DNA from: Bacteroidota bacterium | Lineage (GTDB): Bacteria > Bacteroidota > Bacteroidia > Chitinophagales > Chitinophagaceae | Reading direction: 5' to 3' | Assembly: GCA_018266775.1 (NCBI GenBank) | Contig: JAFDZS010000008.1 | Span: 372,001-436,000, forward strand | DNA length: 64,000 bases | Shown: piece after piece, positions 1 to 64,000 of the stretch | How positions within the stretch are numbered: position 1 is the first letter of the stretch | Layout of the letters: each line of letters begins with the position of its first letter | Made by a program: the position numbers and the translations under genes | The notes under the pieces: model-generated | Seen by the model: only the letters and a program-made list of their open reading frames with translations | Told to the model about the DNA's origin: nothing | Database searches by the model: none

Positions 1-37
1 CGGTGTTACATCATTCAATAAAAAATTAAATACACGC

Positions 38-586
38 ATGAAATATTTGTTGATGGGTTTGATAGCTGTAATAATGTACTGCAATGCGGCGGCACAACGG
101 TTTTATACTAAAAATGGCAGCATCAGTTTTTATTCCAAAACAGCACTGGAAGATATTAAAGCAGACAACAACCAGGTGATGGCATTGGTTAATACCCAAA
201 CCGGCGAACTTCGTTTTTCATTACTCACCAAGGGTTTTCATTTTAAAAAAGCCCTGATGGAGGAACATTTCAATCAGGATTATATGGAAAGCAGCCAATA
301 CCCCAATGCCACCTTTAAAGGCAGTATTACTGATTTAACAAAAGTGCGTTTTGATAAAGATGGCAGCTACAACGTACCCGTTAGCGGCGAGTTGACCATT
401 CATGGCGTAACCCGTAAAGTAACCACCACCGGCGTGATTACGGTAAAAGATGGAAAAATTGCAGGCTCGGCCAAATTTATGGTTACTGTGGCAGACTATA
501 AAATAAGCATCCCTAAAGTATACACCGATAATATTGCCAAAACGGTGGAAGTGACCGTAACCTGCAGTTTTGATCAAAAGCTGTAA
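38..586 (+). CDS. YceI-like domain protein, exported
   Basis: A 182-residue protein with an N-terminal signal peptide (hydrophobic stretch 4-16, likely cleavage after NAAAQ). The rest matches the YceI fold pattern: SGELTIHGVTRKV near residues 115-130 is the conserved strand of this family, preceded by FKGSI. YceI proteins are lipocalin-like beta barrels that bind isoprenoid or lipid ligands in the periplasm; the ligand here is unknown. Length is usual for the family. It appears to be a single-gene unit followed directly by an intrinsic terminator. Family call is firm, role is not. Confidence 0.85.
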   Translation: MKYLLMGLIAVIMYCNAAAQRFYTKNGSISFYSKTALEDIKADNNQVMALVNTQTGELRFSLLTKGFHFKKALMEEHFNQDYMESSQYPNATFKGSITDLTKVRFDKDGSYNVPVSGELTIHGVTRKVTTTGVITVKDGKIAGSAKFMVTVADYKISIPKVYTDNIAKTVEVTVTCSFDQKL

Positions 587-655
587 GTCTGCCAGTAAGA
601 GATTGTCCGTTCATCCTATCATTTGCAAGTACGTTTTACTACGGCTTATGCCGGT

Positions 656-690
656 AAAAGCTGTAACATTTTGTGTTACGGCTTTTGTAT
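656..690 (+). terminator. Intrinsic terminator after the YceI-like gene
   Basis: A 13-base arm (656-668) pairs with 674-686 with one G-U pair and a 5-base loop, followed by a short T-rich stretch. It lies 70 bases after the YceI-like stop codon. The arms overlap the promoter elements proposed for metH. Confidence 0.6.
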
Positions 691-700
691 TATAACTTTG
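670..700 (+). promoter_or_regulatory. Promoter of the metH locus
   Basis: TTTG at 670-673, a 19-base spacer and TAACTTTG at 693-700 match the Bacteroidota primary sigma consensus (TTTG, then TAnnTTTG). Transcription would start near 707, giving a leader of about 185 bases before the metH start. Confidence 0.6.
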
Positions 701-893
701 CAGCATAACCCAGGCGGATTTGTTTATTGTTCAGCCTGTATAAAATTGAACTAATAAACGAAAAGCATTCCCAAATACTCGTACGGATTGTTTACCGTTT
801 AAAAGTTCACCTTAAAAATTTATTGTAAACCGGTGCTGTTACAGGCTGTTGTATATAGCTGGCTGTAACACATCACCACAATATTATTGAACT
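701..893 (+). promoter_or_regulatory. Long metH leader with a strong hairpin
   Basis: About 190 bases lie between the predicted start of transcription and the start codon. Near its end GGTG (832-835) and TGTTACAG (837-844) pair with CTGTAACA (863-870) and CACC (874-877), enclosing an 18-base loop, 16 bases before the ATG. I could not match the leader to the SAM-I or cobalamin riboswitch signatures by eye, so whether it regulates metH is inference. Confidence 0.35.
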
Positions 894-1892
894 ATGTCAA
901 GTTTAGAAAAAGCATTGCAGCAAAGAATATTGATCATAGATGGCGCTATGGGCACCATGATACAGCGCCACAAACTGCAGGAAGCCGATTACCGTGGCGA
1001 TCGTTTTAAAGACTGGCCTAAAGATGTGAAGGGCAATAACGACCTGCTCAGTATTACTCAACCAGAAATTATTATTGGTATTCATTTGCAATACCTCAAT
1101 GCCGGTGCAGATATTATTGAAACCAATACCTTCAGTGCCACCGCCATTGCCCAGGCAGATTATGATATGCAGTCGCTGGCTTATGAACTGAATGTTGCAT
1201 CTGCACAATGTGCCAGGGAAGCCATTAAACGAAGTGGTAAAACCGCCTGGGTGGCCGGCGCCATCGGCCCTTTGAATAAAACACTGTCCTTATCGCCAGA
1301 CGTTAATAACCCCGGTTACCGTGCCGTTAGCTTTGATGAAGTGGCCGCTGCCTATACCGAACAGGTAAAAGGTTTGGTGGATGGTGGCGTGGATATCCTT
1401 TTAGTGGAAACCATTTTTGATACGCTCAATGCCAAAGCAGCGATCTATGCTATTAAAAATTATTTCCGCAAAAACAACCTGCCGGAATTGCCCATCATGA
1501 TCAGCGGTACCATCACTGATGCCAGCGGCCGTACATTAAGCGGTCAAACGCTGGAAGCTTTTTATACCTCGGTGGCACATGCCAATCCACTGAGTGTGGG
1601 ATTAAACTGTGCATTAGGTGCTTCAGAAATGCGGCCACATATTGAAGAATTATCGAATATTGCATCCTGTTATGTATCTGCTTACCCCAATGCAGGCTTG
1701 CCCAATGCATTTGGAGAATATGATGAACAACCGCATCAAACGGCACATATTATTGAAGAGTGGGCAGCTAATGGCTGGCTGAATATTGTAGGCGGATGCT
1801 GCGGCACCACACCCGATCATATTAAACATATTGCAGACGAAGTGAAAGCTTTTACACCGAGGCCATTGCCGGTTATGGAAGAAGCGTTATAA
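894..1892 (+). CDS. metH: Methionine synthase, homocysteine-binding half (MetH N-terminal module)
   Basis: Homocysteine S-methyltransferase domain (332 residues) that binds and activates homocysteine through zinc in cobalamin-dependent methionine synthesis. The [11 protein letters not shown] start motif (14-24) and the three zinc-ligand cysteines, C239 (VGLNCA) and C302/C303 ([10 protein letters not shown]), are all present. In many Bacteroidota MetH is split so that this module is its own gene and the pterin, cobalamin and reactivation modules form a second gene. Here the partner is not adjacent: a nuclease-like gene starts only two bases after this stop codon. The three genes look co-transcribed from the promoter at 670-700. 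Confidence 0.93.
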
Positions 1893-1894
1893 AA

Positions 1895-2974
1895 ATGAGT
1901 ACACAAATTACCGGCACGCAGCTTTATAAAAGCATTCAGAATCTGGTAGAACAAAGCAAACGTGTTTTATATACCATTGCTAATGTTACTATAACAGAAA
2001 CCTATTTTAATGTGGGCAGAATGATTGTTGAGCATGAACAGCAGGGAAATAAAAAGGCTGCTTACGCAAAGGCGACATTAGTAACGGTTTCAAAAAAACT
2101 CACTGCAGTATTGGGTAAAGGATTTTCTGTTGATAACCTGGAAAACATGCGCAGGTTTTATCTTTTGTATAAAGAAGATTACAGCAAGCATATTCAAAAG
2201 AATAACATTTCCGAGACAATGTCTCGGAAATTAAGTGCTTCCCAAAAATCCGAGATAGTGTCTCGGAAATCAGGGTCTTCTCCTTTTAAGTTATCCTGGT
2301 CGCATTATGTTTTCCTCTGTAATATTGAAAATATAACTGAAAGAAAATTTTACGAAATAGAAACCGCAGCAGAAAACTGGAGCCTCAGGGAATTAAAAAG
2401 GCAATATGAAAGTGCTTTGTTTGAACGCCTTGCTTTAAGCCGCAATAAAAAGAAAGTGAAGCAACTGAGTAAAAAAGGACATGTTATTGCAACACCTTCT
2501 GATGCAATAAAAGATCCTTATATCCTTGAATTTTTAGGCCTGCAGGAAAAAGAATACTTCTCCCAAACCGATTTGGAAAAAGCCATCATCAATAAGCTGG
2601 AGCATTTCATCCTGGAATTAGGTAAAGGCTTTTTATTTGTTGACAGGCAAAAAAGAATAAAGCTGGACAGTGATGATTATAAAATCGACCTGGTGTTTTA
2701 TCACAGGATATTGCGGTGTTTTGTATTGACAGACCTGAAAATTGGAACATTACAGCATAAAGATATTGGGCAAATGCAGATGTATGTAAATTACTTTGAC
2801 GAAGAAATTAAAGCCGAAGAAGAAAGCAAAACCATTGGTATCATACTTTGCAAAAATAAAAAAGAGAGTACTATTAAATATACCCTTGGAAAAAACAACA
2901 GGCAGATATTTGCCAGTAAATACAAAATATTTTTTCCTGAAAAACAAATTTTACAACTGATAAGGGAACAATAA
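1895..2974 (+). CDS. DUF1016 (YhcG-like) PDDEXK nuclease family protein
   Basis: A 359-residue protein with the two-part DUF1016 architecture: an N-terminal helical, winged-helix-like region (about 10-150) and a C-terminal PD-(D/E)XK nuclease-like region (about 200-350). Recognisable signatures are [43 protein letters not shown] and DLVFYH. D265 and the D280-L-K282 triplet are the probable metal and catalytic positions. Members are suspected DNA nucleases, often found with restriction or mobile DNA; the function of this one is unknown. It sits exactly between the two metH genes (2 bases from the first, 8 from the second) with no promoter of its own visible. Residues 105-127 are encoded by two near-identical 17-base palindromes. 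Confidence 0.88.
2207..2267 (+). repeat. Two copies of a CCGAGACA palindrome inside the DUF1016 gene
   Basis: CCGAGACAATGTCTCGG (2211-2227) and CCGAGATAGTGTCTCGG (2250-2266) differ at two positions. The first extends to 12-base perfect arms (2207-2218 with 2220-2231). Both encode the S-E-x-x-S-R-K pattern of the linker between the two DUF1016 domains. No other copy was noticed in the window. Confidence 0.75.
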
Positions 2975-2982
2975 CACATACT

Positions 2983-5900
2983 ATGAGCATAATAAAACCC
3001 TACTTACGCCTCAGCGGCCTTGAACCCCTGGTAGTTCGCCCGGAAACCAATTTTGTAAACGTTGGGGAACGTACCAATGTAACCGGCAGTAAAAAATTTG
3101 CCCGGCTGATTAAAGACGGCCAGTATGAAGAAGCATTATCTGTAGCCCGCCAGCAGGTGGAAAACGGCGCACAGGTTATTGATGTAAATATGGATGACGC
3201 CTTACTGGATGGTGTACATGCCATGACCACTTTCCTGAATTTATTACAGGCAGAACCCGATATTGCCAAAGTACCGGTAATGATCGACTCTTCAAAATTT
3301 GAAATCATTGAGGCAGGGTTAAAATGTGTACAGGGAAAATGTATTGTAAACTCCATCTCCATGAAAGAGGGAGAAGCCAAATTTATAGACCAGGCATTTA
3401 CCTGTAAAAGTTATGGCGCTGCTGTAATTGTTATGGCTTTTGATGAAGTGGGCCAGGCAGATACCAAAGCCCGTAAAGTGGAAATTTGCCACCGTGCCTA
3501 TAAAATTCTTACCGAAAAAGTAGGGTTTGCGCCGCAGGATATCATCTTCGACCCCAACATATTTGCTGTAGCCACCGGTATTGAAGAACACAATAATTAC
3601 GCAGTGGATTTTATTGAAGCCACCCGCGAAATCAAACAATTAATGCCTTTAACAAAAGTGAGCGGTGGGGTTAGTAATGTATCTTTTTCATTCCGCGGAA
3701 ACGATCATGTGCGTGAAGCCATTCATTCCGTCTTTCTTTATCATGCTATAAAAGCTGGTATGGATATGGGCATTGTTAATGCCGGACAGTTAGTAGTGTA
3801 CGATGAAATTGAACCCACACTGCGCCAGTTATGCGAAGATGTATTGCTGAACCGGAATAACGACCATAACCAGGCTACAGAAGCATTGATCAGTTTTGCA
3901 GAAACCGTAAAATCTAAAGGAAAAGAAATTGCCAAAGATGAAAAATGGAGGGATGAACCGGTTGAAAAAAGACTGGCTCATGCTTTGGTAAATGGCATTA
4001 CCGATCATATTGATGCAGACACAGAGGAAGCACGCCAAAAATATCCCCGGCCACTGGATGTGATTGAAGGCCCATTGATGGATGGCATGAACATCGTGGG
4101 TGATTTATTTGGGTCAGGAAAAATGTTTTTACCCCAAGTGGTGAAAAGTGCCCGCGTGATGAAAAAAGCTGTGGCGGTATTAACGCCTTACATTGAACAG
4201 GAAAAAGCAGAGAAGAAACAATCAGGTACTGATACAACCAGTGTTGAAGGTGCGTCAAAAATATTATTAGCCACTGTTAAAGGCGATGTACACGACATTG
4301 GTAAAAACATTGTGGGTGTGGTATTGGGTTGCAACGGCTATGACATTGTTGACCTTGGTGTGATGGTGCCTGCCGATAAAATCCTGGATACTGCACAAAA
4401 GGAAAATGCAGATATCATCGGCCTCAGTGGTTTGATCACCCCTTCGCTGGACGAAATGGTGCACATTGCCCATGAAATGAAGCGCCGTGGCATGAAACAA
4501 CCTTTGCTCATTGGCGGTGCCACCACCAGCCGCATGCACACCGCTGTTAAAATTGCTGAACAGTATGATAACGGAGTGGTGCATGTACTGGATGCCAGCC
4601 GTAGTGTAACCGTTGCCGGAAGTTTGCTGAATAAGGAACAGAAAGCAGTCTTTCTTTCCGGCATTAAAAAAGAATACACTAAGCTGAGGGAAGATTTCGG
4701 AAATAAAAAATCGGTGAAACAATACCTGCCTTTCACGGAAGCGCAAAAAAATGCAGCGGTTATTCAATGGGAAAATTTTACCCCTGTCGTCCCCGCCTTT
4801 ACCGGCACCAAAACTTTTGACCAATACCCGCTGGAAGAAATTGCAGCTTATATTGACTGGCAACCTTTCTTTATTGCCTGGGAAATGCACGGAAAATTCC
4901 CCGCCATACTCAGCGATAATGTGATTGGTAAAGAAGCCACCAAATTATACAACGATGCAAAGCAATTGCTGCAGCAAATCATCCATGAAAAATGGTTAAA
5001 TGCCAGGGGTGCTGTTGGTTTCTGGCCTGCCAGTAAAGTGGCACCGGATACTGTTGCGATAAAAACTGAATCATCAGTTGTGAATTTGGAATTCCTGCGC
5101 CAGCAAATGAAGAAAGCTGAGGGTCAGCCTAATTTATCGTTGGCGGATTTTATTGCACCGAGCCCAACCCCACAAAGAAGTTCTATAAATGAAAATTCCA
5201 CTAAAGCCCCTTCCCAAAGGGAAGAGGAAGAGAAAGTGGGCTTCGGGTATCAAACGGCAGATCCAGTAACTTATAGGTTGTTGAAAGAGTATGCGCTGCA
5301 ACATAGGAATCAACCTACACAGGCAGAAGAAATTTTATGGAATGCAGTAAAGACAAAACAATTAGAGGGTTTTAAGTTCAGGAGGCAACATATCATCGGT
5401 TCGTTCATCGCTGACTTGGTTTGCTTAGATAGAAACCTGGTTATCGAAATTGATGGATTAATTCATGAATTGCCTGAAAATAAAATTTCTGACACAGAAA
5501 GAACTCAATGGTTGGAAAGCAAAGGATATAAAGTAATCCGGTTTACTAATGAAGAAGTTATTTCCAATACGAAAAAAGTATTAGAAGCAATTCTTGGAAA
5601 CCTGAATACACTATCCAGCAATAAAGTAAGTAACAATCTAAGTTCCCCCTTCGGGGGACAGGGGGCTGACTACCTCGGTGCTTTCGCAGTAACCATTGAA
5701 GGTATTGAACCACATATTAAAAAATTTGAAGCGGCGCATGATGATTATAACAAGATCATTTTGCAGGCACTGGCTGACCGCCTTGCTGAAGCTTTTGCTG
5801 AATTGCTGCATGCAAGAACCAGGAAAGAATTTTGGGGTTATGCAAAAGATGAACATTTAAGTAACGAACAACTGATCAAAGAAGAATATTCCGGTATTCG

Positions 5901-6171
5901 CCCCGCACCGGGTTACCCCGCCTGCCCGGATCATACAGAAAAATATAAACTGTTTGATTTGCTGGGTGGTACTGCCGCTACCGGAATTACGCTTACTGAA
6001 TCACTGGCGATGTATCCTGCTGCTTCTGTTTGCGGCTGGTATTTTGCCAACCCCGGCAGTAAATATTTTGGTGTGGGTAAAATTGACCAGGATCAACTGC
6101 AGGATTATGCACAACGCAAAGGCATGAGTATAGTGGAAGCTACCAAATGGTTAAGGCCGATACTGGAATAA
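2983..6171 (+). CDS. metH: Methionine synthase, pterin/cobalamin/activation half with an inserted DUF559 domain
   Basis: A 1062-residue protein carrying the methyltetrahydrofolate-binding domain ([11 protein letters not shown] near residues 29-39), the cobalamin cap and Rossmann domain (GDVHDIGKN, with H437 as the expected lower cobalt ligand) and the AdoMet-dependent reactivation domain ([15 protein letters not shown] near the end). It transfers methyl from methyl-tetrahydrofolate through cobalamin to the homocysteine held by the N-terminal half. The family pattern is LADFIAP, a short linker, then DYIGAFAV. Here these two blocks (ending at P726 and starting at D896) are separated by about 169 residues that contain a DUF559 domain. 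Without that insert the length, about 890, is usual. The reading frame is intact on both sides, so the enzyme may still be made; activity is not assured. Confidence 0.93.
5161..5667 (+). mobile_element. In-frame DUF559 nuclease-like insertion within metH
   Basis: Residues 727-895 of the MetH C-terminal protein have no counterpart in normal MetH. Residues of about 767-870 form a DUF559 domain, a Vsr-like PD-(D/E)XK endonuclease fold: QAEEILW, FKFRRQ, FIADLVC and VIEIDG are its conserved blocks, with the acidic residues retained. The domain is bracketed by short G/C-rich palindromes, CTTCCC-aaa-GGGAAG (5210-5224) inside AAGCCC/GGGCTT arms (5204-5209, 5238-5243), and CCCCC-TTC-GGGGG (5645-5657) followed by CAGGGGGC. 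Palindromes of this type beside DUF559 genes are familiar in Bacteroidota from my general knowledge. The exact ends are inferred from where MetH homology stops and resumes. Confidence 0.75.
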
Positions 6172-6174
6172 TTT

Positions 6175-7122
6175 CTATTGCAAACTGTCTAACTGCAATT
6201 GTGCAATAATATTCAGCGCCAGCATAGCGGTGTAAAAATATTTTTTTACTTCATCACGTTCGGCAGGTGGTATTTCGGGTTCAAACAGGTCTTCATTAAT
6301 CGGTACGGCAACATAGCATTTGCCTGCAACTATAGAAACATGCAGCCTCCTGTTGAGTTGTTTTTTTAATTGCAGCAATAAAGAAGTGAAACCACTTTGT
6401 ACAATTTTACGGGCATCGTCGGGCATGGTGGTATACATAGAATAAGTTTGATCGAAAAGCGCATCGCCTGTACGCATTTGAGACACATCCGGTAAAGGAG
6501 TCAATCTTAAATGTTCATCTGCAATACTGGTAGCCAGTTCCTCTTCATCTTTTTCCCAGAAATAGGTTCCGCCTTTGAATGCTTTGCTAACGTTTGCAAC
6601 AAAAAACAATCCTTTAAAAACAGTGTTGTATCTCTTACTGCTGCTATTTCTGGTTGACGCAATATAGGTATGCAATTCTGAACAATGAAAGTGCACGCCT
6701 TTGTATTCACCAGCAAAAAAATCATCCCCATCAAAATAATCATACCGCCTGCGGTACAAGGCACTGGTAAGGTATTCAGCCGAACTCACCATACTGGCGG
6801 GCTTGTAAATAAAATGAGGATCAAGGTATTTGATCACTTCTGCAATGACGTGGTCTTTAAAATAATCGGTGAAAGCATCGTTATTTTTTGTGTATTTATA
6901 CAATGCATAGCCGGTGATAATAGCCAGTGCAATACTGAGTGGCCAATTAGCGAAAGATAATAAAGGCATAAAAAACGACAGCAGGGAGCCTGCTAATGCA
7001 AATACAGATACCAGCATGATCCAGCCCCAGTAATTTGTTCTTTTATCCTGCTGCCTCAATTCCGGTAACTGCGGTTCAATGACTGTTTTGTAAAAAGTAT
7101 CAAATGATTTTCCCTTTTCCAT
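6175..7122 (-). CDS. DUF3137 family membrane protein
   Basis: A 315-residue protein with two adjacent transmembrane segments (about 32-52 and 58-75) close to the N-terminus and a long soluble C-terminal part (FKGLFFVANVSKAFKGGTYF region) typical of DUF3137. The function of the family is unknown. It is the second gene of a minus-strand pair, 7 bases after the methyltransferase stop codon, and converges on metH with a gap of only 3 bases and no obvious terminator. Confidence 0.75.
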   Translation of the reverse strand: MEKGKSFDTFYKTVIEPQLPELRQQDKRTNYWGWIMLVSVFALAGSLLSFFMPLLSFANWPLSIALAIITGYALYKYTKNNDAFTDYFKDHVIAEVIKYLDPHFIYKPASMVSSAEYLTSALYRRRYDYFDGDDFFAGEYKGVHFHCSELHTYIASTRNSSSKRYNTVFKGLFFVANVSKAFKGGTYFWEKDEEELATSIADEHLRLTPLPDVSQMRTGDALFDQTYSMYTTMPDDARKIVQSGFTSLLLQLKKQLNRRLHVSIVAGKCYVAVPINEDLFEPEIPPAERDEVKKYFYTAMLALNIIAQLQLDSLQ

Positions 7123-7129
7123 ACATTGC

Positions 7130-8152
7130 TTATTTTGGGGTACCCACCAGCGTTATAAACGGAGCCAGGTATTTCCCCAGCATTGTTATTCCTGCATTTG
7201 CTGTTTGCATGATGAGCCCTTTCATTCCCCCGCACCAGGCATTATAAAAACCATTATAAAAACAGCAGTGAAATCCAGCCTTTGCATAAATAGCGTTGTA
7301 TTCTTCAGTGGTTAATAAACGTTCCGTCCAGCTGCCGGTAACAGGGTCGCAGGTGTTGGTGAGATGGGGTAATAAGGGTGGTAACTTCTTTTCTGTAACA
7401 TAATTTTTTACCGCTTGTTCAATATCTTCCTTCCGCATGCCACGTGTATGTTGCACCAGTAATGCTGTTTCTTCTTTAGATAAAGAATGTGCTATTGCGG
7501 TAATCATCTTTTCCCTTATTACAACAAAAGGTTCTGTGGCCACTTCTCCAAACAGTGTATAATCACCGGGGGCGCCACCTTCATATTCATCTTTGCGCTG
7601 CAATTGTTTCAGCCGTCGGTTTTTAAACGGGTTATCCGTGTTGGAGGCTGTTGTAAAAACTGTAACCAATTTCGGGTTCAGTTTATGCAATTGTGAAAAA
7701 AAATCCGGCAGGTTATAAATGTGTTCAATTACATCTGTACCTGCAACAGCATTGGGTATTTGCCCATGTAGTGAACGGGCAATATCCGCAGCATCGCCTG
7801 TAATAAAACCTTTTACATCAACCTGCATCATTGCGGCCAGTTCTTTTGCTGCACGCACAAAAACTTCATTTATATCATTGATGTACACTGTACCCACACC
7901 ACAATACCGGGCAAATATGCCCAGCATGCCGTTGCCTGCGCCATAATCTACCAGTATCATTTTTTCTTTGGGTACGGCGCAATGCTGCTGCAAACGGTTC
8001 AGCACTTCTGCATAAATGCGCAGGTAAAATTGCCTGTGCTGCAGCAGGTGTTCCAGGTATTGCCGGCAATATCGATCTGTTGTTACCAATCTTGTATCAA
8101 CAGCATCCAGTTTTTTTTCAAAAGATAAAATCTCCTCCTGCAGGTATTGCAT
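7130..8152 (-). CDS. Class I SAM-dependent methyltransferase, substrate unknown
   Basis: A 340-residue protein with a Rossmann methyltransferase core. Motif I is VDYGAGNGMLG (68-78), an acidic residue for the SAM ribose is D93 in YINDIN, and GTDVIEHI (about 138-145) fits motif IV. The N-terminal 60 and C-terminal 140 residues are not recognised and probably decide the substrate. It is divergent from exonuclease III, with 42 bases between starts, and is followed by the DUF3137 gene in the same transcription unit. Confidence 0.75.
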   Translation of the reverse strand: MQYLQEEILSFEKKLDAVDTRLVTTDRYCRQYLEHLLQHRQFYLRIYAEVLNRLQQHCAVPKEKMILVDYGAGNGMLGIFARYCGVGTVYINDINEVFVRAAKELAAMMQVDVKGFITGDAADIARSLHGQIPNAVAGTDVIEHIYNLPDFFSQLHKLNPKLVTVFTTASNTDNPFKNRRLKQLQRKDEYEGGAPGDYTLFGEVATEPFVVIREKMITAIAHSLSKEETALLVQHTRGMRKEDIEQAVKNYVTEKKLPPLLPHLTNTCDPVTGSWTERLLTTEEYNAIYAKAGFHCCFYNGFYNAWCGGMKGLIMQTANAGITMLGKYLAPFITLVGTPK

Positions 8153-8194
8153 ATTATATTTCCAGTAAATTGCAACACCAAAATAAACAATAAA

Positions 8195-8971
8195 ATGGCA
8201 ACGCTGCGTATTATCTCCTACAACGTAAACGGCATACGTGCCGCTTTAAAAAAAGGTTTTATTGACTGGGTGAAAACCAACCCGGCAGATATCATTTGCC
8301 TGCAGGAAACCAAAGCCACTAAAGATGATGTGGATGTAAAACAACTGGAGGCTTTGGGCTTTACCCATTACTGGTACAGTGCACAAAAGAAAGGATACAG
8401 TGGTGTTGCCGTATTCAGCAAAGTTAAACCCGATAAAGTGGAATATGGCAATGGCCATGCACCAAGCGATGACGAAGGCCGTGTTATTCAACTGGACTTT
8501 GGAGATATCCGGCTGATCAATGCGTATTTTCCATCGGGCACCAGTGGCGATGAAAGGCAATCATTTAAATATGTTTGGCTGGATGAGTTTTATACTTACC
8601 TCAATAAATTAAAGAAGAAATACCCAAAAATTGTTTTGGTGGGTGATTACAATATTGCACATAATGAAATTGACATTCACGACCCCAAAGGCAATAAAAA
8701 CAGCAGTGGATTTTTACCTGAAGAAAGGGCATGGATGACAAAGTTTTTAGGCAGTGGATGGATTGATACGTTCAGGGAATTTCATCCGGAACCACACCGC
8801 TACAGCTGGTGGAGCCAGCGGTTCCCCAGTGTGCGTTTGAACAACAAAGGTTGGCGTATTGATTATATCACCGTAACCGAACCGCTGAAGAAACAATTGA
8901 AAGATGCCGATATTTTTCCTGATGTAAAACACAGCGACCACTGCCCGATTTACGTTGAAATAAAAAAATAA
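8195..8971 (+). CDS. xth: Exodeoxyribonuclease III
   Basis: AP endonuclease and 3'-5' exonuclease of base excision repair, 258 residues. The exonuclease-endonuclease-phosphatase motifs are complete: SYNVNGIRA, the metal-binding E38 in LQETKA, YFPSGTSGDER, GDYNIAH, the RIDYI block and the catalytic SDHCP near the end. The start was set at the ATG before ATLRIISYNVNG, because the upstream in-frame extension to 8147 has no family similarity. Length fits the family. Confidence 0.93.
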   Translation: MATLRIISYNVNGIRAALKKGFIDWVKTNPADIICLQETKATKDDVDVKQLEALGFTHYWYSAQKKGYSGVAVFSKVKPDKVEYGNGHAPSDDEGRVIQLDFGDIRLINAYFPSGTSGDERQSFKYVWLDEFYTYLNKLKKKYPKIVLVGDYNIAHNEIDIHDPKGNKNSSGFLPEERAWMTKFLGSGWIDTFREFHPEPHRYSWWSQRFPSVRLNNKGWRIDYITVTEPLKKQLKDADIFPDVKHSDHCPIYVEIKK

Positions 8972-9116
8972 TCTGTAACGCCATTTGTTAAAAAAACATT
9001 TTCTTCGCAGGCAGTAACTGTTAAACGAAGCATTTCATATTTGATGCTTTAACAAAATATTCCAAATAGCTGTGCACCGGCTATGTATCTTGTTGCACAG
9101 TAACTACTTTACTGCT

Positions 9117-11543
9117 ATGGAAGTAATCATTATTCTGGCGCTGCTGATCATTGTAGTTTTCCTGTACAGCATACAGAGCAGCATGCGCTCCAATACCGAT
9201 AATATCAAGAAGGAGTTCTCCATTCTTAAAAGGCAAATACAGGATTTACAAGCAGCGCTGCAGCAAAAAAATCAACCACAACAAACTCCTCCATCTGTTG
9301 CTGATACTGATGCAAAACAACAAGCAATTGCAGAACAGCAGGCAAAGGAAGAGTTTAAACAAAAAATTGCTGCTATTGAAGCGCTGCGGGCACAACGGGA
9401 ACAGGAGCGCAAAGCCGCTGCAATACCTAAAGCTGCTGCCATACCAGTAAATGTACCGGTAATGGTAAAACCTGTTGTTACTCCACCTCCCCCACGGGAA
9501 AGTTTTTGGGAACGCTGGTATAAAAATAATCCTGACCTGGAAAAATTTATTGGCGAAAATTTAGTCAGCAAAATTGGTATTGTTGTGCTGGTACTCGCTA
9601 TTGGTTTCTTTGTAAAATATGCCATTGATCAAAACTGGATTGGTTATACATTTCGGGTAGCCATTGGTGTGGCTTGTGGCGGTATACTGGTTGGGCTGGC
9701 ACATTACCTGCGTAAAAGTTACCGGGCATTCAGTTCTGTACTGGCGGGTGGCGGTATTGCGGTGCTGTATTTTTCCATCACACTGGCGTTTCAGGATTTT
9801 CAGCTATTTGGCCAAACTACAGCTTTCGTCATTATGCTCGTGATAACGATATTTGCAGTAGTGCTGGCACTATTATATGATAAACAAGAGCTGGCTGTTA
9901 TTGCACTGGTGGGTGGTTTTGTGGCGCCATTTTTAGTAAGCAATGGTAATAATAACTATGTGGCATTATTCATCTATCTCGCTATTTTGAATACAGGTTT
10001 ACTGGTGATCGCTTACTTTAAATCGTGGAGAATATTGAACCTGCTGAGTTTTATTTTTACCTGCCTCCTCTACGCATCCTGGCTGTGGTCATTAGATGAA
10101 AAAACAACGGCACTTACCTATAAACATGGATTATTGTTTGCCACTATTTTTTATGTATTGTTCTTTATCATCAATATTGCCCACAATATCAAAACCAATA
10201 AAAAATTTATTGCTTCAGATTTTGGGATTTTATTAGTCAATACCGGTTTTTATTTTTCTGTTGGCCTTATTTGTATAAATAATATGAACGCTGCACAATA
10301 TAAGGGGTTGTTCAGCGCTTCGCTGGCAGTGTTTAACCTGGTAGCCAGTTATTTTTTATTCCGTACACAAAAGGCAGACAAAAATATTCTCTACCTGCTC
10401 ATTGGTATTACATTGAGTTTTATTTCCATTACTGCGCCCGTTCAGTTAAACGGCCATTACATCACTTTATTCTGGGCAAGCGAAGCAGTGTTGCTGTACT
10501 GGTTGTATACCAAATCCTCTATCAGTGTAATAAGGTATTCATCTGTTTTGATCTGGTGCTTAATGCTCATCAGCCTTTTTATGGACTGGATGCAGCTATA
10601 TTTTATTATTGAAAATCCATTGCCGATCATCGTCAACAAAGGTTTCATTACCACTGTATATGCTGCTATTGGTACTTACCTTTTATATGTATTGCGCAGT
10701 AAAGAGCAAAACGAAAAAAACACCAACACAGCATCGTTTATACCTGCAAAAAATATTTTCCGTATTACAGCAATAGCACTGCTTTATTTATCGGGTTTTA
10801 TGGAAGTGAATTACCAGTTTGTGTATAATTATCCTGCCACTTCAATAAATCATTTGTATTTGTTGTTGTACACCCTTGTTTTTATAAATGTGTTTGCCCT
10901 GGTCGCAGAACGAATCAAAAGCATTGCGTTGAACTGGTATTGGCTTACCGTATTGTTTACGGTAGTTGCAGTGGTTTATTTTATGATGCTGTTTTCTGTA
11001 ACAGCAATACAGGCAAACATGCTGATGCAGCGGCATTATACTGCACATTTCACCGCACACTGGGCGGGTGCAGTGCTGGCAGCGGTTACTTTATACCGGC
11101 TTGTTCAGTTGCTGCGCAACCATGCAAATGAATTAAAAAGCAGTTTCCATTTTATCAGTTGGTTATTGTGTGCTGCCATAGTTCTTTTTTTCAGCGTGGA
11201 GTTTTTCCTGCTGAGCAATGTATTATTTTACAGCGGCGGCAACAGCCTCGAAAACATTGAAAGAATTTATATCAAAACAGGTTTGCCTGTTCTTTGGGGT
11301 GTATGTTCGTTTGTGTTTATGTGGCTGGGCATGAAATATAAATATCAAACCCTGCGCATCATTTCATTAAGTTTGTTTACACTAACCCTGCTGAAATTGT
11401 TCCTGTACGATATTACCAACATTCCGGCCGGCGGAAAGATTGCCGCATTCTTCTGCCTGGGTGTTTTGCTGCTGGTGGTATCATTCATGTACCAGCGGTT
11501 GAAAAAAATAATTATTGATGATGAGAAAAAAATGGATCAGTAG
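9117..11543 (+). CDS. DUF2339 polytopic membrane protein
   Basis: An 808-residue protein: an N-terminal membrane segment (about 3-20), a charged Gln/Lys-rich and Pro-rich linker (about 25-130), the FWERWYKNNPDLEKFIGENLVSKIG block and then some twenty hydrophobic segments. This is the DUF2339 pattern; its role in the cell envelope is unknown. An in-frame extension upstream to 9072 was rejected because it lacks similarity and the ATG at 9117 opens directly into a membrane segment. The next gene overlaps its 3' end by 26 bases, which suggests coupled translation. Confidence 0.8.
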   Translation: MEVIIILALLIIVVFLYSIQSSMRSNTDNIKKEFSILKRQIQDLQAALQQKNQPQQTPPSVADTDAKQQAIAEQQAKEEFKQKIAAIEALRAQREQERKAAAIPKAAAIPVNVPVMVKPVVTPPPPRESFWERWYKNNPDLEKFIGENLVSKIGIVVLVLAIGFFVKYAIDQNWIGYTFRVAIGVACGGILVGLAHYLRKSYRAFSSVLAGGGIAVLYFSITLAFQDFQLFGQTTAFVIMLVITIFAVVLALLYDKQELAVIALVGGFVAPFLVSNGNNNYVALFIYLAILNTGLLVIAYFKSWRILNLLSFIFTCLLYASWLWSLDEKTTALTYKHGLLFATIFYVLFFIINIAHNIKTNKKFIASDFGILLVNTGFYFSVGLICINNMNAAQYKGLFSASLAVFNLVASYFLFRTQKADKNILYLLIGITLSFISITAPVQLNGHYITLFWASEAVLLYWLYTKSSISVIRYSSVLIWCLMLISLFMDWMQLYFIIENPLPIIVNKGFITTVYAAIGTYLLYVLRSKEQNEKNTNTASFIPAKNIFRITAIALLYLSGFMEVNYQFVYNYPATSINHLYLLLYTLVFINVFALVAERIKSIALNWYWLTVLFTVVAVVYFMMLFSVTAIQANMLMQRHYTAHFTAHWAGAVLAAVTLYRLVQLLRNHANELKSSFHFISWLLCAAIVLFFSVEFFLLSNVLFYSGGNSLENIERIYIKTGLPVLWGVCSFVFMWLGMKYKYQTLRIISLSLFTLTLLKLFLYDITNIPAGGKIAAFFCLGVLLLVVSFMYQRLKKIIIDDEKKMDQ

Positions 11544-12771
11544 TTTAATTGGTTGTTTTTTATACCTGATGGCTGCTGCACAAACTGCTGGCTATCGTTT
11601 TTATGCTCCATTCGATACCATACGGGCATCAGGCTTTTATAATATTTTGCTCACGCCAGAAATTAAATCGTACCTCAAAACAGATTTCAGCGATGTTAGA
11701 ATCGTAAATGACACTGGAAGATGGATACCACATGTATTGTATCATCCTAAAATTGAACCTTCAATTGAATATACCATCAATCCGCTCCGGTTCACCATAG
11801 AAGAAAATTCAACACAACGTTCCACTATTGTTGCTGAGAACTTCAAGCCTATGATCAACAATCTTGGACTGGTGATCAGGAATACTGTTGCTGAAAGGTA
11901 TTGCCAGCTAAGCGGAAGTGATGATAAAATAAAATGGTTTACGATCAGTGACAGTATCACGATGCAAAAGGATTCATACATAGATTCTTCCATCAGTTTA
12001 TACCGGATCAATTTTCCAAACAGCAGATACAATTACTTCAGAATTTTAATCAACAACAAAAATAAAGATCCATACAATTTTGAAGGCGTAGTACAAACAG
12101 ATACCCTGCTGGCAGGAAATCATAATATGGCAAAGGAAATCCCTAACCCTGGCTGCAGCATTAGTCAAAAAGACAGCGGAGATATATCTTTTATCAAAAT
12201 AACCCAACAGCGCCCTTACCATATCGATCAGCTCCGTTTAGTATGCAACGGAGTAAAATATTTTTCAAGAAGAGTGGAAGTATACATTCCTGTTGATTCA
12301 AACCATTCTTACAGCAACCCCGGACAGCTTGTACATACATTTACTGATGACTCATATTACAACAATAATATCGTCAGTATACCGGTTTTCAATGCGCCGG
12401 TTTTTTATCTATACATTTATAATGAAGATAATCCGCCTTTAAAAGTTGATTCAGTTATTACAGCATCAGCATACAATTTTATTACAGCATATATTGAAAA
12501 AGGTAATAACTTCAGGTTGTTGCTCAGCAATAGTGCCGCAGCATCTCCAAAATATGATCTTGCAGTAAATATGAAAAAAGACAGTCTTCCATTTATTGCG
12601 ACCGGCAAAATTTATCCGTTAACTGAGAGCCCTGCAAAGGCAACAACATCCGGTGAAAACAAAAAGTTCATTTTATGGTCTGCAATCATTGCTGTATTAT
12701 TTCTTTTACTTTTGTTTACACAAAAAATGCTGAAGGAAGTTAATAAACAAAAACACGATGATCATTTATAA
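11518..12771 (+). CDS. DUF3999-like exported, membrane-anchored protein
   Basis: About 417 residues with an N-terminal signal peptide (hydrophobic stretch, cleavage near MAAAQ) and a C-terminal transmembrane segment (LWSAIIAVLFLLLLF) followed by a short positive tail, so most of the protein should be periplasmic. In other phyla DUF2339 genes are commonly followed by DUF3999 genes with this topology, and the overlap with the DUF2339 gene supports the same pairing. Sequence similarity alone is weak. The start may be the ATG at 11518 or at 11521. Confidence 0.55.
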   Translation: MMRKKWISSLIGCFLYLMAAAQTAGYRFYAPFDTIRASGFYNILLTPEIKSYLKTDFSDVRIVNDTGRWIPHVLYHPKIEPSIEYTINPLRFTIEENSTQRSTIVAENFKPMINNLGLVIRNTVAERYCQLSGSDDKIKWFTISDSITMQKDSYIDSSISLYRINFPNSRYNYFRILINNKNKDPYNFEGVVQTDTLLAGNHNMAKEIPNPGCSISQKDSGDISFIKITQQRPYHIDQLRLVCNGVKYFSRRVEVYIPVDSNHSYSNPGQLVHTFTDDSYYNNNIVSIPVFNAPVFYLYIYNEDNPPLKVDSVITASAYNFITAYIEKGNNFRLLLSNSAAASPKYDLAVNMKKDSLPFIATGKIYPLTESPAKATTSGENKKFILWSAIIAVLFLLLLFTQKMLKEVNKQKHDDHL

Positions 12772-13063
12772 CGTTACTACAAAAGTTACACCCGCTATTC
12801 AGGCGGCATGGCTGCAATGGATGAAGGAAGAGCATATACCAGAAATTATTGCCACCGGTTGTTTTACTGCTGCCACTATTGCGCAATTGCTGGAAGTGGA
12901 TGATAGCGATGGCTCTACATATACAGTACAATACATGGCAGAGAGTAAGGCTTTGTATAATGTATACATTGAAATGTTTGCAACAGCCATGCGCAATAAA
13001 GTTTTTGAAAAATGGGGCGATCAGTTCATTGCATTCCGTTCGCTAATGCAGGTTATTCATTAG
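12758..13063 (+). CDS. DUF4286 family small protein
   Basis: A 101-residue soluble protein beginning MIIYNVTTKV, with WLQWMKEEHIPEI and YTVQYMAES blocks typical of DUF4286, a Bacteroidota family with a ferredoxin-like fold and unknown function. Its start lies 14 bases inside the end of the preceding gene, so it is the last member of the DUF2339 operon. Confidence 0.8.
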   Translation: MIIYNVTTKVTPAIQAAWLQWMKEEHIPEIIATGCFTAATIAQLLEVDDSDGSTYTVQYMAESKALYNVYIEMFATAMRNKVFEKWGDQFIAFRSLMQVIH

Positions 13064-13286
13064 TGGTTCAAAACAGCACATTTAATAATCAGCTAAAACA
13101 AACACCCTGTAAGCCTTCACTGCCAGGGCTTTCGGCTACAGCTTGAATGTAATGCTGTGCCAGCGGTGGTTTCAACCGGTTGCATTAAACAATCATTAAA
13201 AAAATATTAAAATAGCAATGCCCGCAAATCCTTATTCCTTGCGGATTACAGCGGATTTTTAGTTAAAAAATTTCTGATTAAAAAAT

Positions 13287-13316
13287 TTTGTTGCAAGTAA
13301 AAACCGTCTATATTTG
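13287..13316 (+). promoter_or_regulatory. Promoter of the HU gene
   Basis: TTTG (13287-13290), an 18-base spacer and TATATTTG (13309-13316) match the Bacteroidota consensus. Transcription would begin about 23 bases before the HU start codon. The preceding 220 bases (13064-13286) contain no gene that I can support. Confidence 0.65.
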
Positions 13317-13345
13317 TCGCTCAAAAAAATTCAAAATATTTTAAC

Positions 13346-13615
13346 ATGAACAAAGCTGAATTAATTTCAAAAATTGCTGATGATGCAGGTGTTACAAAAA
13401 CCCAGGCTAATGCAGCTTTAGATTCTTTTGTAGAAGCAGTTACTGTTACACTGAAAAAAGGTGGTAAAGTTACTTTAGTAGGTTTTGGTACTTTTTCAGT
13501 ATCAAAAAGAGCTGCACGTAACGGCCGTAACCCACAAACTGGTGCTGTAATCAAAATCAAAGCAAAAAAAGTTGCTAAATTCAAAGCAGGTAAAGAGCTG
13601 TCTGCTAAATTATAA
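13346..13615 (+). CDS. hup: HU family nucleoid protein
   Basis: An 89-residue DNA-bending protein. [15 protein letters not shown], the GFGTFSV turn and the [11 protein letters not shown] beta-arm segment are the HU/IHF signatures. It compacts and bends DNA without strong sequence preference. It is monocistronic: a clear promoter stands before it and a terminator 20 bases after the stop codon. Confidence 0.95.
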
Positions 13616-13635
13616 TGCAACAACAAAAGCATTAA

Positions 13636-13667
13636 AAAGCAAGGCGCATTGCACCTTGCTTTTTTTA
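13636..13667 (+). terminator. Intrinsic terminator after HU
   Basis: AAAGCAAGG (13636-13644) pairs with CCTTGCTTT (13654-13662) around a 9-base loop and runs into a T-tract. Confidence 0.85.
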
Positions 13668-13710
13668 TAAGAATTGAAATTGTATTAATAAAAACAAAAT
13701 AAACACAATT

Positions 13711-13818
13711 ATGGGACGTGGTGATATTAAAACTAAAAAAGGAAAAATTTTCAGTGGTTCTTTCGGAAAATCAAGGCCGGCAAAGCCAGCTAAAAAAACT
13801 GCGAAGAAAAAAGCGTAA
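13711..13818 (+). CDS. 30S ribosomal protein bTHX
   Basis: A 35-residue, very basic reading frame beginning MGRGDIKTKKGKIFSGSFGK and ending in an Ala/Lys tail. This matches the bTHX (Thx) family, a tiny protein of the small ribosomal subunit head that Bacteroidota encode as a separate short gene. It is likely missed by automatic calling because of its size. It follows HU but is separated from it by the HU terminator. Confidence 0.85.
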   Translation: MGRGDIKTKKGKIFSGSFGKSRPAKPAKKTAKKKA

Positions 13819-13833
13819 GCAATGGATGATGAT

Positions 13834-13898
13834 TCAATGGATAATGGATAATTCAGTAATGAACAATTATCCATTATTCAATTATCCATTGTTCATTA
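13834..13898. repeat. AATGGATAATT inverted repeats
   Basis: AATGGATAATT at 13843-13853 is followed by inverted copies at 13865-13875 and 13880-13890. TAATGAACAAT (13857-13867) pairs with ATTGTTCATTA (13888-13898). The region can fold in more than one way and probably ends transcription between bTHX and the convergent pdxH. Confidence 0.6.
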
Positions 13899-13900
13899 TT

Positions 13901-14539
13901 TTAAGGTGCAAGCCTTTCTATTTTCCAGGTTGCATCCTGGTTTTTTGTGTATAAAATTCTGTCGTGCAGGCGGCTGGGTCTTCCCTGCCAAAATTCTACT
14001 GTTTGTGGTTGTACAATATAACCTCCCCAATGCGGCGGACGTGGAATATGTCCGTCAATAAATTTTTCTTCCAGGTCTTTTATATTTTCTTCAATTACAG
14101 CCCTGTTTGCAATAACCGTACTTTGTGGCGATGCCCATGCACCAATACGGCTGCCTGCCGGCCTCGATTCAAAATAATCATTACTTTCTTCTGCACTTAC
14201 TTTTTCAATCCTTCCGGTAATTCTTACCTGCCTTTCCAATGGTGCCCAAAAAAATACCAGGCAGGCGTTCGGGTTTTCTTCAATTTCTTTTCCCTTATGG
14301 CTTTGGTAATTGGTAAAGAATACAAAGCCATTTTTATCGTACCCTTTTAATAATACAATTCGTGCTGCAGGTATTCCTGTTGCCGATGCTGTTGCCAGCG
14401 TCATGGCATTTACTTCTTCCAGTTTACTTTTTATGGCATCATCCCACCAGTGGTCAAATTGGGCAATGGGCTCTGCGGCCACTTCATGCTCTGATAAGGT
14501 TTGCAGTTTATACTCTTTACGTATGTCGGCTATATTCAT
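13901..14539 (-). CDS. pdxH: Pyridoxamine 5'-phosphate oxidase
   Basis: FMN-dependent oxidase that makes pyridoxal 5'-phosphate (212 residues from the chosen start). RIVLLKGYDKNGFVFFTNY and SHKGKE form the FMN site, RPAGSRIGAWASPQS is the family hallmark, and the C-terminal FWQGRPSRLHDR followed by W-x-x-x-RLAP is the substrate and dimer region. The start was placed at MNIADIRKEY, which aligns with family N-termini; upstream ATGs at 14563 and 14587 are possible but fall between the upstream terminator and the gene body. Confidence 0.95.
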   Translation of the reverse strand: MNIADIRKEYKLQTLSEHEVAAEPIAQFDHWWDDAIKSKLEEVNAMTLATASATGIPAARIVLLKGYDKNGFVFFTNYQSHKGKEIEENPNACLVFFWAPLERQVRITGRIEKVSAEESNDYFESRPAGSRIGAWASPQSTVIANRAVIEENIKDLEEKFIDGHIPRPPHWGGYIVQPQTVEFWQGRPSRLHDRILYTKNQDATWKIERLAP

Positions 14540-14580
14540 ACAGAACTTTTGCGCAAAGTTCATCCAATTGGCAGATAAAA

Positions 14581-14608
14581 AAAACACCGGGATAAAATAA
14601 ATCCCGGT
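14581..14608 (-). terminator. Intrinsic terminator of the four-helix membrane protein gene
   Basis: ACCGGGAT (14586-14593) and ATCCCGGT (14601-14608) pair perfectly. Read on the minus strand the hairpin is followed by a run of eight T, so it ends the gene at 14633-15100 before pdxH. Confidence 0.8.
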
Positions 14609-14632
14609 ACATATGATGCCTGGCTTATTTCA

Positions 14633-15100
14633 TTATGATTGCGGAGGAGGGGGAGGGTTTGTATTTTTTGTTTTTTCTTCTATGTCATGCTTCAGGCTGT
14701 CGAAGCCGCCTTTTATGGTATCACTTGGGTTGCGGTACATATAAGCTGCCAAAAGCGTGCCCACTGCACCAATTGCGGCAATATATATTCCCGCACTTAG
14801 TATAGACATGCCTCCGTTGCCCATGGCCTTTAACAAAGTCCACAAAATTATCAGCGATGCCAAGGCTCCACAAATCAGTGCAATAAACCAATATGTTTTT
14901 TCCAGGTTTTTAGTTTGGTCTCCTATCAATGATACTCCAATGGCACCAAGGAAGGAAAAGAACGCCAATATACCCCAATCATGCATACCATTATAACTGA
15001 TTATAAACAAGTTTATCCAAGGTAAAAACATTCCAATAATGCCCACCGCCGCTGCAATTAAAATAAATTTTCTTTGTTTGTTCATTGTTTGAAAGTTCAT
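14633..15100 (-). CDS. Small four-helix membrane protein, unknown
   Basis: 155 residues with four hydrophobic segments (about 12-34, 43-60, 68-88 and 97-118) and a cytoplasm-like charged tail ending in a Pro-rich NPPPPPQS. Not recognised as a characterised family. The start may be the first ATG or MNKQRK five codons later, which would give the usual basic residues before helix 1. It has its own terminator. Confidence 0.6.
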   Translation of the reverse strand: MNFQTMNKQRKFILIAAAVGIIGMFLPWINLFIISYNGMHDWGILAFFSFLGAIGVSLIGDQTKNLEKTYWFIALICGALASLIILWTLLKAMGNGGMSILSAGIYIAAIGAVGTLLAAYMYRNPSDTIKGGFDSLKHDIEEKTKNTNPPPPPQS

Positions 15101-15214
15101 AAGTTAAGTTTTTAGATATGAAATGTAGAAAAATGATGGCAGCTTTGCAAGCAAAGCATATTATTATTTATGAACAGGGATAACGGTTGCTGTATTTTAC
15201 AGGGTAGATATTTA

Positions 15215-15703
15215 TTACAGGCTTTCCATTGCTGAAAGCTTTGCTTTTAGTTCATCACGCTCCATAGTAAGCAGTTCCATATTGCTTTCCACCTCGCCAA
15301 TTTTCACGGCAATTTGCTGCAGCATATTATTCCGTTTGCGCAGTTTGGCTATTTCTTTTTGCAGGTCTTCAAGCTGTGTATTAATGTAGGTGTATTGCTG
15401 AAACAAATCCGCATATTCTTTTTGTAAGCGGGCTGCCTGTGTCAGTTCATGCTGCAGCTCCAGTTCCCTGTCTTCTGCACCTGCGGCACGGCGTTGCTGC
15501 AGGCCAATATGGTCCTGCATATAATTCAGTTCATCTAACTGCATATCCACCATACTGCGCAGTTCAGCACCGGCAGCCACTTTTTCTTTCAGTTCAGCTA
15601 TTTGTTTTTCCCGCAGGGCCAGCATAAAGTTGGCTTCCTGCAACTGCACCTGCAGGCTTTCATTTTCGGCAACAATTTGCTGTATTTGTTCGGCAGATAA
15701 CAA
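15215..15703 (-). CDS. Coiled-coil protein, unknown
   Basis: 162 residues that are almost entirely heptad-rich, with Leu/Ile spacing and Glu/Lys/Gln runs predicting a continuous coiled coil, and no membrane segment or signal. No enzymatic motif. There is no ATG in the open frame before the coiled coil, so a TTG start is assumed. Function unknown; it could be a small structural or adaptor protein. Confidence 0.55.
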   Translation of the reverse strand: MLSAEQIQQIVAENESLQVQLQEANFMLALREKQIAELKEKVAAGAELRSMVDMQLDELNYMQDHIGLQQRRAAGAEDRELELQHELTQAARLQKEYADLFQQYTYINTQLEDLQKEIAKLRKRNNMLQQIAVKIGEVESNMELLTMERDELKAKLSAMESL

Positions 15704-15876
15704 ATGGAAATCAGGTCTGTTTAGGTTCTTATACCCCTGAAATTAGCGATTTAACGCCCAAAAACAAAAAAACCGTCAAATTTCGTATCTTATAAACAAT
15801 AATCGGGCCCGGGCAGCGTAATCCACTATCCGGGTATCTTTTAACCAATACCCCGTGTAAACCTATTTAATTCACT

Positions 15877-16419
15877 TTGACGGAAGAGGAACTCATACGA
15901 GGATGTATCAGAGAAGAAGCCCCCTGCCAAAGGGAGCTTTTTAACCGTTACGCCAGCCGTATGCTTGGGGTATGCCACCGCTATGCCCGCAATGCAGCAG
16001 ATGCTGAAGATATTTTGCAGGATGCCTTCATTAAGGTGTTCGACAAAATTCACCAGTTTAAATTCGAGGGGTCGTTTGAAGGATGGGTTAGAAGAATTAT
16101 GGTGAATACTGCTTTAAAAAAGTATTCATTGCGCCGGTATGATAAAGAAGTGGTGGGATATGAAGTTAAAGATAAAGATGAGGAAGTGATGGAAGCATCG
16201 GCTTATGCTCATATTACCCAAAAGGAGATCCTGGAACTGGTGAATAACCTTCCCGATGGTTACCGTCTTATCTTCAACTTATTTGTTATTGAAGGTTTTC
16301 AGCACGAAGAAATAGCAGAAATGCTGCACATACAACCAGGCACCAGCAGAAGCCAGTTGGTAAAAGCCCGGACGATGCTGCAGAAACAAATTTTACAATT
16401 ACACAAGGTTGCGGTATGA
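15877..16419 (+). CDS. ECF-type RNA polymerase sigma factor
   Basis: A 180-residue group 4 sigma factor: region 2 (YARNAADAEDILQDAFIKVF and FEGWVRRIMVNTALKKY, about 35-95) and region 4 (LPDGYRLIFNLFVIEGFQHEEIAEML, about 125-170), with no region 1.1 or 3. An in-frame stop lies just upstream of the TTG used as start, and no ATG precedes region 2. It overlaps the next gene by 4 bases (ATGA), a typical sigma and anti-sigma coupling. Confidence 0.9.
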   Translation: MTEEELIRGCIREEAPCQRELFNRYASRMLGVCHRYARNAADAEDILQDAFIKVFDKIHQFKFEGSFEGWVRRIMVNTALKKYSLRRYDKEVVGYEVKDKDEEVMEASAYAHITQKEILELVNNLPDGYRLIFNLFVIEGFQHEEIAEMLHIQPGTSRSQLVKARTMLQKQILQLHKVAV

Positions 16420-17891
16420 ACAATAACCAATTATTTGACGAACATATCAAAGAGCAGTTGCAGGATTACAACCCTGTGGTGCACCCACGTATTTGGGAGC
16501 ACATTGCCTCTGAACGCAAGAAACGGCGCCCGGCCGGTTTTTGGCTCAGCCTGCTGAAAGGCCGTAAAATGTTGCTGGCTGCAATAATCATCTTACTGGC
16601 ATCGGGCAGCGGTGCTTACCTGGTATTTCATCAGCAAACCGGTGCAACGCCTTCCGGCAATACCTCTGCTGCAAATATTTCAACTGCTTCAACGCACAAT
16701 AGTGGTAATAGAAATGAAAATGTTACTGGTAACGGAAACGATCATACGCAGCAACAACCCTTAAACGCAACGGTTTCAAACAATGAAAACAATATTTCCT
16801 CAACCGGGGCAACCACCAGCGATAAAGGTGCAACCACTACTACCGGAACAATGGATAAGGACATGAATACACTGAGTTCAGATGCCCGCAATAAAAGCTA
16901 CCAAAACCGGGGCGGAACAAAAATAAAAATAAGAGCAGGCAACAGTGGAGAAGATAGAGCAGACAATACTGAAATAAATACCACAAAAAATAACAATAAC
17001 CGAACTGGAACATTTGCTGATTTTGGACCTGATAATGCTGATAAACCTGATGATGATCCTTACGGTTTGCTCAGCCTGATGAGAAATCATTTCATCAAAC
17101 CTGAAAGTATACAATCAGAAAAACAAACGGTGCTGTTCCAAAAAAGGCCTACGGTAAATATTAACCTGCCCGGCTGCCCAAGTATAGAAAAAAATGCTGC
17201 AGGCAATAAAACGTATATTGAAGTGTATGGCGGGCCTGATGTTGCCTTCCGCAGCATGAGCGATACCGGCAATTCCGTTTACCTGCAAAAAAGAAAAGAA
17301 AGTACTAAGTTTTCTTCTGCATACAGTGCAGGCATCCGCTACACCAAAGTATTTGATAATGGTATGAGCATCCGCACCGGTATCAACTACAGCCAGATCA
17401 ATGAAAAATTCACTTATGTACAGGGCAACCTGGTGCAGATCACCTATATCATTAACGCCAATGGCGACACGACCGGTTCATACATCACAACCGGCACACG
17501 ATATAAAACCACCATCAACCGTTTCAGAACAATTGATGTTCCGTTATTGGTAGGTTATGAATTGGGCAATGGTAAGATTCACGCCAACATCAATGCCGGT
17601 GTTATCATTAATGCCTACAGCTGGCAAAAGGGCGATGTGCTGGATACTGCATTTAAACCCGTTTCCATCACTACAGGTAAAGGCAATTCTCCTTACCAGT
17701 TTAAAACCAATATTGGTACAGGTTTAATGATCTCATCATCGGTGTATTATAAACTGAATGATAAGCTGCACATTTTGCTGGAGCCTTATTTCAGGTATAA
17801 CCTGTCGCCAATGAGTAACGAGAAATTTACACTAACACAAAAATATAATACGGCAGGTGTAAGGTTGGGTATACGGCTGGATTTACATTAA
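16416..17891 (+). CDS. Membrane-anchored protein with C-terminal barrel-like domain, probable partner of the ECF sigma
   Basis: 491 residues: a cytoplasmic N-terminal 50 residues (MNNNQLFDEHIKEQL, HPRIWEHIASERKK), one transmembrane segment (about 53-71), a long low-complexity Thr/Asn/Gly linker (about 75-200) and a C-terminal 220 residues with alternating strands that look like a small outer-membrane beta-barrel (PorT-like, IYSQ/GVRLGIRLDLH end). The first part resembles the inner-membrane anti-sigma-like proteins found after ECF sigma genes in Bacteroidota. Role as anti-sigma is inferred from position and topology; no zinc-binding anti-sigma motif is visible. Confidence 0.6.
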   Translation: MNNNQLFDEHIKEQLQDYNPVVHPRIWEHIASERKKRRPAGFWLSLLKGRKMLLAAIIILLASGSGAYLVFHQQTGATPSGNTSAANISTASTHNSGNRNENVTGNGNDHTQQQPLNATVSNNENNISSTGATTSDKGATTTTGTMDKDMNTLSSDARNKSYQNRGGTKIKIRAGNSGEDRADNTEINTTKNNNNRTGTFADFGPDNADKPDDDPYGLLSLMRNHFIKPESIQSEKQTVLFQKRPTVNINLPGCPSIEKNAAGNKTYIEVYGGPDVAFRSMSDTGNSVYLQKRKESTKFSSAYSAGIRYTKVFDNGMSIRTGINYSQINEKFTYVQGNLVQITYIINANGDTTGSYITTGTRYKTTINRFRTIDVPLLVGYELGNGKIHANINAGVIINAYSWQKGDVLDTAFKPVSITTGKGNSPYQFKTNIGTGLMISSSVYYKLNDKLHILLEPYFRYNLSPMSNEKFTLTQKYNTAGVRLGIRLDLH

Positions 17892-17945
17892 CAGGCAGCG
17901 CAAATAACGCTCCACGTATCTTATTAATAACAACAGTAAAAAGAA

Positions 17946-18929
17946 ATGACTAAAAAAATAATTACCATACTCATCATCTGCAGCGCATTTATGTTGAATG
18001 CCTGCCAGAAAAATGTAGATGTGTTTGTTCCCGACAGTGGCCAAACCAACGGGCCGGATACTGCATGGGTAAGCAGCATCACTGCAACAATGCCGGTGGC
18101 CAGCCTGCAAACCACCCTGGTATTTCAACCCGTAAGAGATAGTTTTGAATTACCCGCTACCGGATCAACCCCTATAACTTATTTGGCGCCTGATGCACAA
18201 TTAATATTTCCACCACATTGTTTTGTTACCGCTAACGGTACGGTTGTTACCGGTAAAGTGTACATAGATGTACAGGTGATCAAAAGGAAAGGTGATATGG
18301 TGTTGCTGAATAAGCCCACTATTTCCAATGGAAATATGCTGATCAGTGCTGGTGAATTGTTCATCCGTGTGATGCAAAACGGACAGGAATTACAACTGGC
18401 TCCCAATGCACGGTACACGATCCGTTATGTTGACCTGCCCATTATTACCGGTACCAAATTATTCTTTGGTGATGAGAGCAGCGCTCCACGATTTAATTGG
18501 CTGCCCAATACATCTTCTATTGATACCCTTGTTGCCGGCACGCAGGTATATGAAATTACCTGTACCCATTTGCATTGGGTGCAACCGGCATACCCTGTTG
18601 ACATTAGCTCAGTGGCCAGTTCTGTTATCAGTGCGAAACTTCCCACTAACTATACCAATGCTAACACCACTGCATTTCTTGTTTTAAAAGATTACCGTAC
18701 CGTGTTGGGCATGTATGGAGAATTATCGGCAAGAACATTTAACAGCAGCAAAGTGATCAATGGAAAAGCAGCAACTGTTGTCGTGATTTCGAAACAGGCC
18801 AATGACTATTACTTAGGTAAAGAAAATATCACTACCGGTGTTAATGCCACTGCAAATGTGCAATCAGTTAATGTAACACCAATTAAAACTTCGCTCGCAG
18901 ACATCAGGGCTTTTCTTGCCAACTTATAA
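17946..18929 (+). CDS. Lipoprotein of unknown function in the ECF operon
   Basis: 327 residues with a lipoprotein signal peptide (lipobox LNAC, cysteine at about 20). The mature part is beta-rich with no motif I recognise. It is the third gene of the sigma operon, 54 bases after the barrel-like protein, and a strong terminator follows. It may be a surface protein whose folding or export state is monitored by the operon, but this is a guess. Confidence 0.55.
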   Translation: MTKKIITILIICSAFMLNACQKNVDVFVPDSGQTNGPDTAWVSSITATMPVASLQTTLVFQPVRDSFELPATGSTPITYLAPDAQLIFPPHCFVTANGTVVTGKVYIDVQVIKRKGDMVLLNKPTISNGNMLISAGELFIRVMQNGQELQLAPNARYTIRYVDLPIITGTKLFFGDESSAPRFNWLPNTSSIDTLVAGTQVYEITCTHLHWVQPAYPVDISSVASSVISAKLPTNYTNANTTAFLVLKDYRTVLGMYGELSARTFNSSKVINGKAATVVVISKQANDYYLGKENITTGVNATANVQSVNVTPIKTSLADIRAFLANL

Positions 18930-18949
18930 GCTCTATAGAAACTGCAAAT

Positions 18950-18983
18950 AAAAAGCGTCCCCATGGCATGGGGACGCTTTTTT
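18950..18983 (+). terminator. Intrinsic terminator of the ECF sigma operon
   Basis: GCGTCCCCAT (18955-18964) pairs with ATGGGGACGC (18968-18977) around a 3-base loop, flanked by A and T runs that make it work in both directions. Confidence 0.9.
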
Positions 18984-18998
18984 ATTAGCGTAAAATTT

Positions 18999-19270
18999 CA
19001 GACTTATTTTATCCATTCGACAGATAGAAAAGAGCTTGTGAAGAAGTCAACCTGGCAAGGTTGCCTTCTTTATAAATGCAGTTTCAAATAATCAGACTTA
19101 TTTTATCCATTCGACAAATAGAAAAGAGCTTGTGAAGAAGTCAACCTGGCAAGGTTGCCTTCTTTATAAATGCAATTTCAAATAATTTTATTTTAGGAAT
19201 ATTTTCAAAAGAAGGCAACTTTGCCGCTGGCATCTGTTAATACAACAACTTTCGGCAAAGTTGACTTCTT
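18999..19270. repeat. Non-coding repeat cluster: 94-base tandem duplication plus an inverted relative
   Basis: A 94-base unit (18999-19092) is repeated directly (19093-19186) with about two differences. Each unit contains a hairpin of 13-base arms (19041-19053 with 19058-19070; 19135-19147 with 19152-19164) with one mismatch. A third hairpin, 17-base arms at 19209-19225 and 19254-19270, is the reverse complement of the same arms with a longer loop and carries the mismatch at the equivalent place. No reading frame is visible in this 430-base gap. Confidence 0.85.
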
Positions 19271-19310
19271 CAGAATAGCCTGCAAAATAGAATGAATCAT
19301 TCAGCTAAAT

Positions 19311-19343
19311 AAAAAGCTGCCTTGTAATTGGCAGCTTTTTTAT
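19311..19343. terminator. Bidirectional terminator downstream of pyrH
   Basis: AAAAAGCTGCC (19311-19321) pairs with GGCAGCTTTTT (19330-19340). On the minus strand it ends pyrH. Confidence 0.85.
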
Positions 19344-19361
19344 AATTAGCATATTTTATTG

Positions 19362-20081
19362 TCAGCTTACTAACGTGCCCACCTGTTCGCCGTTTACCAC
19401 TTTCATCAGGTTGCCCTGTTTGTTCATATCGAAAACGATGATGGGTAATTTATTTTCCATGCATAAAGTAAAGGCCGTCATATCCATTACTTTCAGGTTC
19501 TTTTGAATGCAGTCGGCAAACGAAATGGTTTCATATTTGGTGGCAGAAGGATCTTTTTCAGGATCGGCAGTATAAATACCATCCACACGGGTTCCTTTCA
19601 ATATTACATCAGCTTTAATTTCTATTGCCCTTAACGAGCCTGCGGTATCGGTGGTAAAGTAAGGGTTACCGGTACCGGCACCAAATATCACCACCCTGCC
19701 TTTTTCTAAATGCCTGATGGCCCTGCGGCGGATATAAGGTTCTGCAATCTGTTCCATTTTAATGGCGCTTTGCAGGCGGGTGTACACCCCGGCTTTTTCC
19801 AGGCCGGCCTGTAATGCCATACCGTTGATTACGGTTGCCAGCATGCCCATATAATCGCCGTGTGCCCTTTCAATACCGGTTTCAGCTTCATTCATGCCGC
19901 GGTAAATATTACCGCCGCCAATCACAATGGCCACTTCAGCACCGGCTTCAATAATTTCTTTTACGTCTTTGGCATATTGTGCAATGATGCTGATGTCGAG
20001 CGGTTCGTATCCATCATTGCTTTTACCCATTAATGCTTCTCCTGAAAGTTTAAGCAGTACTCTTTTATACTTTAATGCCAT
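19362..20081 (-). CDS. pyrH: UMP kinase
   Basis: 239-residue bacterial UMP kinase that phosphorylates UMP to UDP in pyrimidine nucleotide synthesis. [14 protein letters not shown], the IGGGNIYRG glycine-rich loop, [16 protein letters not shown] and the [14 protein letters not shown] segment identify the amino-acid-kinase-fold family. Length is normal. It is not beside tsf or frr as in many bacteria; tsf is about 4.7 kb away on the same strand. Confidence 0.96.
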
Positions 20082-20167
20082 TGCTGAAAATTTATGCGAA
20101 GATATATTTTTAAAGTTTTTTACGCGGTCTTATTTGCAACAACATTTATTGAGTGGCGATGCAGCGA

Positions 20168-20779
20168 TCATTCCACCGTTTTCAGCACAATCGTCCAGCC
20201 CAGGTCCATCTTAATAATTACCGGGTTTTGCAGATTATTCAATATCCATAACTGGTGGCTGCCGTCTTCATTTTTTACATGAAGGGTGAGCAGCGTTTTC
20301 TCTGTACCTTTTACTTTAATCGCATCTTTAAAAGATTCTGTTTCCGCATCGTCATCTTTATTTTTTACCACGGTAAATACTTCAGGGCCGTTGCCCACAT
20401 CCATAGTAGCGGTGCCTTTTTTAGATAAATTGGTAAACACCTGGCGGCTTACCCAAACTGTGGTTTGGTTGGTGAGCGTGGCGTTTTTTAGTTTCGGGCC
20501 AAAATAGTTGTTTTGTGCAGCGGCACTTTCCATCGCTTCTTTGGTAATATTGATGTGGCCATCATTGCCATTGGTCATACCCCAGTCAAATTCAAAATTT
20601 GTGGTCATGCCGCCTTTGGGATTGCTTATCGTAAAATTATATTCATCCCCATTATTGGTTACCAGCCAGGTGGCTTTTTTAAAATCTGCCATGGCAAAGG
20701 GTTTGGCTGTTTGCGCCAGCAAAACATTACTTAGTGAAGCAGTTACAAAACACAGGAGGAATGCAGTACATTTTTTCAT
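20168..20779 (-). CDS. Exported protein of unknown function
   Basis: 203 residues from the chosen start MKKCTAF, which opens a clean signal peptide cleaved after VLLAQ. The mature part is soluble and beta-rich with no recognised motif. An upstream in-frame ATG at 20839 would place 20 residues before the signal peptide and was rejected. It lies between pyrH and a methyltransferase gene on the same strand, with moderate gaps. Confidence 0.6.
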   Translation of the reverse strand: MKKCTAFLLCFVTASLSNVLLAQTAKPFAMADFKKATWLVTNNGDEYNFTISNPKGGMTTNFEFDWGMTNGNDGHINITKEAMESAAAQNNYFGPKLKNATLTNQTTVWVSRQVFTNLSKKGTATMDVGNGPEVFTVVKNKDDDAETESFKDAIKVKGTEKTLLTLHVKNEDGSHQLWILNNLQNPVIIKMDLGWTIVLKTVE

Positions 20780-20845
20780 ATCAATAGTTTTATACCGGTA
20801 AATATGCCTATTAAAAATTATCGCGGCAATACCCTTCAACCCGTA

Positions 20846-21646
20846 TTATTTTTTAGTGGCTTTAATAGAATACATCATGGGGAAGGTATCTCCTTTCCCT
20901 TTCAACCGCCACATACCGTCTGTACCCTGTTCCATATTGGCAAAACAATTGTATGGTGAAAAACTGAATTCATGTAAAAAATCAATGTGCAGCCCGGCAT
21001 CAATCAACGCACACAAAATTTCAGCAAAGGGATGGTTCCAGCCGTATTCTGTATGTTGGATGGGTGCGTTCCTGTCTGCATAAGTACCCTGCTGCTGCGT
21101 TACAATCACTTCATCATTAAAATAACTGTACTGCATTTTTTCCATGTTATCATCCAGCATCCATAAAGTGGGATGAAAATCGGCAATATAAAAAAATCCA
21201 CCTGGCTTTAATTTCGCAGCAATCATTTCGGCCCAGGGCTTTAAATCGGGCAGCCAGCCAATGGTTCCATAAGAGGTAAACACAACATCAAATAAACCGG
21301 GAACATGTTCAGCTGTATCGTATACATTGCAGCAAACAAAATTGGCGCTTAAGTTTAAATCAGTACAAATACCTTTTGCTGTGCGGATGGCTTCATCACT
21401 CAGGTCGATGCCTGTTACAATGGCGCCCTTTCTTTCCCAGCTCATCGTATCCATTCCAAAATGGCATTGCAGGTGCAGTAATGTTTTTTCTTTCACATCA
21501 CCCACTTCGTTCAGTTCAATGGCGTTTAAAGATGACTGCCCATTTTTAAAAGCATCCAAATCGTAAAATGCAGAATCCCGGTGCACCACGGTGCGTTTAT
21601 TCCAACTGTCTTTATTGGCAGTAAAATAATGATCGTAAGCCGTCAT
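20846..21646 (-). CDS. Class I SAM-dependent methyltransferase, substrate unknown
   Basis: 266 residues with a UbiE/Methyltransf_11-like core: LLHLQCHFGMDTMSWERKGAIVTGIDLSDEAI contains motif I (with H-F-G in place of G-x-G) and the acidic end of strand 2, and LKPGGFFYIADFHPT is motif VI. The C-terminal half likely forms the substrate lid. Similar small-molecule methyltransferases are common in Bacteroidota; no neighbour points to a substrate. Confidence 0.75.
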   Translation of the reverse strand: MTAYDHYFTANKDSWNKRTVVHRDSAFYDLDAFKNGQSSLNAIELNEVGDVKEKTLLHLQCHFGMDTMSWERKGAIVTGIDLSDEAIRTAKGICTDLNLSANFVCCNVYDTAEHVPGLFDVVFTSYGTIGWLPDLKPWAEMIAAKLKPGGFFYIADFHPTLWMLDDNMEKMQYSYFNDEVIVTQQQGTYADRNAPIQHTEYGWNHPFAEILCALIDAGLHIDFLHEFSFSPYNCFANMEQGTDGMWRLKGKGDTFPMMYSIKATKK

Positions 21647-21756
21647 GTTGATGAATTATTTTTTAGATTCATGTTTTATTGTTCGAAAATATTCTGTACA
21701 TCACAGTATAGGATAGAACAGTTTTAATAAATAGCCGGTTTTACTGCATCTTCAAT

Positions 21757-21764
21757 TATCTTTG
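21757..21764 (+). promoter_or_regulatory. Promoter -7 element of the FAD/Fe-S oxidoreductase gene
   Basis: TATCTTTG is a perfect TAnnTTTG match, 20 bases before the start codon. A clear TTG at the -33 position was not found. Confidence 0.5.
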
Positions 21765-21784
21765 CAGCGCTATAATTTTTACTG

Positions 21785-24700
21785 ATGAAAGAGGCATTAC
21801 AGCAACTGCGCCAGCAACTGGATGGCGATTTATTTACTGATGTCACCATGCGTACTTTATACGCTACAGACGCCAGCGCTTACCGTGAAATGCCGCTTGC
21901 TGTTGCCATACCCAAAAATACGGACGACCTCAAAAAACTCATCCAGTTTGCACGGCAGCAAAAAACAGCTTTAATACCACGCACTGCCGGCACATCGCTG
22001 GCCGGGCAGGTTGTGGGCAATGGTATTGTGGTGGATGTGTCCAAACATTTTACGTCCATCACCGAACTCAATACCACTGAACATTGGGTAAAGGTACAAC
22101 CCGGCGTGATACGCGATGAGCTGAATTTATTTTTAAAGCCGCATGGCTTTTTATTCGGGCCAGAAACATCAACTGCCAACCGTGCTATGATTGGCGGTAT
22201 GGTGGGTAATAACAGTTGCGGCAGCAACTCTGTAGTGTACCGCAGCACAAGAGAACATTTACTGGAAGTAAAAGCATTACTGAGCGATGGCAGCGAAACA
22301 GTTTTCAAATCATTATCGCTGGATGATTTTCATAACAAGTGTGAACTTAATACACTTGAAGGAAGCATCTACAAAAAAATAAGAAGCCTGCTCGGTAATT
22401 ATGAAAACCAGGTGGAGATACGCAAAGAGTTTCCCAAAAAATCAGTTGAACGCAGGAACACCGGTTATGCAGTGGATATTTTATTAGACAGTGCTCCTTT
22501 TACTGCTGGTGGTGAAGATTTTAATTTTTGCAAACTCATTGCCGGCAGTGAGGGTACGCTGGCTTTTATAACAGAAATTAAATTAAACATTGTACCGTTA
22601 CCACCTAAAGAAGCAGGTTTGCTCTGTGTGCATTTTAATTCCATTGATGAAAGTTTGCGGGCCAATCTTATTGCCATGCAATTTAAACCCAGCGCCAGTG
22701 AGTTGATTGATCATTATATTTTAGCATGCACCAAAGACAATATTGAACAAAGCAAGAACCGCTTTTTTGTTCAGGGTGATCCCGGTGCTATTTTGGTCAT
22801 TGAATTCTGCAGGCAAACAAGAGAAGAAATCACTGCCATTGCGCAACAGGTGGAAACACAAATGCGTGCAGCCAATTTAGGGTACCACTTTCCGTTATTA
22901 TTTGGTAACGACAGTAAAAAAATATGGTCGTTACGTAAAGCAGGTTTGGGTTTGCTGAGTAATTTGCCGGGAGATGAAAAAGCTGTGCCGGTTATTGAAG
23001 ATACTGCAGTGGATGTAAATGACCTTCCGGCTTACATCCGCGACTTTAATGAAATACTGAAGAAACACAATTTATACAGCGTACATTATGCGCATGCCGG
23101 CAGTGGTGAAATTCATTTACGCCCCATCATCAATTTAAAAACAGTTGAAGGCAACCGGTTATTCAGAATTATTGCAGAAGAAATTGCCACGCTGGTAAAA
23201 AAATACGATGGGTCTTTAAGTGGTGAACATGGTGATGGCCGCCTGCGTGGTGAATTCATACGGCAGATGGTGGGAGAAAAAAATTACGCCTTATTAAAAG
23301 AAGTGAAGAAGGCATGGGATCCCGAAAATATTTTCAACCCCAATAAAATTGTTGATACGCCCAGTATGAACAGTATGCTGCGCTATGTGCCGGGGCAACA
23401 AACTCCGGAATTTGAAACCCATTTCAGGTTCAGCAATCAAAATATTTTGCAGCATGCTGAGCAATGCAATGGCAGTGGCGATTGCAGGAAAACTTCTTTA
23501 AGTGGCGGTACCATGTGCCCATCATTTATGGCCACTAAAAATGAAAAAGATACCACAAGGGCAAGGGCGAATATTTTACGGGAGTTTTTAACCAACAGTG
23601 ATAAGCTCAACCGTTTTGACCACAAAGAAATTTATGAAGTAATGGATTTGTGTTTAAGCTGCAAAGGTTGCAAAAGTGAGTGCCCCAGCAATGTGGACAT
23701 GGCTAAACTAAAAGCAGAATTTCTGCAGCACTATTATGATGCTAATGGCGTTCCATTCAGGAGTAAGCTCATTGCGAATTTCAGCGCATCGGCAAAGTTG
23801 GGTGCAATAGTTCCATCGTTGTATAATTTCGCAGTAAGTAACAATGTAACAGGTGGAATAATAAAAATGCTTTCTGGTTTTGCCGGTAAGCGCAGCATGC
23901 CAACGTTATATAAAACAACATTGAAAAAATGGTTTGCAAATCACAAAATAGAAAACCCATTTACATCAGGCAAACAGGTGCTCTTTTTCTGTGATGAATT
24001 TACTAATTACAACGATACTGAAATTGGCATCAAAGCCATTCAGCTGTTAGAAAAATTGGGGTATGAAGTAATCATTCCCGAACATTTGGAAAGCAGCCGC
24101 ACCTGGCTGAGCAAAGGTTTAGTGCGTAAAGCCAAAGAGATCATTAATAAGAATATCGAATTGCTCTATCCCGTTGTTACAGCAACAACGCCAATAATCG
24201 GTATTGAACCATCCGCCATATTAACTTTCCGCGATGAGTACATTGATTTAGCAACAGATGAAAATTTGTCTAAAGCAAAAGCATTAAGCAGTAATGTTTT
24301 TTATATTGATGAATTTATTGCCAAAGAATATGTTGCCGGTAAAATTGATGCAGCTTTGTTTACCACAACAACAAAACAGGTTTCCCTGCATGGCCATTGC
24401 CAGCAAAAAGCACTTTCTGGTGTAAGCGCTACAGTTAGTATGCTGTCTATTCCCAAAAACTATACAGTAAATACCATACCAAGCGGTTGCTGCGGTATGG
24501 CAGGCAGTTTTGGTTACGAGAAAGAACATTATGAATTAAGTATGCAAATTGGCGAACTGGTGTTATTCCCGGCAGTGCGTAACGCAAATGATACGACCAT
24601 TATTGCAGCACCAGGCACCAGTTGCCGCCACCAGATCAAAGATGGTACAGGCAAAAAAGCCCAGCATCCCGTAGAAATTTTATTTGAAGCGTTACTGTAA
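21785..24700 (+). CDS. FAD-linked oxidase fused to a (Fe-S)-binding CCG-domain subunit (D-2-hydroxyacid dehydrogenase type)
   Basis: 971 residues combining GlcD-like and GlcF-like parts, as in YdiJ and Dld-type fusions. An N-terminal FAD-binding PCMH domain (PRTAGTSLAGQVVG near 60-75), a C-terminal FAD oxidase region (AHAGSGEIHLRP and SGEHGDGRLRGEF), a ferredoxin-like cluster region (QCNGSGDCR...MCPS, then CLSCKGCKSECPS near 620-635) and a cysteine-rich C-terminal domain with IGIEPSAI and SGCCGMAGSFG. Such enzymes oxidise D-lactate, glycolate or related 2-hydroxyacids and pass electrons to the membrane chain; which substrate is used here cannot be told. Confidence 0.88.
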   Translation: MKEALQQLRQQLDGDLFTDVTMRTLYATDASAYREMPLAVAIPKNTDDLKKLIQFARQQKTALIPRTAGTSLAGQVVGNGIVVDVSKHFTSITELNTTEHWVKVQPGVIRDELNLFLKPHGFLFGPETSTANRAMIGGMVGNNSCGSNSVVYRSTREHLLEVKALLSDGSETVFKSLSLDDFHNKCELNTLEGSIYKKIRSLLGNYENQVEIRKEFPKKSVERRNTGYAVDILLDSAPFTAGGEDFNFCKLIAGSEGTLAFITEIKLNIVPLPPKEAGLLCVHFNSIDESLRANLIAMQFKPSASELIDHYILACTKDNIEQSKNRFFVQGDPGAILVIEFCRQTREEITAIAQQVETQMRAANLGYHFPLLFGNDSKKIWSLRKAGLGLLSNLPGDEKAVPVIEDTAVDVNDLPAYIRDFNEILKKHNLYSVHYAHAGSGEIHLRPIINLKTVEGNRLFRIIAEEIATLVKKYDGSLSGEHGDGRLRGEFIRQMVGEKNYALLKEVKKAWDPENIFNPNKIVDTPSMNSMLRYVPGQQTPEFETHFRFSNQNILQHAEQCNGSGDCRKTSLSGGTMCPSFMATKNEKDTTRARANILREFLTNSDKLNRFDHKEIYEVMDLCLSCKGCKSECPSNVDMAKLKAEFLQHYYDANGVPFRSKLIANFSASAKLGAIVPSLYNFAVSNNVTGGIIKMLSGFAGKRSMPTLYKTTLKKWFANHKIENPFTSGKQVLFFCDEFTNYNDTEIGIKAIQLLEKLGYEVIIPEHLESSRTWLSKGLVRKAKEIINKNIELLYPVVTATTPIIGIEPSAILTFRDEYIDLATDENLSKAKALSSNVFYIDEFIAKEYVAGKIDAALFTTTTKQVSLHGHCQQKALSGVSATVSMLSIPKNYTVNTIPSGCCGMAGSFGYEKEHYELSMQIGELVLFPAVRNANDTTIIAAPGTSCRHQIKDGTGKKAQHPVEILFEALL

Positions 24701-24743
24701 CTGCATTGCTCTACTTGTTCTGTAGCTTAATGTAATAAAAAGA

Positions 24744-24772
24744 AAATGGGCAACTGAATCAGTTGCCCATTT
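24744..24772. terminator. Bidirectional terminator between the oxidoreductase gene and tsf
   Basis: AAATGGGCAACTG (24744-24756) and CAGTTGCCCATTT (24760-24772) pair perfectly around a 3-base loop, between two convergent genes. Confidence 0.85.
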
Positions 24773-24793
24773 AAATATAGCTTATTGCTTTTA

Positions 24794-25618
24794 TTAACCC
24801 AAAGCCACCCTTTTGAATTCGGTTACTTTCAGGTCAGCATCAATGCTTTTCAGGTAATCAGCAACAGTTTTGCCGTTATCTTTTACAAATGCCTGGTGTA
24901 CTAAAGTATTTTCTTTTAAGAACTTATTTACTTTACCAATGGCAATTTTTTCAGCCATTTCTGCGGGCTTTCCTTCCGCTTTAATTTGTTCAATAGCGAT
25001 TTCTTTTTCCCTGGCAATTACTTCAGGGGCAATAGAAGATTCGTCAACTGCCAGTGGGTTCATGGCTGCAATTTGCATGGCCACATCTTTACCAGCTTCC
25101 GGTGCTGCTTTAGTTAAGCCAACTAAAACGCCCATACGGTTTGCGCCGTGAATATAAGATGATACATATGCTGCATTCACTCTTTCAAAACGGGTAATAC
25201 CGATTTTTTCACCGATAGAAGCCAGTTTATCGTTGATCATATCGGCAACCTTTTCGTTACCAATAGTTACCTGAGACAGTTCGTCGATGGTATTTACGTT
25301 GTTGGCAATAGCTGCATCGGCAATGCTTTTTACAAAGGCAACAAAGTCTGCGTTGTTACTAACAAAATCTGTTTCTGCACTGATGCACACCACGATACCG
25401 CTTTTGTTATCGGCGGTGGTTTGTGCAATCACCACACCTTCTTTTGCTTCGCGGTCGCTGCGTTTAGCGGCCACCTTCTGCCCTTGTTTGCGCAGCCAGT
25501 CAATGGCTGCTTCAAAATCGCCGTTGCTTTCTGTTAAAGCTTTACGGCAGTCCAGCATACCGGCACCGGTAGCCTGGCGTAATTTATTAATGTCTGCTGC
25601 TGTTATTGTAGCGCTCAT
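24794..25618 (-). CDS. tsf: Translation elongation factor Ts
   Basis: 274 residues; nucleotide exchange factor for EF-Tu. The N-terminal UBA-like domain contains RQATGAGMLDCRKAL, and AETDFVSNNADFVAFV is the EF-Tu-contacting motif. Length is normal. It is the last gene of the rplM-rpsI-rpsB-tsf group, about 150 bases after rpsB; the gap contains an AATGGATAATT word seen also near bTHX. Confidence 0.96.
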   Translation of the reverse strand: MSATITAADINKLRQATGAGMLDCRKALTESNGDFEAAIDWLRKQGQKVAAKRSDREAKEGVVIAQTTADNKSGIVVCISAETDFVSNNADFVAFVKSIADAAIANNVNTIDELSQVTIGNEKVADMINDKLASIGEKIGITRFERVNAAYVSSYIHGANRMGVLVGLTKAAPEAGKDVAMQIAAMNPLAVDESSIAPEVIAREKEIAIEQIKAEGKPAEMAEKIAIGKVNKFLKENTLVHQAFVKDNGKTVADYLKSIDADLKVTEFKRVALG

Positions 25619-25770
25619 AATAATGTATAATTAGATAATGAATAATGGATAATTCTTTCCGGATAGGAATGACTGCAGCATTCGGCATCCTGTACAAAGA
25701 GTTATCATGATTGGTGCATATAACCCTGAGCAATAGACGCTTCAGTTACTGCATTCAATCTGTAGAACAC

Positions 25771-26664
25771 TTATTTACCGGCTGGTTTTCTGCCACCCTG
25801 GCCCGGACCCGCAACCCTGCGTTTTGGTCCACCGCCCTGGCCTCTTCCTGGTCCACCACCACTGCGTTTACCTCTTTCTTCACCGCCATCCGCTTTTTGT
25901 TCAAACCTTGCAGCTTTTGCTTCTGGTGTTTCATCAACTTCTGCATGATCATCTTCACTGTCTTTATCAGCCTGGCGTTCCTGCAAACCTTCAAGAATTG
26001 CAGCGGTCAGGTAATTAACAATAATTGCGATTGATTTTGTAGCATCATCATTAGCAGGAATTGCAAAATCAACTTTATTAGGGTCGCAGTTGGTATCTAC
26101 CATACCAAAAGTACCGATGCCCAGTTTCTTTGCTTCAGCCAAAGCGATATGTTCGTGGCCAATATCCACCAGGAATAATGCGGCAGGTACGCGGCTGATC
26201 TGTGCAATACCACCCAGTACTTTTTCCAGTTTATCTTTATCACGCGCCAGTGTTAAACGTTCTTTTTTGGTCAGGCTTTCCGCACTGCCGTCGTTCAGCA
26301 TTTTTTCAATGCTCTGCATTTTCTTTACGCTTTTACGTACAGTGTTGAAGTTGGTTAACATACCACCCAACCAGCGTTCAGTTACGTAAGGCATATTCAC
26401 CCTTTTAGCACATTCGCTTACAATTTCTTTCGCCTGTTTTTTAGTGGCAACAAACATGATTTTTTTACCACTTCGTGCAATGGCTTTTAATGCTGCAGCA
26501 GATTCCTGCAGGCCTTCAACAGTTTTATTGAGGTCGATGATGTGGATACCTTTCTTTTCAGCAAAGATGTAAGGCAACATTTTAGGATTCCATTTCTTTT
26601 TCAAATGGCCAAAGTGCACACCTGCTTCAAGAAGTTGCTGTTGTAATGATGTTGTATTTTCCAT
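25771..26664 (-). CDS. rpsB: 30S ribosomal protein S2 with a Gly/Arg/Lys-rich tail
   Basis: 297 residues. LLEAGVHFGHLKKKWNPKM, ERWLGGMLTNF and VDTNCDP are the S2 hallmarks, and the S2 core ends near residue 230 (ILEGLQER). The remaining 65 residues are an acidic patch (233-250) followed by a basic, Gly/Arg/Pro/Lys-rich segment (260-297) with RG and GGG clusters. Longer S2 C-termini are common in Bacteroidota, but this tail is clearly low-complexity. Confidence 0.96.
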   Translation of the reverse strand: MENTTSLQQQLLEAGVHFGHLKKKWNPKMLPYIFAEKKGIHIIDLNKTVEGLQESAAALKAIARSGKKIMFVATKKQAKEIVSECAKRVNMPYVTERWLGGMLTNFNTVRKSVKKMQSIEKMLNDGSAESLTKKERLTLARDKDKLEKVLGGIAQISRVPAALFLVDIGHEHIALAEAKKLGIGTFGMVDTNCDPNKVDFAIPANDDATKSIAIIVNYLTAAILEGLQERQADKDSEDDHAEVDETPEAKAARFEQKADGGEERGKRSGGGPGRGQGGGPKRRVAGPGQGGRKPAGK

Positions 26665-26696
26665 CGTGTATTATTAAAGTAGTTATTTATTAAAAG

Positions 26697-26762
26697 TTGA
26701 TAGTTGTTAGTTGACAGTTGACAGTGTATATTGCTATTTTCTGTCAACTGACAACTGTCAAC
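26697..26762. repeat. TTGACAG / CTGTCAA inverted repeat between rpsI and rpsB
   Basis: Tandem TTGACAG words on one side (about 26713-26730) and CTGTCAACTGACAACTGTCAA-type words on the other form a hairpin with a roughly 16-base loop. It may attenuate transcription between rpsI and rpsB. Confidence 0.5.
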
Positions 26763-26769
26763 CAATATA

Positions 26770-27159
26770 TTAACGTTTGCTGAACTGGTAGCTTCTTCTT
26801 GCTTTTTTGCGACCTGGTTTTTTACGTTCCACTGCACGTGGGTCACGTTTCAGTAAACCGGCAGCTTTTAATGCAGGACGATAATCAGCACTTACTTCCA
26901 GTAATGCACGGGAAATACCCAGCTTAGCAGCTTCGGCCTGGCCTTTTACGCCACCGCCTGTTGCATTGATCACCACATCAAATTTATCAGCAGCTTCCAC
27001 CGTTTTTAATGGAGCTTCTACCTGGTTCTGTAAGTACACCAGTGGAAAGTAGGTTTTGTAGTCTTTGCCGTTTACTGTAATCTTTCCTTCTCCTTTGCTA
27101 AGGAAAACACGGGTTACAGCTTCTTTTCTGCGGCCAACTGCGTTTTTTTGTTTTTCCAT
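26770..27159 (-). CDS. rpsI: 30S ribosomal protein S9
   Basis: 129 residues. The start AVGRRKEAVTRV, the GGGVKGQAEAAKLGISRAL block and the terminal basic tail ending YQFSKR (the tip that reaches the P-site tRNA) are all present. It follows rplM by 47 bases in the conserved rplM-rpsI pair. Confidence 0.97.
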   Translation of the reverse strand: MEKQKNAVGRRKEAVTRVFLSKGEGKITVNGKDYKTYFPLVYLQNQVEAPLKTVEAADKFDVVINATGGGVKGQAEAAKLGISRALLEVSADYRPALKAAGLLKRDPRAVERKKPGRKKARRSYQFSKR

Positions 27160-27206
27160 TTTTTTTATGCTTATCGCTTAGCGCCTGACGCTAAAAGCTT
27201 TTGTTT

Positions 27207-27650
27207 TTAAAATTTTAATTCTTTTGGTTGTTGTGCAGTGTGCGGATGTGTTGCGCCCTGGTACACAAATAATTTTTTAAACATCTGGCGGCCCAGGCGG
27301 TTTTTAGGCAACATACCTTTTACTGCCCTTTCGATGATTACTTCCGGCCTGCGTTTCAGCAGGTCTTTGGCAATTTCTTCTTTACGGCCACCGGGATATC
27401 CTGTGAAGTTGTCGTAGATTTTTTCTTCCATTTTATTACCGGTCAGTTTTACTTTTTCGCAATTGATCACGATAATAAAATCGCCACAGTCAACGTGTGG
27501 AGTGTAGTAGGCTTTGTTCTTCCCACGAAGAACAGCCGCAATTTTGGAACACATGCGCCCAACAGTTTGATTAGTACCATCCACAACATACCAGTTGTGT
27601 TTTACGGTAGCCGAGTTTGCATGTTTGGTAGTGAAATGTAATTTACTCAT
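27207..27650 (-). CDS. rplM: 50S ribosomal protein L13
   Basis: 147 residues from [13 protein letters not shown], which is the family N-terminus; the in-frame extension to 27683 was rejected. [27 protein letters not shown], the [15 protein letters not shown] block and [14 protein letters not shown] are diagnostic. First gene of the ribosomal operon with a promoter upstream. Confidence 0.97.
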
Positions 27651-27751
27651 TGTTTTGTTTTTAGCACCGCCACGGGGCGGCACAGTTTTGAAATAGAGAG
27701 CGGGCCATCCCCCGTTCTTCCCAAATTAAGCCTTTGCTTTTTTTGGGAACG

Positions 27752-27783
27752 CAAAGGTAACGCTGTTTAACCTGCATTTCCAA
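27752..27783 (-). promoter_or_regulatory. Promoter of the rplM-rpsI-rpsB-tsf operon
   Basis: On the minus strand TTG (27783-27781), 21 bases, then TACCTTTG (27759-27752) fits the Bacteroidota consensus. The transcript would carry a leader of about 95 bases. Confidence 0.55.
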
Positions 27784-27786
27784 CAA

Positions 27787-27815
27787 AAAGGTGGAGTATT
27801 TTTTACTCCACCTTT
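27787..27815 (-). terminator. Terminator of the envelope-hydrolase operon
   Basis: AAAGGTGGAGT (27787-27797) pairs with ACTCCACCTTT (27805-27815). On the minus strand a run of T follows, so it ends the unit whose last gene stops at 27881. Confidence 0.75.
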
Positions 27816-27880
27816 GTAATTAATTGATTTTCAGTAAAATTTTTGACAGAAAATTAAGCTTATGCTTTTCTCAGGTTTAG

Positions 27881-28822
27881 TTACACCACATCCATCCCCA
27901 AAGCATGAAAGGTTGCCGGCCCGGCAATACCATCCACATCCAGGTTTGCCAGCTGCTGAAAAGCCTTTAACGCTTTTTGGGTAACGGTACCAAAAACACC
28001 ATCTTCCTCCACATGCGGATCTGTATTGCGTGCATTTAATGCTTCCTGTAAACTAAGTACAGCACTGCCGCTATCGCCTTTTCGCAAGTAAGAACCGGAG
28101 CTGAATTTTTTTCCGGGAACTTTTGGCATACTGTTTTCTTCTTCAATTGCCCCCATTACTTCCGTGGTAACGATACCGGTTACCTGTAATTTTTGTTTTT
28201 GCTGAAAAGCTTTTACTGCATTTTCTGTTCCGGGGCCAAATATACCATCCACCTTTACCACATAGCCCAGGCCAAGCAACATACTTTGCAGTGCTGCCAC
28301 ATCGCTTCCGGCATCGCCGGTTTGCAAAAATTCTGCATCAGTGGTACCCGTTGCACCACTCAATACTTTAGGTGTTGCAAAAGCTTTTACCAGCGAACGT
28401 TTTCTTTGCCGCAGCATCACCCGCCCGCCATCGCTGTCGTTTCCCTGTTCAGTATTCCCTTCCCACGCCATCAGCATTGTTTTTTCTGCATCCACCCACT
28501 GCACAAAAATACCGGTATGATCACACACGCCATCTCCGCCCCAGTCGTACAACACCACATCGCCCGGTTGCGGATCTTTTACCAGGCAACCATTGCGTTT
28601 CCAGAAATTGTATCCCGACTGGCAGGACTGGTATCCATTGACCGTATCAATACGTTCCATGTGATGGCCGGCATGGTCGTACACCCAGCTCACAAATATT
28701 GCACACCATTTTACCCCGTCCAGCCCATACCATTTTCCATATTTTGTTTTATTGGAGTTGGGTGGCGATTCCACTGTTCCGTTTTGTGATGCTGCAGTGT
28801 CAATAATAGTTTGGCGTGACAT
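27881..28822 (-). CDS. CHAP/NlpC-like amidase or endopeptidase with two peptidoglycan-binding modules
   Basis: 313 residues. The N-terminal 140 residues are a CHAP-type cysteine hydrolase: C40 in VKWCAIFVSW and H102 in CDHTGIFV are the expected catalytic pair. Two PG_binding_1 modules follow, about 165-225 (DVAALQSMLLGLGY...VDGIFGPGTENAVKAFQQ) and 245-310 (AVLSLQEALNAR...DGVFGTVTQKALKAFQQ). The family cuts peptide bonds in peptidoglycan. There is no signal peptide or membrane segment, so like a phage endolysin it would need help to reach the wall, or it acts outside by another route. It ends a four-gene operon, 27 bases after the large exported protein. Confidence 0.82.
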   Translation of the reverse strand: MSRQTIIDTAASQNGTVESPPNSNKTKYGKWYGLDGVKWCAIFVSWVYDHAGHHMERIDTVNGYQSCQSGYNFWKRNGCLVKDPQPGDVVLYDWGGDGVCDHTGIFVQWVDAEKTMLMAWEGNTEQGNDSDGGRVMLRQRKRSLVKAFATPKVLSGATGTTDAEFLQTGDAGSDVAALQSMLLGLGYVVKVDGIFGPGTENAVKAFQQKQKLQVTGIVTTEVMGAIEEENSMPKVPGKKFSSGSYLRKGDSGSAVLSLQEALNARNTDPHVEEDGVFGTVTQKALKAFQQLANLDVDGIAGPATFHALGMDVV

Positions 28823-28849
28823 AGTGGTTTATTTTATGAAAAGAAAATT

Positions 28850-31198
28850 TTATTGCGTTCCTGTTTGCGATTTTTTTCCGGCATGGGCAACTGTGTCATC
28901 TTTCTTTTTAAAAGAAAATACGAATACCGGTATATCAACACTTAACCCAACGGACAGACGCCAAACATCTCCCTGGTCATTTATCGTGTTCTGGTCTGTT
29001 TTGATCTTTCTTAATTGCGGAGCCAGCTGGTACCCCGCTTTGATGGTCAGCGGGCTGTTTGGCAGGCCATATACAACGTGAACACCGGGTGCGAATACCT
29101 GGCCAAGTGTAATCTTACTGGGTATATCGGCCGTGTCATTATTCCACCGGTAACTCAATGCCGCACCAATATCCACCATGCTGAGGAAGAAGCCCCATGA
29201 TCCTTTTTTTGCAGTACCCATATTTACCGCCAGGCCAATGGGTGCCGTTACACCAACTGAGTTATCGTTAAACTTTCCATTCTTCACCGCTTTATTTCTT
29301 TCCAGCCCCAGGTATAAACCGGCGTACGATGCCAGTGAGAAGGTAACTTTTGATGACCGGTTTACCAGGTAGGAATGCGGCGGCGCGGCATATTTGGTAA
29401 TTACTGTTTTTACATCTGCTGCTGATTTTGCTACAGCCATATCGCTGATGAATTTGGTAAACTCCGTAATTTTTTCAAACAACGCTATGTTATCTTTTTT
29501 GATGAATTCCGCTATTATGGCAAGGCTGTTTATCGCCACATTTCCTATACCATTGCTGGTGGTATCTCTTAACGCTTTTGCAACGTCAACTGCATCGCCT
29601 ATTATAGTTTTCCATTTTTGATATTGTGCTGTGGTTTTCTCAGGCAGTTTAAGCAATGTTGCTGTTGTTTCCACCATATCCATTATGGCATCGGCATTAT
29701 TGGCAAAAAAGCCCACAGCATTCTTTTGTTTGTCTCCTGCATTCATTGCTGAAAATTCCTGTATCCGTTTATCCAGTGTTTTCACAACGGCCAGTATATC
29801 CATTAATTTGCCTGCTGCGTCTGATGTATTGTCAAGCAGGTTATCGAGGGTGAATTTGCCGGTTTGGTGGGCAAACAATGGTTGATATTTTTCTTTCAAT
29901 AAGCCAAAGAAGATATTCATGAAATCTTTATTCACCAGGTTAAGGTGTTCTTTTTTGATCCATCCTTCACTGGTGGTATCCACCAAATTATCGGAGAACA
30001 TGGTTAAAGTGGAGATAAGGTAGGAAACGGTGGAGTTGGTATCGTCCGTATAACCGAGCCTGTTATTAATCCGGTGCAGAATATCTGCGGGGTGATAGCC
30101 TTTTGCATTAAGATCGGCATAATGATAGGCAAACATAAAAGCAACAAAGCCATTATTATTTTTCAGCGAATCATATTTGGGCATGGAGAAAACCATTGTT
30201 TCAAAATTTTCCGCAAGGCCTGCAAGATCCTGGCTGAAAGCCGCTTTGTATACCGGCCCCATTGATGGTGCATTGTAAATATCATTGTTGGAAAAAACAT
30301 CCCAGGTTTTAGGCAGCAGGTATTGCAGTTCAGGGTAAGTGTTCAGCCAGTTTTTGAGTTTATTGATGTACGCAACGGTTAATTCTTCTTTGATACGGTC
30401 TCTTAAAAAATCCGCAAAGGCCTGCACATATTTTGTTACATCAATACCAGATAATGAACCTAAAATACCAGTGATAGATTTTGTTGCTGTTTGTTCACCG
30501 GCATCCTGCACACCGGCGGCTGTTTTTTTATATTTGGTCAATGAATCCAGTGGCCCGTTTAAAAACTCGCCGGGTTGTGCGGTAAATGCATTTACTTTTT
30601 TAAAATAATTATTACTGGTACTTAAAGCATTAAAATCGGTGTACGGCTTTGCAGCATACTGGTTAATGATAGACAGGATGATTTTTTTATTTTCATCTGG
30701 CAGTGGTTTTAGATCTGCTGCTTTTAATTTTTTATAGATCACGTCTGCATCCCAAAATGCTATACCTGTAATTTGATCTGGTTGATTGCTGCCATTGACC
30801 CTGCCAACAATATCGGGCCCGGCATTGCCGCCGGATGCAGTGGCGTTTGTAATTTTTACTGAAAAGGGTTTACTGTTTTTTGTTGTGTTTAACCACAGGG
30901 GGTAATTTTTTGCATCTACAGAAGACAGGTCGATAGTAAGTGTTTTGTTTTGGGCGTTAAATTGAAACCTGTTATCATTTTGTGGCAATACTACTTTTTT
31001 TGCACTGTCAGATATGGTGAATGGAGGTTTTGCCTCCACACCTGATAATACGATCTTGCCATTGGCAGCAGGAATCAAAGCCGGTTGTGTATAAATTGCC
31101 GCGAAAGTGTATTTACCCGTTTGTGCGCTGGATTTCAGGGTGAGGCAACTGAATAATAAGATGATGATCGTGTTGAAAAAATTAATGTTGATTTTCAT
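28850..31198 (-). CDS. Large exported protein with barrel-like C-terminus, unknown
   Basis: 782 residues with a signal peptide cleaved after LKSSAQ. Residues 30-150 look like small beta domains; 150-620 are largely helical with no recognised family; the last 150 residues (from YLVNRSSKVTFSLASYAGLYLGLE) alternate in the manner of outer-membrane strands (GVHVVYGLPNSPLTIKAGYQL, WRLSVGLSVDIPVFVFSF). I infer an outer-membrane location. Its ATG overlaps the stop of the trypsin-like gene by four bases (ATGA), so the two are translationally coupled. No function can be assigned. Confidence 0.55.
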   Translation of the reverse strand: MKININFFNTIIILLFSCLTLKSSAQTGKYTFAAIYTQPALIPAANGKIVLSGVEAKPPFTISDSAKKVVLPQNDNRFQFNAQNKTLTIDLSSVDAKNYPLWLNTTKNSKPFSVKITNATASGGNAGPDIVGRVNGSNQPDQITGIAFWDADVIYKKLKAADLKPLPDENKKIILSIINQYAAKPYTDFNALSTSNNYFKKVNAFTAQPGEFLNGPLDSLTKYKKTAAGVQDAGEQTATKSITGILGSLSGIDVTKYVQAFADFLRDRIKEELTVAYINKLKNWLNTYPELQYLLPKTWDVFSNNDIYNAPSMGPVYKAAFSQDLAGLAENFETMVFSMPKYDSLKNNNGFVAFMFAYHYADLNAKGYHPADILHRINNRLGYTDDTNSTVSYLISTLTMFSDNLVDTTSEGWIKKEHLNLVNKDFMNIFFGLLKEKYQPLFAHQTGKFTLDNLLDNTSDAAGKLMDILAVVKTLDKRIQEFSAMNAGDKQKNAVGFFANNADAIMDMVETTATLLKLPEKTTAQYQKWKTIIGDAVDVAKALRDTTSNGIGNVAINSLAIIAEFIKKDNIALFEKITEFTKFISDMAVAKSAADVKTVITKYAAPPHSYLVNRSSKVTFSLASYAGLYLGLERNKAVKNGKFNDNSVGVTAPIGLAVNMGTAKKGSWGFFLSMVDIGAALSYRWNNDTADIPSKITLGQVFAPGVHVVYGLPNSPLTIKAGYQLAPQLRKIKTDQNTINDQGDVWRLSVGLSVDIPVFVFSFKKKDDTVAHAGKKSQTGTQ

Positions 31199-32367
31199 GA
31201 TATTTTAATGTTGAAATATTTCAAAATCCCTGTGATGGGTATTACATAACTGCTGGTATCATCTGCCCCTACCAGAATGCCGATGATTTTGTTGCCCAGC
31301 AAAATTGGGCTCCCCGAGTCACCAGGCTGGCTGCACTGTTGCAGTTGTATAAGGTTATGCAGCCTGATGAAAAGGTTCCCGTTATTGTATGAAAAAATCT
31401 GCGATGAGTTTACTGATGTTATGGTGCTTGGCTGTATCATACTTTTTGCACCATAAAGAGTAACCTGGCTGTTTTTGTATTGCGATGTTCCCTGTACATC
31501 CAGCGGTGTTTTATCAATGGCTGTCGCATTGCCGGTTGTATTTGCTGCGTCAGCGCCATCATTCATCAATACCAACGCTGCATCCAGTGTTGCATTTAAT
31601 ACACCATCGCTTACTGCGCCAATTTCAGTTTGCCCGTTAAGGGTATTGCTTTGTGGAGACGATACTATACTGCGGTCACTAATGTTCACGGCGGTAAGGT
31701 CAAAATCATACACGCCAGCTGCGACGAGGTCGTATGCTGCCACATGATAGTTGGTCAGCAGGTAAAAAAACAAACCTTCTTCTTCTTTTCGGCTTACTTT
31801 TATACTTAATGTTCCCCAATGTGACAGGCCGTTTGTTCTGGCAATACTGTCGCCGGGTTTAGCCTGTTGCAGCACCGCGGTTTGCGCAGAAGTTACATCA
31901 GTTTTAATGGTAAGCCCTTTATAGTGCAAAACCGGAGGTATGGGATTTCCACTACTGTTGCTTTTTTGCAGCACCTGGAAAACCAGTGCATAATTTTCCA
32001 ACGCTACTGCACCGCCGGTAGTTTTATCTCCTATATACATTCCTGTTAGTTCCGGCATGGTTTTGATAAAAAGGTTCCAGAAATAATTTTTGGCCTCCCC
32101 CAAAATTGTCATCAATTCACGGTCACTCAGTTGTTGGTAATAATCTGTACCTGTTATTTCAAATGTTGTTTCTTCAATGCCGCCACTCCAGTAATAGCAG
32201 CCATCATCGCTGCAGTGGTACCAAACACTGTTTCCATCCAGTTCATCGCCCATAATAATTTGATCGATGGTTATAGTATCACCGGGGCTACGGTAAAACT
32301 GGCATGCCGCACCGGTCGATGCTGACCCGATACGGGCATTCAGGTATTTGTTTACGGTTAATTTCAT
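31195..32367 (-). CDS. Trypsin-like serine protease with an N-terminal SH3b-like domain
   Basis: 390 residues. The first 65 residues (YLNARIGSAS...DELDGNSVWYHCSDDGCYYWSGG) resemble a bacterial SH3 domain, which often binds cell-wall peptides. A trypsin-like fold spans about 150-390 with a complete catalytic triad: H208 in LLTNYHVAA, D262 in NATLDAALVLMND and S351 in QPGDSGSPILLG. No signal peptide is seen. It overlaps the upstream membrane-protein gene by one base (TGATG) and the downstream exported-protein gene by four, so stoichiometric production is likely. Substrate unknown; the neighbouring operon products are candidates. Confidence 0.8.
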   Translation of the reverse strand: MKLTVNKYLNARIGSASTGAACQFYRSPGDTITIDQIIMGDELDGNSVWYHCSDDGCYYWSGGIEETTFEITGTDYYQQLSDRELMTILGEAKNYFWNLFIKTMPELTGMYIGDKTTGGAVALENYALVFQVLQKSNSSGNPIPPVLHYKGLTIKTDVTSAQTAVLQQAKPGDSIARTNGLSHWGTLSIKVSRKEEEGLFFYLLTNYHVAAYDLVAAGVYDFDLTAVNISDRSIVSSPQSNTLNGQTEIGAVSDGVLNATLDAALVLMNDGADAANTTGNATAIDKTPLDVQGTSQYKNSQVTLYGAKSMIQPSTITSVNSSQIFSYNNGNLFIRLHNLIQLQQCSQPGDSGSPILLGNKIIGILVGADDTSSYVIPITGILKYFNIKIS

Positions 32368-33710
32368 CAGCCAACCCGTTGAACTGGTGAGGAACCTGGT
32401 GCTGCCGGCTGGCTGGTATTTCCCGGCCCTGTATTCGTGTCACCGTTACCTTTAGGTTTTACACCCGTTGTGCGCAGTTGTATAAACCTGTTCAGTAAAT
32501 CGAACCAGAAGGGTGCACCCAGTGAAACAGCCAATGCAGTCAGCAACCAGCCGAAGAAGACGACCCAGCCATTCTTACTTTGATAGGGATTGCCGCCACA
32601 CTGGAATTTCCTGTTATAATAAGTAATACTGTCCCGGATCGCTTTAACCTGCACCGGTTTCAGGGAGCTGTCTTTTAGTTGCTCATTCAGTGCATTACAC
32701 CTTACACAACTATCCTGTTTTTCCCAACCTATGGCAGCAATACTTGATGCGCTGTTAATATCTGATTCCACCATATCGTAAGCATTGGTCAGTTCTTTGT
32801 CTGAAAGGTCAACAAAGGTGGTGTCTTTTATACGGGTAACCATTGAATCCTGGCCGGCTTTATTTTTCAGTGTTTCATGAGTAGTATCGGTACGGTGTAC
32901 GGCCTGCAATTTCTTTACTGTAGAATCGTACCTGGGGGCACTGTTAACAGCGAGTTGTACCAGATTCTCCCTGGCCGTTTTATCTTTTGCCAGGATGCGG
33001 TAAATGGCAATGGTGTCTATATTGAATGAAATGGCCAATAACAGGCCAATAGCAAATAAAATCCATTGCGTTTGTCGTTTATACCACCCCGTTGCCCGGT
33101 CCATAGTTTCGTTAAACCAGTTTTCAAGCAGGCTTTTAAAGCGGTCTGCATCTTTATGTGCATCCAGGAATAATTGCTGCAGGTGTTTTAAAGTTTCTGG
33201 TTCTATGCTGGCGGCGAATACTTTTTTTCCTGCACTTACGGATACGGTATTTTGATTGGCGTCAAACAACGTACGGGATATAGCGTCCATCTGCGGTTCA
33301 GCACCATCATATTCTTTTCCCCTTAACAGGGAAATGATGGTGGATGAAAAGTTCCCGGGTTCAAGGTAAGAGGGTTTACCCTGCCATTTACTTTCGCCGA
33401 GGTATTTAATAGAGGGCGATTTATAAAATACCCTGATGAATTTATTTTGTGGAAGTGGTGTAAAATATCTGGTCATGGATTTACCGGAACTGTCAAAAAA
33501 CCGGGCTATGGTACGCCACAATGGATTCCGGTCTTCGTCTGTTTCCTCATCCCTGTCTTCCAGCATGATCCTGATAGCATTCAGCAGGAGTTTGGACCGG
33601 AGATTTAATAAGCGGGCTACTATTTCCTGCAAAATAGTGGCCAGCAAGCTGTACAGCAGGAAAATAAATACCAGGCCAATAAATACATCTAATACAACAT
33701 TATTAAACAT
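32367..33710 (-). CDS. Inner-membrane protein, unknown, first gene of the envelope operon
   Basis: 447 residues with a membrane segment at the extreme N-terminus (about 4-32, LDVFIGLVFIFLLYSLLATIL), a second around 215-233 (WILFAIGLLLAISFNI), a periplasmic-looking middle with four cysteines (CVRCNAL and FQCGGNP, about 330-375) and a third segment near 395-415 (WVVFFGWLLTALAVSLGAPFWF), then a Gly/Pro/Asn-rich tail. The N-terminal LLYSLLATILQEIVA and the ALAVSLGAPFWFDLLN motif recur in a widespread family whose role I do not know. It is translationally coupled to the trypsin-like gene. Confidence 0.6.
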   Translation of the reverse strand: MFNNVVLDVFIGLVFIFLLYSLLATILQEIVARLLNLRSKLLLNAIRIMLEDRDEETDEDRNPLWRTIARFFDSSGKSMTRYFTPLPQNKFIRVFYKSPSIKYLGESKWQGKPSYLEPGNFSSTIISLLRGKEYDGAEPQMDAISRTLFDANQNTVSVSAGKKVFAASIEPETLKHLQQLFLDAHKDADRFKSLLENWFNETMDRATGWYKRQTQWILFAIGLLLAISFNIDTIAIYRILAKDKTARENLVQLAVNSAPRYDSTVKKLQAVHRTDTTHETLKNKAGQDSMVTRIKDTTFVDLSDKELTNAYDMVESDINSASSIAAIGWEKQDSCVRCNALNEQLKDSSLKPVQVKAIRDSITYYNRKFQCGGNPYQSKNGWVVFFGWLLTALAVSLGAPFWFDLLNRFIQLRTTGVKPKGNGDTNTGPGNTSQPAAPGSSPVQRVG

Positions 33711-34007
33711 AAGCAGTACAATTAAATGATTAACCAGGAATAATAAATAAATTATACAACTGCACCATTATACAATGGCTGGCAGTTAGTACCAGATACC
33801 AGATTTACGAGGAGAAATTGACTCAGGCTTGAAACAGTTTTACAATGTACGAAAGGATTTTATTAAATGCAATAGCCCCGTTAACATGCCCTCCCGTTTG
33901 AATGAAATTTCCTAAAACAACCGGGCAAATTTCTTTCTTTTCTTTTGTTATAAAAAGGGTCAATTAACGGTATTTATGTGATAAAATATTTTCAGGTACC
34001 TGGAGTA
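33711..34007. other. Intergenic region before the envelope operon
   Basis: About 300 bases between the operon start and the end of the sensor kinase gene. It must hold the operon promoter on the minus strand, but I found no TAnnTTTG match and no convincing hairpin or reading frame. Confidence 0.4.
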
Positions 34008-37000
34008 TTACTGTGGCAAAAATTCTATAGTGGTGCCTTCTCCTTTAACGGAATGGATACGGCATGCATATTTAACCTGCTTCATCCTGTATTGCATGTT
34101 TTTCAACCCATATCCTTTCTTTGCTGTTGCCATATCAAATCCTTTCCCATTATCAGACACCGTTATTTTTATTTTTTTCCCTGCTGGTGCAATACTAATT
34201 TTTATTGCACCGGCCTCTGCATATTTTATGGTGTTATTTACTGCCTCTTTACAAACAAGGTAAAGATTTCGCTTTTCTTCTTTTGTCAATTTTCTTTTCC
34301 CCGCATCGTCCTGGGTTATTATTTCAAATGCAATACCGCTAACACCGGTTACCGGCAGCGCAAACTGCTTAAGCCGGGTAATTAATTCGTCTACAGTATC
34401 CAGTGAGTCATCCAAAACCCAAATCATATCTCTAAGCCCGGTGGTGGCCTCGTTCAGGTTATCTTTAATTTGTTGTAAGCTTTCATTTTGATTTACACCG
34501 CTGATGGCAAGGTTGGTAAATACTTTTACGCTGTTGAGTGTACTGCCAAGGTCATCATGTAAATCGGTGGCAATGCTGCGGCGTATCTCGTGTTGTTTTT
34601 TAATCTGTCTGATGCGGTAGCGGTAGAGGGCATAAAGTATTGCTGCTACAGTTAGCGCAATTAAAAGATAGAACCACCAGGTTTGATACCATTTGGGCAA
34701 AAAAGTTATCAGCAGTTCATTGGGCTGGCTCCAGGCACCATTTTCGTTTGCTGCCCTTACCAGTACATGGTAATCTCCCGGCGGCATACCTATAAATGGA
34801 ATAAAATTATTATTACCAAGGCTGATCCATTCATCGTTGATCTCCCGTATCTTATAGCTGTACATTACCCTGCCGGGATGCTCATAATAAATTCCGCTGA
34901 AATAAAGTGTAGCCTGTATAACATCGTTATCTATATCGAAATGTGTACTTTCGAAATTAGTGGTATCGCTCAGCATGTTATTGGCATGCTGCATTAACAG
35001 CCGGTTGAAGTATACGTGTGGTGTGGCGGAGTTAATCTTAAGTACACCCGGGTTTATTTTTACAAATCCATTATCGCCCCCTGCATAAAAAAATTCTTTA
35101 TATAAAGCGCCGCAGGCTTCTTCAAATTCATTGCCCTGCAATCCATCTTCCCTGTAAAAATGACTGAAGGTTTCAGTTTGGGTATTGAATACAGCAACAC
35201 CATTATTGCTGGTAATAAATAAAAGGGAGTCATTATAATTAAACACTTTGTAAACGCCTTCATTGCCAATTCCTGCTGCTGCACCAAATCTTTTTAAAAG
35301 GTTAAAATTTTTGTCCAGTTTCAATAAACCTTCGCCATAAGCATTCACCCAATAATAATGTGCTGTTTCAGTCATATCCATAAATACCCCCGCGGGATTA
35401 TTGGAATTGATACTTTTGAAGGTGATATTTTTACAGGCATTATTTCGTGTATAGTATACTGTAATTACGTAATCAGACAATATTACGGCATTGCCATCAC
35501 GGGTATAATAAACTGTATTTACAATATCAGAAGCAGGTCCGTTAGTGTTGCTATCGGCACGTTGCCTTATGTTTTCAATGTGGCGGTTTTTTTTATTCCA
35601 TATCAACACCCCATCATTGGATTCAGTACCAATTATACTTATACTGTCATTCAATTGTATACAGCTGTTCAGTTGCCAGTGCAGGTAAGGCCTGAATTCA
35701 GCATATTTGCTGCTTACCGGAATAATATGATCAGATGCATACAGGCTTATTCCTCCGTTACCAGACACCAGGATATCTTCATTTGTTAAACGAAATAAAT
35801 TTTGAACCAGCCCCTTACTGTAAATGGTGTTTACTTTATCTTTCTCCACCATAAACAATCCTTCCCGGGTTCCTGTAAGTACCCTGTCCTCTTCTACTGG
35901 TAAAACAGCAAACACATGGCTCAGTTTCTCATTGGGTTTTTTACTGTTGATTACCGGCGTAAAAAGCAGTTCACTGTTTTTAATTGTTATTAACCCCTGC
36001 TTGCACCCTGCCCAATAATTATGTTGCCGGTCTTCAAAACAAAAAGTGGCATCATTTAAAGTTTTTTCAGTTGCACTGTTTGCTGATTCAATTTTTTTTA
36101 AGTTGTTGCTGCTGATATCATAAAAATACAATCCGGAACCTGCAATGATCAATTGTTGCTGGCTGCTAAACGTTACTGCATTAATTTGTTGTCCTGTCAG
36201 GCCCGGCATAATGCCGCTGTTCATTTCGGTTGCCGTAACTATTTCCCCTTTATTGTTATAGGTTACTTTAATTAAACCGCTTTTAGTTCCTGTCCAGTAC
36301 AGGCTGTCGCCAGAGAACGTACTGCATAGCGGCCAGAATGTTTTATTTCCTGTTTTATTAAATAAGTTTTGTGATGACAGTTGCTGAATCACCTGTTCCT
36401 GACCGGGGTTGTAAATAAAAATGCCTTCATCTTTTATACCTAACCATAACAACCCTTTGCTGTCAGCATTAATCGTCCAGACAGCTTTTCGCTGAAAATG
36501 GTTCTTGCTGTTCTCAAAAACAGCGGCGCTGGTATTGAATACCTCAAGGCCGCCGGATGTTCCTATAAATATTTTCCCGTTTAATAAAGTTGCACATATA
36601 CGCCAGTCGGCATTCAACGAACGGTTAGTATAACTGATGTTGTACGTGACGCACCCTGTAACGATATCAATGCCATTAATGCCTCCTTCATTACAAATTA
36701 CCCAAATGATGTGATGCGTTGTATCTGCAATAATATCCCTGATATCTGCAGAGAATAAGCGGTGCCGTGGTGTTTCAATTTTATTATAGCGTACAAATTC
36801 TTTTCCGTCAAAACGGTTTAGCCCATCCTGGGTAGCCACCCAAATAAATCCATATTGGTCCTGGATAATTTTATGTATATTAGAACTGGAAAGCCCTTCA
36901 TTCTGCGAATAAACCAGCGTGTTTTTTAACACTGTTTCCTGTGCCATTACCCTGTTTCCGCAAATCAATCCCGCAACTAAAAAACAAATGATATGACAGA

Positions 37001-37010
37001 ACCTGCTCAA
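34008..37010 (-). CDS. Reg_prop/Y_Y_Y sensor histidine kinase (NarL/LuxR-partner type)
   Basis: About 1000 residues. A signal peptide ends at MAQ, then come two-propeller Reg_prop repeats (for example GLSSSNIHKIIQDQYGFIWVATQDGLNRFDG), a Y_Y_Y domain (VMYSYKIREINDEW...GNNNFIPFIGMPPGDYHV), one membrane segment near 780-797, a HisKA_3 dimerisation domain with H818 in ATDLHDDLG, and an HATPase_c domain (EAVNNTIKYAEA, DNGKGFD, GYGLKNM). The sensor half faces the periplasm and usually reads glycan fragments in related proteins. The open frame extends upstream to 37211 without a signal-like start; TTG at 37010 or 37013 gives a good signal peptide. It is divergent from the clostripain-like gene. Its likely partner regulator is the gene at 39114. 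Confidence 0.85.
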   Translation of the reverse strand: MSRFCHIICFLVAGLICGNRVMAQETVLKNTLVYSQNEGLSSSNIHKIIQDQYGFIWVATQDGLNRFDGKEFVRYNKIETPRHRLFSADIRDIIADTTHHIIWVICNEGGINGIDIVTGCVTYNISYTNRSLNADWRICATLLNGKIFIGTSGGLEVFNTSAAVFENSKNHFQRKAVWTINADSKGLLWLGIKDEGIFIYNPGQEQVIQQLSSQNLFNKTGNKTFWPLCSTFSGDSLYWTGTKSGLIKVTYNNKGEIVTATEMNSGIMPGLTGQQINAVTFSSQQQLIIAGSGLYFYDISSNNLKKIESANSATEKTLNDATFCFEDRQHNYWAGCKQGLITIKNSELLFTPVINSKKPNEKLSHVFAVLPVEEDRVLTGTREGLFMVEKDKVNTIYSKGLVQNLFRLTNEDILVSGNGGISLYASDHIIPVSSKYAEFRPYLHWQLNSCIQLNDSISIIGTESNDGVLIWNKKNRHIENIRQRADSNTNGPASDIVNTVYYTRDGNAVILSDYVITVYYTRNNACKNITFKSINSNNPAGVFMDMTETAHYYWVNAYGEGLLKLDKNFNLLKRFGAAAGIGNEGVYKVFNYNDSLLFITSNNGVAVFNTQTETFSHFYREDGLQGNEFEEACGALYKEFFYAGGDNGFVKINPGVLKINSATPHVYFNRLLMQHANNMLSDTTNFESTHFDIDNDVIQATLYFSGIYYEHPGRVMYSYKIREINDEWISLGNNNFIPFIGMPPGDYHVLVRAANENGAWSQPNELLITFLPKWYQTWWFYLLIALTVAAILYALYRYRIRQIKKQHEIRRSIATDLHDDLGSTLNSVKVFTNLAISGVNQNESLQQIKDNLNEATTGLRDMIWVLDDSLDTVDELITRLKQFALPVTGVSGIAFEIITQDDAGKRKLTKEEKRNLYLVCKEAVNNTIKYAEAGAIKISIAPAGKKIKITVSDNGKGFDMATAKKGYGLKNMQYRMKQVKYACRIHSVKGEGTTIEFLPQ

Positions 37011-37097
37011 CAAAATTTTGAATGGCTGATTATTTTCCTGGTGTACAATAATAATTATTACGATAAGGATAATCAAGATACTAAAGATATTAATACT

Positions 37098-38447
37098 ATG
37101 AAAAACCAGACGAAATATATCCTTAACCAGATCAGGTATGCAGACTACAGTGATAAGGTGATGACGCTTTTTGTGGAAGCGCAGATATCGGAGTACAAAG
37201 GCAAAACACATTCTACGCTTTCTATTTTATGGAAGAAGCCCGGCACCTGGCTTTCTGCATACGATAAAACATGGAGGCACGATGACACTGTTGATATACT
37301 GACCAGTAAGTTCAGCTTTAAAAAAATTCTGGAAAAGATTACGCAAACGTATTCTGCCAAAAAACATTTAATTATTACGGCAGGGCATGGATCTGTTGTA
37401 GGTGTAAATTATTTTATCCCTGAACTGGAGCAACAGGTAAATAAACCGGTAGCAGCGCTGGGTAACCTCAGTACAAGAGATATACCCAAGGATAATGACA
37501 GCCATACTTTGATCAGCCGTTTCGACGGGGATGTAAAACTGGAAAACGGGGAAGATCTTTTATTCCTTTCAAATGAAGAAATTAATGAAACACTGAAAGA
37601 GGTTTTCAAAGATAAAAAACTGGATGTGCTGGCTATGTATAATTGCATTATGCAAAATACATTTACCCAATATGCATTGAGGGAAAGTGTTGACTGGCTG
37701 GTGGCGCCTTTATCGGGCATTTGCATACCCGGGTATAACTATACACAAATATTTAATGAATTAGCTAAAAACCCATCAATGGACAGTGCTGGTGTTGCCG
37801 AACTTTTTACCAGTACGGTGAGGCATGGAAACAGTTACCGAAAGCTGATTGATGATATTGAAGGTACATGGAAGTTTACCGCAACAAAACTGGAACAGAC
37901 TGCACAGGAAGTATTACAGCAAAAGTTTGATGCAGTATTTACAATCATTGATCAACTGTCTGACAGAAGCAGCGAAATCATCAGTATTATTAATGAAGTA
38001 ATCAAATACCTGTTCAGTTATTCCAGGTATTGCCTTAACAGCATCCAGATTTTTGACCTGGGATCGTTTATGGGCAGTTTACAGGAAAAAGTTAGTGAGA
38101 AGACAAGGTTCAAAGCATTACGGGATGCCATAAGCGAAATCCAGGTTTGTTTAAATGAAAATGCCGGCAAAACAGTTGTTTTTACCGGCAATTCCTTTTA
38201 TAAAAGTGGCAGCGGATTAACACACTACGACACCTTTGGTGACAATCAAACGCATATTGCCAATGTCGGTATTTTATTCCCAATCAAACAGCCGGTGTCC
38301 AATATCCTGAACCCCATGTTTAATGAAGATAACTACAACAATAATCAGCACAGCAACAGTGAATATACAACTCCGGCATTCCTTACATCAAAAGCTTATG
38401 CAAGCGTGCTGAACAAAATTCATGCATTGATACCAATGGATATGTGA
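37098..38447 (+). CDS. Clostripain/caspase-like cysteine peptidase (C11 type)
   Basis: 449 residues. The N-terminal 250 residues fit the clostripain fold within the caspase clan: H97 in LIITAGHGS and C183 in DVLAMYNCIMQ sit at the ends of consecutive strands, as the catalytic His-Cys pair should. Family members usually cleave after arginine or lysine. The C-terminal 200 residues (helical 270-360, then a beta-rich end) are unrecognised. No signal peptide is seen. The start was put at MKNQTKYILNQ because the upstream extension to 36993 overlaps the start of the divergent kinase gene and shows no similarity. Confidence 0.75.
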   Translation: MKNQTKYILNQIRYADYSDKVMTLFVEAQISEYKGKTHSTLSILWKKPGTWLSAYDKTWRHDDTVDILTSKFSFKKILEKITQTYSAKKHLIITAGHGSVVGVNYFIPELEQQVNKPVAALGNLSTRDIPKDNDSHTLISRFDGDVKLENGEDLLFLSNEEINETLKEVFKDKKLDVLAMYNCIMQNTFTQYALRESVDWLVAPLSGICIPGYNYTQIFNELAKNPSMDSAGVAELFTSTVRHGNSYRKLIDDIEGTWKFTATKLEQTAQEVLQQKFDAVFTIIDQLSDRSSEIISIINEVIKYLFSYSRYCLNSIQIFDLGSFMGSLQEKVSEKTRFKALRDAISEIQVCLNENAGKTVVFTGNSFYKSGSGLTHYDTFGDNQTHIANVGILFPIKQPVSNILNPMFNEDNYNNNQHSNSEYTTPAFLTSKAYASVLNKIHALIPMDM

Positions 38448-38456
38448 TCAACATTT

Positions 38457-38482
38457 AATCCGGTGCTTTTTTCCACCGGATT
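38457..38482. terminator. Bidirectional terminator between convergent genes
   Basis: AATCCGGTG (38457-38465) pairs with CACCGGATT (38474-38482), with T-rich sequence after it on the plus strand. It overlaps the stop codon of the minus-strand gene. Confidence 0.75.
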
Positions 38483-38918
38483 ATTTTTTATCTACCGTAT
38501 CGTTTTGGGTTTTGGGATTCTGTGTTTTGGGATTTTGCGTTTTACCAAAGCCGGCCAGGTTAAGTTTGAGTGTAATGGCTCCAAACTGATCGCGGTAATA
38601 TACAGGTGTTATCGAAGAATTGTCTGACAACCGTGCAAATACAGGATTCTCCTGTTCATCCATTCCTGTAAAAAATGGCATGTTGGGATACGTATCTTCA
38701 AATGCATTCGCATCATCTTTTATCATATCCGAAAACTTATGAATCGTATCCTGCGCTTCTTCTTTACTGATGACAGCCTTAACCTGAATCGTCCAGCTGC
38801 CGTCTGCATTCTTCGTAAACATAATACCTTCATCATCCTTCTCTCCGTCTGAAGAAACGATACTGATTAATTTGCCCCCGGCAAATAACACACTTTTTTT
38901 GTCTGGTTTTAGTTCCAT
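38481..38918 (-). CDS. Small soluble protein with a KTQNP-repeat tail, unknown
   Basis: 145 residues with no signal or membrane segment. The body (MELKPDKKSVLF...FARLSDNSS) is not recognised. The C-terminus carries three tandem copies of K-T-Q-N-(P/D), encoded by a 15-base tandem repeat at about 38508-38555. It is convergent with the clostripain-like gene and separated from it by a shared terminator. Confidence 0.55.
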   Translation of the reverse strand: MELKPDKKSVLFAGGKLISIVSSDGEKDDEGIMFTKNADGSWTIQVKAVISKEEAQDTIHKFSDMIKDDANAFEDTYPNMPFFTGMDEQENPVFARLSDNSSITPVYYRDQFGAITLKLNLAGFGKTQNPKTQNPKTQNDTVDKK

Positions 38919-39113
38919 AATTGAATTGATTATTAGGTGATGAAAATTAATGGCACTATATTAATACCCGCCTTTCATAAATCCAAACCAGGCCAAAGAT
39001 ATTTTATGTTAATAAATTTGAACTTCTCCCTTAAAATATAAAACCGTGTTTACACCCATTTTATATTTTTTCCGTACTTTCATCCTGATTCATTCAGACA
39101 GTATCGCCCTTTC

Positions 39114-39761
39114 ATGACCATCATATCCCTTGTTGACGATCATTCCCTGCTCCGCAAAGGACTTGCCCAGTTATTGCAAAGCCTTGGGTATACTGTACTG
39201 TTTGAGGCTGATGATGGTAATGAATACCAGGCAAAAATTCTGGAAGGGCTTATACCACATGTAGTGCTGATGGATATTAATATGCCCGATCATGATGGCT
39301 TTACTGCAACACAGTGGACAAAACAAAATTATCCCGGCATCAAAATCCTTGCGCTCAGTATGTACGATAATGAAGCCTCCATCATACGCATGCTGAAATG
39401 CGGTGCCAAAGGATATATTTTAAAAGACAGCGAACCTGCTGAATTGAAGGCCGCTATTGATGATGTAATGAACAAAGGATTTTATTACAGCGACCTGGTG
39501 AGCGGCAAACTCATTCATGCCATAAATAAAATGGATGATGCAGATAACAGCCTGAAAAGCCTGGTTCAGTTAAATGAGCGGGAAACTGATTTTTTAAAAT
39601 TTGCCTGCACAGAAATGACCTATAAAGAGATAGCAGATAAAATGTTTGTAAGCCCCCGCACTATTGATGGTTACCGCGATGCTTTGTTTGAAAAACTGCA
39701 GGCAAAAACCCGTGTGGGTTTGGTCATGTACGCTATCAAAAATGGTATTGTAAGCATTTAA
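39114..39761 (+). CDS. LuxR/NarL-family response regulator
   Basis: 215 residues: receiver domain with acidic pocket D8/D9 (VDDH), phosphoacceptor D54 (VLMDINMP), switch Thr/Ser in LALSMYD and K103 (ILKD), then a LuxR-type helix-turn-helix (LNERETDFLKFACTEMTYKEIADKMFVSPRTIDGYR, about 150-190). No kinase gene is adjacent on its own strand, so the Reg_prop kinase about 2 kb away is the natural partner by family type (HisKA_3 kinases act on NarL-type regulators). Targets are unknown. Confidence 0.9.
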   Translation: MTIISLVDDHSLLRKGLAQLLQSLGYTVLFEADDGNEYQAKILEGLIPHVVLMDINMPDHDGFTATQWTKQNYPGIKILALSMYDNEASIIRMLKCGAKGYILKDSEPAELKAAIDDVMNKGFYYSDLVSGKLIHAINKMDDADNSLKSLVQLNERETDFLKFACTEMTYKEIADKMFVSPRTIDGYRDALFEKLQAKTRVGLVMYAIKNGIVSI

Positions 39762-39801
39762 CCATACCTGTAATTCATTTTCTTAGAAATGGGGATTACC
39801 T

Positions 39802-39809
39802 TATATTTG
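39802..39809 (+). promoter_or_regulatory. Promoter -7 element of the second two-component operon
   Basis: TATATTTG, 30 bases before the start of the first gene; no clear -33 TTG. Confidence 0.45.
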
Positions 39810-39839
39810 ATTTTATTAACCAATTAAAACCCCGTTTTT

Positions 39840-40208
39840 ATGAGTGACCAAGTAACAGGCGGATATCCTGACACTATCCCTTTATCAACCGGCGTTGATT
39901 ACACCACTAACTGGCGCAATTATATCAGCGGCCTGGATCCTAATCCTGGTTATATCCGCGCCTTTAATATTCCTATGGCAGATATTCAATCCCTTGCTTC
40001 ATTTACAAAATGCCCTTCTGTAAGAGCGTATCTCGGGCTGGCAGTAGCAGGCGATATTTCCACACTTAAACTTGTTTTGGTTCCTGTTGATGCCAGTGGC
40101 AACGATGTTACCAGTATGCCAGGATTGGGTGCACCTACAGACAGCACCGTTTTTGATTTTACTACATCCTGTCCACAGGCGTGTGATGTAAATAGTCCAT
40201 TGTTTTAA
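39840..40208 (+). CDS. Small protein with two conserved-looking cysteines at the C-terminus, unknown
   Basis: 122 residues, no signal peptide or membrane segment. The central segment (RAYLGLAVAGDISTLKLVLVPVDASGNDV) is strand-rich and the end TTSCPQACDVNSPLF has a C-x3-C pair. Not recognised. It starts an operon that continues with a membrane protein, a histidine kinase and a response regulator, so it may be part of the signalling circuit. Confidence 0.6.
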   Translation: MSDQVTGGYPDTIPLSTGVDYTTNWRNYISGLDPNPGYIRAFNIPMADIQSLASFTKCPSVRAYLGLAVAGDISTLKLVLVPVDASGNDVTSMPGLGAPTDSTVFDFTTSCPQACDVNSPLF

Positions 40209-40227
40209 GACAATGTATAAGTAAATC

Positions 40228-40872
40228 ATGAGTAGTATTTTTTTTATGTCGGTACTGGTGCCGCTCAGTATCCTGTTGCCTATCAGTACCGGCCTTTATA
40301 AATTTAACCGGCTACCTGTAACAGCAAGGGTTATCCTGTATTATTTATTTGTGTCGGCTGTCGTAAGTGCTGTTGCTGTTTTTATGGCAAGAGTATTACA
40401 TACAAATAATCAACCGGTACTGCATATTTACACAGCTGTTGAGTTGGTTATATTCAATTGGTTTTACCTGAAATTGTTACAACCCTCCGGCAACAATAAA
40501 AAAATTTTTATTGTGCTGCCTGTTGTATTTGTCCTGTTCTGCTTTATCAATGTTTTTCTGCAGGGTATACACCATTCCAGTAGTTACACCAGGTCAATAG
40601 AAGCTATTATTTGTATTTTGTTTGCATTAAATTATTTTGCAAGAATGGCTTCGAATGATTTGGACAAGAAAAATCTAAACCAGCCGGAATTTTATTTCAA
40701 CACTGGGATTTTTTTATACTTTTCAGGCTCATTTATGTTTTTTGTTTTTTCAAACTTTATTAACCTGGGCCTGTCAAGGCAGCAGTTTAATATTCTTTCT
40801 GTTATCTATGCATCGTTAGTATTGTGTATGTATTGTATCTTCACTGCCGGCTTTATTCTATGCAAAAAATAA
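40228..40872 (+). CDS. Polytopic membrane protein of the two-component operon
   Basis: 214 residues with about seven hydrophobic segments spaced through the whole length and no soluble domain. It begins 20 bases after the small protein and overlaps the kinase gene by 13 bases. It could be the sensory partner of the kinase, whose own extracytoplasmic part is minimal; this is inference from gene order. Confidence 0.65.
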   Translation: MSSIFFMSVLVPLSILLPISTGLYKFNRLPVTARVILYYLFVSAVVSAVAVFMARVLHTNNQPVLHIYTAVELVIFNWFYLKLLQPSGNNKKIFIVLPVVFVLFCFINVFLQGIHHSSSYTRSIEAIICILFALNYFARMASNDLDKKNLNQPEFYFNTGIFLYFSGSFMFFVFSNFINLGLSRQQFNILSVIYASLVLCMYCIFTAGFILCKK

Positions 40873-41633
40873 CCGATAATATTTTCCTGCTGATTTTACT
40901 GGCTATAGTCGGCACGTTTTTACTGGCTGCAGCTTTCATCTTCTTTTTTCTTAAATACCAGCGCAATATCTCCAAACAAAAAGAAGCCATGCAGAAAGCC
41001 GAACTGGAACATGGCGAACAATTATTGCAGGCAACGTTGCTATCGCAGGAAGATGAACGCAAACGCATCGGGCAGGATTTGCACGATGATGTAGGCGCTT
41101 CATTATCCAACCTCAAAATGAGTATTGCACAACTTGAAGATGCTGATGGTACACACAAATTACTCATTGATAATATCATCAACCGGGTACGCACTATTTC
41201 GCACAGTTTATCTCCCCCGGGGCTCGATTTGTTTGGGCTGGAGTTTACACTTACTGAGCTGTTCGATTCTTTTAATGCCACCGGCACACTGGAGATACAA
41301 TTTGATAACCGCTGCGGTCAAAAAATTGATTCCTTAAATAAAAAAACCGCATTAGCTTTATACCGTGTTATGCAGGAGTTACTGAACAACACCATTAAAC
41401 ATTCCGGTGCAAAACATGTTGCCATCTGTTTTGATGATTCACCCGCGGGGTTGGTGGTAAGTTATGCCGACAATGGGAAGGGATTGCCCGAAACACACAG
41501 TAAAAAAAGCGGCATGGGTATGCAAAACATTGAAGCCAGGCTGAAAATGATCGGCGCAACGTTTTTGATTCCGCAAACGAAGGGTAAAGGTTTTGCCATT
41601 AATATTACATTACCCGGTACCAATAATAATTGA
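40860..41633 (+). CDS. NarL-type sensor histidine kinase with one membrane segment
   Basis: 257 residues: a single membrane segment (about 8-31), a short coiled-coil linker, HisKA_3 with H75 in GQDLHDDVGASLSNLK, and HATPase_c (MQELLNNTIKHSGA, YADNGKGL, GMGMQNIEARL). There is no periplasmic sensing domain, so input likely comes through the membrane or another protein. The start was set at MQKITDN, since the upstream frame lies inside the membrane-protein gene. Confidence 0.88.
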   Translation: MQKITDNIFLLILLAIVGTFLLAAAFIFFFLKYQRNISKQKEAMQKAELEHGEQLLQATLLSQEDERKRIGQDLHDDVGASLSNLKMSIAQLEDADGTHKLLIDNIINRVRTISHSLSPPGLDLFGLEFTLTELFDSFNATGTLEIQFDNRCGQKIDSLNKKTALALYRVMQELLNNTIKHSGAKHVAICFDDSPAGLVVSYADNGKGLPETHSKKSGMGMQNIEARLKMIGATFLIPQTKGKGFAINITLPGTNNN

Positions 41634-41640
41634 GCACACA

Positions 41641-42309
41641 ATGGACGAGATCAGAATTTCTTTGGTAGATGACCAGCAATTGTTCAGGAGCGGATTGGCC
41701 GCACTGATCAGGTCTGTGCCGGGCTTTACTTTACAGCACGAGGCTGCCAATGGAAAATTATACCTGGAGCAATTGGAAAAAAGTTCCGTACTGCCTCATG
41801 TGGCTTTAATTGATATGCACATGCCCGAAATGAACGGCGTTGAACTGAATGAAGTACTGCAAAAAATGTATCCGTCCATAAAAGTACTCATCCTGTCGGT
41901 TTACGACCAGGAACGTTTTATTGCCAAAATGATTGAAGCGGGCGCCTGTGGTTACCTTACCAAAAATTGTGAAATTGAAGAACTGGTTACAGCCATTAAC
42001 TCCACCTGTAAAAATGGATTTTATTTTAACCCGGCCACTTTACAGGCTATGCGCAAGGCATCGCAGTTCAAAAGCAGCGATATCAAGAACATCAGCAATA
42101 TTGCCATAGACCTTACCGTAAGAGAAAAGGAAATTCTTGTTTTGCTTTGCAAAGAATATACCACTGCTGAAATCAGCGATCAATTGTTCATCAGCCCCAG
42201 AACGGTGGAAGGCCACCGCAATAACCTTCTCGTAAAGACCGGCTGCCGCAATACAGCAGGGCTGGTCATTTTCGCTATTAAGAACAATGTTTTCGACATT
42301 GGACTTTAA
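41641..42309 (+). CDS. LuxR/NarL-family response regulator
   Basis: 222 residues: receiver domain with D10/D11 and phosphoacceptor D58 (ALIDMHMP), K at the end of strand 5 (YLTKN), and a C-terminal helix-turn-helix (LTVREKEILVLLCKEYTTAEISDQLFISPRTVEGHR). The ATG at 41641 was chosen because the longer frame to 41593 overlaps the kinase gene. It forms a cognate pair with the kinase just upstream. Confidence 0.9.
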   Translation: MDEIRISLVDDQQLFRSGLAALIRSVPGFTLQHEAANGKLYLEQLEKSSVLPHVALIDMHMPEMNGVELNEVLQKMYPSIKVLILSVYDQERFIAKMIEAGACGYLTKNCEIEELVTAINSTCKNGFYFNPATLQAMRKASQFKSSDIKNISNIAIDLTVREKEILVLLCKEYTTAEISDQLFISPRTVEGHRNNLLVKTGCRNTAGLVIFAIKNNVFDIGL

Positions 42310-42568
42310 AACCCACCCCGTATAAATACCTGTTTTTACAAACAGATAAAACTACGCTGTTTTATCCCCCCGTCATTTCATCTCTTTGTTGTGAGAAATG
42401 AGTCAGTGCGTTACTAAGAAACTTTTTAACGCATAATGATTTCTATTATGCTTGAACATTAATCCGTGCCCACTTTATTGATCACGCTTACCAAAACAAA
42501 CCATACAACTCTTTTTCGTGGTTTCTAAAGTTTCAGCACGAAGGGCTATCGTAATGATAGCCTTTTTT
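42310..42568 (+). terminator. Hairpin-rich 3' region ending in a terminator after the response regulator
   Basis: Short hairpins occur at about 42341-42362 (GATAAAAC with GTTTTATC) and 42431-42451 (GCATAAT with ATTATGC). The last is a canonical terminator, GGCTATC-gtaat-GATAGCC (42544-42562) followed by six T. No reading frame is supported in this 270-base gap; a short RNA cannot be excluded. Confidence 0.6.
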
Positions 42569-42582
42569 GCATCTTACCATTT

Positions 42583-43761
42583 TTAAAACCGGTAGGGCCA
42601 GGTCATATAATCCATTGCAGGTAATGTGTTACCGCTTTGATCAAATAATGTCATATTATCCCAACTGCTGCCCGTACCCCATAAATCTCTTAATGATGAG
42701 GTGATCCAGGCAGGTTCCCAATACATAATGCCGCTGCCGCCACCAGCTATCACAGCTTGTGTAAGGTCTTTCATATACGCCAGTTGCCCTTCTTTACTAA
42801 TAGGATAACCGGGCACCATGGCACCGGCATCTACAATATTGTTGTAACTGTCTGCATTGATTGTGGTAAACAAATAGCCGGTTTCGACAATCATTACCTT
42901 TTTTCCAAAACTGGTTTTCAAACCTGCAATGGTGTTTGTTATCCCGGGCATATCATTAATGGTACCCCATTTACTGTAGTGCGATAAACCGATCACGTCA
43001 AAATCAGTAACGCCGCCATTTGTAATCACATTTGTACACCAGGCCATGGCATTTTGCAGCTGCGCCACATGCAGAATAATTTGTGGTTTAATGATTGATG
43101 TGGCAGAAAAATCCCTCACGGCTTTAATACCGCTTTGCAGCAAACTGCAAAATGCAGTAAAGTTGTTGCCGGTTGTGTGCCCTACAGGCCACAGCATACC
43201 ACCGTTCGTTTCATTACCTACCTGCACCATTTCCGGTACCAGGTTTTTGCTCTTCAGCTCATTCAGTACCCGTAACGTATAAGCATACACGGAATCCTTC
43301 AATACAGTTAAAGAAGTCCCTGCCCATGCTGCCGGTACAGATTGATGATCAGGGTCGGCCCAGGTATCTGAATAGTGAATATCCAAATTAACGGCCATGC
43401 CTGCTGCTTTGGCCCGTTGAATGGTTTTCTCCACATCAGCCAGGTCGCTGTACATCTTCCCATTATTCAATGGTTGCTGCCACGCAGGGTTATGCCATAA
43501 ACGCACCCTTACCAAATTAGTACCATGATTTTTAAATATGAGAAACGGGTCTTTTACTATCCCTGAATCTTTATATACGCCACCATAATCCTGTACCTGG
43601 TTTACGTAAGAAAGGTCGGCGCCCATAACAAACTGGCTGGTGGAATAATATACTTTTTGTGGCGGTGTTGTTGCCGGTGTATCGGTCACATTTTTTTTGC
43701 AGGAGGTAACGCCCAGCATGGCGGCAAAAAAGATCGGGAGCATAATTACAGGCTTTTTCAT
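42583..43761 (-). CDS. GH53 arabinogalactan endo-beta-1,4-galactanase, lipoprotein
   Basis: 392 residues. A lipoprotein signal peptide ends in VTSC with C21 as lipid anchor, so the enzyme should sit on the outer membrane or in the periplasm. The GH53 barrel spans about 45-390 with general acid/base E184 in QVGNETNGG and nucleophile E293 in MIVETGY; ADLSYV, RVRLWHNP and DIHYSDTWADP are further family blocks. It cuts beta-1,4-galactan side chains of pectin or arabinogalactan. The start was chosen at MKKPVIM. It lies downstream of the susE/F genes, separated from them by a terminator-like hairpin. Confidence 0.92.
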   Translation of the reverse strand: MKKPVIMLPIFFAAMLGVTSCKKNVTDTPATTPPQKVYYSTSQFVMGADLSYVNQVQDYGGVYKDSGIVKDPFLIFKNHGTNLVRVRLWHNPAWQQPLNNGKMYSDLADVEKTIQRAKAAGMAVNLDIHYSDTWADPDHQSVPAAWAGTSLTVLKDSVYAYTLRVLNELKSKNLVPEMVQVGNETNGGMLWPVGHTTGNNFTAFCSLLQSGIKAVRDFSATSIIKPQIILHVAQLQNAMAWCTNVITNGGVTDFDVIGLSHYSKWGTINDMPGITNTIAGLKTSFGKKVMIVETGYLFTTINADSYNNIVDAGAMVPGYPISKEGQLAYMKDLTQAVIAGGGSGIMYWEPAWITSSLRDLWGTGSSWDNMTLFDQSGNTLPAMDYMTWPYRF

Positions 43762-43774
43762 TTTATTCGAAATA

Positions 43775-43805
43775 AAAATTGCCATCATAAAATGATGGCA
43801 ATTTT
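43775..43805 (-). terminator. Terminator-like hairpin between the SusF-like and GH53 genes
   Basis: Perfect 14-base arms (43775-43788 with 43792-43805) around a 3-base loop, followed on the minus strand by T-rich sequence. It would reduce read-through into the GH53 gene. Confidence 0.7.
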
Positions 43806-43830
43806 ATCAATCAACAATATCGTTTCATAT

Positions 43831-44964
43831 TTATTGAACGCTAAACTTGCCGGTGGCAAAGTTAGCCGTTATAGTATAGGTACCGTTTGCTGCCGGACCG
43901 GGAAAGTTTTTAGGCAGGTCATACCCAAAATCTCCGCCTGCTGATAAGCCTGGTAAAGTATTATCCTGCACAGCATATTTATGGCTCCAGTCGCCGTTTA
44001 CTGGCAGCATCAGGTATTCCTGTCCACCGGTTAATGGCAAGGTTATTTTAAATACTGATGAGTTTACCTGTGTAAACTGTTGTGAAGGTACAGGTACAGG
44101 ATTATTCCACCCACCAGCAGTTGCGCTGCCTACAAGGTAAAGATTAGTGGGCAAAACACCTGTAAAGGGCGTAACGGTATATTTACCACTTTGGAAGTAA
44201 AGGGTAATCACATACCAGCCACTCGTTGCAGGGCCATTGAAGTTGGTGGAAAGGTCGTAACCAAAATCGCCACCGGCAGCGGGTACACTACCATCAGCTA
44301 CTGCAAACTTATGGCTCCAGTCACCATTAACCGGCAATGCCAAGTATTGGTTGCCACCCACCAGGTTAAACACACCAGCCCATGTAGTTTCATCTATTTG
44401 TGCAAATTCCTGTGTGGGTACAGGAACGGGGTTATTCCATCCACCCTGTGTGGCACTGCCCACCAGGAATAATTTTCCGGAAGCGGGTAAAGCCACTTTT
44501 GGAGGCACTTTATAGGGTGTATACTTTACTTTAATGGTGTTGGAAAAATACCTTTCGTTATTATTTCCGTAAGAGGAGATCACCCTTACATCCATATCAT
44601 ACGCCACATTAAACGCAAACCCATAACTGAGTGCAATGGTGTTCAGGTCTTTTGAAGTGAGTGAAGTGTTTAGTTTACCCGTAACAGTGATTTCTGATGC
44701 TTTGGAGAAATTTCTGCCGGTAGAATCGATCTGGATAATGAATTTATATGAAGAACTGTCCTGTGCATACTTTGGGCTTGTCCAGGAAAACGTAATGGCC
44801 GTTTTGCTGGAGTCTGCAGGTGCAGGCGCAACAGTAGCTGCTGAACCCGACAACACTACAGCATTACCATTGGAAAAAGCAGCCAGGTCTTTAGCTTTGT
44901 CGCACGATACTACTGCAAAAGAAAGAGCAGCAATACCGAAAACTATTTTGATCAATTTTTTCAT
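43831..44964 (-). CDS. SusE/SusF-like starch-binding lipoprotein with two tandem binding modules
   Basis: 377 residues. Lipoprotein signal peptide with lipobox VVSC (C21), an N-terminal SusE-type Ig domain (about 45-150) and two repeated C-terminal modules, each beginning LFLVGSAT-x-GGWNNPVPVP and containing an L-x-NGDWSHK-A-V block (about 165-265 and 270-375). Such modules in SusE and SusF bind alpha-glucans at the cell surface. It follows the single-module paralogue by 19 bases. Confidence 0.85.
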   Translation of the reverse strand: MKKLIKIVFGIAALSFAVVSCDKAKDLAAFSNGNAVVLSGSAATVAPAPADSSKTAITFSWTSPKYAQDSSSYKFIIQIDSTGRNFSKASEITVTGKLNTSLTSKDLNTIALSYGFAFNVAYDMDVRVISSYGNNNERYFSNTIKVKYTPYKVPPKVALPASGKLFLVGSATQGGWNNPVPVPTQEFAQIDETTWAGVFNLVGGNQYLALPVNGDWSHKFAVADGSVPAAGGDFGYDLSTNFNGPATSGWYVITLYFQSGKYTVTPFTGVLPTNLYLVGSATAGGWNNPVPVPSQQFTQVNSSVFKITLPLTGGQEYLMLPVNGDWSHKYAVQDNTLPGLSAGGDFGYDLPKNFPGPAANGTYTITANFATGKFSVQ

Positions 44965-44983
44965 TGCAATCTGTTTTAGTTGA

Positions 44984-45835
44984 TTAAAGTTTGGTTACCG
45001 TAAACTTTCCGGTTTTAAAATTCACCACAATTTTATAGTTACCACTTACTGATGGGCCGGGGAAGTTGTCATTCGCATCAGCTAAGAAATCACCGCCGGT
45101 ATTCAACCCCGACAGTGTTTTATCTTTTACTGCATATTTATGACCCCAGTCACCATTTTTAGGAAGGAACAGGTATTCCTGTCCGCCTGTTAACGCAATG
45201 GTGATTTCGTAAGTAGTGGAACTGGTGCGGGTGAATTTTTGAGAAGGCACCGGAACAGGATTGTTCCAGCCGCCTGCTGTTGCACTACCTACTAAGAACA
45301 GGTCGCCATTATTGGCACCGGGAGTGGGTAAGTCTGCTGGCAATACCACCGCTACATCTAAATATGGAGTGATCACACATTTCAATACGTTAGAGTATAA
45401 GATTGCGCTGTTATTAGTTAAAGCTGATTTCACCCTGATCTCCAGGTTATGCGGAACATTTTCCAGCAAACCTAATTTAGCCAGCGCCGTATTGATTTCT
45501 TTTACGGTTACGGCTCTTGACAAATCTTTAGACACTACAATTTCCTGTATGTTGGGATTGGTAAAGTTTGAACCCGTGGTGTCAAACTGGAGGGTATAAG
45601 AAACATCCTGTGAACTGATACCGGTACTCATCTGGTAATTGGGATTAGTCCAGGTAAAGGTATTCCATGTTTTATTTTCATCTGTTTTTACCAAAACCAC
45701 TGTTGCCAGGCTGGTTGCAGTTAAAGCAGGACTTGTGCCACCCAAATACGTAACGTTATTGATTTCTTTTTTACAGGAAACCAATGCCGTTACCATAAGC
45801 AGGATAGCAGCTGAAAGGTTAATTATTCTTTTCAT
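44984..45835 (-). CDS. susE: SusE-like outer-membrane lipoprotein
   Basis: 283 residues from MKRIINL. Lipobox LVSC (C21), an N-terminal SusE domain and one C-terminal module with GGWNNPVPVP and NGDWGHK blocks matching the modules of the next gene. It presents glycan to the SusCD transporter. The modules are near-identical in their core, pointing to duplication. Confidence 0.85.
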   Translation of the reverse strand: MKRIINLSAAILLMVTALVSCKKEINNVTYLGGTSPALTATSLATVVLVKTDENKTWNTFTWTNPNYQMSTGISSQDVSYTLQFDTTGSNFTNPNIQEIVVSKDLSRAVTVKEINTALAKLGLLENVPHNLEIRVKSALTNNSAILYSNVLKCVITPYLDVAVVLPADLPTPGANNGDLFLVGSATAGGWNNPVPVPSQKFTRTSSTTYEITIALTGGQEYLFLPKNGDWGHKYAVKDKTLSGLNTGGDFLADANDNFPGPSVSGNYKIVVNFKTGKFTVTKL

Positions 45836-45859
45836 ATCAAACAATTTAGATTTTTAATA

Positions 45860-47458
45860 TTAATAACCGGGGTTTTGAACCAGGTAGGGGTTTGCAGTCA
45901 GGTCGTCTGATGGAATGGGATACAAATTGTATTTGCTGTCCACCGCAGTACCTGAAGCCACACCGCCTTTCCATGCCCACAGGTAAGTACCGGTGGTAAA
46001 CTGTCCATAACGGATCAGGTCTGTACGGCGGTCGCCTTCCCACATCAGTTCACGTCCCCTTTCAGCCAGGATATAATTCAAAGTCAGTTGCGCAGCATTA
46101 GCAGCATTGGGGTCGCTCGGTCTTGCCCTTACTGCCAGTTGCTGCAGGTAACCCAAAGCAGTAGCCGAAGAACCACCACTGCCGCCACGTACAACAGCTT
46201 CTGCATAAATCAGGTAAATCTCTGCCAGCCTGAACATGGGCATATCAATACTGGAGAATGTTTTACCGTTATCAATATTGGGTGCAATAACGCCAGCCCT
46301 GGTTTTATTCCTGAACTTGGTAGATGAATAACCGTCTGTGGCCACATCCAGCAACTGGTTCATGATCTTGTTCTGGCCATTAGTATAAAATTGTCCCCTG
46401 ATATCAGCTGCATCAAACAGATCAACAAATTGCTGCGTAATACGGATACAACCCCAGGTACCGCTGCAACCAGAACTATCGCCGGGTACAGCCGCAGGAC
46501 CATGAATTAAGAAAGTAGTACCACCATAGGTTTGTGTGGCAATACCATCATACGGTAAAGTCCAGATGAATTCATCTGTATTCAGGTTATTATCTGCCAG
46601 CATCAGTTCTTTATATTTTGGATGCAGGGTATAACCGGCGCCAATAACTTTATTGCAATACGTTATGGCTTCAGTATTTTTTGCAGTACCAATATAAGTA
46701 GATGCATTCAGGTATAGCCTGGCCAGCAGCGACCATGCAGCAGCCTGGTCCACCCTTCCGTATTCATTGGCTTTGGGAGCGGGCAATTGGGATTCCAGGT
46801 CTTTCAGTTCGCTTTCAATATAATTATACAACCCTGCACGGCCTACTTGTGAGGGGAAAGAAGAAGAACCAATGGCAGTTGATTCGGTGATCAATGGCGG
46901 GTTGCCAAATAAATCCATTAATAACCAGTAGTGGTATGCCCTCAGGAAACGGGCTTCCTGTTTGTAGGTTTTGATATCCGATGCATCTTTACCGGTAATA
47001 CCACGTTTAGCCAGGTTATCGTCTGATGCTTCCTGGATAAAGTTATTGGCCAGGGTGATGGCATAGTAAGAACGGTAGTAACTGCATTTTACAGAAAAAT
47101 TTACTGATGTCCAGTTCATCTGGTGAATACCAATCGGATCGGTGTTACCATGATAGGTCCATCCGGCTTCGTCTGTACTTAAACATTGTAAGTACCAGAG
47201 GTTACGGTAGAAGTCTGAGTTACCGGCATCGCTGATAATTTCTGAAGGCAGATCGCCACTGCCGGCGCCCTGGCTGCCGGTGGTGAGCATAACGCCATAT
47301 ACTTTGGCTAATGCCTGCTTATACCCTAACGGTGTGGCAAACACTTTATCATCTGTAAGATCGTTTGTTGGAGACAGTTCCAGTTTTTTAGTACATCCCG
47401 CCAGTGCTGCCACCAGTACAGGGATGATAAACAGGGCTGTGATAATTTTATGTTTCAT
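45860..47458 (-). CDS. susD: SusD/RagB-type outer-membrane glycan-binding lipoprotein
   Basis: 532 residues with lipobox LAGC (C22), the N-terminal SusD-like TPR region (YKQALAKVYGVML) and the C-terminal RagB/SusD region (LAEIYLIYAEAV, LAERGRELMWEGDRRTDLIRYG), ending NPYLVQNPGY. It forms the lid of the SusC transporter. It lies 25 bases after susC and 24 bases before susE. Confidence 0.95.
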   Translation of the reverse strand: MKHKIITALFIIPVLVAALAGCTKKLELSPTNDLTDDKVFATPLGYKQALAKVYGVMLTTGSQGAGSGDLPSEIISDAGNSDFYRNLWYLQCLSTDEAGWTYHGNTDPIGIHQMNWTSVNFSVKCSYYRSYYAITLANNFIQEASDDNLAKRGITGKDASDIKTYKQEARFLRAYHYWLLMDLFGNPPLITESTAIGSSSFPSQVGRAGLYNYIESELKDLESQLPAPKANEYGRVDQAAAWSLLARLYLNASTYIGTAKNTEAITYCNKVIGAGYTLHPKYKELMLADNNLNTDEFIWTLPYDGIATQTYGGTTFLIHGPAAVPGDSSGCSGTWGCIRITQQFVDLFDAADIRGQFYTNGQNKIMNQLLDVATDGYSSTKFRNKTRAGVIAPNIDNGKTFSSIDMPMFRLAEIYLIYAEAVVRGGSGGSSATALGYLQQLAVRARPSDPNAANAAQLTLNYILAERGRELMWEGDRRTDLIRYGQFTTGTYLWAWKGGVASGTAVDSKYNLYPIPSDDLTANPYLVQNPGY

Positions 47459-47483
47459 ATAGTTTTATTTCTGGTTGATTGAA

Positions 47484-50459
47484 TTAAAAATCCAGGTTAG
47501 CACCTAAAGTAAATATTCTTGGGCGTGGATACAAGTTGTTATCTATACCACCGTTCACTTCAGGATCCAGTCCTTTGTACTTGGTAATTACAAATACATT
47601 CTGGCAATTGGCGCTCAGCTTCAATGCATATTTCTGGTGAGATAAATAACCTAAGTTATATCCTACAGAAATATTATCCATCCTCAGGAAGGAGGCGTTT
47701 TCCAGATAATAATCGCTGAAGCCCTGGATATCAGTTTTACCTGCAAAGCCTGTTTCTAAGTAATTTACCGAACCGTTATGAATAGTATACGCATCCAGTA
47801 TCTGTGTTAATTTACCCAGGTTACTGTATACGTTATTGTATACATAGTTGTTGAAGTTGGCCCTGAGTACAAAACCTGCGTTCCATTTTTTATACGCAAC
47901 GTTTGTGCTGAAACCAAAGAACAGGTTAGCATCCGGGGCTTTACCCAGGTACCTGTCTTTATCGTTGATGATACCATCGCGGTTTACATCTTCAAACAAA
48001 CCTTCAATGGGTTTGCCGCTGATGTCGTACACCTGGTGGTACAACCAGAAAGTCCGCTTGGCATATCCAACCTGGCTCAACTGAATCGGGCCGTTTACAC
48101 CGGCAGCACCACCACCGGGAGCACCCTGGTAGTTGGCATCTTTGGGTACAATGGTAAGATTGGTGATCGTGTTTTTATTATAGGTAGCATTGAAATTAAA
48201 ATCCCATGTCAATTCTTTCATTTTAACCGGAATAACATTGATGTTGAATTCAACACCTTTATTTTCCATGTTACCCACATTCGCTAATATGTAAGAAGAG
48301 AAGTTGGTTCCTGCCGGTTGTGGTACCCTGTTCAGCAGGTCTTTGGTTTTTTTCAGGTACACATCCACACTACCGGTGATGCGGTTATTGATAAAACCAT
48401 AATCAACACCGGCATTGTATCCTGTTGTTTGTTCCCATTTCCTGTTAGGATAAAATCCGGAAGGTGCATAAGTATAATAATAGGCATTTCCGAATTGTGT
48501 TAATGAGTTGGGGCCGCTCAGGCTATAGTAAGATAAATATGAGTAGTTATCAATACCATCCTGCTGGCCGGTAACGCCATAGCCAAAACGCAGTTTAAGG
48601 TCAGACACCACTTTGCTGTTTTTCAGGAAGTCTTCATTTTTAACCCTCCATGAAATGGCTGCAGAAGGGAAGTTGGCATACCGGTTAGACGGACCAAAAC
48701 GGGATGAACCATCACGACGGAAAGTAGCCGTTAAGAAATATTTGTCGCTCATAGAATAGTTCAATCTTCCGAAATAACCAATCAATGTATTTTCTGGTTT
48801 ATCGTAGGCAAAGTTGGGTGCCTTTGTACCGGCAATGGTATCGCCGTGGGCATTGTAGCCACGATAATTATAGTAAGTAGATAAATAGTTATTGTATACA
48901 TAACCTGCAGTCAGGTCTAAACGGCCATGAATAGCCGCAAAGTCTCTTACATAATTCAGGTAGAAGTCTGCTACTGTATTCTGGCGGGTTGATTTAGACT
49001 GACTGGACGAACCACCAATACCGGGCGAACCAATTACGTAGGCCTGTGCCGCACTGTCGTTTACAAAATAAGTACCGGTGCTTTTAGCAACGTCATAAGC
49101 CAGGTTCAGGTTGGCATGCAATCCTTTTACATGAGGAATCGCATAATCGATCTGGATATTACCGATGCTTCTTTTCGGAGTTTGTTTATCAAAAGTTTGC
49201 TGCAATACACCCACTGGATTGTTGGGGCGGTTCAGCACTAAATCGCCATTAGATTCCAGCCATTCGTAATAACCACCATAACGGGGGCTGTTACTGTAAA
49301 TAGGTTGTGTGGGGTCAAAACTTACTGCACCGCCAATAGCGCCCTGGTTGGCAAAACGGGTATTTTCTGCGCTGGCTTTTAAGTTAATGTCCACTTTCAA
49401 TGTGTTATGGAAGAAAGTGGGGTTCAATACCAAGGCCGCAGAAGTTTTTTGCAGGTGGTCGGTTTTTAAAATACCATTCAGGTACGAGTACCCTAAAGAC
49501 AAACGGTAAGGCAAGCCTTTGATACCACCGCTGAAGCTTAAGTTATTATCGTTAGATACTGCGTTTTGATAAATTGCATCCTGCCAGTTGGTGTTGGCAT
49601 TACCCACCTGGCCTTTTTGTTTAGCATTACCCAATTGTGCTACAATAGCCCTAACCTGGTCGCCATTCAACACATCCACTTCACCGGTTTTAGATGCTAC
49701 GGAAACATTGGTGGTAAAATTCATTTTCAATGCACCGCTCTTACCTTTTTTAGTGGTAATGATAATAACACCATTAGCCGCCCTGGTACCATAAATGGCA
49801 GCAGCAGAGGCGTCTTTTAATACGGTAAATGTTTCAATGTCGTTCGGGTTAATAAAGCTTAAAGCATTGCTGGCACCATTGATACCATTCTGGTCCAAAG
49901 GCACACCATCAATAACAATCAGCGGATCGTTACTGGCGTTGAGTGAAGAACCGCCACGGATGCGGATCACACTACCGGAGCCGGGCTGGCCGCCATTTGA
50001 GGTAATGGATACACCCGGCACTTTACCGGATATCATTTGTTCGGGAGTGGTAATGTTTCCTTTTTGGAAATCTTTAGACGTCACCACGTTTACCACACCG
50101 GTAAGGTCTTTCTTACGGGTGGTACCATAACCAATCACCACTACTTCATTCAGTTGCTGGTTGGCCTGCACCATGGCAACTTCCACAAAAGTTTTTCCTG
50201 AAACATTTACCTCCTGCGTGCCAAAACCAATTGAAGTAAATACCAGTATGGCATTGGCAGGAGCATTAATTTTAAATGTACCATCGGCACCGGTTTTGGT
50301 GGCAGTGGTGGTACCTTTTACAAGTACGGTGGCACCAGCTACAGGAGCTCCGTCTTTGCTGTCGGTAACTTTTCCGGTCACCGCATTCTGTGCCATTACC
50401 GATACGGATAACAGCAGCAAAGAAAACGACACCAACAGCAGCCTGGGAATCTTTCTCAT
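47484..50459 (-). CDS. susC: SusC/RagA-type TonB-dependent outer-membrane transporter
   Basis: 991 residues. Signal peptide ending VMAQ, a carboxypeptidase-regulatory-like domain (AVTGKVTDSKDGAPVAGATV), a TonB box region and plug (LNEVVVIGYGT, KVPGVSITSNGGQPGSG, DPLIVIDGVPL, ATIYGTRAANGVIIITTKKG-type block), then a 22-strand barrel ending with an aromatic-terminated strand (FTLGANLDF). It imports glycan fragments together with SusD. The start at MRKIPRL was chosen because it opens the signal peptide; the upstream frame to 50594 runs through the promoter and operators. Confidence 0.95.
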   Translation of the reverse strand: MRKIPRLLLVSFSLLLLSVSVMAQNAVTGKVTDSKDGAPVAGATVLVKGTTTATKTGADGTFKINAPANAILVFTSIGFGTQEVNVSGKTFVEVAMVQANQQLNEVVVIGYGTTRKKDLTGVVNVVTSKDFQKGNITTPEQMISGKVPGVSITSNGGQPGSGSVIRIRGGSSLNASNDPLIVIDGVPLDQNGINGASNALSFINPNDIETFTVLKDASAAAIYGTRAANGVIIITTKKGKSGALKMNFTTNVSVASKTGEVDVLNGDQVRAIVAQLGNAKQKGQVGNANTNWQDAIYQNAVSNDNNLSFSGGIKGLPYRLSLGYSYLNGILKTDHLQKTSAALVLNPTFFHNTLKVDINLKASAENTRFANQGAIGGAVSFDPTQPIYSNSPRYGGYYEWLESNGDLVLNRPNNPVGVLQQTFDKQTPKRSIGNIQIDYAIPHVKGLHANLNLAYDVAKSTGTYFVNDSAAQAYVIGSPGIGGSSSQSKSTRQNTVADFYLNYVRDFAAIHGRLDLTAGYVYNNYLSTYYNYRGYNAHGDTIAGTKAPNFAYDKPENTLIGYFGRLNYSMSDKYFLTATFRRDGSSRFGPSNRYANFPSAAISWRVKNEDFLKNSKVVSDLKLRFGYGVTGQQDGIDNYSYLSYYSLSGPNSLTQFGNAYYYTYAPSGFYPNRKWEQTTGYNAGVDYGFINNRITGSVDVYLKKTKDLLNRVPQPAGTNFSSYILANVGNMENKGVEFNINVIPVKMKELTWDFNFNATYNKNTITNLTIVPKDANYQGAPGGGAAGVNGPIQLSQVGYAKRTFWLYHQVYDISGKPIEGLFEDVNRDGIINDKDRYLGKAPDANLFFGFSTNVAYKKWNAGFVLRANFNNYVYNNVYSNLGKLTQILDAYTIHNGSVNYLETGFAGKTDIQGFSDYYLENASFLRMDNISVGYNLGYLSHQKYALKLSANCQNVFVITKYKGLDPEVNGGIDNNLYPRPRIFTLGANLDF

Positions 50460-50525
50460 AATAGAAGCTTTTCGTTTAAAATGAACAGTTGAGTTATATA
50501 ATATGTACATTTCACACAACGCAAA

Positions 50526-50567
50526 TGTGTAAAATATACGCAAAGCAAAATGTGTAAAACTTACGCA
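50526..50567 (-). promoter_or_regulatory. Two operator-like sites in the susC promoter
   Basis: TGTGTAAAATATACGCA (50526-50542) and TGTGTAAAACTTACGCA (50551-50567) start 25 bases apart. Each is an imperfect inverted repeat TGTGTA-n5-TACGCA. They lie on and just after the predicted start of transcription, a position suited to repression, and resemble the site before the amylase gene. Confidence 0.65.
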
Positions 50568-50595
50568 AAGTAAGGCAAATTTCTTACCTGCCAAA
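50566..50595 (-). promoter_or_regulatory. Promoter of the susCDEF unit
   Basis: On the minus strand TTTG (50595-50592), 18 bases, then TTACTTTG (50573-50566), close to the Bacteroidota consensus. The rest of the 355-base gap (50460-50814) shows no reading frame. Confidence 0.5.
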
Positions 50596-50774
50596 TTTTT
50601 GTTGAATGATTTTTCTCATTTTGGGCTCAAAAAACAGGTATTGACATCGTTTGCGGAAACGATTGCAGGGTTTTGTGGGGAAATTCAGGGGATTGGAAGG
50701 CTAACGGTTGTTAGTGGTGAGATAAGGGAAGGAATTTTGGAAAAAAGGGGATCAGGACATTAAAACAAATCAAA

Positions 50775-50797
50775 GAAAAGGCAGTGTAAACTGCCTC
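50775..50797 (-). terminator. Terminator of the regulator gene
   Basis: AGGCAGT (50779-50785) pairs with ACTGCCT (50790-50796); T-rich on the minus strand beyond the hairpin. Confidence 0.65.
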
Positions 50798-50814
50798 TTC
50801 AAATAATATTATCA

Positions 50815-51555
50815 TTAAAAATCTATCCCCACCCATTTCTTCTTCTTCTTCTCATACTTCTCATAATTAAACTTATACAGTTTGCCGGGGCGGTGCGGTA
50901 CATCCTGTTCCATTTCATCAATGTCTATCAAAAAATCCATGGAGAAGAATTTTTTGCGGAAGTTGCGGCGGTCCATCTTTACATTTAATATAGCCTCGTA
51001 TAAATTCTGCAGGTCACGCAGGGAGAATTTTTTGGGCAATAAATTAAAACCTAACGGGTGTTCCTGTATGCGTTTTTGCAAACGGCGGTAACAGGTATCA
51101 AAAATTTCCTGGTGGTCAAAAGCCAGGTCGGTTACATTGGTTACATCGTGCCAGTGCAGTTCATTCTCTAATATATTCAGTTTATGATGCTGCACATTGA
51201 TGAGCGAACAATACGCCACGGTTACCACCCTTCCGGCAGGGTGCCGGTTGATGGAACCAAATGTATGCACCTGTTCTAAGTACACATCGCTGAGGCCTGT
51301 ACGCTTTTTTAGTATACGGTATGCAGCACCATCCAGGTCCTCGTTGGGGCGTACCAGGTCGCCCAGTAGCGACCACTTACCCAGGTATTTTTTCAAATCG
51401 CTTCGTATCAGTAAAACTTTCAGCTTGTTTTCGTCAAAGCCAAAAATCACACAGTCAACAGATAATGCTAACCCATTACTGTCTTCCACTTCAGACTGGA
51501 TCGTGGTTAAGGTTTTTATGTTTTTGGCCTTGTCGGCCTGCGCATCAACAGACAT
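50815..51555 (-). CDS. Nudix-fold transcriptional regulator (NrtR/AraR type) of the sugar locus
   Basis: 246 residues. The N-terminal 150 residues are a Nudix fold (CVIFGFDENKLKVLLIRSD, GKWSLLGDLVRPNEDLDGAAYRILKKRTGL), but the Nudix box lacks the R-E-x-x-E-E catalytic residues (RILKKRTGL instead), as expected for an effector-binding regulator. A winged helix follows (KKFSLRDLQNLYEAILNVKMDRRNFRKKFF, about 175-205). Bacteroidota use such proteins, for example AraR, to control sugar genes. It starts 29 bases after the amylase stop, so it is probably co-transcribed with it and autoregulated. Confidence 0.85.
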   Translation of the reverse strand: MSVDAQADKAKNIKTLTTIQSEVEDSNGLALSVDCVIFGFDENKLKVLLIRSDLKKYLGKWSLLGDLVRPNEDLDGAAYRILKKRTGLSDVYLEQVHTFGSINRHPAGRVVTVAYCSLINVQHHKLNILENELHWHDVTNVTDLAFDHQEIFDTCYRRLQKRIQEHPLGFNLLPKKFSLRDLQNLYEAILNVKMDRRNFRKKFFSMDFLIDIDEMEQDVPHRPGKLYKFNYEKYEKKKKKWVGIDF

Positions 51556-51584
51556 ACTCCAGGTTTTTATGAATGCAATAACAA

Positions 51585-54500
51585 CTATTGTTTAATGAAC
51601 TGAACAAAATTGCTGTTGCCATTTTGTTGCAATTTTAAGAAATAACAGCCTTTATTTAAAGTTTTTAGCTGGTTTGTTATGAGTAAAACATATTGCCCGC
51701 TGTTTTGGCTGCCATTATACAGCGTCAGCAACTGCCGGCCTATGGCATCTACCAGGCTGATGGTGACCTGTCCGTTGGCGGGTACAACATAGTCAACAAT
51801 AGCATTATCCAGTACGGGGTTGGGGGAAATCTTGATACCCAGGCCGTTTTTAATTTGGGTGATGGTACTGTTATGTGAGGTGGTGCTGAATTGTCCTGTA
51901 CTGTAATTAGCCGCAGACGACGCCGCACAATTAGCACTTACCCGCCAGTTGTATGCGGTACCAATAGTCAGGTTGGTAAGGCTTACTGTTCCTGTAGTGA
52001 TATTGGTTGCTGCATTGATCCAGGCAGATGAAGCAGCTGTTTTATAATCTACTGTATAATAATTTCCGGTAACCGCTGTCCAGTTAAGCACTGCAGCATT
52101 AAAGCTGATGCCGGTAACGGTCAAACCTGTTGGTGCCGCTGGCGTTGGGGTAATGGTTACCGTTATGGACGATCTTGGGCTTTCGCCACAACTGTTACTT
52201 TGGCTTACATACCAGGTGGTGCTGCCTGCTGTTGCAGTAGAGGGCACCGGCGCTGTTGCACTGCCTGTTCCACCGGTGGTTGAAGTGTACCATAACAAAT
52301 TGGTGCCGGTTGCTGTCAATGCCGTTGCCGAAGTATTCTGGCAATAAGTAACCGGGCTGGTAACTGTTGGCGCGGTGGCCAGCGCATTTACAGTAACGGT
52401 GATGCTTGCCCTGGGGCTTTCACATCCGCTGGCATTGGTTTGGCTTACATAATAAATAACTGAACCCGCAGTTGCTGTTGAGGGTGTGGGTGCAGTGGCA
52501 CTTCCCGTACCTCCTGTGGCACTGGTGTACCATAATAAATTATTGCCTGTAGCTGTCAATGCAACTGCTGTTGCATTTTGGCAATAAGTTATCGTGCTGG
52601 TCACGGTTGGCGCGGTTGGTGTGGCATTTACTGTTACAGTAATTGATGCACGCGGTCCCTCGCAGCCGTTACTGTTGGTCTGGCTTACATAATAGGTGGT
52701 TGAACCCGCCGCAGTGGTGGATGGTGTGGGTGCTGTACTGCTGCCGGTTCCGCCTGTTGCTGCAGTATACCACAGCAAACCTGTACCTGTTGCGGTAAGT
52801 GCACTGGCGGTTACACCCTGGCAGTACACTACAGGAGAAGTTACCACCGGTGCGGCAGGTAAGGCATTTACATTTACCACAATAGATGCCCTTGGGCTTT
52901 CGCCACAGCTTTGTGTTTGGCTAACGTACCAGGTTACACTACCCACTGTTGTGGTAGATAGTACAGGCGCAGTAGCACTTCCTGTTCCGCCGGTTGCTGT
53001 GGTGTACCATAATAAGCTGGTGCCGGTAGCCGTCAAGGCTGTGGCAGTGGCATTCTGGCAATAGTTAACCGGTGTGGTTACTGTTGGCGCAGGTGTAGTG
53101 GCAGATACATTTACGGTAATGGAAGCCCTTGGGCTTTCACAGCCCACCGTCTGGCTTACGTAATAAGTGGTGGTGCCCGTAACTGCAGTTGATGGTGTGG
53201 GCGCTGTCGTACTGCCCGTTCCGCCGGTGGCACTGGTGTACCATAACAAGTTGGTGCCGGTGGCAATTAACGGAACTGCTGCTGCATTCTGGCAATAGTT
53301 CACAGGTGATGTTACCGTTGGTGCCGGCGTGGTACAGGGTGGAATACTAACATAAATATGGTATTCGCCCGGTTGCAGCGTAATACTTTGTGCCGCCGCT
53401 GTTAATGTAAAAGTGGTTCCCGTTGCTCCATTCACTCCTGTACCCGTTCCATTACTGATAAAATTCTTCCAGTCGCCGGTAGATTGGAAGGTTACAGATT
53501 TTGTCTGCGCCACCACATCCAGGTTAGCCACCACCGTTACCTTTTTCCCGTTGGCCGCAGGGTCTGCAATTTGAAATAACTTCACCAGTCCGCCACCGTT
53601 ATTAAAATCGTAGGTGAATGTAGTGTTGTTAAAAATGGCAGGATTATTCAGCCTGAAGTTGATAATGCTGTCGTATGTATCATATAAATGCTTACGGTTG
53701 GGGTCCTGCATGTATTCCCAGTGCGGCGGTTTAGGCGCCACGTTGGATCCGCCGTAGGTGAGTGAAATATCATAACCCCTTTCTTCAAACTGCCAGATCA
53801 TTTTAGGGCCCGGCACCGTAAAGAATACCGATGCGGCTGCTTCTTCACGGGCTAATGCTGTAGCAAGATTCTTCACATTATAACTGCCATTGGCATTGCC
53901 AAAAGTCAGGTTCTTATACATCGTTCTTTCTTCATCATGGCTTTCCATGTAGCCCATTTCCGCAGGGTTATTAAATGCTTTTTTAGGATCGCTGTATACA
54001 ATGGGAGATATATCTGAATTGGAAGTATACCCCATCGTACATTGGTTGTATACCGCATTGTTATTGCCCCATAACATAAAACCATAAGCTGCATATTCCT
54101 GTTCTTCCTGGCAGGGCAGTGTGCCCAAAAATTCCAGTATCATGTACGTATTGGGATGGTTTTGAATGGTACCATCATAATACCTTTTCAGGTTGGCCAC
54201 GCGGCTGGCATCGTAGTTTTCCACTGTTACAGTAGTAGATTGGGTTTGTGTAAAACCTTTCGCAAGGTCAAAGCGGAAACCATCCACTTTATATTCATCT
54301 AACCAGAAATTGAGTGACCGTTGTACCAAATACTGGGTAGCCGTTGACGTATGGTTAAAGTCGTTGAACACACTGTACGGATGTGGTGCCGTTACATTCA
54401 GCCATGGATTATTCGCTGCTGGTTGACCGGTGGCGCTGTTCCAGTACAGTTTGGCTTCAGGCGCATTATTGTCGCACTGGTTAAACACCACATCTAAAAT

Positions 54501-55937
54501 TACTGCAATGCCGTTCTGGTGGCATTTATCTATAAATTCTTTCAGCTTGCTTTTTGTACCGTAATATTTATCCGGTGCAAAATAAAAATCTGGGTTGTAT
54601 CCCCAACTTTCATTGCCGGTAAATTCATTAATGGGCATCAGTTCAATAGCATTGATACCGATATTTTTAAAATACTGGAAAGAATCTATAAGCGATTGGT
54701 AACTGTGCTGTGCCGTAAAATCCCTGATCAGCAGTTCATACACCATCAGGTTCTTTTTATCTGGCCGGGAAAAATTATTCACCACCCAGGGATAAGCTGG
54801 CTCAGCAGTTTGTAAAATACTTACAATACCAGTTGTTAAACCGGTGGGATAAGGTTTCAGGTTGGGATAAGTAACCGCATCAATTCCACCATCAAAATCA
54901 GGATCTAAAACTTTTTGGGTGTAGGGGTCTGCTATTTTAATGCTATTGTCAACTAAATATTGAAAACCATATTCTGTACCAGGAGTCAAATTATTCACGG
55001 TGATCCAGAAATAATTTCCATCAGGCGTTTTATTCATCTGGTACGCACAATCTACTGCCCAGGCGGTAAAATCTCCAATTACCACTACGCTTGATTTACC
55101 CGGTGCATACAATACCAGTGTTGCAGATGTGTTATTGGCGGCATAATTAATCCCTTCCTGCACGCCAGCCGGTAATGCAGCTACCGTAGTGGTGGGAGGA
55201 ATATAAAATTCAAAAGAGTCTTTTTTTACGCCGGAGCCATCATCGCCTTCCAGCATTACTTTTTGATTACATGCAGCGCTGATGGTTGGCGTTGCTGTAA
55301 TGGTATTGGCGTTGGTGGCAGTACCAACGGTATTGCCATTCAGTTTAAGAGTTAATGCGGCATTGGCAGAGGATACACCGGTTACAGATATACTACCTCC
55401 AACGGCTACACTGATTGGTTCTATCCACGGAATATAACGGGGCTCAAACGGCGGCATGTTGATGCGTACGGCAAATTCTGTACTGCCATAAACGGGCAGG
55501 TACATATCGCTCACATCGGAGTTGACTTGTTTTAAACTGCCGGTGGCATTCCTGAAAATGATACATACTTTCTTTATAGTTTCGCCTGCAGGCACGCCAA
55601 AAAAAGTACGGATGTTGGTAATGGTGTATTGATATTTATTGTTGCCGAGTGGCGTGGCATGTGCAGCCGGGTCAGCTGTACCCCAGGTAAATTTTACATA
55701 CCGCCAGTCGCCGGGGCCGGTGCTCAGGTTGGTGATCACACCCACATGCACATACACATTGGCTGAGTTACCGCCTTCAAAATTCAGCAGGCCCTGGTTG
55801 CCTTTCGTACAATCTACAGTGGTTACTAAAGTGGAATTATCTATCGGGAATTCTGGTGTCCAGCTTAATAAACGCTGGCTTTTTGCTACGAAACTGGTAC
55901 TGATCAACAGGAATGTCAGCCACAAAATCTTCTTCAT
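51585..55937 (-). CDS. Secreted GH13 alpha-amylase with Ig repeats, FN3 domain and T9SS sorting signal
   Basis: 1450 residues. Signal peptide ending AKSQ; N-terminal beta domains (about 20-270); an isoamylase-type N domain (NNTSATLVLYAPGKSSVVVIGDF); GH13 catalytic barrel (about 395-770) with nucleophile D557 (GFRFDLAKG), acid/base E602 (ILEFLG) and H667-D668 (SHDEER). Five Ig-like repeats of about 80 residues (about 866-1269), each with C-Q-N/G and a LLWYT-x-ATGGTGS block, then an FN3 domain (PTGLTVTGISFNAAVLNWTA) and a T9SS type A C-terminal domain (KISPNPVLDNAIVDY to the end). It should be exported by the type IX system to the surface or medium and cut alpha-glucans. Conserved region I reads DVVFNQ where DxxxNH is usual. 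Confidence 0.9.
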   Translation of the reverse strand: MKKILWLTFLLISTSFVAKSQRLLSWTPEFPIDNSTLVTTVDCTKGNQGLLNFEGGNSANVYVHVGVITNLSTGPGDWRYVKFTWGTADPAAHATPLGNNKYQYTITNIRTFFGVPAGETIKKVCIIFRNATGSLKQVNSDVSDMYLPVYGSTEFAVRINMPPFEPRYIPWIEPISVAVGGSISVTGVSSANAALTLKLNGNTVGTATNANTITATPTISAACNQKVMLEGDDGSGVKKDSFEFYIPPTTTVAALPAGVQEGINYAANNTSATLVLYAPGKSSVVVIGDFTAWAVDCAYQMNKTPDGNYFWITVNNLTPGTEYGFQYLVDNSIKIADPYTQKVLDPDFDGGIDAVTYPNLKPYPTGLTTGIVSILQTAEPAYPWVVNNFSRPDKKNLMVYELLIRDFTAQHSYQSLIDSFQYFKNIGINAIELMPINEFTGNESWGYNPDFYFAPDKYYGTKSKLKEFIDKCHQNGIAVILDVVFNQCDNNAPEAKLYWNSATGQPAANNPWLNVTAPHPYSVFNDFNHTSTATQYLVQRSLNFWLDEYKVDGFRFDLAKGFTQTQSTTVTVENYDASRVANLKRYYDGTIQNHPNTYMILEFLGTLPCQEEQEYAAYGFMLWGNNNAVYNQCTMGYTSNSDISPIVYSDPKKAFNNPAEMGYMESHDEERTMYKNLTFGNANGSYNVKNLATALAREEAAASVFFTVPGPKMIWQFEERGYDISLTYGGSNVAPKPPHWEYMQDPNRKHLYDTYDSIINFRLNNPAIFNNTTFTYDFNNGGGLVKLFQIADPAANGKKVTVVANLDVVAQTKSVTFQSTGDWKNFISNGTGTGVNGATGTTFTLTAAAQSITLQPGEYHIYVSIPPCTTPAPTVTSPVNYCQNAAAVPLIATGTNLLWYTSATGGTGSTTAPTPSTAVTGTTTYYVSQTVGCESPRASITVNVSATTPAPTVTTPVNYCQNATATALTATGTSLLWYTTATGGTGSATAPVLSTTTVGSVTWYVSQTQSCGESPRASIVVNVNALPAAPVVTSPVVYCQGVTASALTATGTGLLWYTAATGGTGSSTAPTPSTTAAGSTTYYVSQTNSNGCEGPRASITVTVNATPTAPTVTSTITYCQNATAVALTATGNNLLWYTSATGGTGSATAPTPSTATAGSVIYYVSQTNASGCESPRASITVTVNALATAPTVTSPVTYCQNTSATALTATGTNLLWYTSTTGGTGSATAPVPSTATAGSTTWYVSQSNSCGESPRSSITVTITPTPAAPTGLTVTGISFNAAVLNWTAVTGNYYTVDYKTAASSAWINAATNITTGTVSLTNLTIGTAYNWRVSANCAASSAANYSTGQFSTTSHNSTITQIKNGLGIKISPNPVLDNAIVDYVVPANGQVTISLVDAIGRQLLTLYNGSQNSGQYVLLITNQLKTLNKGCYFLKLQQNGNSNFVQFIKQ
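52130..53340 (-). repeat. Five tandem ~240-base repeats encoding Ig-like modules
   Basis: Coding repeats in the amylase gene; unit boundaries are near 53320, 53080, 52845, 52600, 52360 and 52130. Units share the encoded core A-T-G-x-x-L-L-W-Y-T and S-P-R-A-S-I-T-V-x-V. Confidence 0.85.
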
Positions 55938-55949
55938 AAACAAGCAATT

Positions 55950-55972
55950 TAATGTGTAAAATAAACACATTA
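55950..55972 (-). promoter_or_regulatory. Palindromic operator before the amylase gene
   Basis: TAATGTGT (55950-55957) and ACACATTA (55965-55972) form perfect 8-base arms around a 7-base spacer. The core TGTGTAAAATAAACACA (55953-55969) matches the two sites in the susC promoter. Confidence 0.7.
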
Positions 55973-55984
55973 AAGTTTATTCTG

Positions 55985-56015
55985 CAAATAAAGTTTGAAA
56001 CATGTAAGTCGACAA
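55985..56015 (-). promoter_or_regulatory. Promoter of the amylase-regulator unit
   Basis: On the minus strand TTG (56015-56013), 20 bases, then TTTATTTG (55992-55985). The operator lies just downstream of the predicted start of transcription. Confidence 0.45.
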
Positions 56016-56234
56016 GGGTGTTTTAAACATGCTGGTCTCCCGCATTTACTATTATAAAACGCTTTGTTAAGCAGAACTGGTTCAATACGTTGGGGTTGAT
56101 AATTGAATCAGCTGAATGATTAAATGGTACAGAAAATAAACCGGCTATTAATACTTATTATTATAGGTTTCGAATGAAGACCATTACATTTGCTATCATT
56201 AATATGATGTCATTAAACACTACAATCAATTGCG

Positions 56235-56900
56235 TTGCCTAAATTAATCCTATACCTGATTTATTTTTCCGTGCTGGTATGTGCCTTAATTTTCGATGCC
56301 GGTCACATGAATGAATATTTCCTGGCTGTCATCAGTATCATCCAGGTTTTAAATATTATTTCAATTTACATTTTATATAAAAGGAAAATTGTGTACGAGG
56401 CTGCACTTATGAAAATAGAAACACAAACTTCTTTAAAGGATTTGATAATAATTATACTGTTAATGGTGCTTATATTCGGAGTCCATTTTTATGTGTTCAG
56501 CCCTGATACAAGGCCATTTTTTGGAAGATATGTTTCAATTATTATTTTATCTATGATCATTCAATTTATGATTACAAAAGACAAAGTAGTTCCCTCACTA
56601 TATATTGAAAAAAATGTGGTAACTGTAAATACACTCTTCATTAAAAGTTACGACCTGGCTGCATTACATAAAATATATTACGATGGGTTCAGTGAACAAT
56701 ATATTTTATGATTTGCAAAGAACAAAAAATTGAAAATAAAGAAAAGCGCTTTTGAACAGAAAGAATTGAATGCCTTTTTAGCCCTGATGATAGTAAGATA
56801 TCCGAACCAGGTTGAAATATCTGACAATATCAAAAATGAAATTGAAGCGCTCCCGGTTTCTGTTAGGGGTTTTGACGGTATCAGTCTTTCCATTGAATAA
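56235..56900 (+). pseudogene. Small membrane protein gene interrupted by an in-frame TGA
   Basis: The first 158 codons encode four hydrophobic segments and a C-terminal segment (SLYIEKNVVTVNTLFIKSYDL) that looks like the start of a PH-like domain. After the TGA at 56709-56711 the same frame continues for 62 codons (FAKNKKLKIKKSAFEQKELN and onward, ending VRGFDGISLSIE) to a TAA. The continuation reads naturally as the rest of that domain. The open frame has no ATG at the 5' end; TTG is the first usable start. Family not recognised. Confidence 0.65.
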
Positions 56901-57038
56901 ACATAGCTTTTACGGCATTATCTATTCCGAATCTAATGAATAATGAACCCTTTAGCAGAACAGCTGATATAAGACATTACATTTTGGAAGCTGGAGCCCT
57001 GACAGTTTCATGCTATCTTTATCTTGTATCTTCAATCC

Positions 57039-58247
57039 TTACTTCTTCTTATACTTCGTTATCCAGCCGCCACCACCACAATAAGTGCAGGTGGTCCAGT
57101 GGGTACTACTGGTGGTAATAGTACTGAAGATGCCCTGGTAAGTATGCGAATAATCCAGCACTTCCATTCGTCCGCTGCCAAAACAGATTGGGCACTTCAC
57201 CGTTTTACCCTGGGGTTCGGGTTGTTTGTATAAATTAGGATTCACAGTTCCGGTATTGGTATACGTTGCACCATCGTAGGTATAGTACTGCAGCTTGGGC
57301 GGTGCCGGGTCAAATGTTTTCAAATCAAATGGCCGTTGTTCTTTGTACGCATCAAGAAAAGCCTGTGCAATCGTCCGTATTTTTTCCCGTTGGTCTGCCG
57401 ATAAACTGGCCATCAATTCCTGCGCTTTTAAATCCGATATCGCACCCGATAATAACTGGTAGCCGAGCTTAATATCTTTATCAGCTGCCTTCTTTAACTG
57501 AGCAGACACCATGGCGGTTACCTTTTCTTTCGTAATATCTTCTGCCAGCAAAGTTTGCGTGTATTTTTTAGAGGCATCCTCTGCAGTTTCAATATTCATC
57601 AGCCCGGGGGCATATAATTTAGTCAATGAATCGATGCTTTGCTGTTCTGTTTGATAACCCGGTTTAATAAAATGTATGTTTAATGTTACTTCTTCAGTTT
57701 TACTAAATGTCATCCAGTCATCATAGTAAGCGCTCATATCAGTAAACTTATTTTTTTCATTTTCGGGTGTATAATTGATGGCCTTCACTATGTTGTCTAA
57801 TTTTTCTTTTAATGCAGTAAGCATCGCTTTATTTTCCGGTTGCCTGGGCATCCGGATTAACAGCGCCGTCCATACCCATTGCACGGTTCCTGCGTCCCGG
57901 TTTATTTTCTCGCGGTGAATGGTATTTTCAATAGCGCCCGGAAAACGTATGATGGATGAATAATAGGGCTCGCCGAAAGTTTTGTTACCAAGAAAAGAAT
58001 CTGCAAGGTTTTCAAGCGGCATATCCGGATCAAGCACAAACAGGGAAAGCTTGTCGATGGTTTTCTTAACATTATATGCCAGTGTATCCGTTATCGGTGG
58101 CTCCTTTACAGGGGTATTTTTTTGAGGAGTGGACTTAACTGCCGGCTGCAGTTTGGTTTTCGAAACAGTACTGGTTTTTTGTGCACCGGCAAATAATGAC
58201 GGTATCAATACAGCTGCAGTAAAAACAAGTCGTATAGCCTGTTTCAT
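57039..58247 (-). CDS. Exported protein with a C-terminal double CxxCxGxG motif, unknown
   Basis: 402 residues from MKQAIRL. Signal peptide (cleavage near FAGAQ), a basic Pro-rich linker (to about 60), a helical middle and a C-terminal 50 residues with CPICFGSGR and CTYCGGGGW, two zinc-knuckle-like motifs of the DnaJ cysteine-rich type. Zinc binding is likely; a role in protein handling in the envelope is only a suggestion. The upstream in-frame ATG at 58277 was rejected as it would precede the signal peptide. Confidence 0.6.
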   Translation of the reverse strand: MKQAIRLVFTAAVLIPSLFAGAQKTSTVSKTKLQPAVKSTPQKNTPVKEPPITDTLAYNVKKTIDKLSLFVLDPDMPLENLADSFLGNKTFGEPYYSSIIRFPGAIENTIHREKINRDAGTVQWVWTALLIRMPRQPENKAMLTALKEKLDNIVKAINYTPENEKNKFTDMSAYYDDWMTFSKTEEVTLNIHFIKPGYQTEQQSIDSLTKLYAPGLMNIETAEDASKKYTQTLLAEDITKEKVTAMVSAQLKKAADKDIKLGYQLLSGAISDLKAQELMASLSADQREKIRTIAQAFLDAYKEQRPFDLKTFDPAPPKLQYYTYDGATYTNTGTVNPNLYKQPEPQGKTVKCPICFGSGRMEVLDYSHTYQGIFSTITTSSTHWTTCTYCGGGGWITKYKKK

Positions 58248-58315
58248 AGTTTGGTGGTTTAAGCAATAAATGTACACCGTACCGCACAGTAAAAAAATAC
58301 CAGCTATTGGGTATA

Positions 58316-58363
58316 AACTTCAGGCGTCTTGACGGTTCTGAAACCGTCAAGACGCCTGAAGTT
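58316..58363. repeat. Perfect 22-base inverted repeat
   Basis: Arms 58316-58337 and 58342-58363 are fully complementary with a 4-base loop (CTGA). It begins at the stop codon of the amidohydrolase and lies before the start of the zinc-knuckle protein. It may end transcription, but the T-tract on either side is weak; the length and G/C content resemble dispersed REP-type palindromes. Confidence 0.85.
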
Positions 58364-60000
58364 CATTTTTTATACACCTGCTTGCCATTAATAAAAGTTT
58401 GCAGCACCGATGCTTTCAGTATTAGTGATGCATCGCACTGCATCAGGTCGGTATCCAGTATAATAAAGTCTGCTGCTTTTCCTGCTTCAAGGCTGCCTTT
58501 TTCTTTTTCTTCAAAAGCGGCCTTAGCTGCCCAGATGGTCATGCCACGTAAAGTTTGTTCACGGCTTAATGCGTTCTCCATCTGGAATCCACTGGCGGGA
58601 AACCCTTTGTTGTCCTGCCGTACCACCGCAGCAAAAAATGTTTTAAAGGGTGAAATATCTTCTACCGGAAAATCGGTACCCAATGGCATCCATCCATTTT
58701 CATCCAGCAATTGTTTATACGCATAAGCCGTTTTTATTCTTACGGGACCCAGCCTGTCGCCCGCCCAATACATATCGCTGGTGGCATGTGTGGGTTGCAC
58801 AGAAGGTATGATATTGTTGGCACCAAACAAATCAAAATCTGCCGGGTTAATCACCTGTGCATGTTCAATACGCCAGCGTTTATCATTTTTCCCTTTCAAT
58901 ACCGCTGCATAAATGTTCAGTATCTCCCGGTTGCCGCTGTCGCCAATGGCGTGTGTACACATTTGAAAGGGAGTATTGGCCAGTTTGGCTGCAACAGCTT
59001 TAAAATGTTGCGGATTGCTTAATAAGAACCCTTTCCAGCCCGGCTTATCACTGTAATCCTGTAATAAACAGGCACCGCGGCTGCCCAGCGCACCATCGCC
59101 ATATAATTTAAATCCGCCAACATGTAACAAAGGTGTTTTATACACGCCTTTGGCAATCCACCGGTCGTAGTAAGAAGAATCATCACTCAGCATAGCATAG
59201 ATCTTCATCTTAAGGTTGCCGGCTTTTTGTTCCGCATCCACCAATTCCACCGTATGTTCGCTGATGCCGCAATCATGCACCCCGGTAAGCCCCAATGCAA
59301 AACAGGTTTGTTGTGCCTCATTAAAATATTGGCGGGCCAGGCTGTCGCTAACGGCAGGTATTATTTTCTCAACCAGCTCCATTGCATTATCAATTAATAT
59401 CCCGGTCAGCTTTCCTTCTTTCATTTCAATACTGCCGCCATTAATACTGCTGTTAATGGTAACGCCTGCAAGGTCAAACGCTTTTTGATTGGCTAATGCG
59501 GCATGCCCGTCAATCCGTTTTAAAAATACGGGCCGGTTGGGAAACAGGGAATCCAGTTGGTCTTTACGTGGAAATTCTTTTACTGTCCAGTCATTCTGGT
59601 CCCAACCTCTTCCGTATAACCATTCCATGGGTGCTTGTTTGCTGTACGCTATCATTTTATTGACCACATCATCGAAAGATGTTGTACCCACCAGGTTGCA
59701 TTTCCATAGATCGGTGGCATAACCGGTAAAATGGCAATGGGCATCTATCCAGCCGGGGAAAATAGTTTTGCCTTCTGCATTCACTTCTTCTTCTCCTTCA
59801 TATTCCTTTAAGATCACATCATTGGTGCCTGTGGCAACAACTTTCCCATCGCTGATGGCCATTGCTTCTGCAAGGGTGTTACCGGCATCCACCGTATATA
59901 TTTTTGCATGGTGTACCACCAGCGTTACTTTTTGCCTGAACTTACAGGCCGCACAACTTAAAAGAATCAAACCGCCCGTTATCCATTTAGATAGCATCAT
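58363..60000 (-). CDS. YtcJ-like metal-dependent amidohydrolase, lipoprotein
   Basis: About 545 residues from the paired ATGs at 60000/59997. A lipoprotein signal peptide (LLSCAAC) is followed by an amidohydrolase_3 domain: metal ligands H-x-H in GWIDAHCHF, THAIGDSGN, WRIEHAQV and the PLGTDFPVE block. The family hydrolyses amide or N-acyl bonds of unknown substrates. The upstream frame to 60087 overlaps the divergent ligA promoter and was rejected. Confidence 0.88.
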   Translation of the reverse strand: MMLSKWITGGLILLSCAACKFRQKVTLVVHHAKIYTVDAGNTLAEAMAISDGKVVATGTNDVILKEYEGEEEVNAEGKTIFPGWIDAHCHFTGYATDLWKCNLVGTTSFDDVVNKMIAYSKQAPMEWLYGRGWDQNDWTVKEFPRKDQLDSLFPNRPVFLKRIDGHAALANQKAFDLAGVTINSSINGGSIEMKEGKLTGILIDNAMELVEKIIPAVSDSLARQYFNEAQQTCFALGLTGVHDCGISEHTVELVDAEQKAGNLKMKIYAMLSDDSSYYDRWIAKGVYKTPLLHVGGFKLYGDGALGSRGACLLQDYSDKPGWKGFLLSNPQHFKAVAAKLANTPFQMCTHAIGDSGNREILNIYAAVLKGKNDKRWRIEHAQVINPADFDLFGANNIIPSVQPTHATSDMYWAGDRLGPVRIKTAYAYKQLLDENGWMPLGTDFPVEDISPFKTFFAAVVRQDNKGFPASGFQMENALSREQTLRGMTIWAAKAAFEEKEKGSLEAGKAADFIILDTDLMQCDASLILKASVLQTFINGKQVYKK

Positions 60001-60024
60001 AAAAAATTTTTTCAAAAGTACTAA

Positions 60025-62163
<2,139 letters not shown>

Positions 62164-62255
62164 TGAAATTGTTTTTATATTTAGCCTAACTTTATAACCT
62201 TATTCATTATGGCTAACCGAAAATTAGCTGACACAAACCTTAAAATGCTAACGCA

Positions 62256-62819
62256 ATGATCAAAAAAATTCCTGGCGAAACTTGGAAACCTATCCAGTTC
62301 TCCGGTCACAAAACACTACGAAAAAAGTATGCTGTATCATCTTTGGGCAGGGCTGCAAGTTACTCCGAGAATGTTACTGAAGATGGTAAATTATTAACCG
62401 GTTCCATCACCTCAGGTTACAGAACATTAAATCTTCATGTTAACGGTGGTAATGGTACGATTTACATTCACCGTGAAGTAGCAAAGCAGTTTTGCAAAAA
62501 AGCATCACCCAAGCATAAATATGTGATTCATGTGAATCATAAAAAGCAAGATAACAGTTATAAGAATTTAAAATGGGCTACATTAGAAGAAGTGAGCAGC
62601 CACCAGCAGTTAAGCCCTGAAAAAATTGCCTATAAAAAGCGCCAGGCTAACCGTACAGAAGGCCTGAAATTAAATGCCAACCAGGTTAAAGCCATTAAGG
62701 ATATGATCAAAAATCCTAAACGCAAATTAACCTATAAGCAAATTGCTGTTAAATATAAAGTGAGTGAGATGACCCTTTACCGTATTAAAAGCGGCGAAAA
62801 CTGGGGCAGGGTGAAATAA
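62256..62819 (+). CDS. NUMOD4/HNH-like protein with C-terminal helix-turn-helix
   Basis: 187 residues. An N-terminal NUMOD4-like segment (GETWKPIQF...KYAVSSLGRAASY), a degenerate HNH region (IHREVAKQFCKK, VIHVNHKKQDNSYKNLKWATLEE, with H, N and W at expected places) and a C-terminal helix-turn-helix (LTYKQIAVKYKVSEMTLYRIKSGENW). Related proteins are homing-endonuclease-like or chromosomal relatives with unknown roles. It stands alone between ligA and a terminator. Confidence 0.75.
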   Translation: MIKKIPGETWKPIQFSGHKTLRKKYAVSSLGRAASYSENVTEDGKLLTGSITSGYRTLNLHVNGGNGTIYIHREVAKQFCKKASPKHKYVIHVNHKKQDNSYKNLKWATLEEVSSHQQLSPEKIAYKKRQANRTEGLKLNANQVKAIKDMIKNPKRKLTYKQIAVKYKVSEMTLYRIKSGENWGRVK

Positions 62820-62847
62820 GATAATAATCTATTTCAATATTAAATTT

Positions 62848-62881
62848 AAAGGGAACCGGGTTTCAGCTCAGTTCCCTTTTT
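62848..62881 (+). terminator. Intrinsic terminator after the HNH-like gene
   Basis: AAAGGGAAC (62848-62856) pairs with GTTCCCTTT (62871-62879), then T. Confidence 0.8.
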
Positions 62882-62886
62882 GTTTG

Positions 62887-62902
62887 CTGTACATTTGTAC
62901 AG
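62887..62902 (+). promoter_or_regulatory. Promoter -7 element within a palindrome before the DUF2461 gene
   Basis: TACATTTG (62890-62897) matches TAnnTTTG and is embedded in CTGTAC-attt-GTACAG (62887-62902), which could be an operator. Confidence 0.4.
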
Positions 62903-62917
62903 TTTAAAAATTAATTT

Positions 62918-63577
62918 ATGATACAATCCTCCACACTGCAGTTCTTAAAAGATTTAAGAAAGAATAATAATAAATCCTGGTTTGACGCTAACCGCAAAAG
63001 ATACGACCAGGCCAAAGAAGATTTCATTTCACAGGTTGAAAAAATCATTGCCGGTATTGGCCAGTTTGATACGCCTGTTGCTGCATTAAAAGCAAAGGAT
63101 TGTATGTTCCGCATCAACCGCGATGTGCGTTTCAGTAAAGACAAAAGCCCGTATAAAGTAAATATTGCCGCTTATTTTAACCGCAATGGTAAAAAAGCTG
63201 CAGGTGCAGGATATTATATGCATATAGAACCGGGCAATAGTTTTGTTGGTGGTGGTATCTGGATGCCCGAACCCAAAGAACTGGGGCAGATCAGGCAGGA
63301 GATTGACTATAATTTTGACGCCTGGAAAAAAATCATGAACAATGCGGCATTTAAAAAAGCTTTTCCTAAAAGTGTGGAAGGTGAAGCCCTGACCCGGCCA
63401 CCCAAAGGTTATGACGACAGCAACCCTGCAATTGAATACATTAAAAAGAAAAGTTTTGTGGTAATGCACCAGTTTACCGACAAAGAAGTATTGGATAAAG
63501 CTTTTATAAAAAATGTGCTGCAGGTATTTAAAGCCATGAAGCCATTGGTTGATTTTATTAATGCCGGAACGGAATAA
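62918..63577 (+). CDS. DUF2461 family protein
   Basis: 219 residues beginning LQFLKDLRKNNNKSWFDANRKRY, with MFRINRDVRFSKDKSPYK and YYMHIEPGNSFVGGGIWMPEP, which are the hallmark blocks of DUF2461 (TIGR02453). The function is unknown. It is a single-gene unit. Confidence 0.92.
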   Translation: MIQSSTLQFLKDLRKNNNKSWFDANRKRYDQAKEDFISQVEKIIAGIGQFDTPVAALKAKDCMFRINRDVRFSKDKSPYKVNIAAYFNRNGKKAAGAGYYMHIEPGNSFVGGGIWMPEPKELGQIRQEIDYNFDAWKKIMNNAAFKKAFPKSVEGEALTRPPKGYDDSNPAIEYIKKKSFVVMHQFTDKEVLDKAFIKNVLQVFKAMKPLVDFINAGTE

Positions 63578-63602
63578 CCAGGTAAACCATTATTCAACCA
63601 GG

Positions 63603-63658
63603 AGCAGCAAGGGAAAAGCAAAATAAAAAAATGGCTGCCTTTCCCTTGCAGCTTTTTT
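63603..63658 (+). terminator. Terminator after the DUF2461 gene
   Basis: AGCAGCAAGGGAAA (63603-63616) pairs, with one mismatch, with TTTCCCTTGCAGCT (63640-63653), followed by a T-run. Confidence 0.65.
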
Positions 63659-63684
63659 TACATTAAATCGTTACCGCACTTCAA

Positions 63685-63714
63685 AAAAATGGCCAGAGAT
63701 AAAAATCTCCGGCC
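63685..63714 (-). terminator. Minus-strand terminator near the right end
   Basis: GGCCaGAGAT (63691-63700) pairs with ATCTCcGGCC (63705-63714); on the minus strand a run of T follows (63684-63690). It would serve the partial minus-strand gene at the window edge. The 220 bases between that gene and this hairpin show no reading frame I can support. Confidence 0.6.
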
Positions 63715-63937
63715 TTGCTTACCTCTGAAACCACAAGAAAAAAAGGTAATAAATGTCTTTATTATAGATATTATTAGTGAATAAGTTTGTTAACTGGAGT
63801 TACAGTAAGCTGAATTGGATAATAAACCCGGGTATTGCACTGCAATTTCCCTGAAGCTTTAAATAAGATTGGAGTTGGATTAAATAACCTAGCAGGATGT
63901 AAAAATAAGGTTTTTTTTGAAGTTACGTAATTTATTT

Positions 63938-64000
63938 TTATTTAATTTTTGCAAAAGATCTCAGTTCCCGGTCGGCAAATTCATACACTTTTTTCTTCTT
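63938..64000 (-). CDS. 3' end of a gene cut by the window edge, unknown
   Basis: Twenty codons and a stop on the minus strand read KKKKVYEFADRELRSFAKIK. The frame is open to the window end and a minus-strand terminator lies beyond it. Too short to identify. Confidence 0.35.
   Translation of the reverse strand, partial: KKKKVYEFADRELRSFAKIK

Follow-up and report, generated by a model that had tools for sequence, protein, structure and literature searches.

The window analyzed here, a stretch of 64,000 nucleotides from a Bacteroidota genome (G000; G- and L-numbers denote the genomes and loci that were compared), encodes methionine synthase (MetH) in two halves that are separate genes (positions 894 to 1892 and 2983 to 6171). 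The second gene is open over its whole length and carries an in-frame insert within the activation domain. The features of the locus are as follows.

894..1892, plus strand: first metH gene, homocysteine S-methyltransferase module, PF02574 (ORF, Pfam)
2983..6171, plus strand: second metH gene, host of the insert, 1062 aa, with pterin-binding, B12-binding and activation domains (ORF, Pfam)
4750..5160, plus strand: MetH activation domain, part 1, with LADFIAP at its end
5161..5667, plus strand: in-frame insert, 507 bp or 169 codons, stop-free
5207..5227, no strand: left palindrome, CCCCTTCCC-AAA-GGGAAGAGG, with one mismatch; perfect in the relative L053
5284..5604, plus strand: Vsr-like nuclease domain of the DUF559 family (PF04480), in which the conserved positions (T, E, RRQH, D, ExDG, H, D and R) are retained
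5644..5666, no strand: right palindrome, TCCCCC-TTC-GGGGGA (5644-5658), followed by the outer tail CAGGGGGC
5668..6168, plus strand: MetH activation domain, part 2, with DYLGAF at its start and the conserved RPAPGYP stretch

With the last base of LADFIAP at 5160 and the first base of DYLGAF at 5668, the insert is bounded exactly by 5161 and 5667, and the separation of these two MetH blocks by about 169 residues, pointed out in a preliminary description of the window, is borne out to the base. In the Pfam scan, Met_synt_B12 matched the ORF in two stretches (6.5e-114 in all), the later of which covers amino acids 894 to 1047, and DUF559 matched amino acids 768 to 874 (8.4e-33); in the alignment, DUF559 likewise separates part 1 of the activation domain from part 2. 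The segment from 5161 to 5667 alone matched PF04480 at 4.1e-34 with 117.2 bits, compared to a Pfam cut-off of 20.6 bits, so that it belongs to the family and contains, as had been proposed, a complete DUF559 domain. The palindromes described on both sides of this domain were recovered with a qualification: the right one is present (z of -1.8 for folding against shuffles), and the left one has a mismatch in the window (z of -1.6). The perfect left palindrome of L053 folds with a z of -3.8, and for the right end of this relative, folding is on a par with shuffles (z of -0.1). Perfect GC-rich hairpins with arms of at least 7 number zero in the window and 0 to 2 in its shuffles.

Between the two metH genes, at window positions 1895 to 2974, lies a gene for a DUF1016/YhcG PDDEXK nuclease (PADLOC candidate PDC-S02), and DUF1016 matches were also found in the metH loci of G049, G068 and G074 (L117, L137 and L053). 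The gene located between the metH halves in several Flavobacteriia loci is, we assume, four-helix-bundle-like, and the one in L253 and L272 presumably resembles ORF6N proteins. The junction between the metH halves looks like a hot spot.

Searching with the insert-bearing MetH yielded matches in 86 of 90 genomes of the same genus, a few of them probably through DUF559 alone (e.g., G061); among the matches listed, the insert was read through in only four. The site itself was read in 42 genomes of the genus, where it is filled in 4 (504 to 513 nt) and empty in 38 (6 to 48 nt). In the comparison with the MetH genes of relatives, recommended earlier as the means to define the ends, 36 of the 38 empty genes have 6 to 21 nt at this position; relative to the commonest empty site (18 nt), the net gain is ∼489 bp. 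Possession of the same insert by all close relatives, named at the outset as the observation that would count against a mobile element, was thus not found.

An accident of assembly or binning was also considered as an explanation. Many of the compared genomes are metagenome-assembled (MAGs), and one named contig, L217, appears mis-binned: it is labeled Bifidobacterium breve, has a Flavobacterium-type metH with a DUF559 insert, and is probably a misplaced MAG contig. However, independent assemblies also have this MetH site filled, and comparable inserts at different sites are present in isolate genomes, for example, those of Pedobacter sp. Leaf176, Aequorivita echinoideorum and Flavobacterium micromati. 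The window's insert is therefore not an assembly accident, and artefact as the general explanation merits virtually no credence.

The empty sites are not all clean. At the position where the carrier G074 reads NNLSSPIGGQGAWGAD, the empty-site genome G077 reads NDLSSPAEWGAD; because this sequence is similar to both the inner and the outer edge of the right end in carriers, the site in G077 looks like the scar of a lost insert. Solo palindromes without a nuclease were identified at the same MetH site in two genes from other lineages, L251 and L236, both of which hold DUF559 at the MetH B12 linker (this comparison of solo palindromes and named carriers omitted G018 and the duplicate loci L196, L210 and L167). 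On the MetH tree, built for the 42 genomes whose loci ranked with the best matches, the four carriers do not form a host clade (3 changes, 3 forced), and their DUF559 domains form one clade among the genus copies (99/94). When the named carriers were added, vertical descent with losses received an AU p of 0.15, so that an old insertion followed by many losses may be compatible with the data from the MetH site alone.

Two other arrangements were encountered in metH loci. In Flavobacterium micromati DSM 17659 and a Flavobacterium MAG (L246 and L273), a single MetH frame holds two DUF559 inserts, one at the B12 linker and one in the activation domain. In Flavobacterium akiainvivens IK-1 (L226), the MetH frame stops just past the DUF559 insert, the gap being 545 nt and not a multiple of three; this break may reflect a damaged gene, an error in sequencing or a frameshift.

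MetE is absent from G000 (PF01717, zero matches; control positive in 10 of 14), and only one MetH match was detected in this genome. Because of this combination, MetH very likely works with the insert, barring methionine auxotrophy of the organism. The suggestion that the host enzyme may tolerate the insert gains support from an AlphaFold2 prediction for the activation domain in the window (alignment of 28 rows; pLDDT of 74.5, pTM of 0.61, insert linkers below 50), in which the domain keeps its fold, with TM scores, by target length, of 0.86 to the E. coli activation domain 1MSK and 0.87 to the AdoMet-bound 6BM5. The RPAPGYP stretch, which we take to be the AdoMet motif, is mostly invariant in the activation-domain alignment. 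Judging from these fold matches, the geometry of the AdoMet pocket would presumably be left intact.

That the host function must very likely survive would also suit removal of the insert, as an intein, as an RNA intron or by translational bypassing. Removal as an intein was rejected: no intein family, including the Hint splicing domain, was found among the Pfam matches at an E value of ≤0.001, and the ends of the insert, read directly, lack intein residues, among them the His-Asn end. A structured intron was likewise rejected, given that there is no Rfam match at an E value of ≤1 between 4700 and 6200. Furthermore, an intron or bypass requires no open frame, yet nearly all embedded copies that were read have one, L226 excepted. 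Removal of the insert, by whatever route, is thus a very improbable explanation.

The nuclease domain itself is well conserved. In 19 diverse copies, 18 columns are invariant, including T15, E18, R36, Q38, H39, D47, E58, D60, H64 and D73; the invariant acidic and histidine residues are, we assume, a putative Vsr-like active site. The median dN/dS ranges from 0.09 to 0.15 at the seven sites with data (∼0.13 as an overall figure), as calculated only from pairs with a dS of 0.05 to 2 (for MetH, 11 of 55) and, at the B12 linker, from 15 of 61 copies, many pairs having high dS; these values show purifying selection on the DUF559 inserts. Among solved structures, a profile of the copies matched 3HRL (1.4e-30), the homing endonuclease I-Bth0305I (3R3P; 4.4e-6) and PvuRts1I (6e-4). 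Kinship to a known homing endonuclease was also recovered by Foldseek, with 3R3P at 5.5e-4 to 1e-3, and the modeled insert has TM scores, by target length, of 0.89 to 3HRL and 0.74 to 0.77 to 3R3P. Two other origins were considered and rejected, namely, a phage, with weak PHROG matches only (best, 4.8e-6), and a known defense protein, with no PADLOC match for the insert at an E value of ≤0.01.

To follow the family beyond MetH, 93 genomes of the genus were searched, which yielded 70 DUF559 matches in 45 genomes, 52 of them in open frames of at least 350 aa; these 52 include fusions in front of a gene and one 1726-aa frame in G001 with a weak match (5.6e-4), where DUF559 was not found on reading the locus. 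For the control family PF05635, also small and multicopy and detected in 84 of the 90 genus genomes searched, the 150 matches listed include none in a frame of at least 350 aa. PF05635 is the 23S rRNA intervening-sequence-protein family and has twelve copies in G000; some of its listed matches in relatives are within frames of ∼290 to 315 aa, which are perhaps fusions. The preliminary description had proposed a search of the genome for further DUF559 copies. The presence of several copies in G000 was rejected, a single copy being found there.

The hosts were identified by reading the loci and by a Pfam scan of representatives; the names LeuRS, IleRS and ArgB are partly assigned from motifs. 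Within the genus, DUF559 is embedded in MetH (4 genomes), in MetRS at two sites (9 and 3), in LeuRS at two sites (10 and 9 copies), in acetyl-CoA synthetase (Acs) at two sites (3 and 2, with G014 holding both in one 973-aa frame), in a methylmalonyl-CoA-mutase/MeaB fusion (2) and in a type I restriction subunit (1). It is fused ahead of an amino-acid kinase identified as ArgB (4 copies, 5 if L097 is counted), of a nucleotidyltransferase (3) and of the tryptophan synthase alpha subunit (2), and it occurs as standalone genes (9 by tree label, including L097 and the short L109). The order and the named genomes add, as hosts, an IleRS-type synthetase, UvrA, CinA, MnmE, urocanase, an M23 peptidase and a CoA transferase, as well as further MetH sites in the Hcy module, at the B12 linker and at a second position in the activation domain; MetH hosts DUF559 at four sites in all. 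DUF559 of this type was detected in 96 of 248 genomes of the order (E value of ≤1e-15) and, with a closer profile, in 77 of 296 genomes of the phylum (E value of ≤1e-25). The B12-linker site is filled in 61 of 80 named loci, a set selected for DUF559 as the best 80 of at least 502 confirmed candidates, and DUF559 could be a fixed domain there in some lineages. At the second Acs site of G013 (L089), DUF559 is highly diverged and no clear palindromes are left; this is perhaps a decayed or domesticated copy.

In the DUF559 tree of 60 genus copies, the 13 labels (12 host sites plus standalone, with the short L109 omitted) need 13 changes, compared to a minimum of 12 and to 43.5 for shuffled labels; thus, each site was colonized about once. 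The copies from Acs site 2 and those from MetRS site 1 do not form one clean clade each. A larger tree of 132 rows is poorly resolved and does not firmly place the window's copy, and neither the second activation-domain site nor the B12 linker is a single clade in it.

Signs of horizontal spread were found at LeuRS site 1. The ten DUF559 domains from this site form one clade (100/100), and their carriers require 9 changes on the host tree, compared to 8.9 when shuffled; well-supported branches impose at least 6 of these changes. The host tree comprises 36 rows, namely, 20 hand-picked genes without DUF559 (several from genomes that have it elsewhere), 10 carriers at site 1 and 6 of the 9 at site 2, short pieces having been omitted; the corresponding DUF559 tree has 18 rows. 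The hosts G049, G052 and G075, together with relatives that are empty at this site, form one host clade (100/98). A single clade of their DUF559 domains was rejected (AU, 4e-5), as was the DUF559 grouping imposed on the host side (AU, 3.5e-67), the groupings in both cases having been named after the trees were seen. Judged from these phylogenies, horizontal spread into the same site is shown at LeuRS site 1, which is well sampled, and the coexistence of filled and empty alleles with such spread, as expected of a homing endonuclease element, was found there. An empty counterpart was also found for a standalone copy: the locus filled in G016 is empty in the near relative G041, with flanks that are 90 to 92% alike and no clear target duplication seen at this site.

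G/C-rich hairpins bound many of the copies, and the outer tails are, by eye, inverted repeats in most of the LeuRS and MetRS copies inspected, which comprised part of the LeuRS set. The score for inverted ends is above that of the highest control flank (11.5) in 29 of 41 copies and not above it in 12; furthermore, the left and right ends of one copy resemble each other more than do ends taken from different copies at that site (p of 2e-4). Site means for LeuRS and MetRS range from 16 to 28, compared to a control mean of 8.4. Because the copies at the MetH site score no higher than control flanks (mean of 8.4, none of the 4 above the control maximum), the window's copy has hairpins but ends that today do not match as inverted copies; these ends look worn or degenerate. 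In nucleotide conservation, the ends are not uniformly higher than the domain: they are higher in MetH, lower in MetRS site 1, LeuRS site 1, ArgB and Acs site 1, and mixed in LeuRS site 2.

Palindromes also occur alone. The CCCCTCTCC-n-GGAGAGGGG palindrome is dispersed in 29 of 90 genus genomes, with a control count of zero, although it is absent from G000. It is commoner in genomes with DUF559 (24 of 44, versus 5 of 46 without; p of 1e-5), also when the five genomes that have it only in an insert (G051, G052, G076, G081 and G005) are counted as negative (19 of 44 versus 5 of 46; p of 7e-4), both values being uncorrected for kinship and genome size. The right end of the window's insert has three near copies in G000, with 2 to 3 mismatches, each of them in frame in a gene that has no DUF559. 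The products of these genes are an aconitase-type small subunit (L285; in an N-terminal extension, the gene start being uncertain), an alpha-2-macroglobulin-type protein (L286) and a histidine kinase (L287; two palindromes ∼70 nt apart). Hence, palindromic repeats in frame in protein genes, in the manner of the Rickettsia palindromic elements, are found both at the window's insert and in three other genes of G000. At LeuRS site 1, an in-frame palindrome is present in 5 of 20 LeuRS genes without DUF559; these 20 genes were hand-picked, partly for long frames, so that insert-like material is over-represented among them. A first hairpin test at the LeuRS sites fell short of significance (4 in 2445 nt, compared to 33 in 56262 nt; p of 0.067); with a 70% GC cut, chosen afterwards, the counts were 7 versus 5 for arms of 6 (p of 1.4e-7) and 4 versus 2 for arms of 7 (p of 4e-5). 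The MetH activation-domain alignment also points to solo palindromes at insert sites, at the peptide level only. At LeuRS site 2, four loci (L145, L146, L151 and L157) have, by eye, a different family of inverted repeats in frame where others hold DUF559, GTGAATCGTCA-like in L145 and L146.

The solo palindromes raise the question of what moves. The palindromes could be the real mobile units, similar to the Rickettsia elements and moved by another enzyme, with DUF559 as cargo between two of them. Such a reading would account for the three in-frame palindromes of G000, a genome with one DUF559, and for the 5 of 46 genomes that have the CCCCTCTCC palindrome without any DUF559 match. On the other hand, the same DUF559 lineage recurs at a given site in unrelated hosts, presence of the palindrome goes with presence of DUF559, and PF05635, a comparably small multicopy family, is missing from long frames among its listed matches. 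We consider cargo status of the nuclease quite improbable.

Alternatively, DUF559 might be an old, useful part of the host proteins, serving in regulation, nucleic-acid sensing or defense, that was maintained by selection and lost in some lineages. Purifying selection, the conservation of the putative active-site residues and the presence of the MetH B12-linker copy in many Flavobacteriia loci, including isolates, are all in line with such domestication. Against it, the functions of the hosts are unrelated, the carriers at LeuRS site 1 are scattered and the host and nuclease trees conflict, the palindromic ends come with a scar and with solo palindromes at the same sites, and standalone copies possess the same kind of ends. 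Domestication is therefore an unlikely account of the family.

Taken together, the patchy spread at LeuRS site 1, the conflicting trees, the scar, the solo palindromes, the empty site of the standalone copy, the kinship to a homing endonuclease and the model in which the activation domain keeps its fold support the original proposal of an in-frame mobile element that lodges in a tolerant loop and behaves as in homing, without splicing. Thus, DUF559 in Bacteroidota probably represents a family of translated, non-splicing, homing-type mobile elements, as far as genome comparison can tell, and the evidence supports the view that the window's insert is one worn copy of this widespread in-frame element rather than a lone accident.

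Several known systems share some of these traits. The EDxHD, or Vsr-like, homing endonucleases resemble the family in profile and fold (I-Bth0305I, 3R3P), in their site-wise clades, in the filled and empty alleles and in the conflict between host and nuclease trees; unlike 3R3P, which is labeled a mobile intron protein, the nuclease here is translated within the enzyme that hosts it, and neither an intron nor an intein was detected in its surroundings. The putative endonuclease 3HRL belongs to the same family, PF04480, and has the same fold (1.4e-30; TM score of 0.89 by target length). Inteins contain a Hint splicing domain, an N-terminal Cys or Ser and a C-terminal His-Asn, and some carry a homing nuclease. 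Like these nuclease-bearing inteins, the element lies in frame, with a nuclease, inside conserved proteins; unlike them, it has no detected splicing domain and apparently stays in the loop. Rickettsia palindromic elements (RPEs) are palindromic repeats that are in frame in protein genes and translated, and they are not known to encode a nuclease. The in-frame, translated palindromic repeats are shared with RPEs, whereas an RPE is a short repeat without an enzyme gene and the palindromes described here often flank a nuclease, so that the element is not an RPE in this respect. RAYTs belong to the HUH tyrosine transposases, and REPs lie outside genes. The element has in common with the REPIN/RAYT system the short palindromes that occur as inverted pairs and are associated with a nuclease-type gene. 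It differs from that system in its DUF559 nuclease with a Vsr-like rather than HUH fold and in its in-frame placement. In the open-access literature on DUF559 and 3HRL, to the extent of the excerpts covered, 3HRL is described only as endonuclease-like and the family has no stated tie to in-frame insertion in housekeeping enzymes, and titles and abstract beginnings in open PMC literature, a scope outside which subscription journals and most preprints fall, included no DUF559 paper about in-frame insertion.

A probable scheme for the element is the following. It consists of a DUF559 nuclease with the Vsr/EDxHD fold, often between G/C-rich palindromic repeats, and lodges between genes, at gene starts or in frame in loops of housekeeping enzymes. 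When in frame, it would be translated within the host protein and neither spliced nor bypassed, as we infer from the unbroken frames. The nuclease may nick or cut an insert-free allele, or a palindrome already in place, and the element would then be copied in when a filled allele serves as the template for repair, as happens in homing; the reading frame and the position in a loop would be kept because host function presumably selects against other insertions. A possible detail is that the palindromes are the target of the nuclease, which fits the solo palindromes at the same sites.

Homing elements are generally considered to need splicing, as in inteins and introns, or an intergenic place. 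More tentatively, and with somewhat less than even confidence, the DUF559 elements may constitute a separate class of selfish elements: a self-sufficient homing unit that lives within essential enzymes as a translated, non-spliced nuclease domain, whose palindromic ends would serve both as linker peptides and as the nuclease target, with solo palindromes as landing pads and relics. Since filled and empty alleles exist in related species, the idea that the inserts are homing units is directly testable. If these are homing units, housekeeping genes would be colonizable without splicing when the element folds as an independent loop domain. The unusual domain fusions that aminoacyl-tRNA synthetases and B12 enzymes show throughout the phylum would then be accounted for, natural insertion-tolerant sites would be revealed in well-known enzymes, and the DUF559 family would gain a function.
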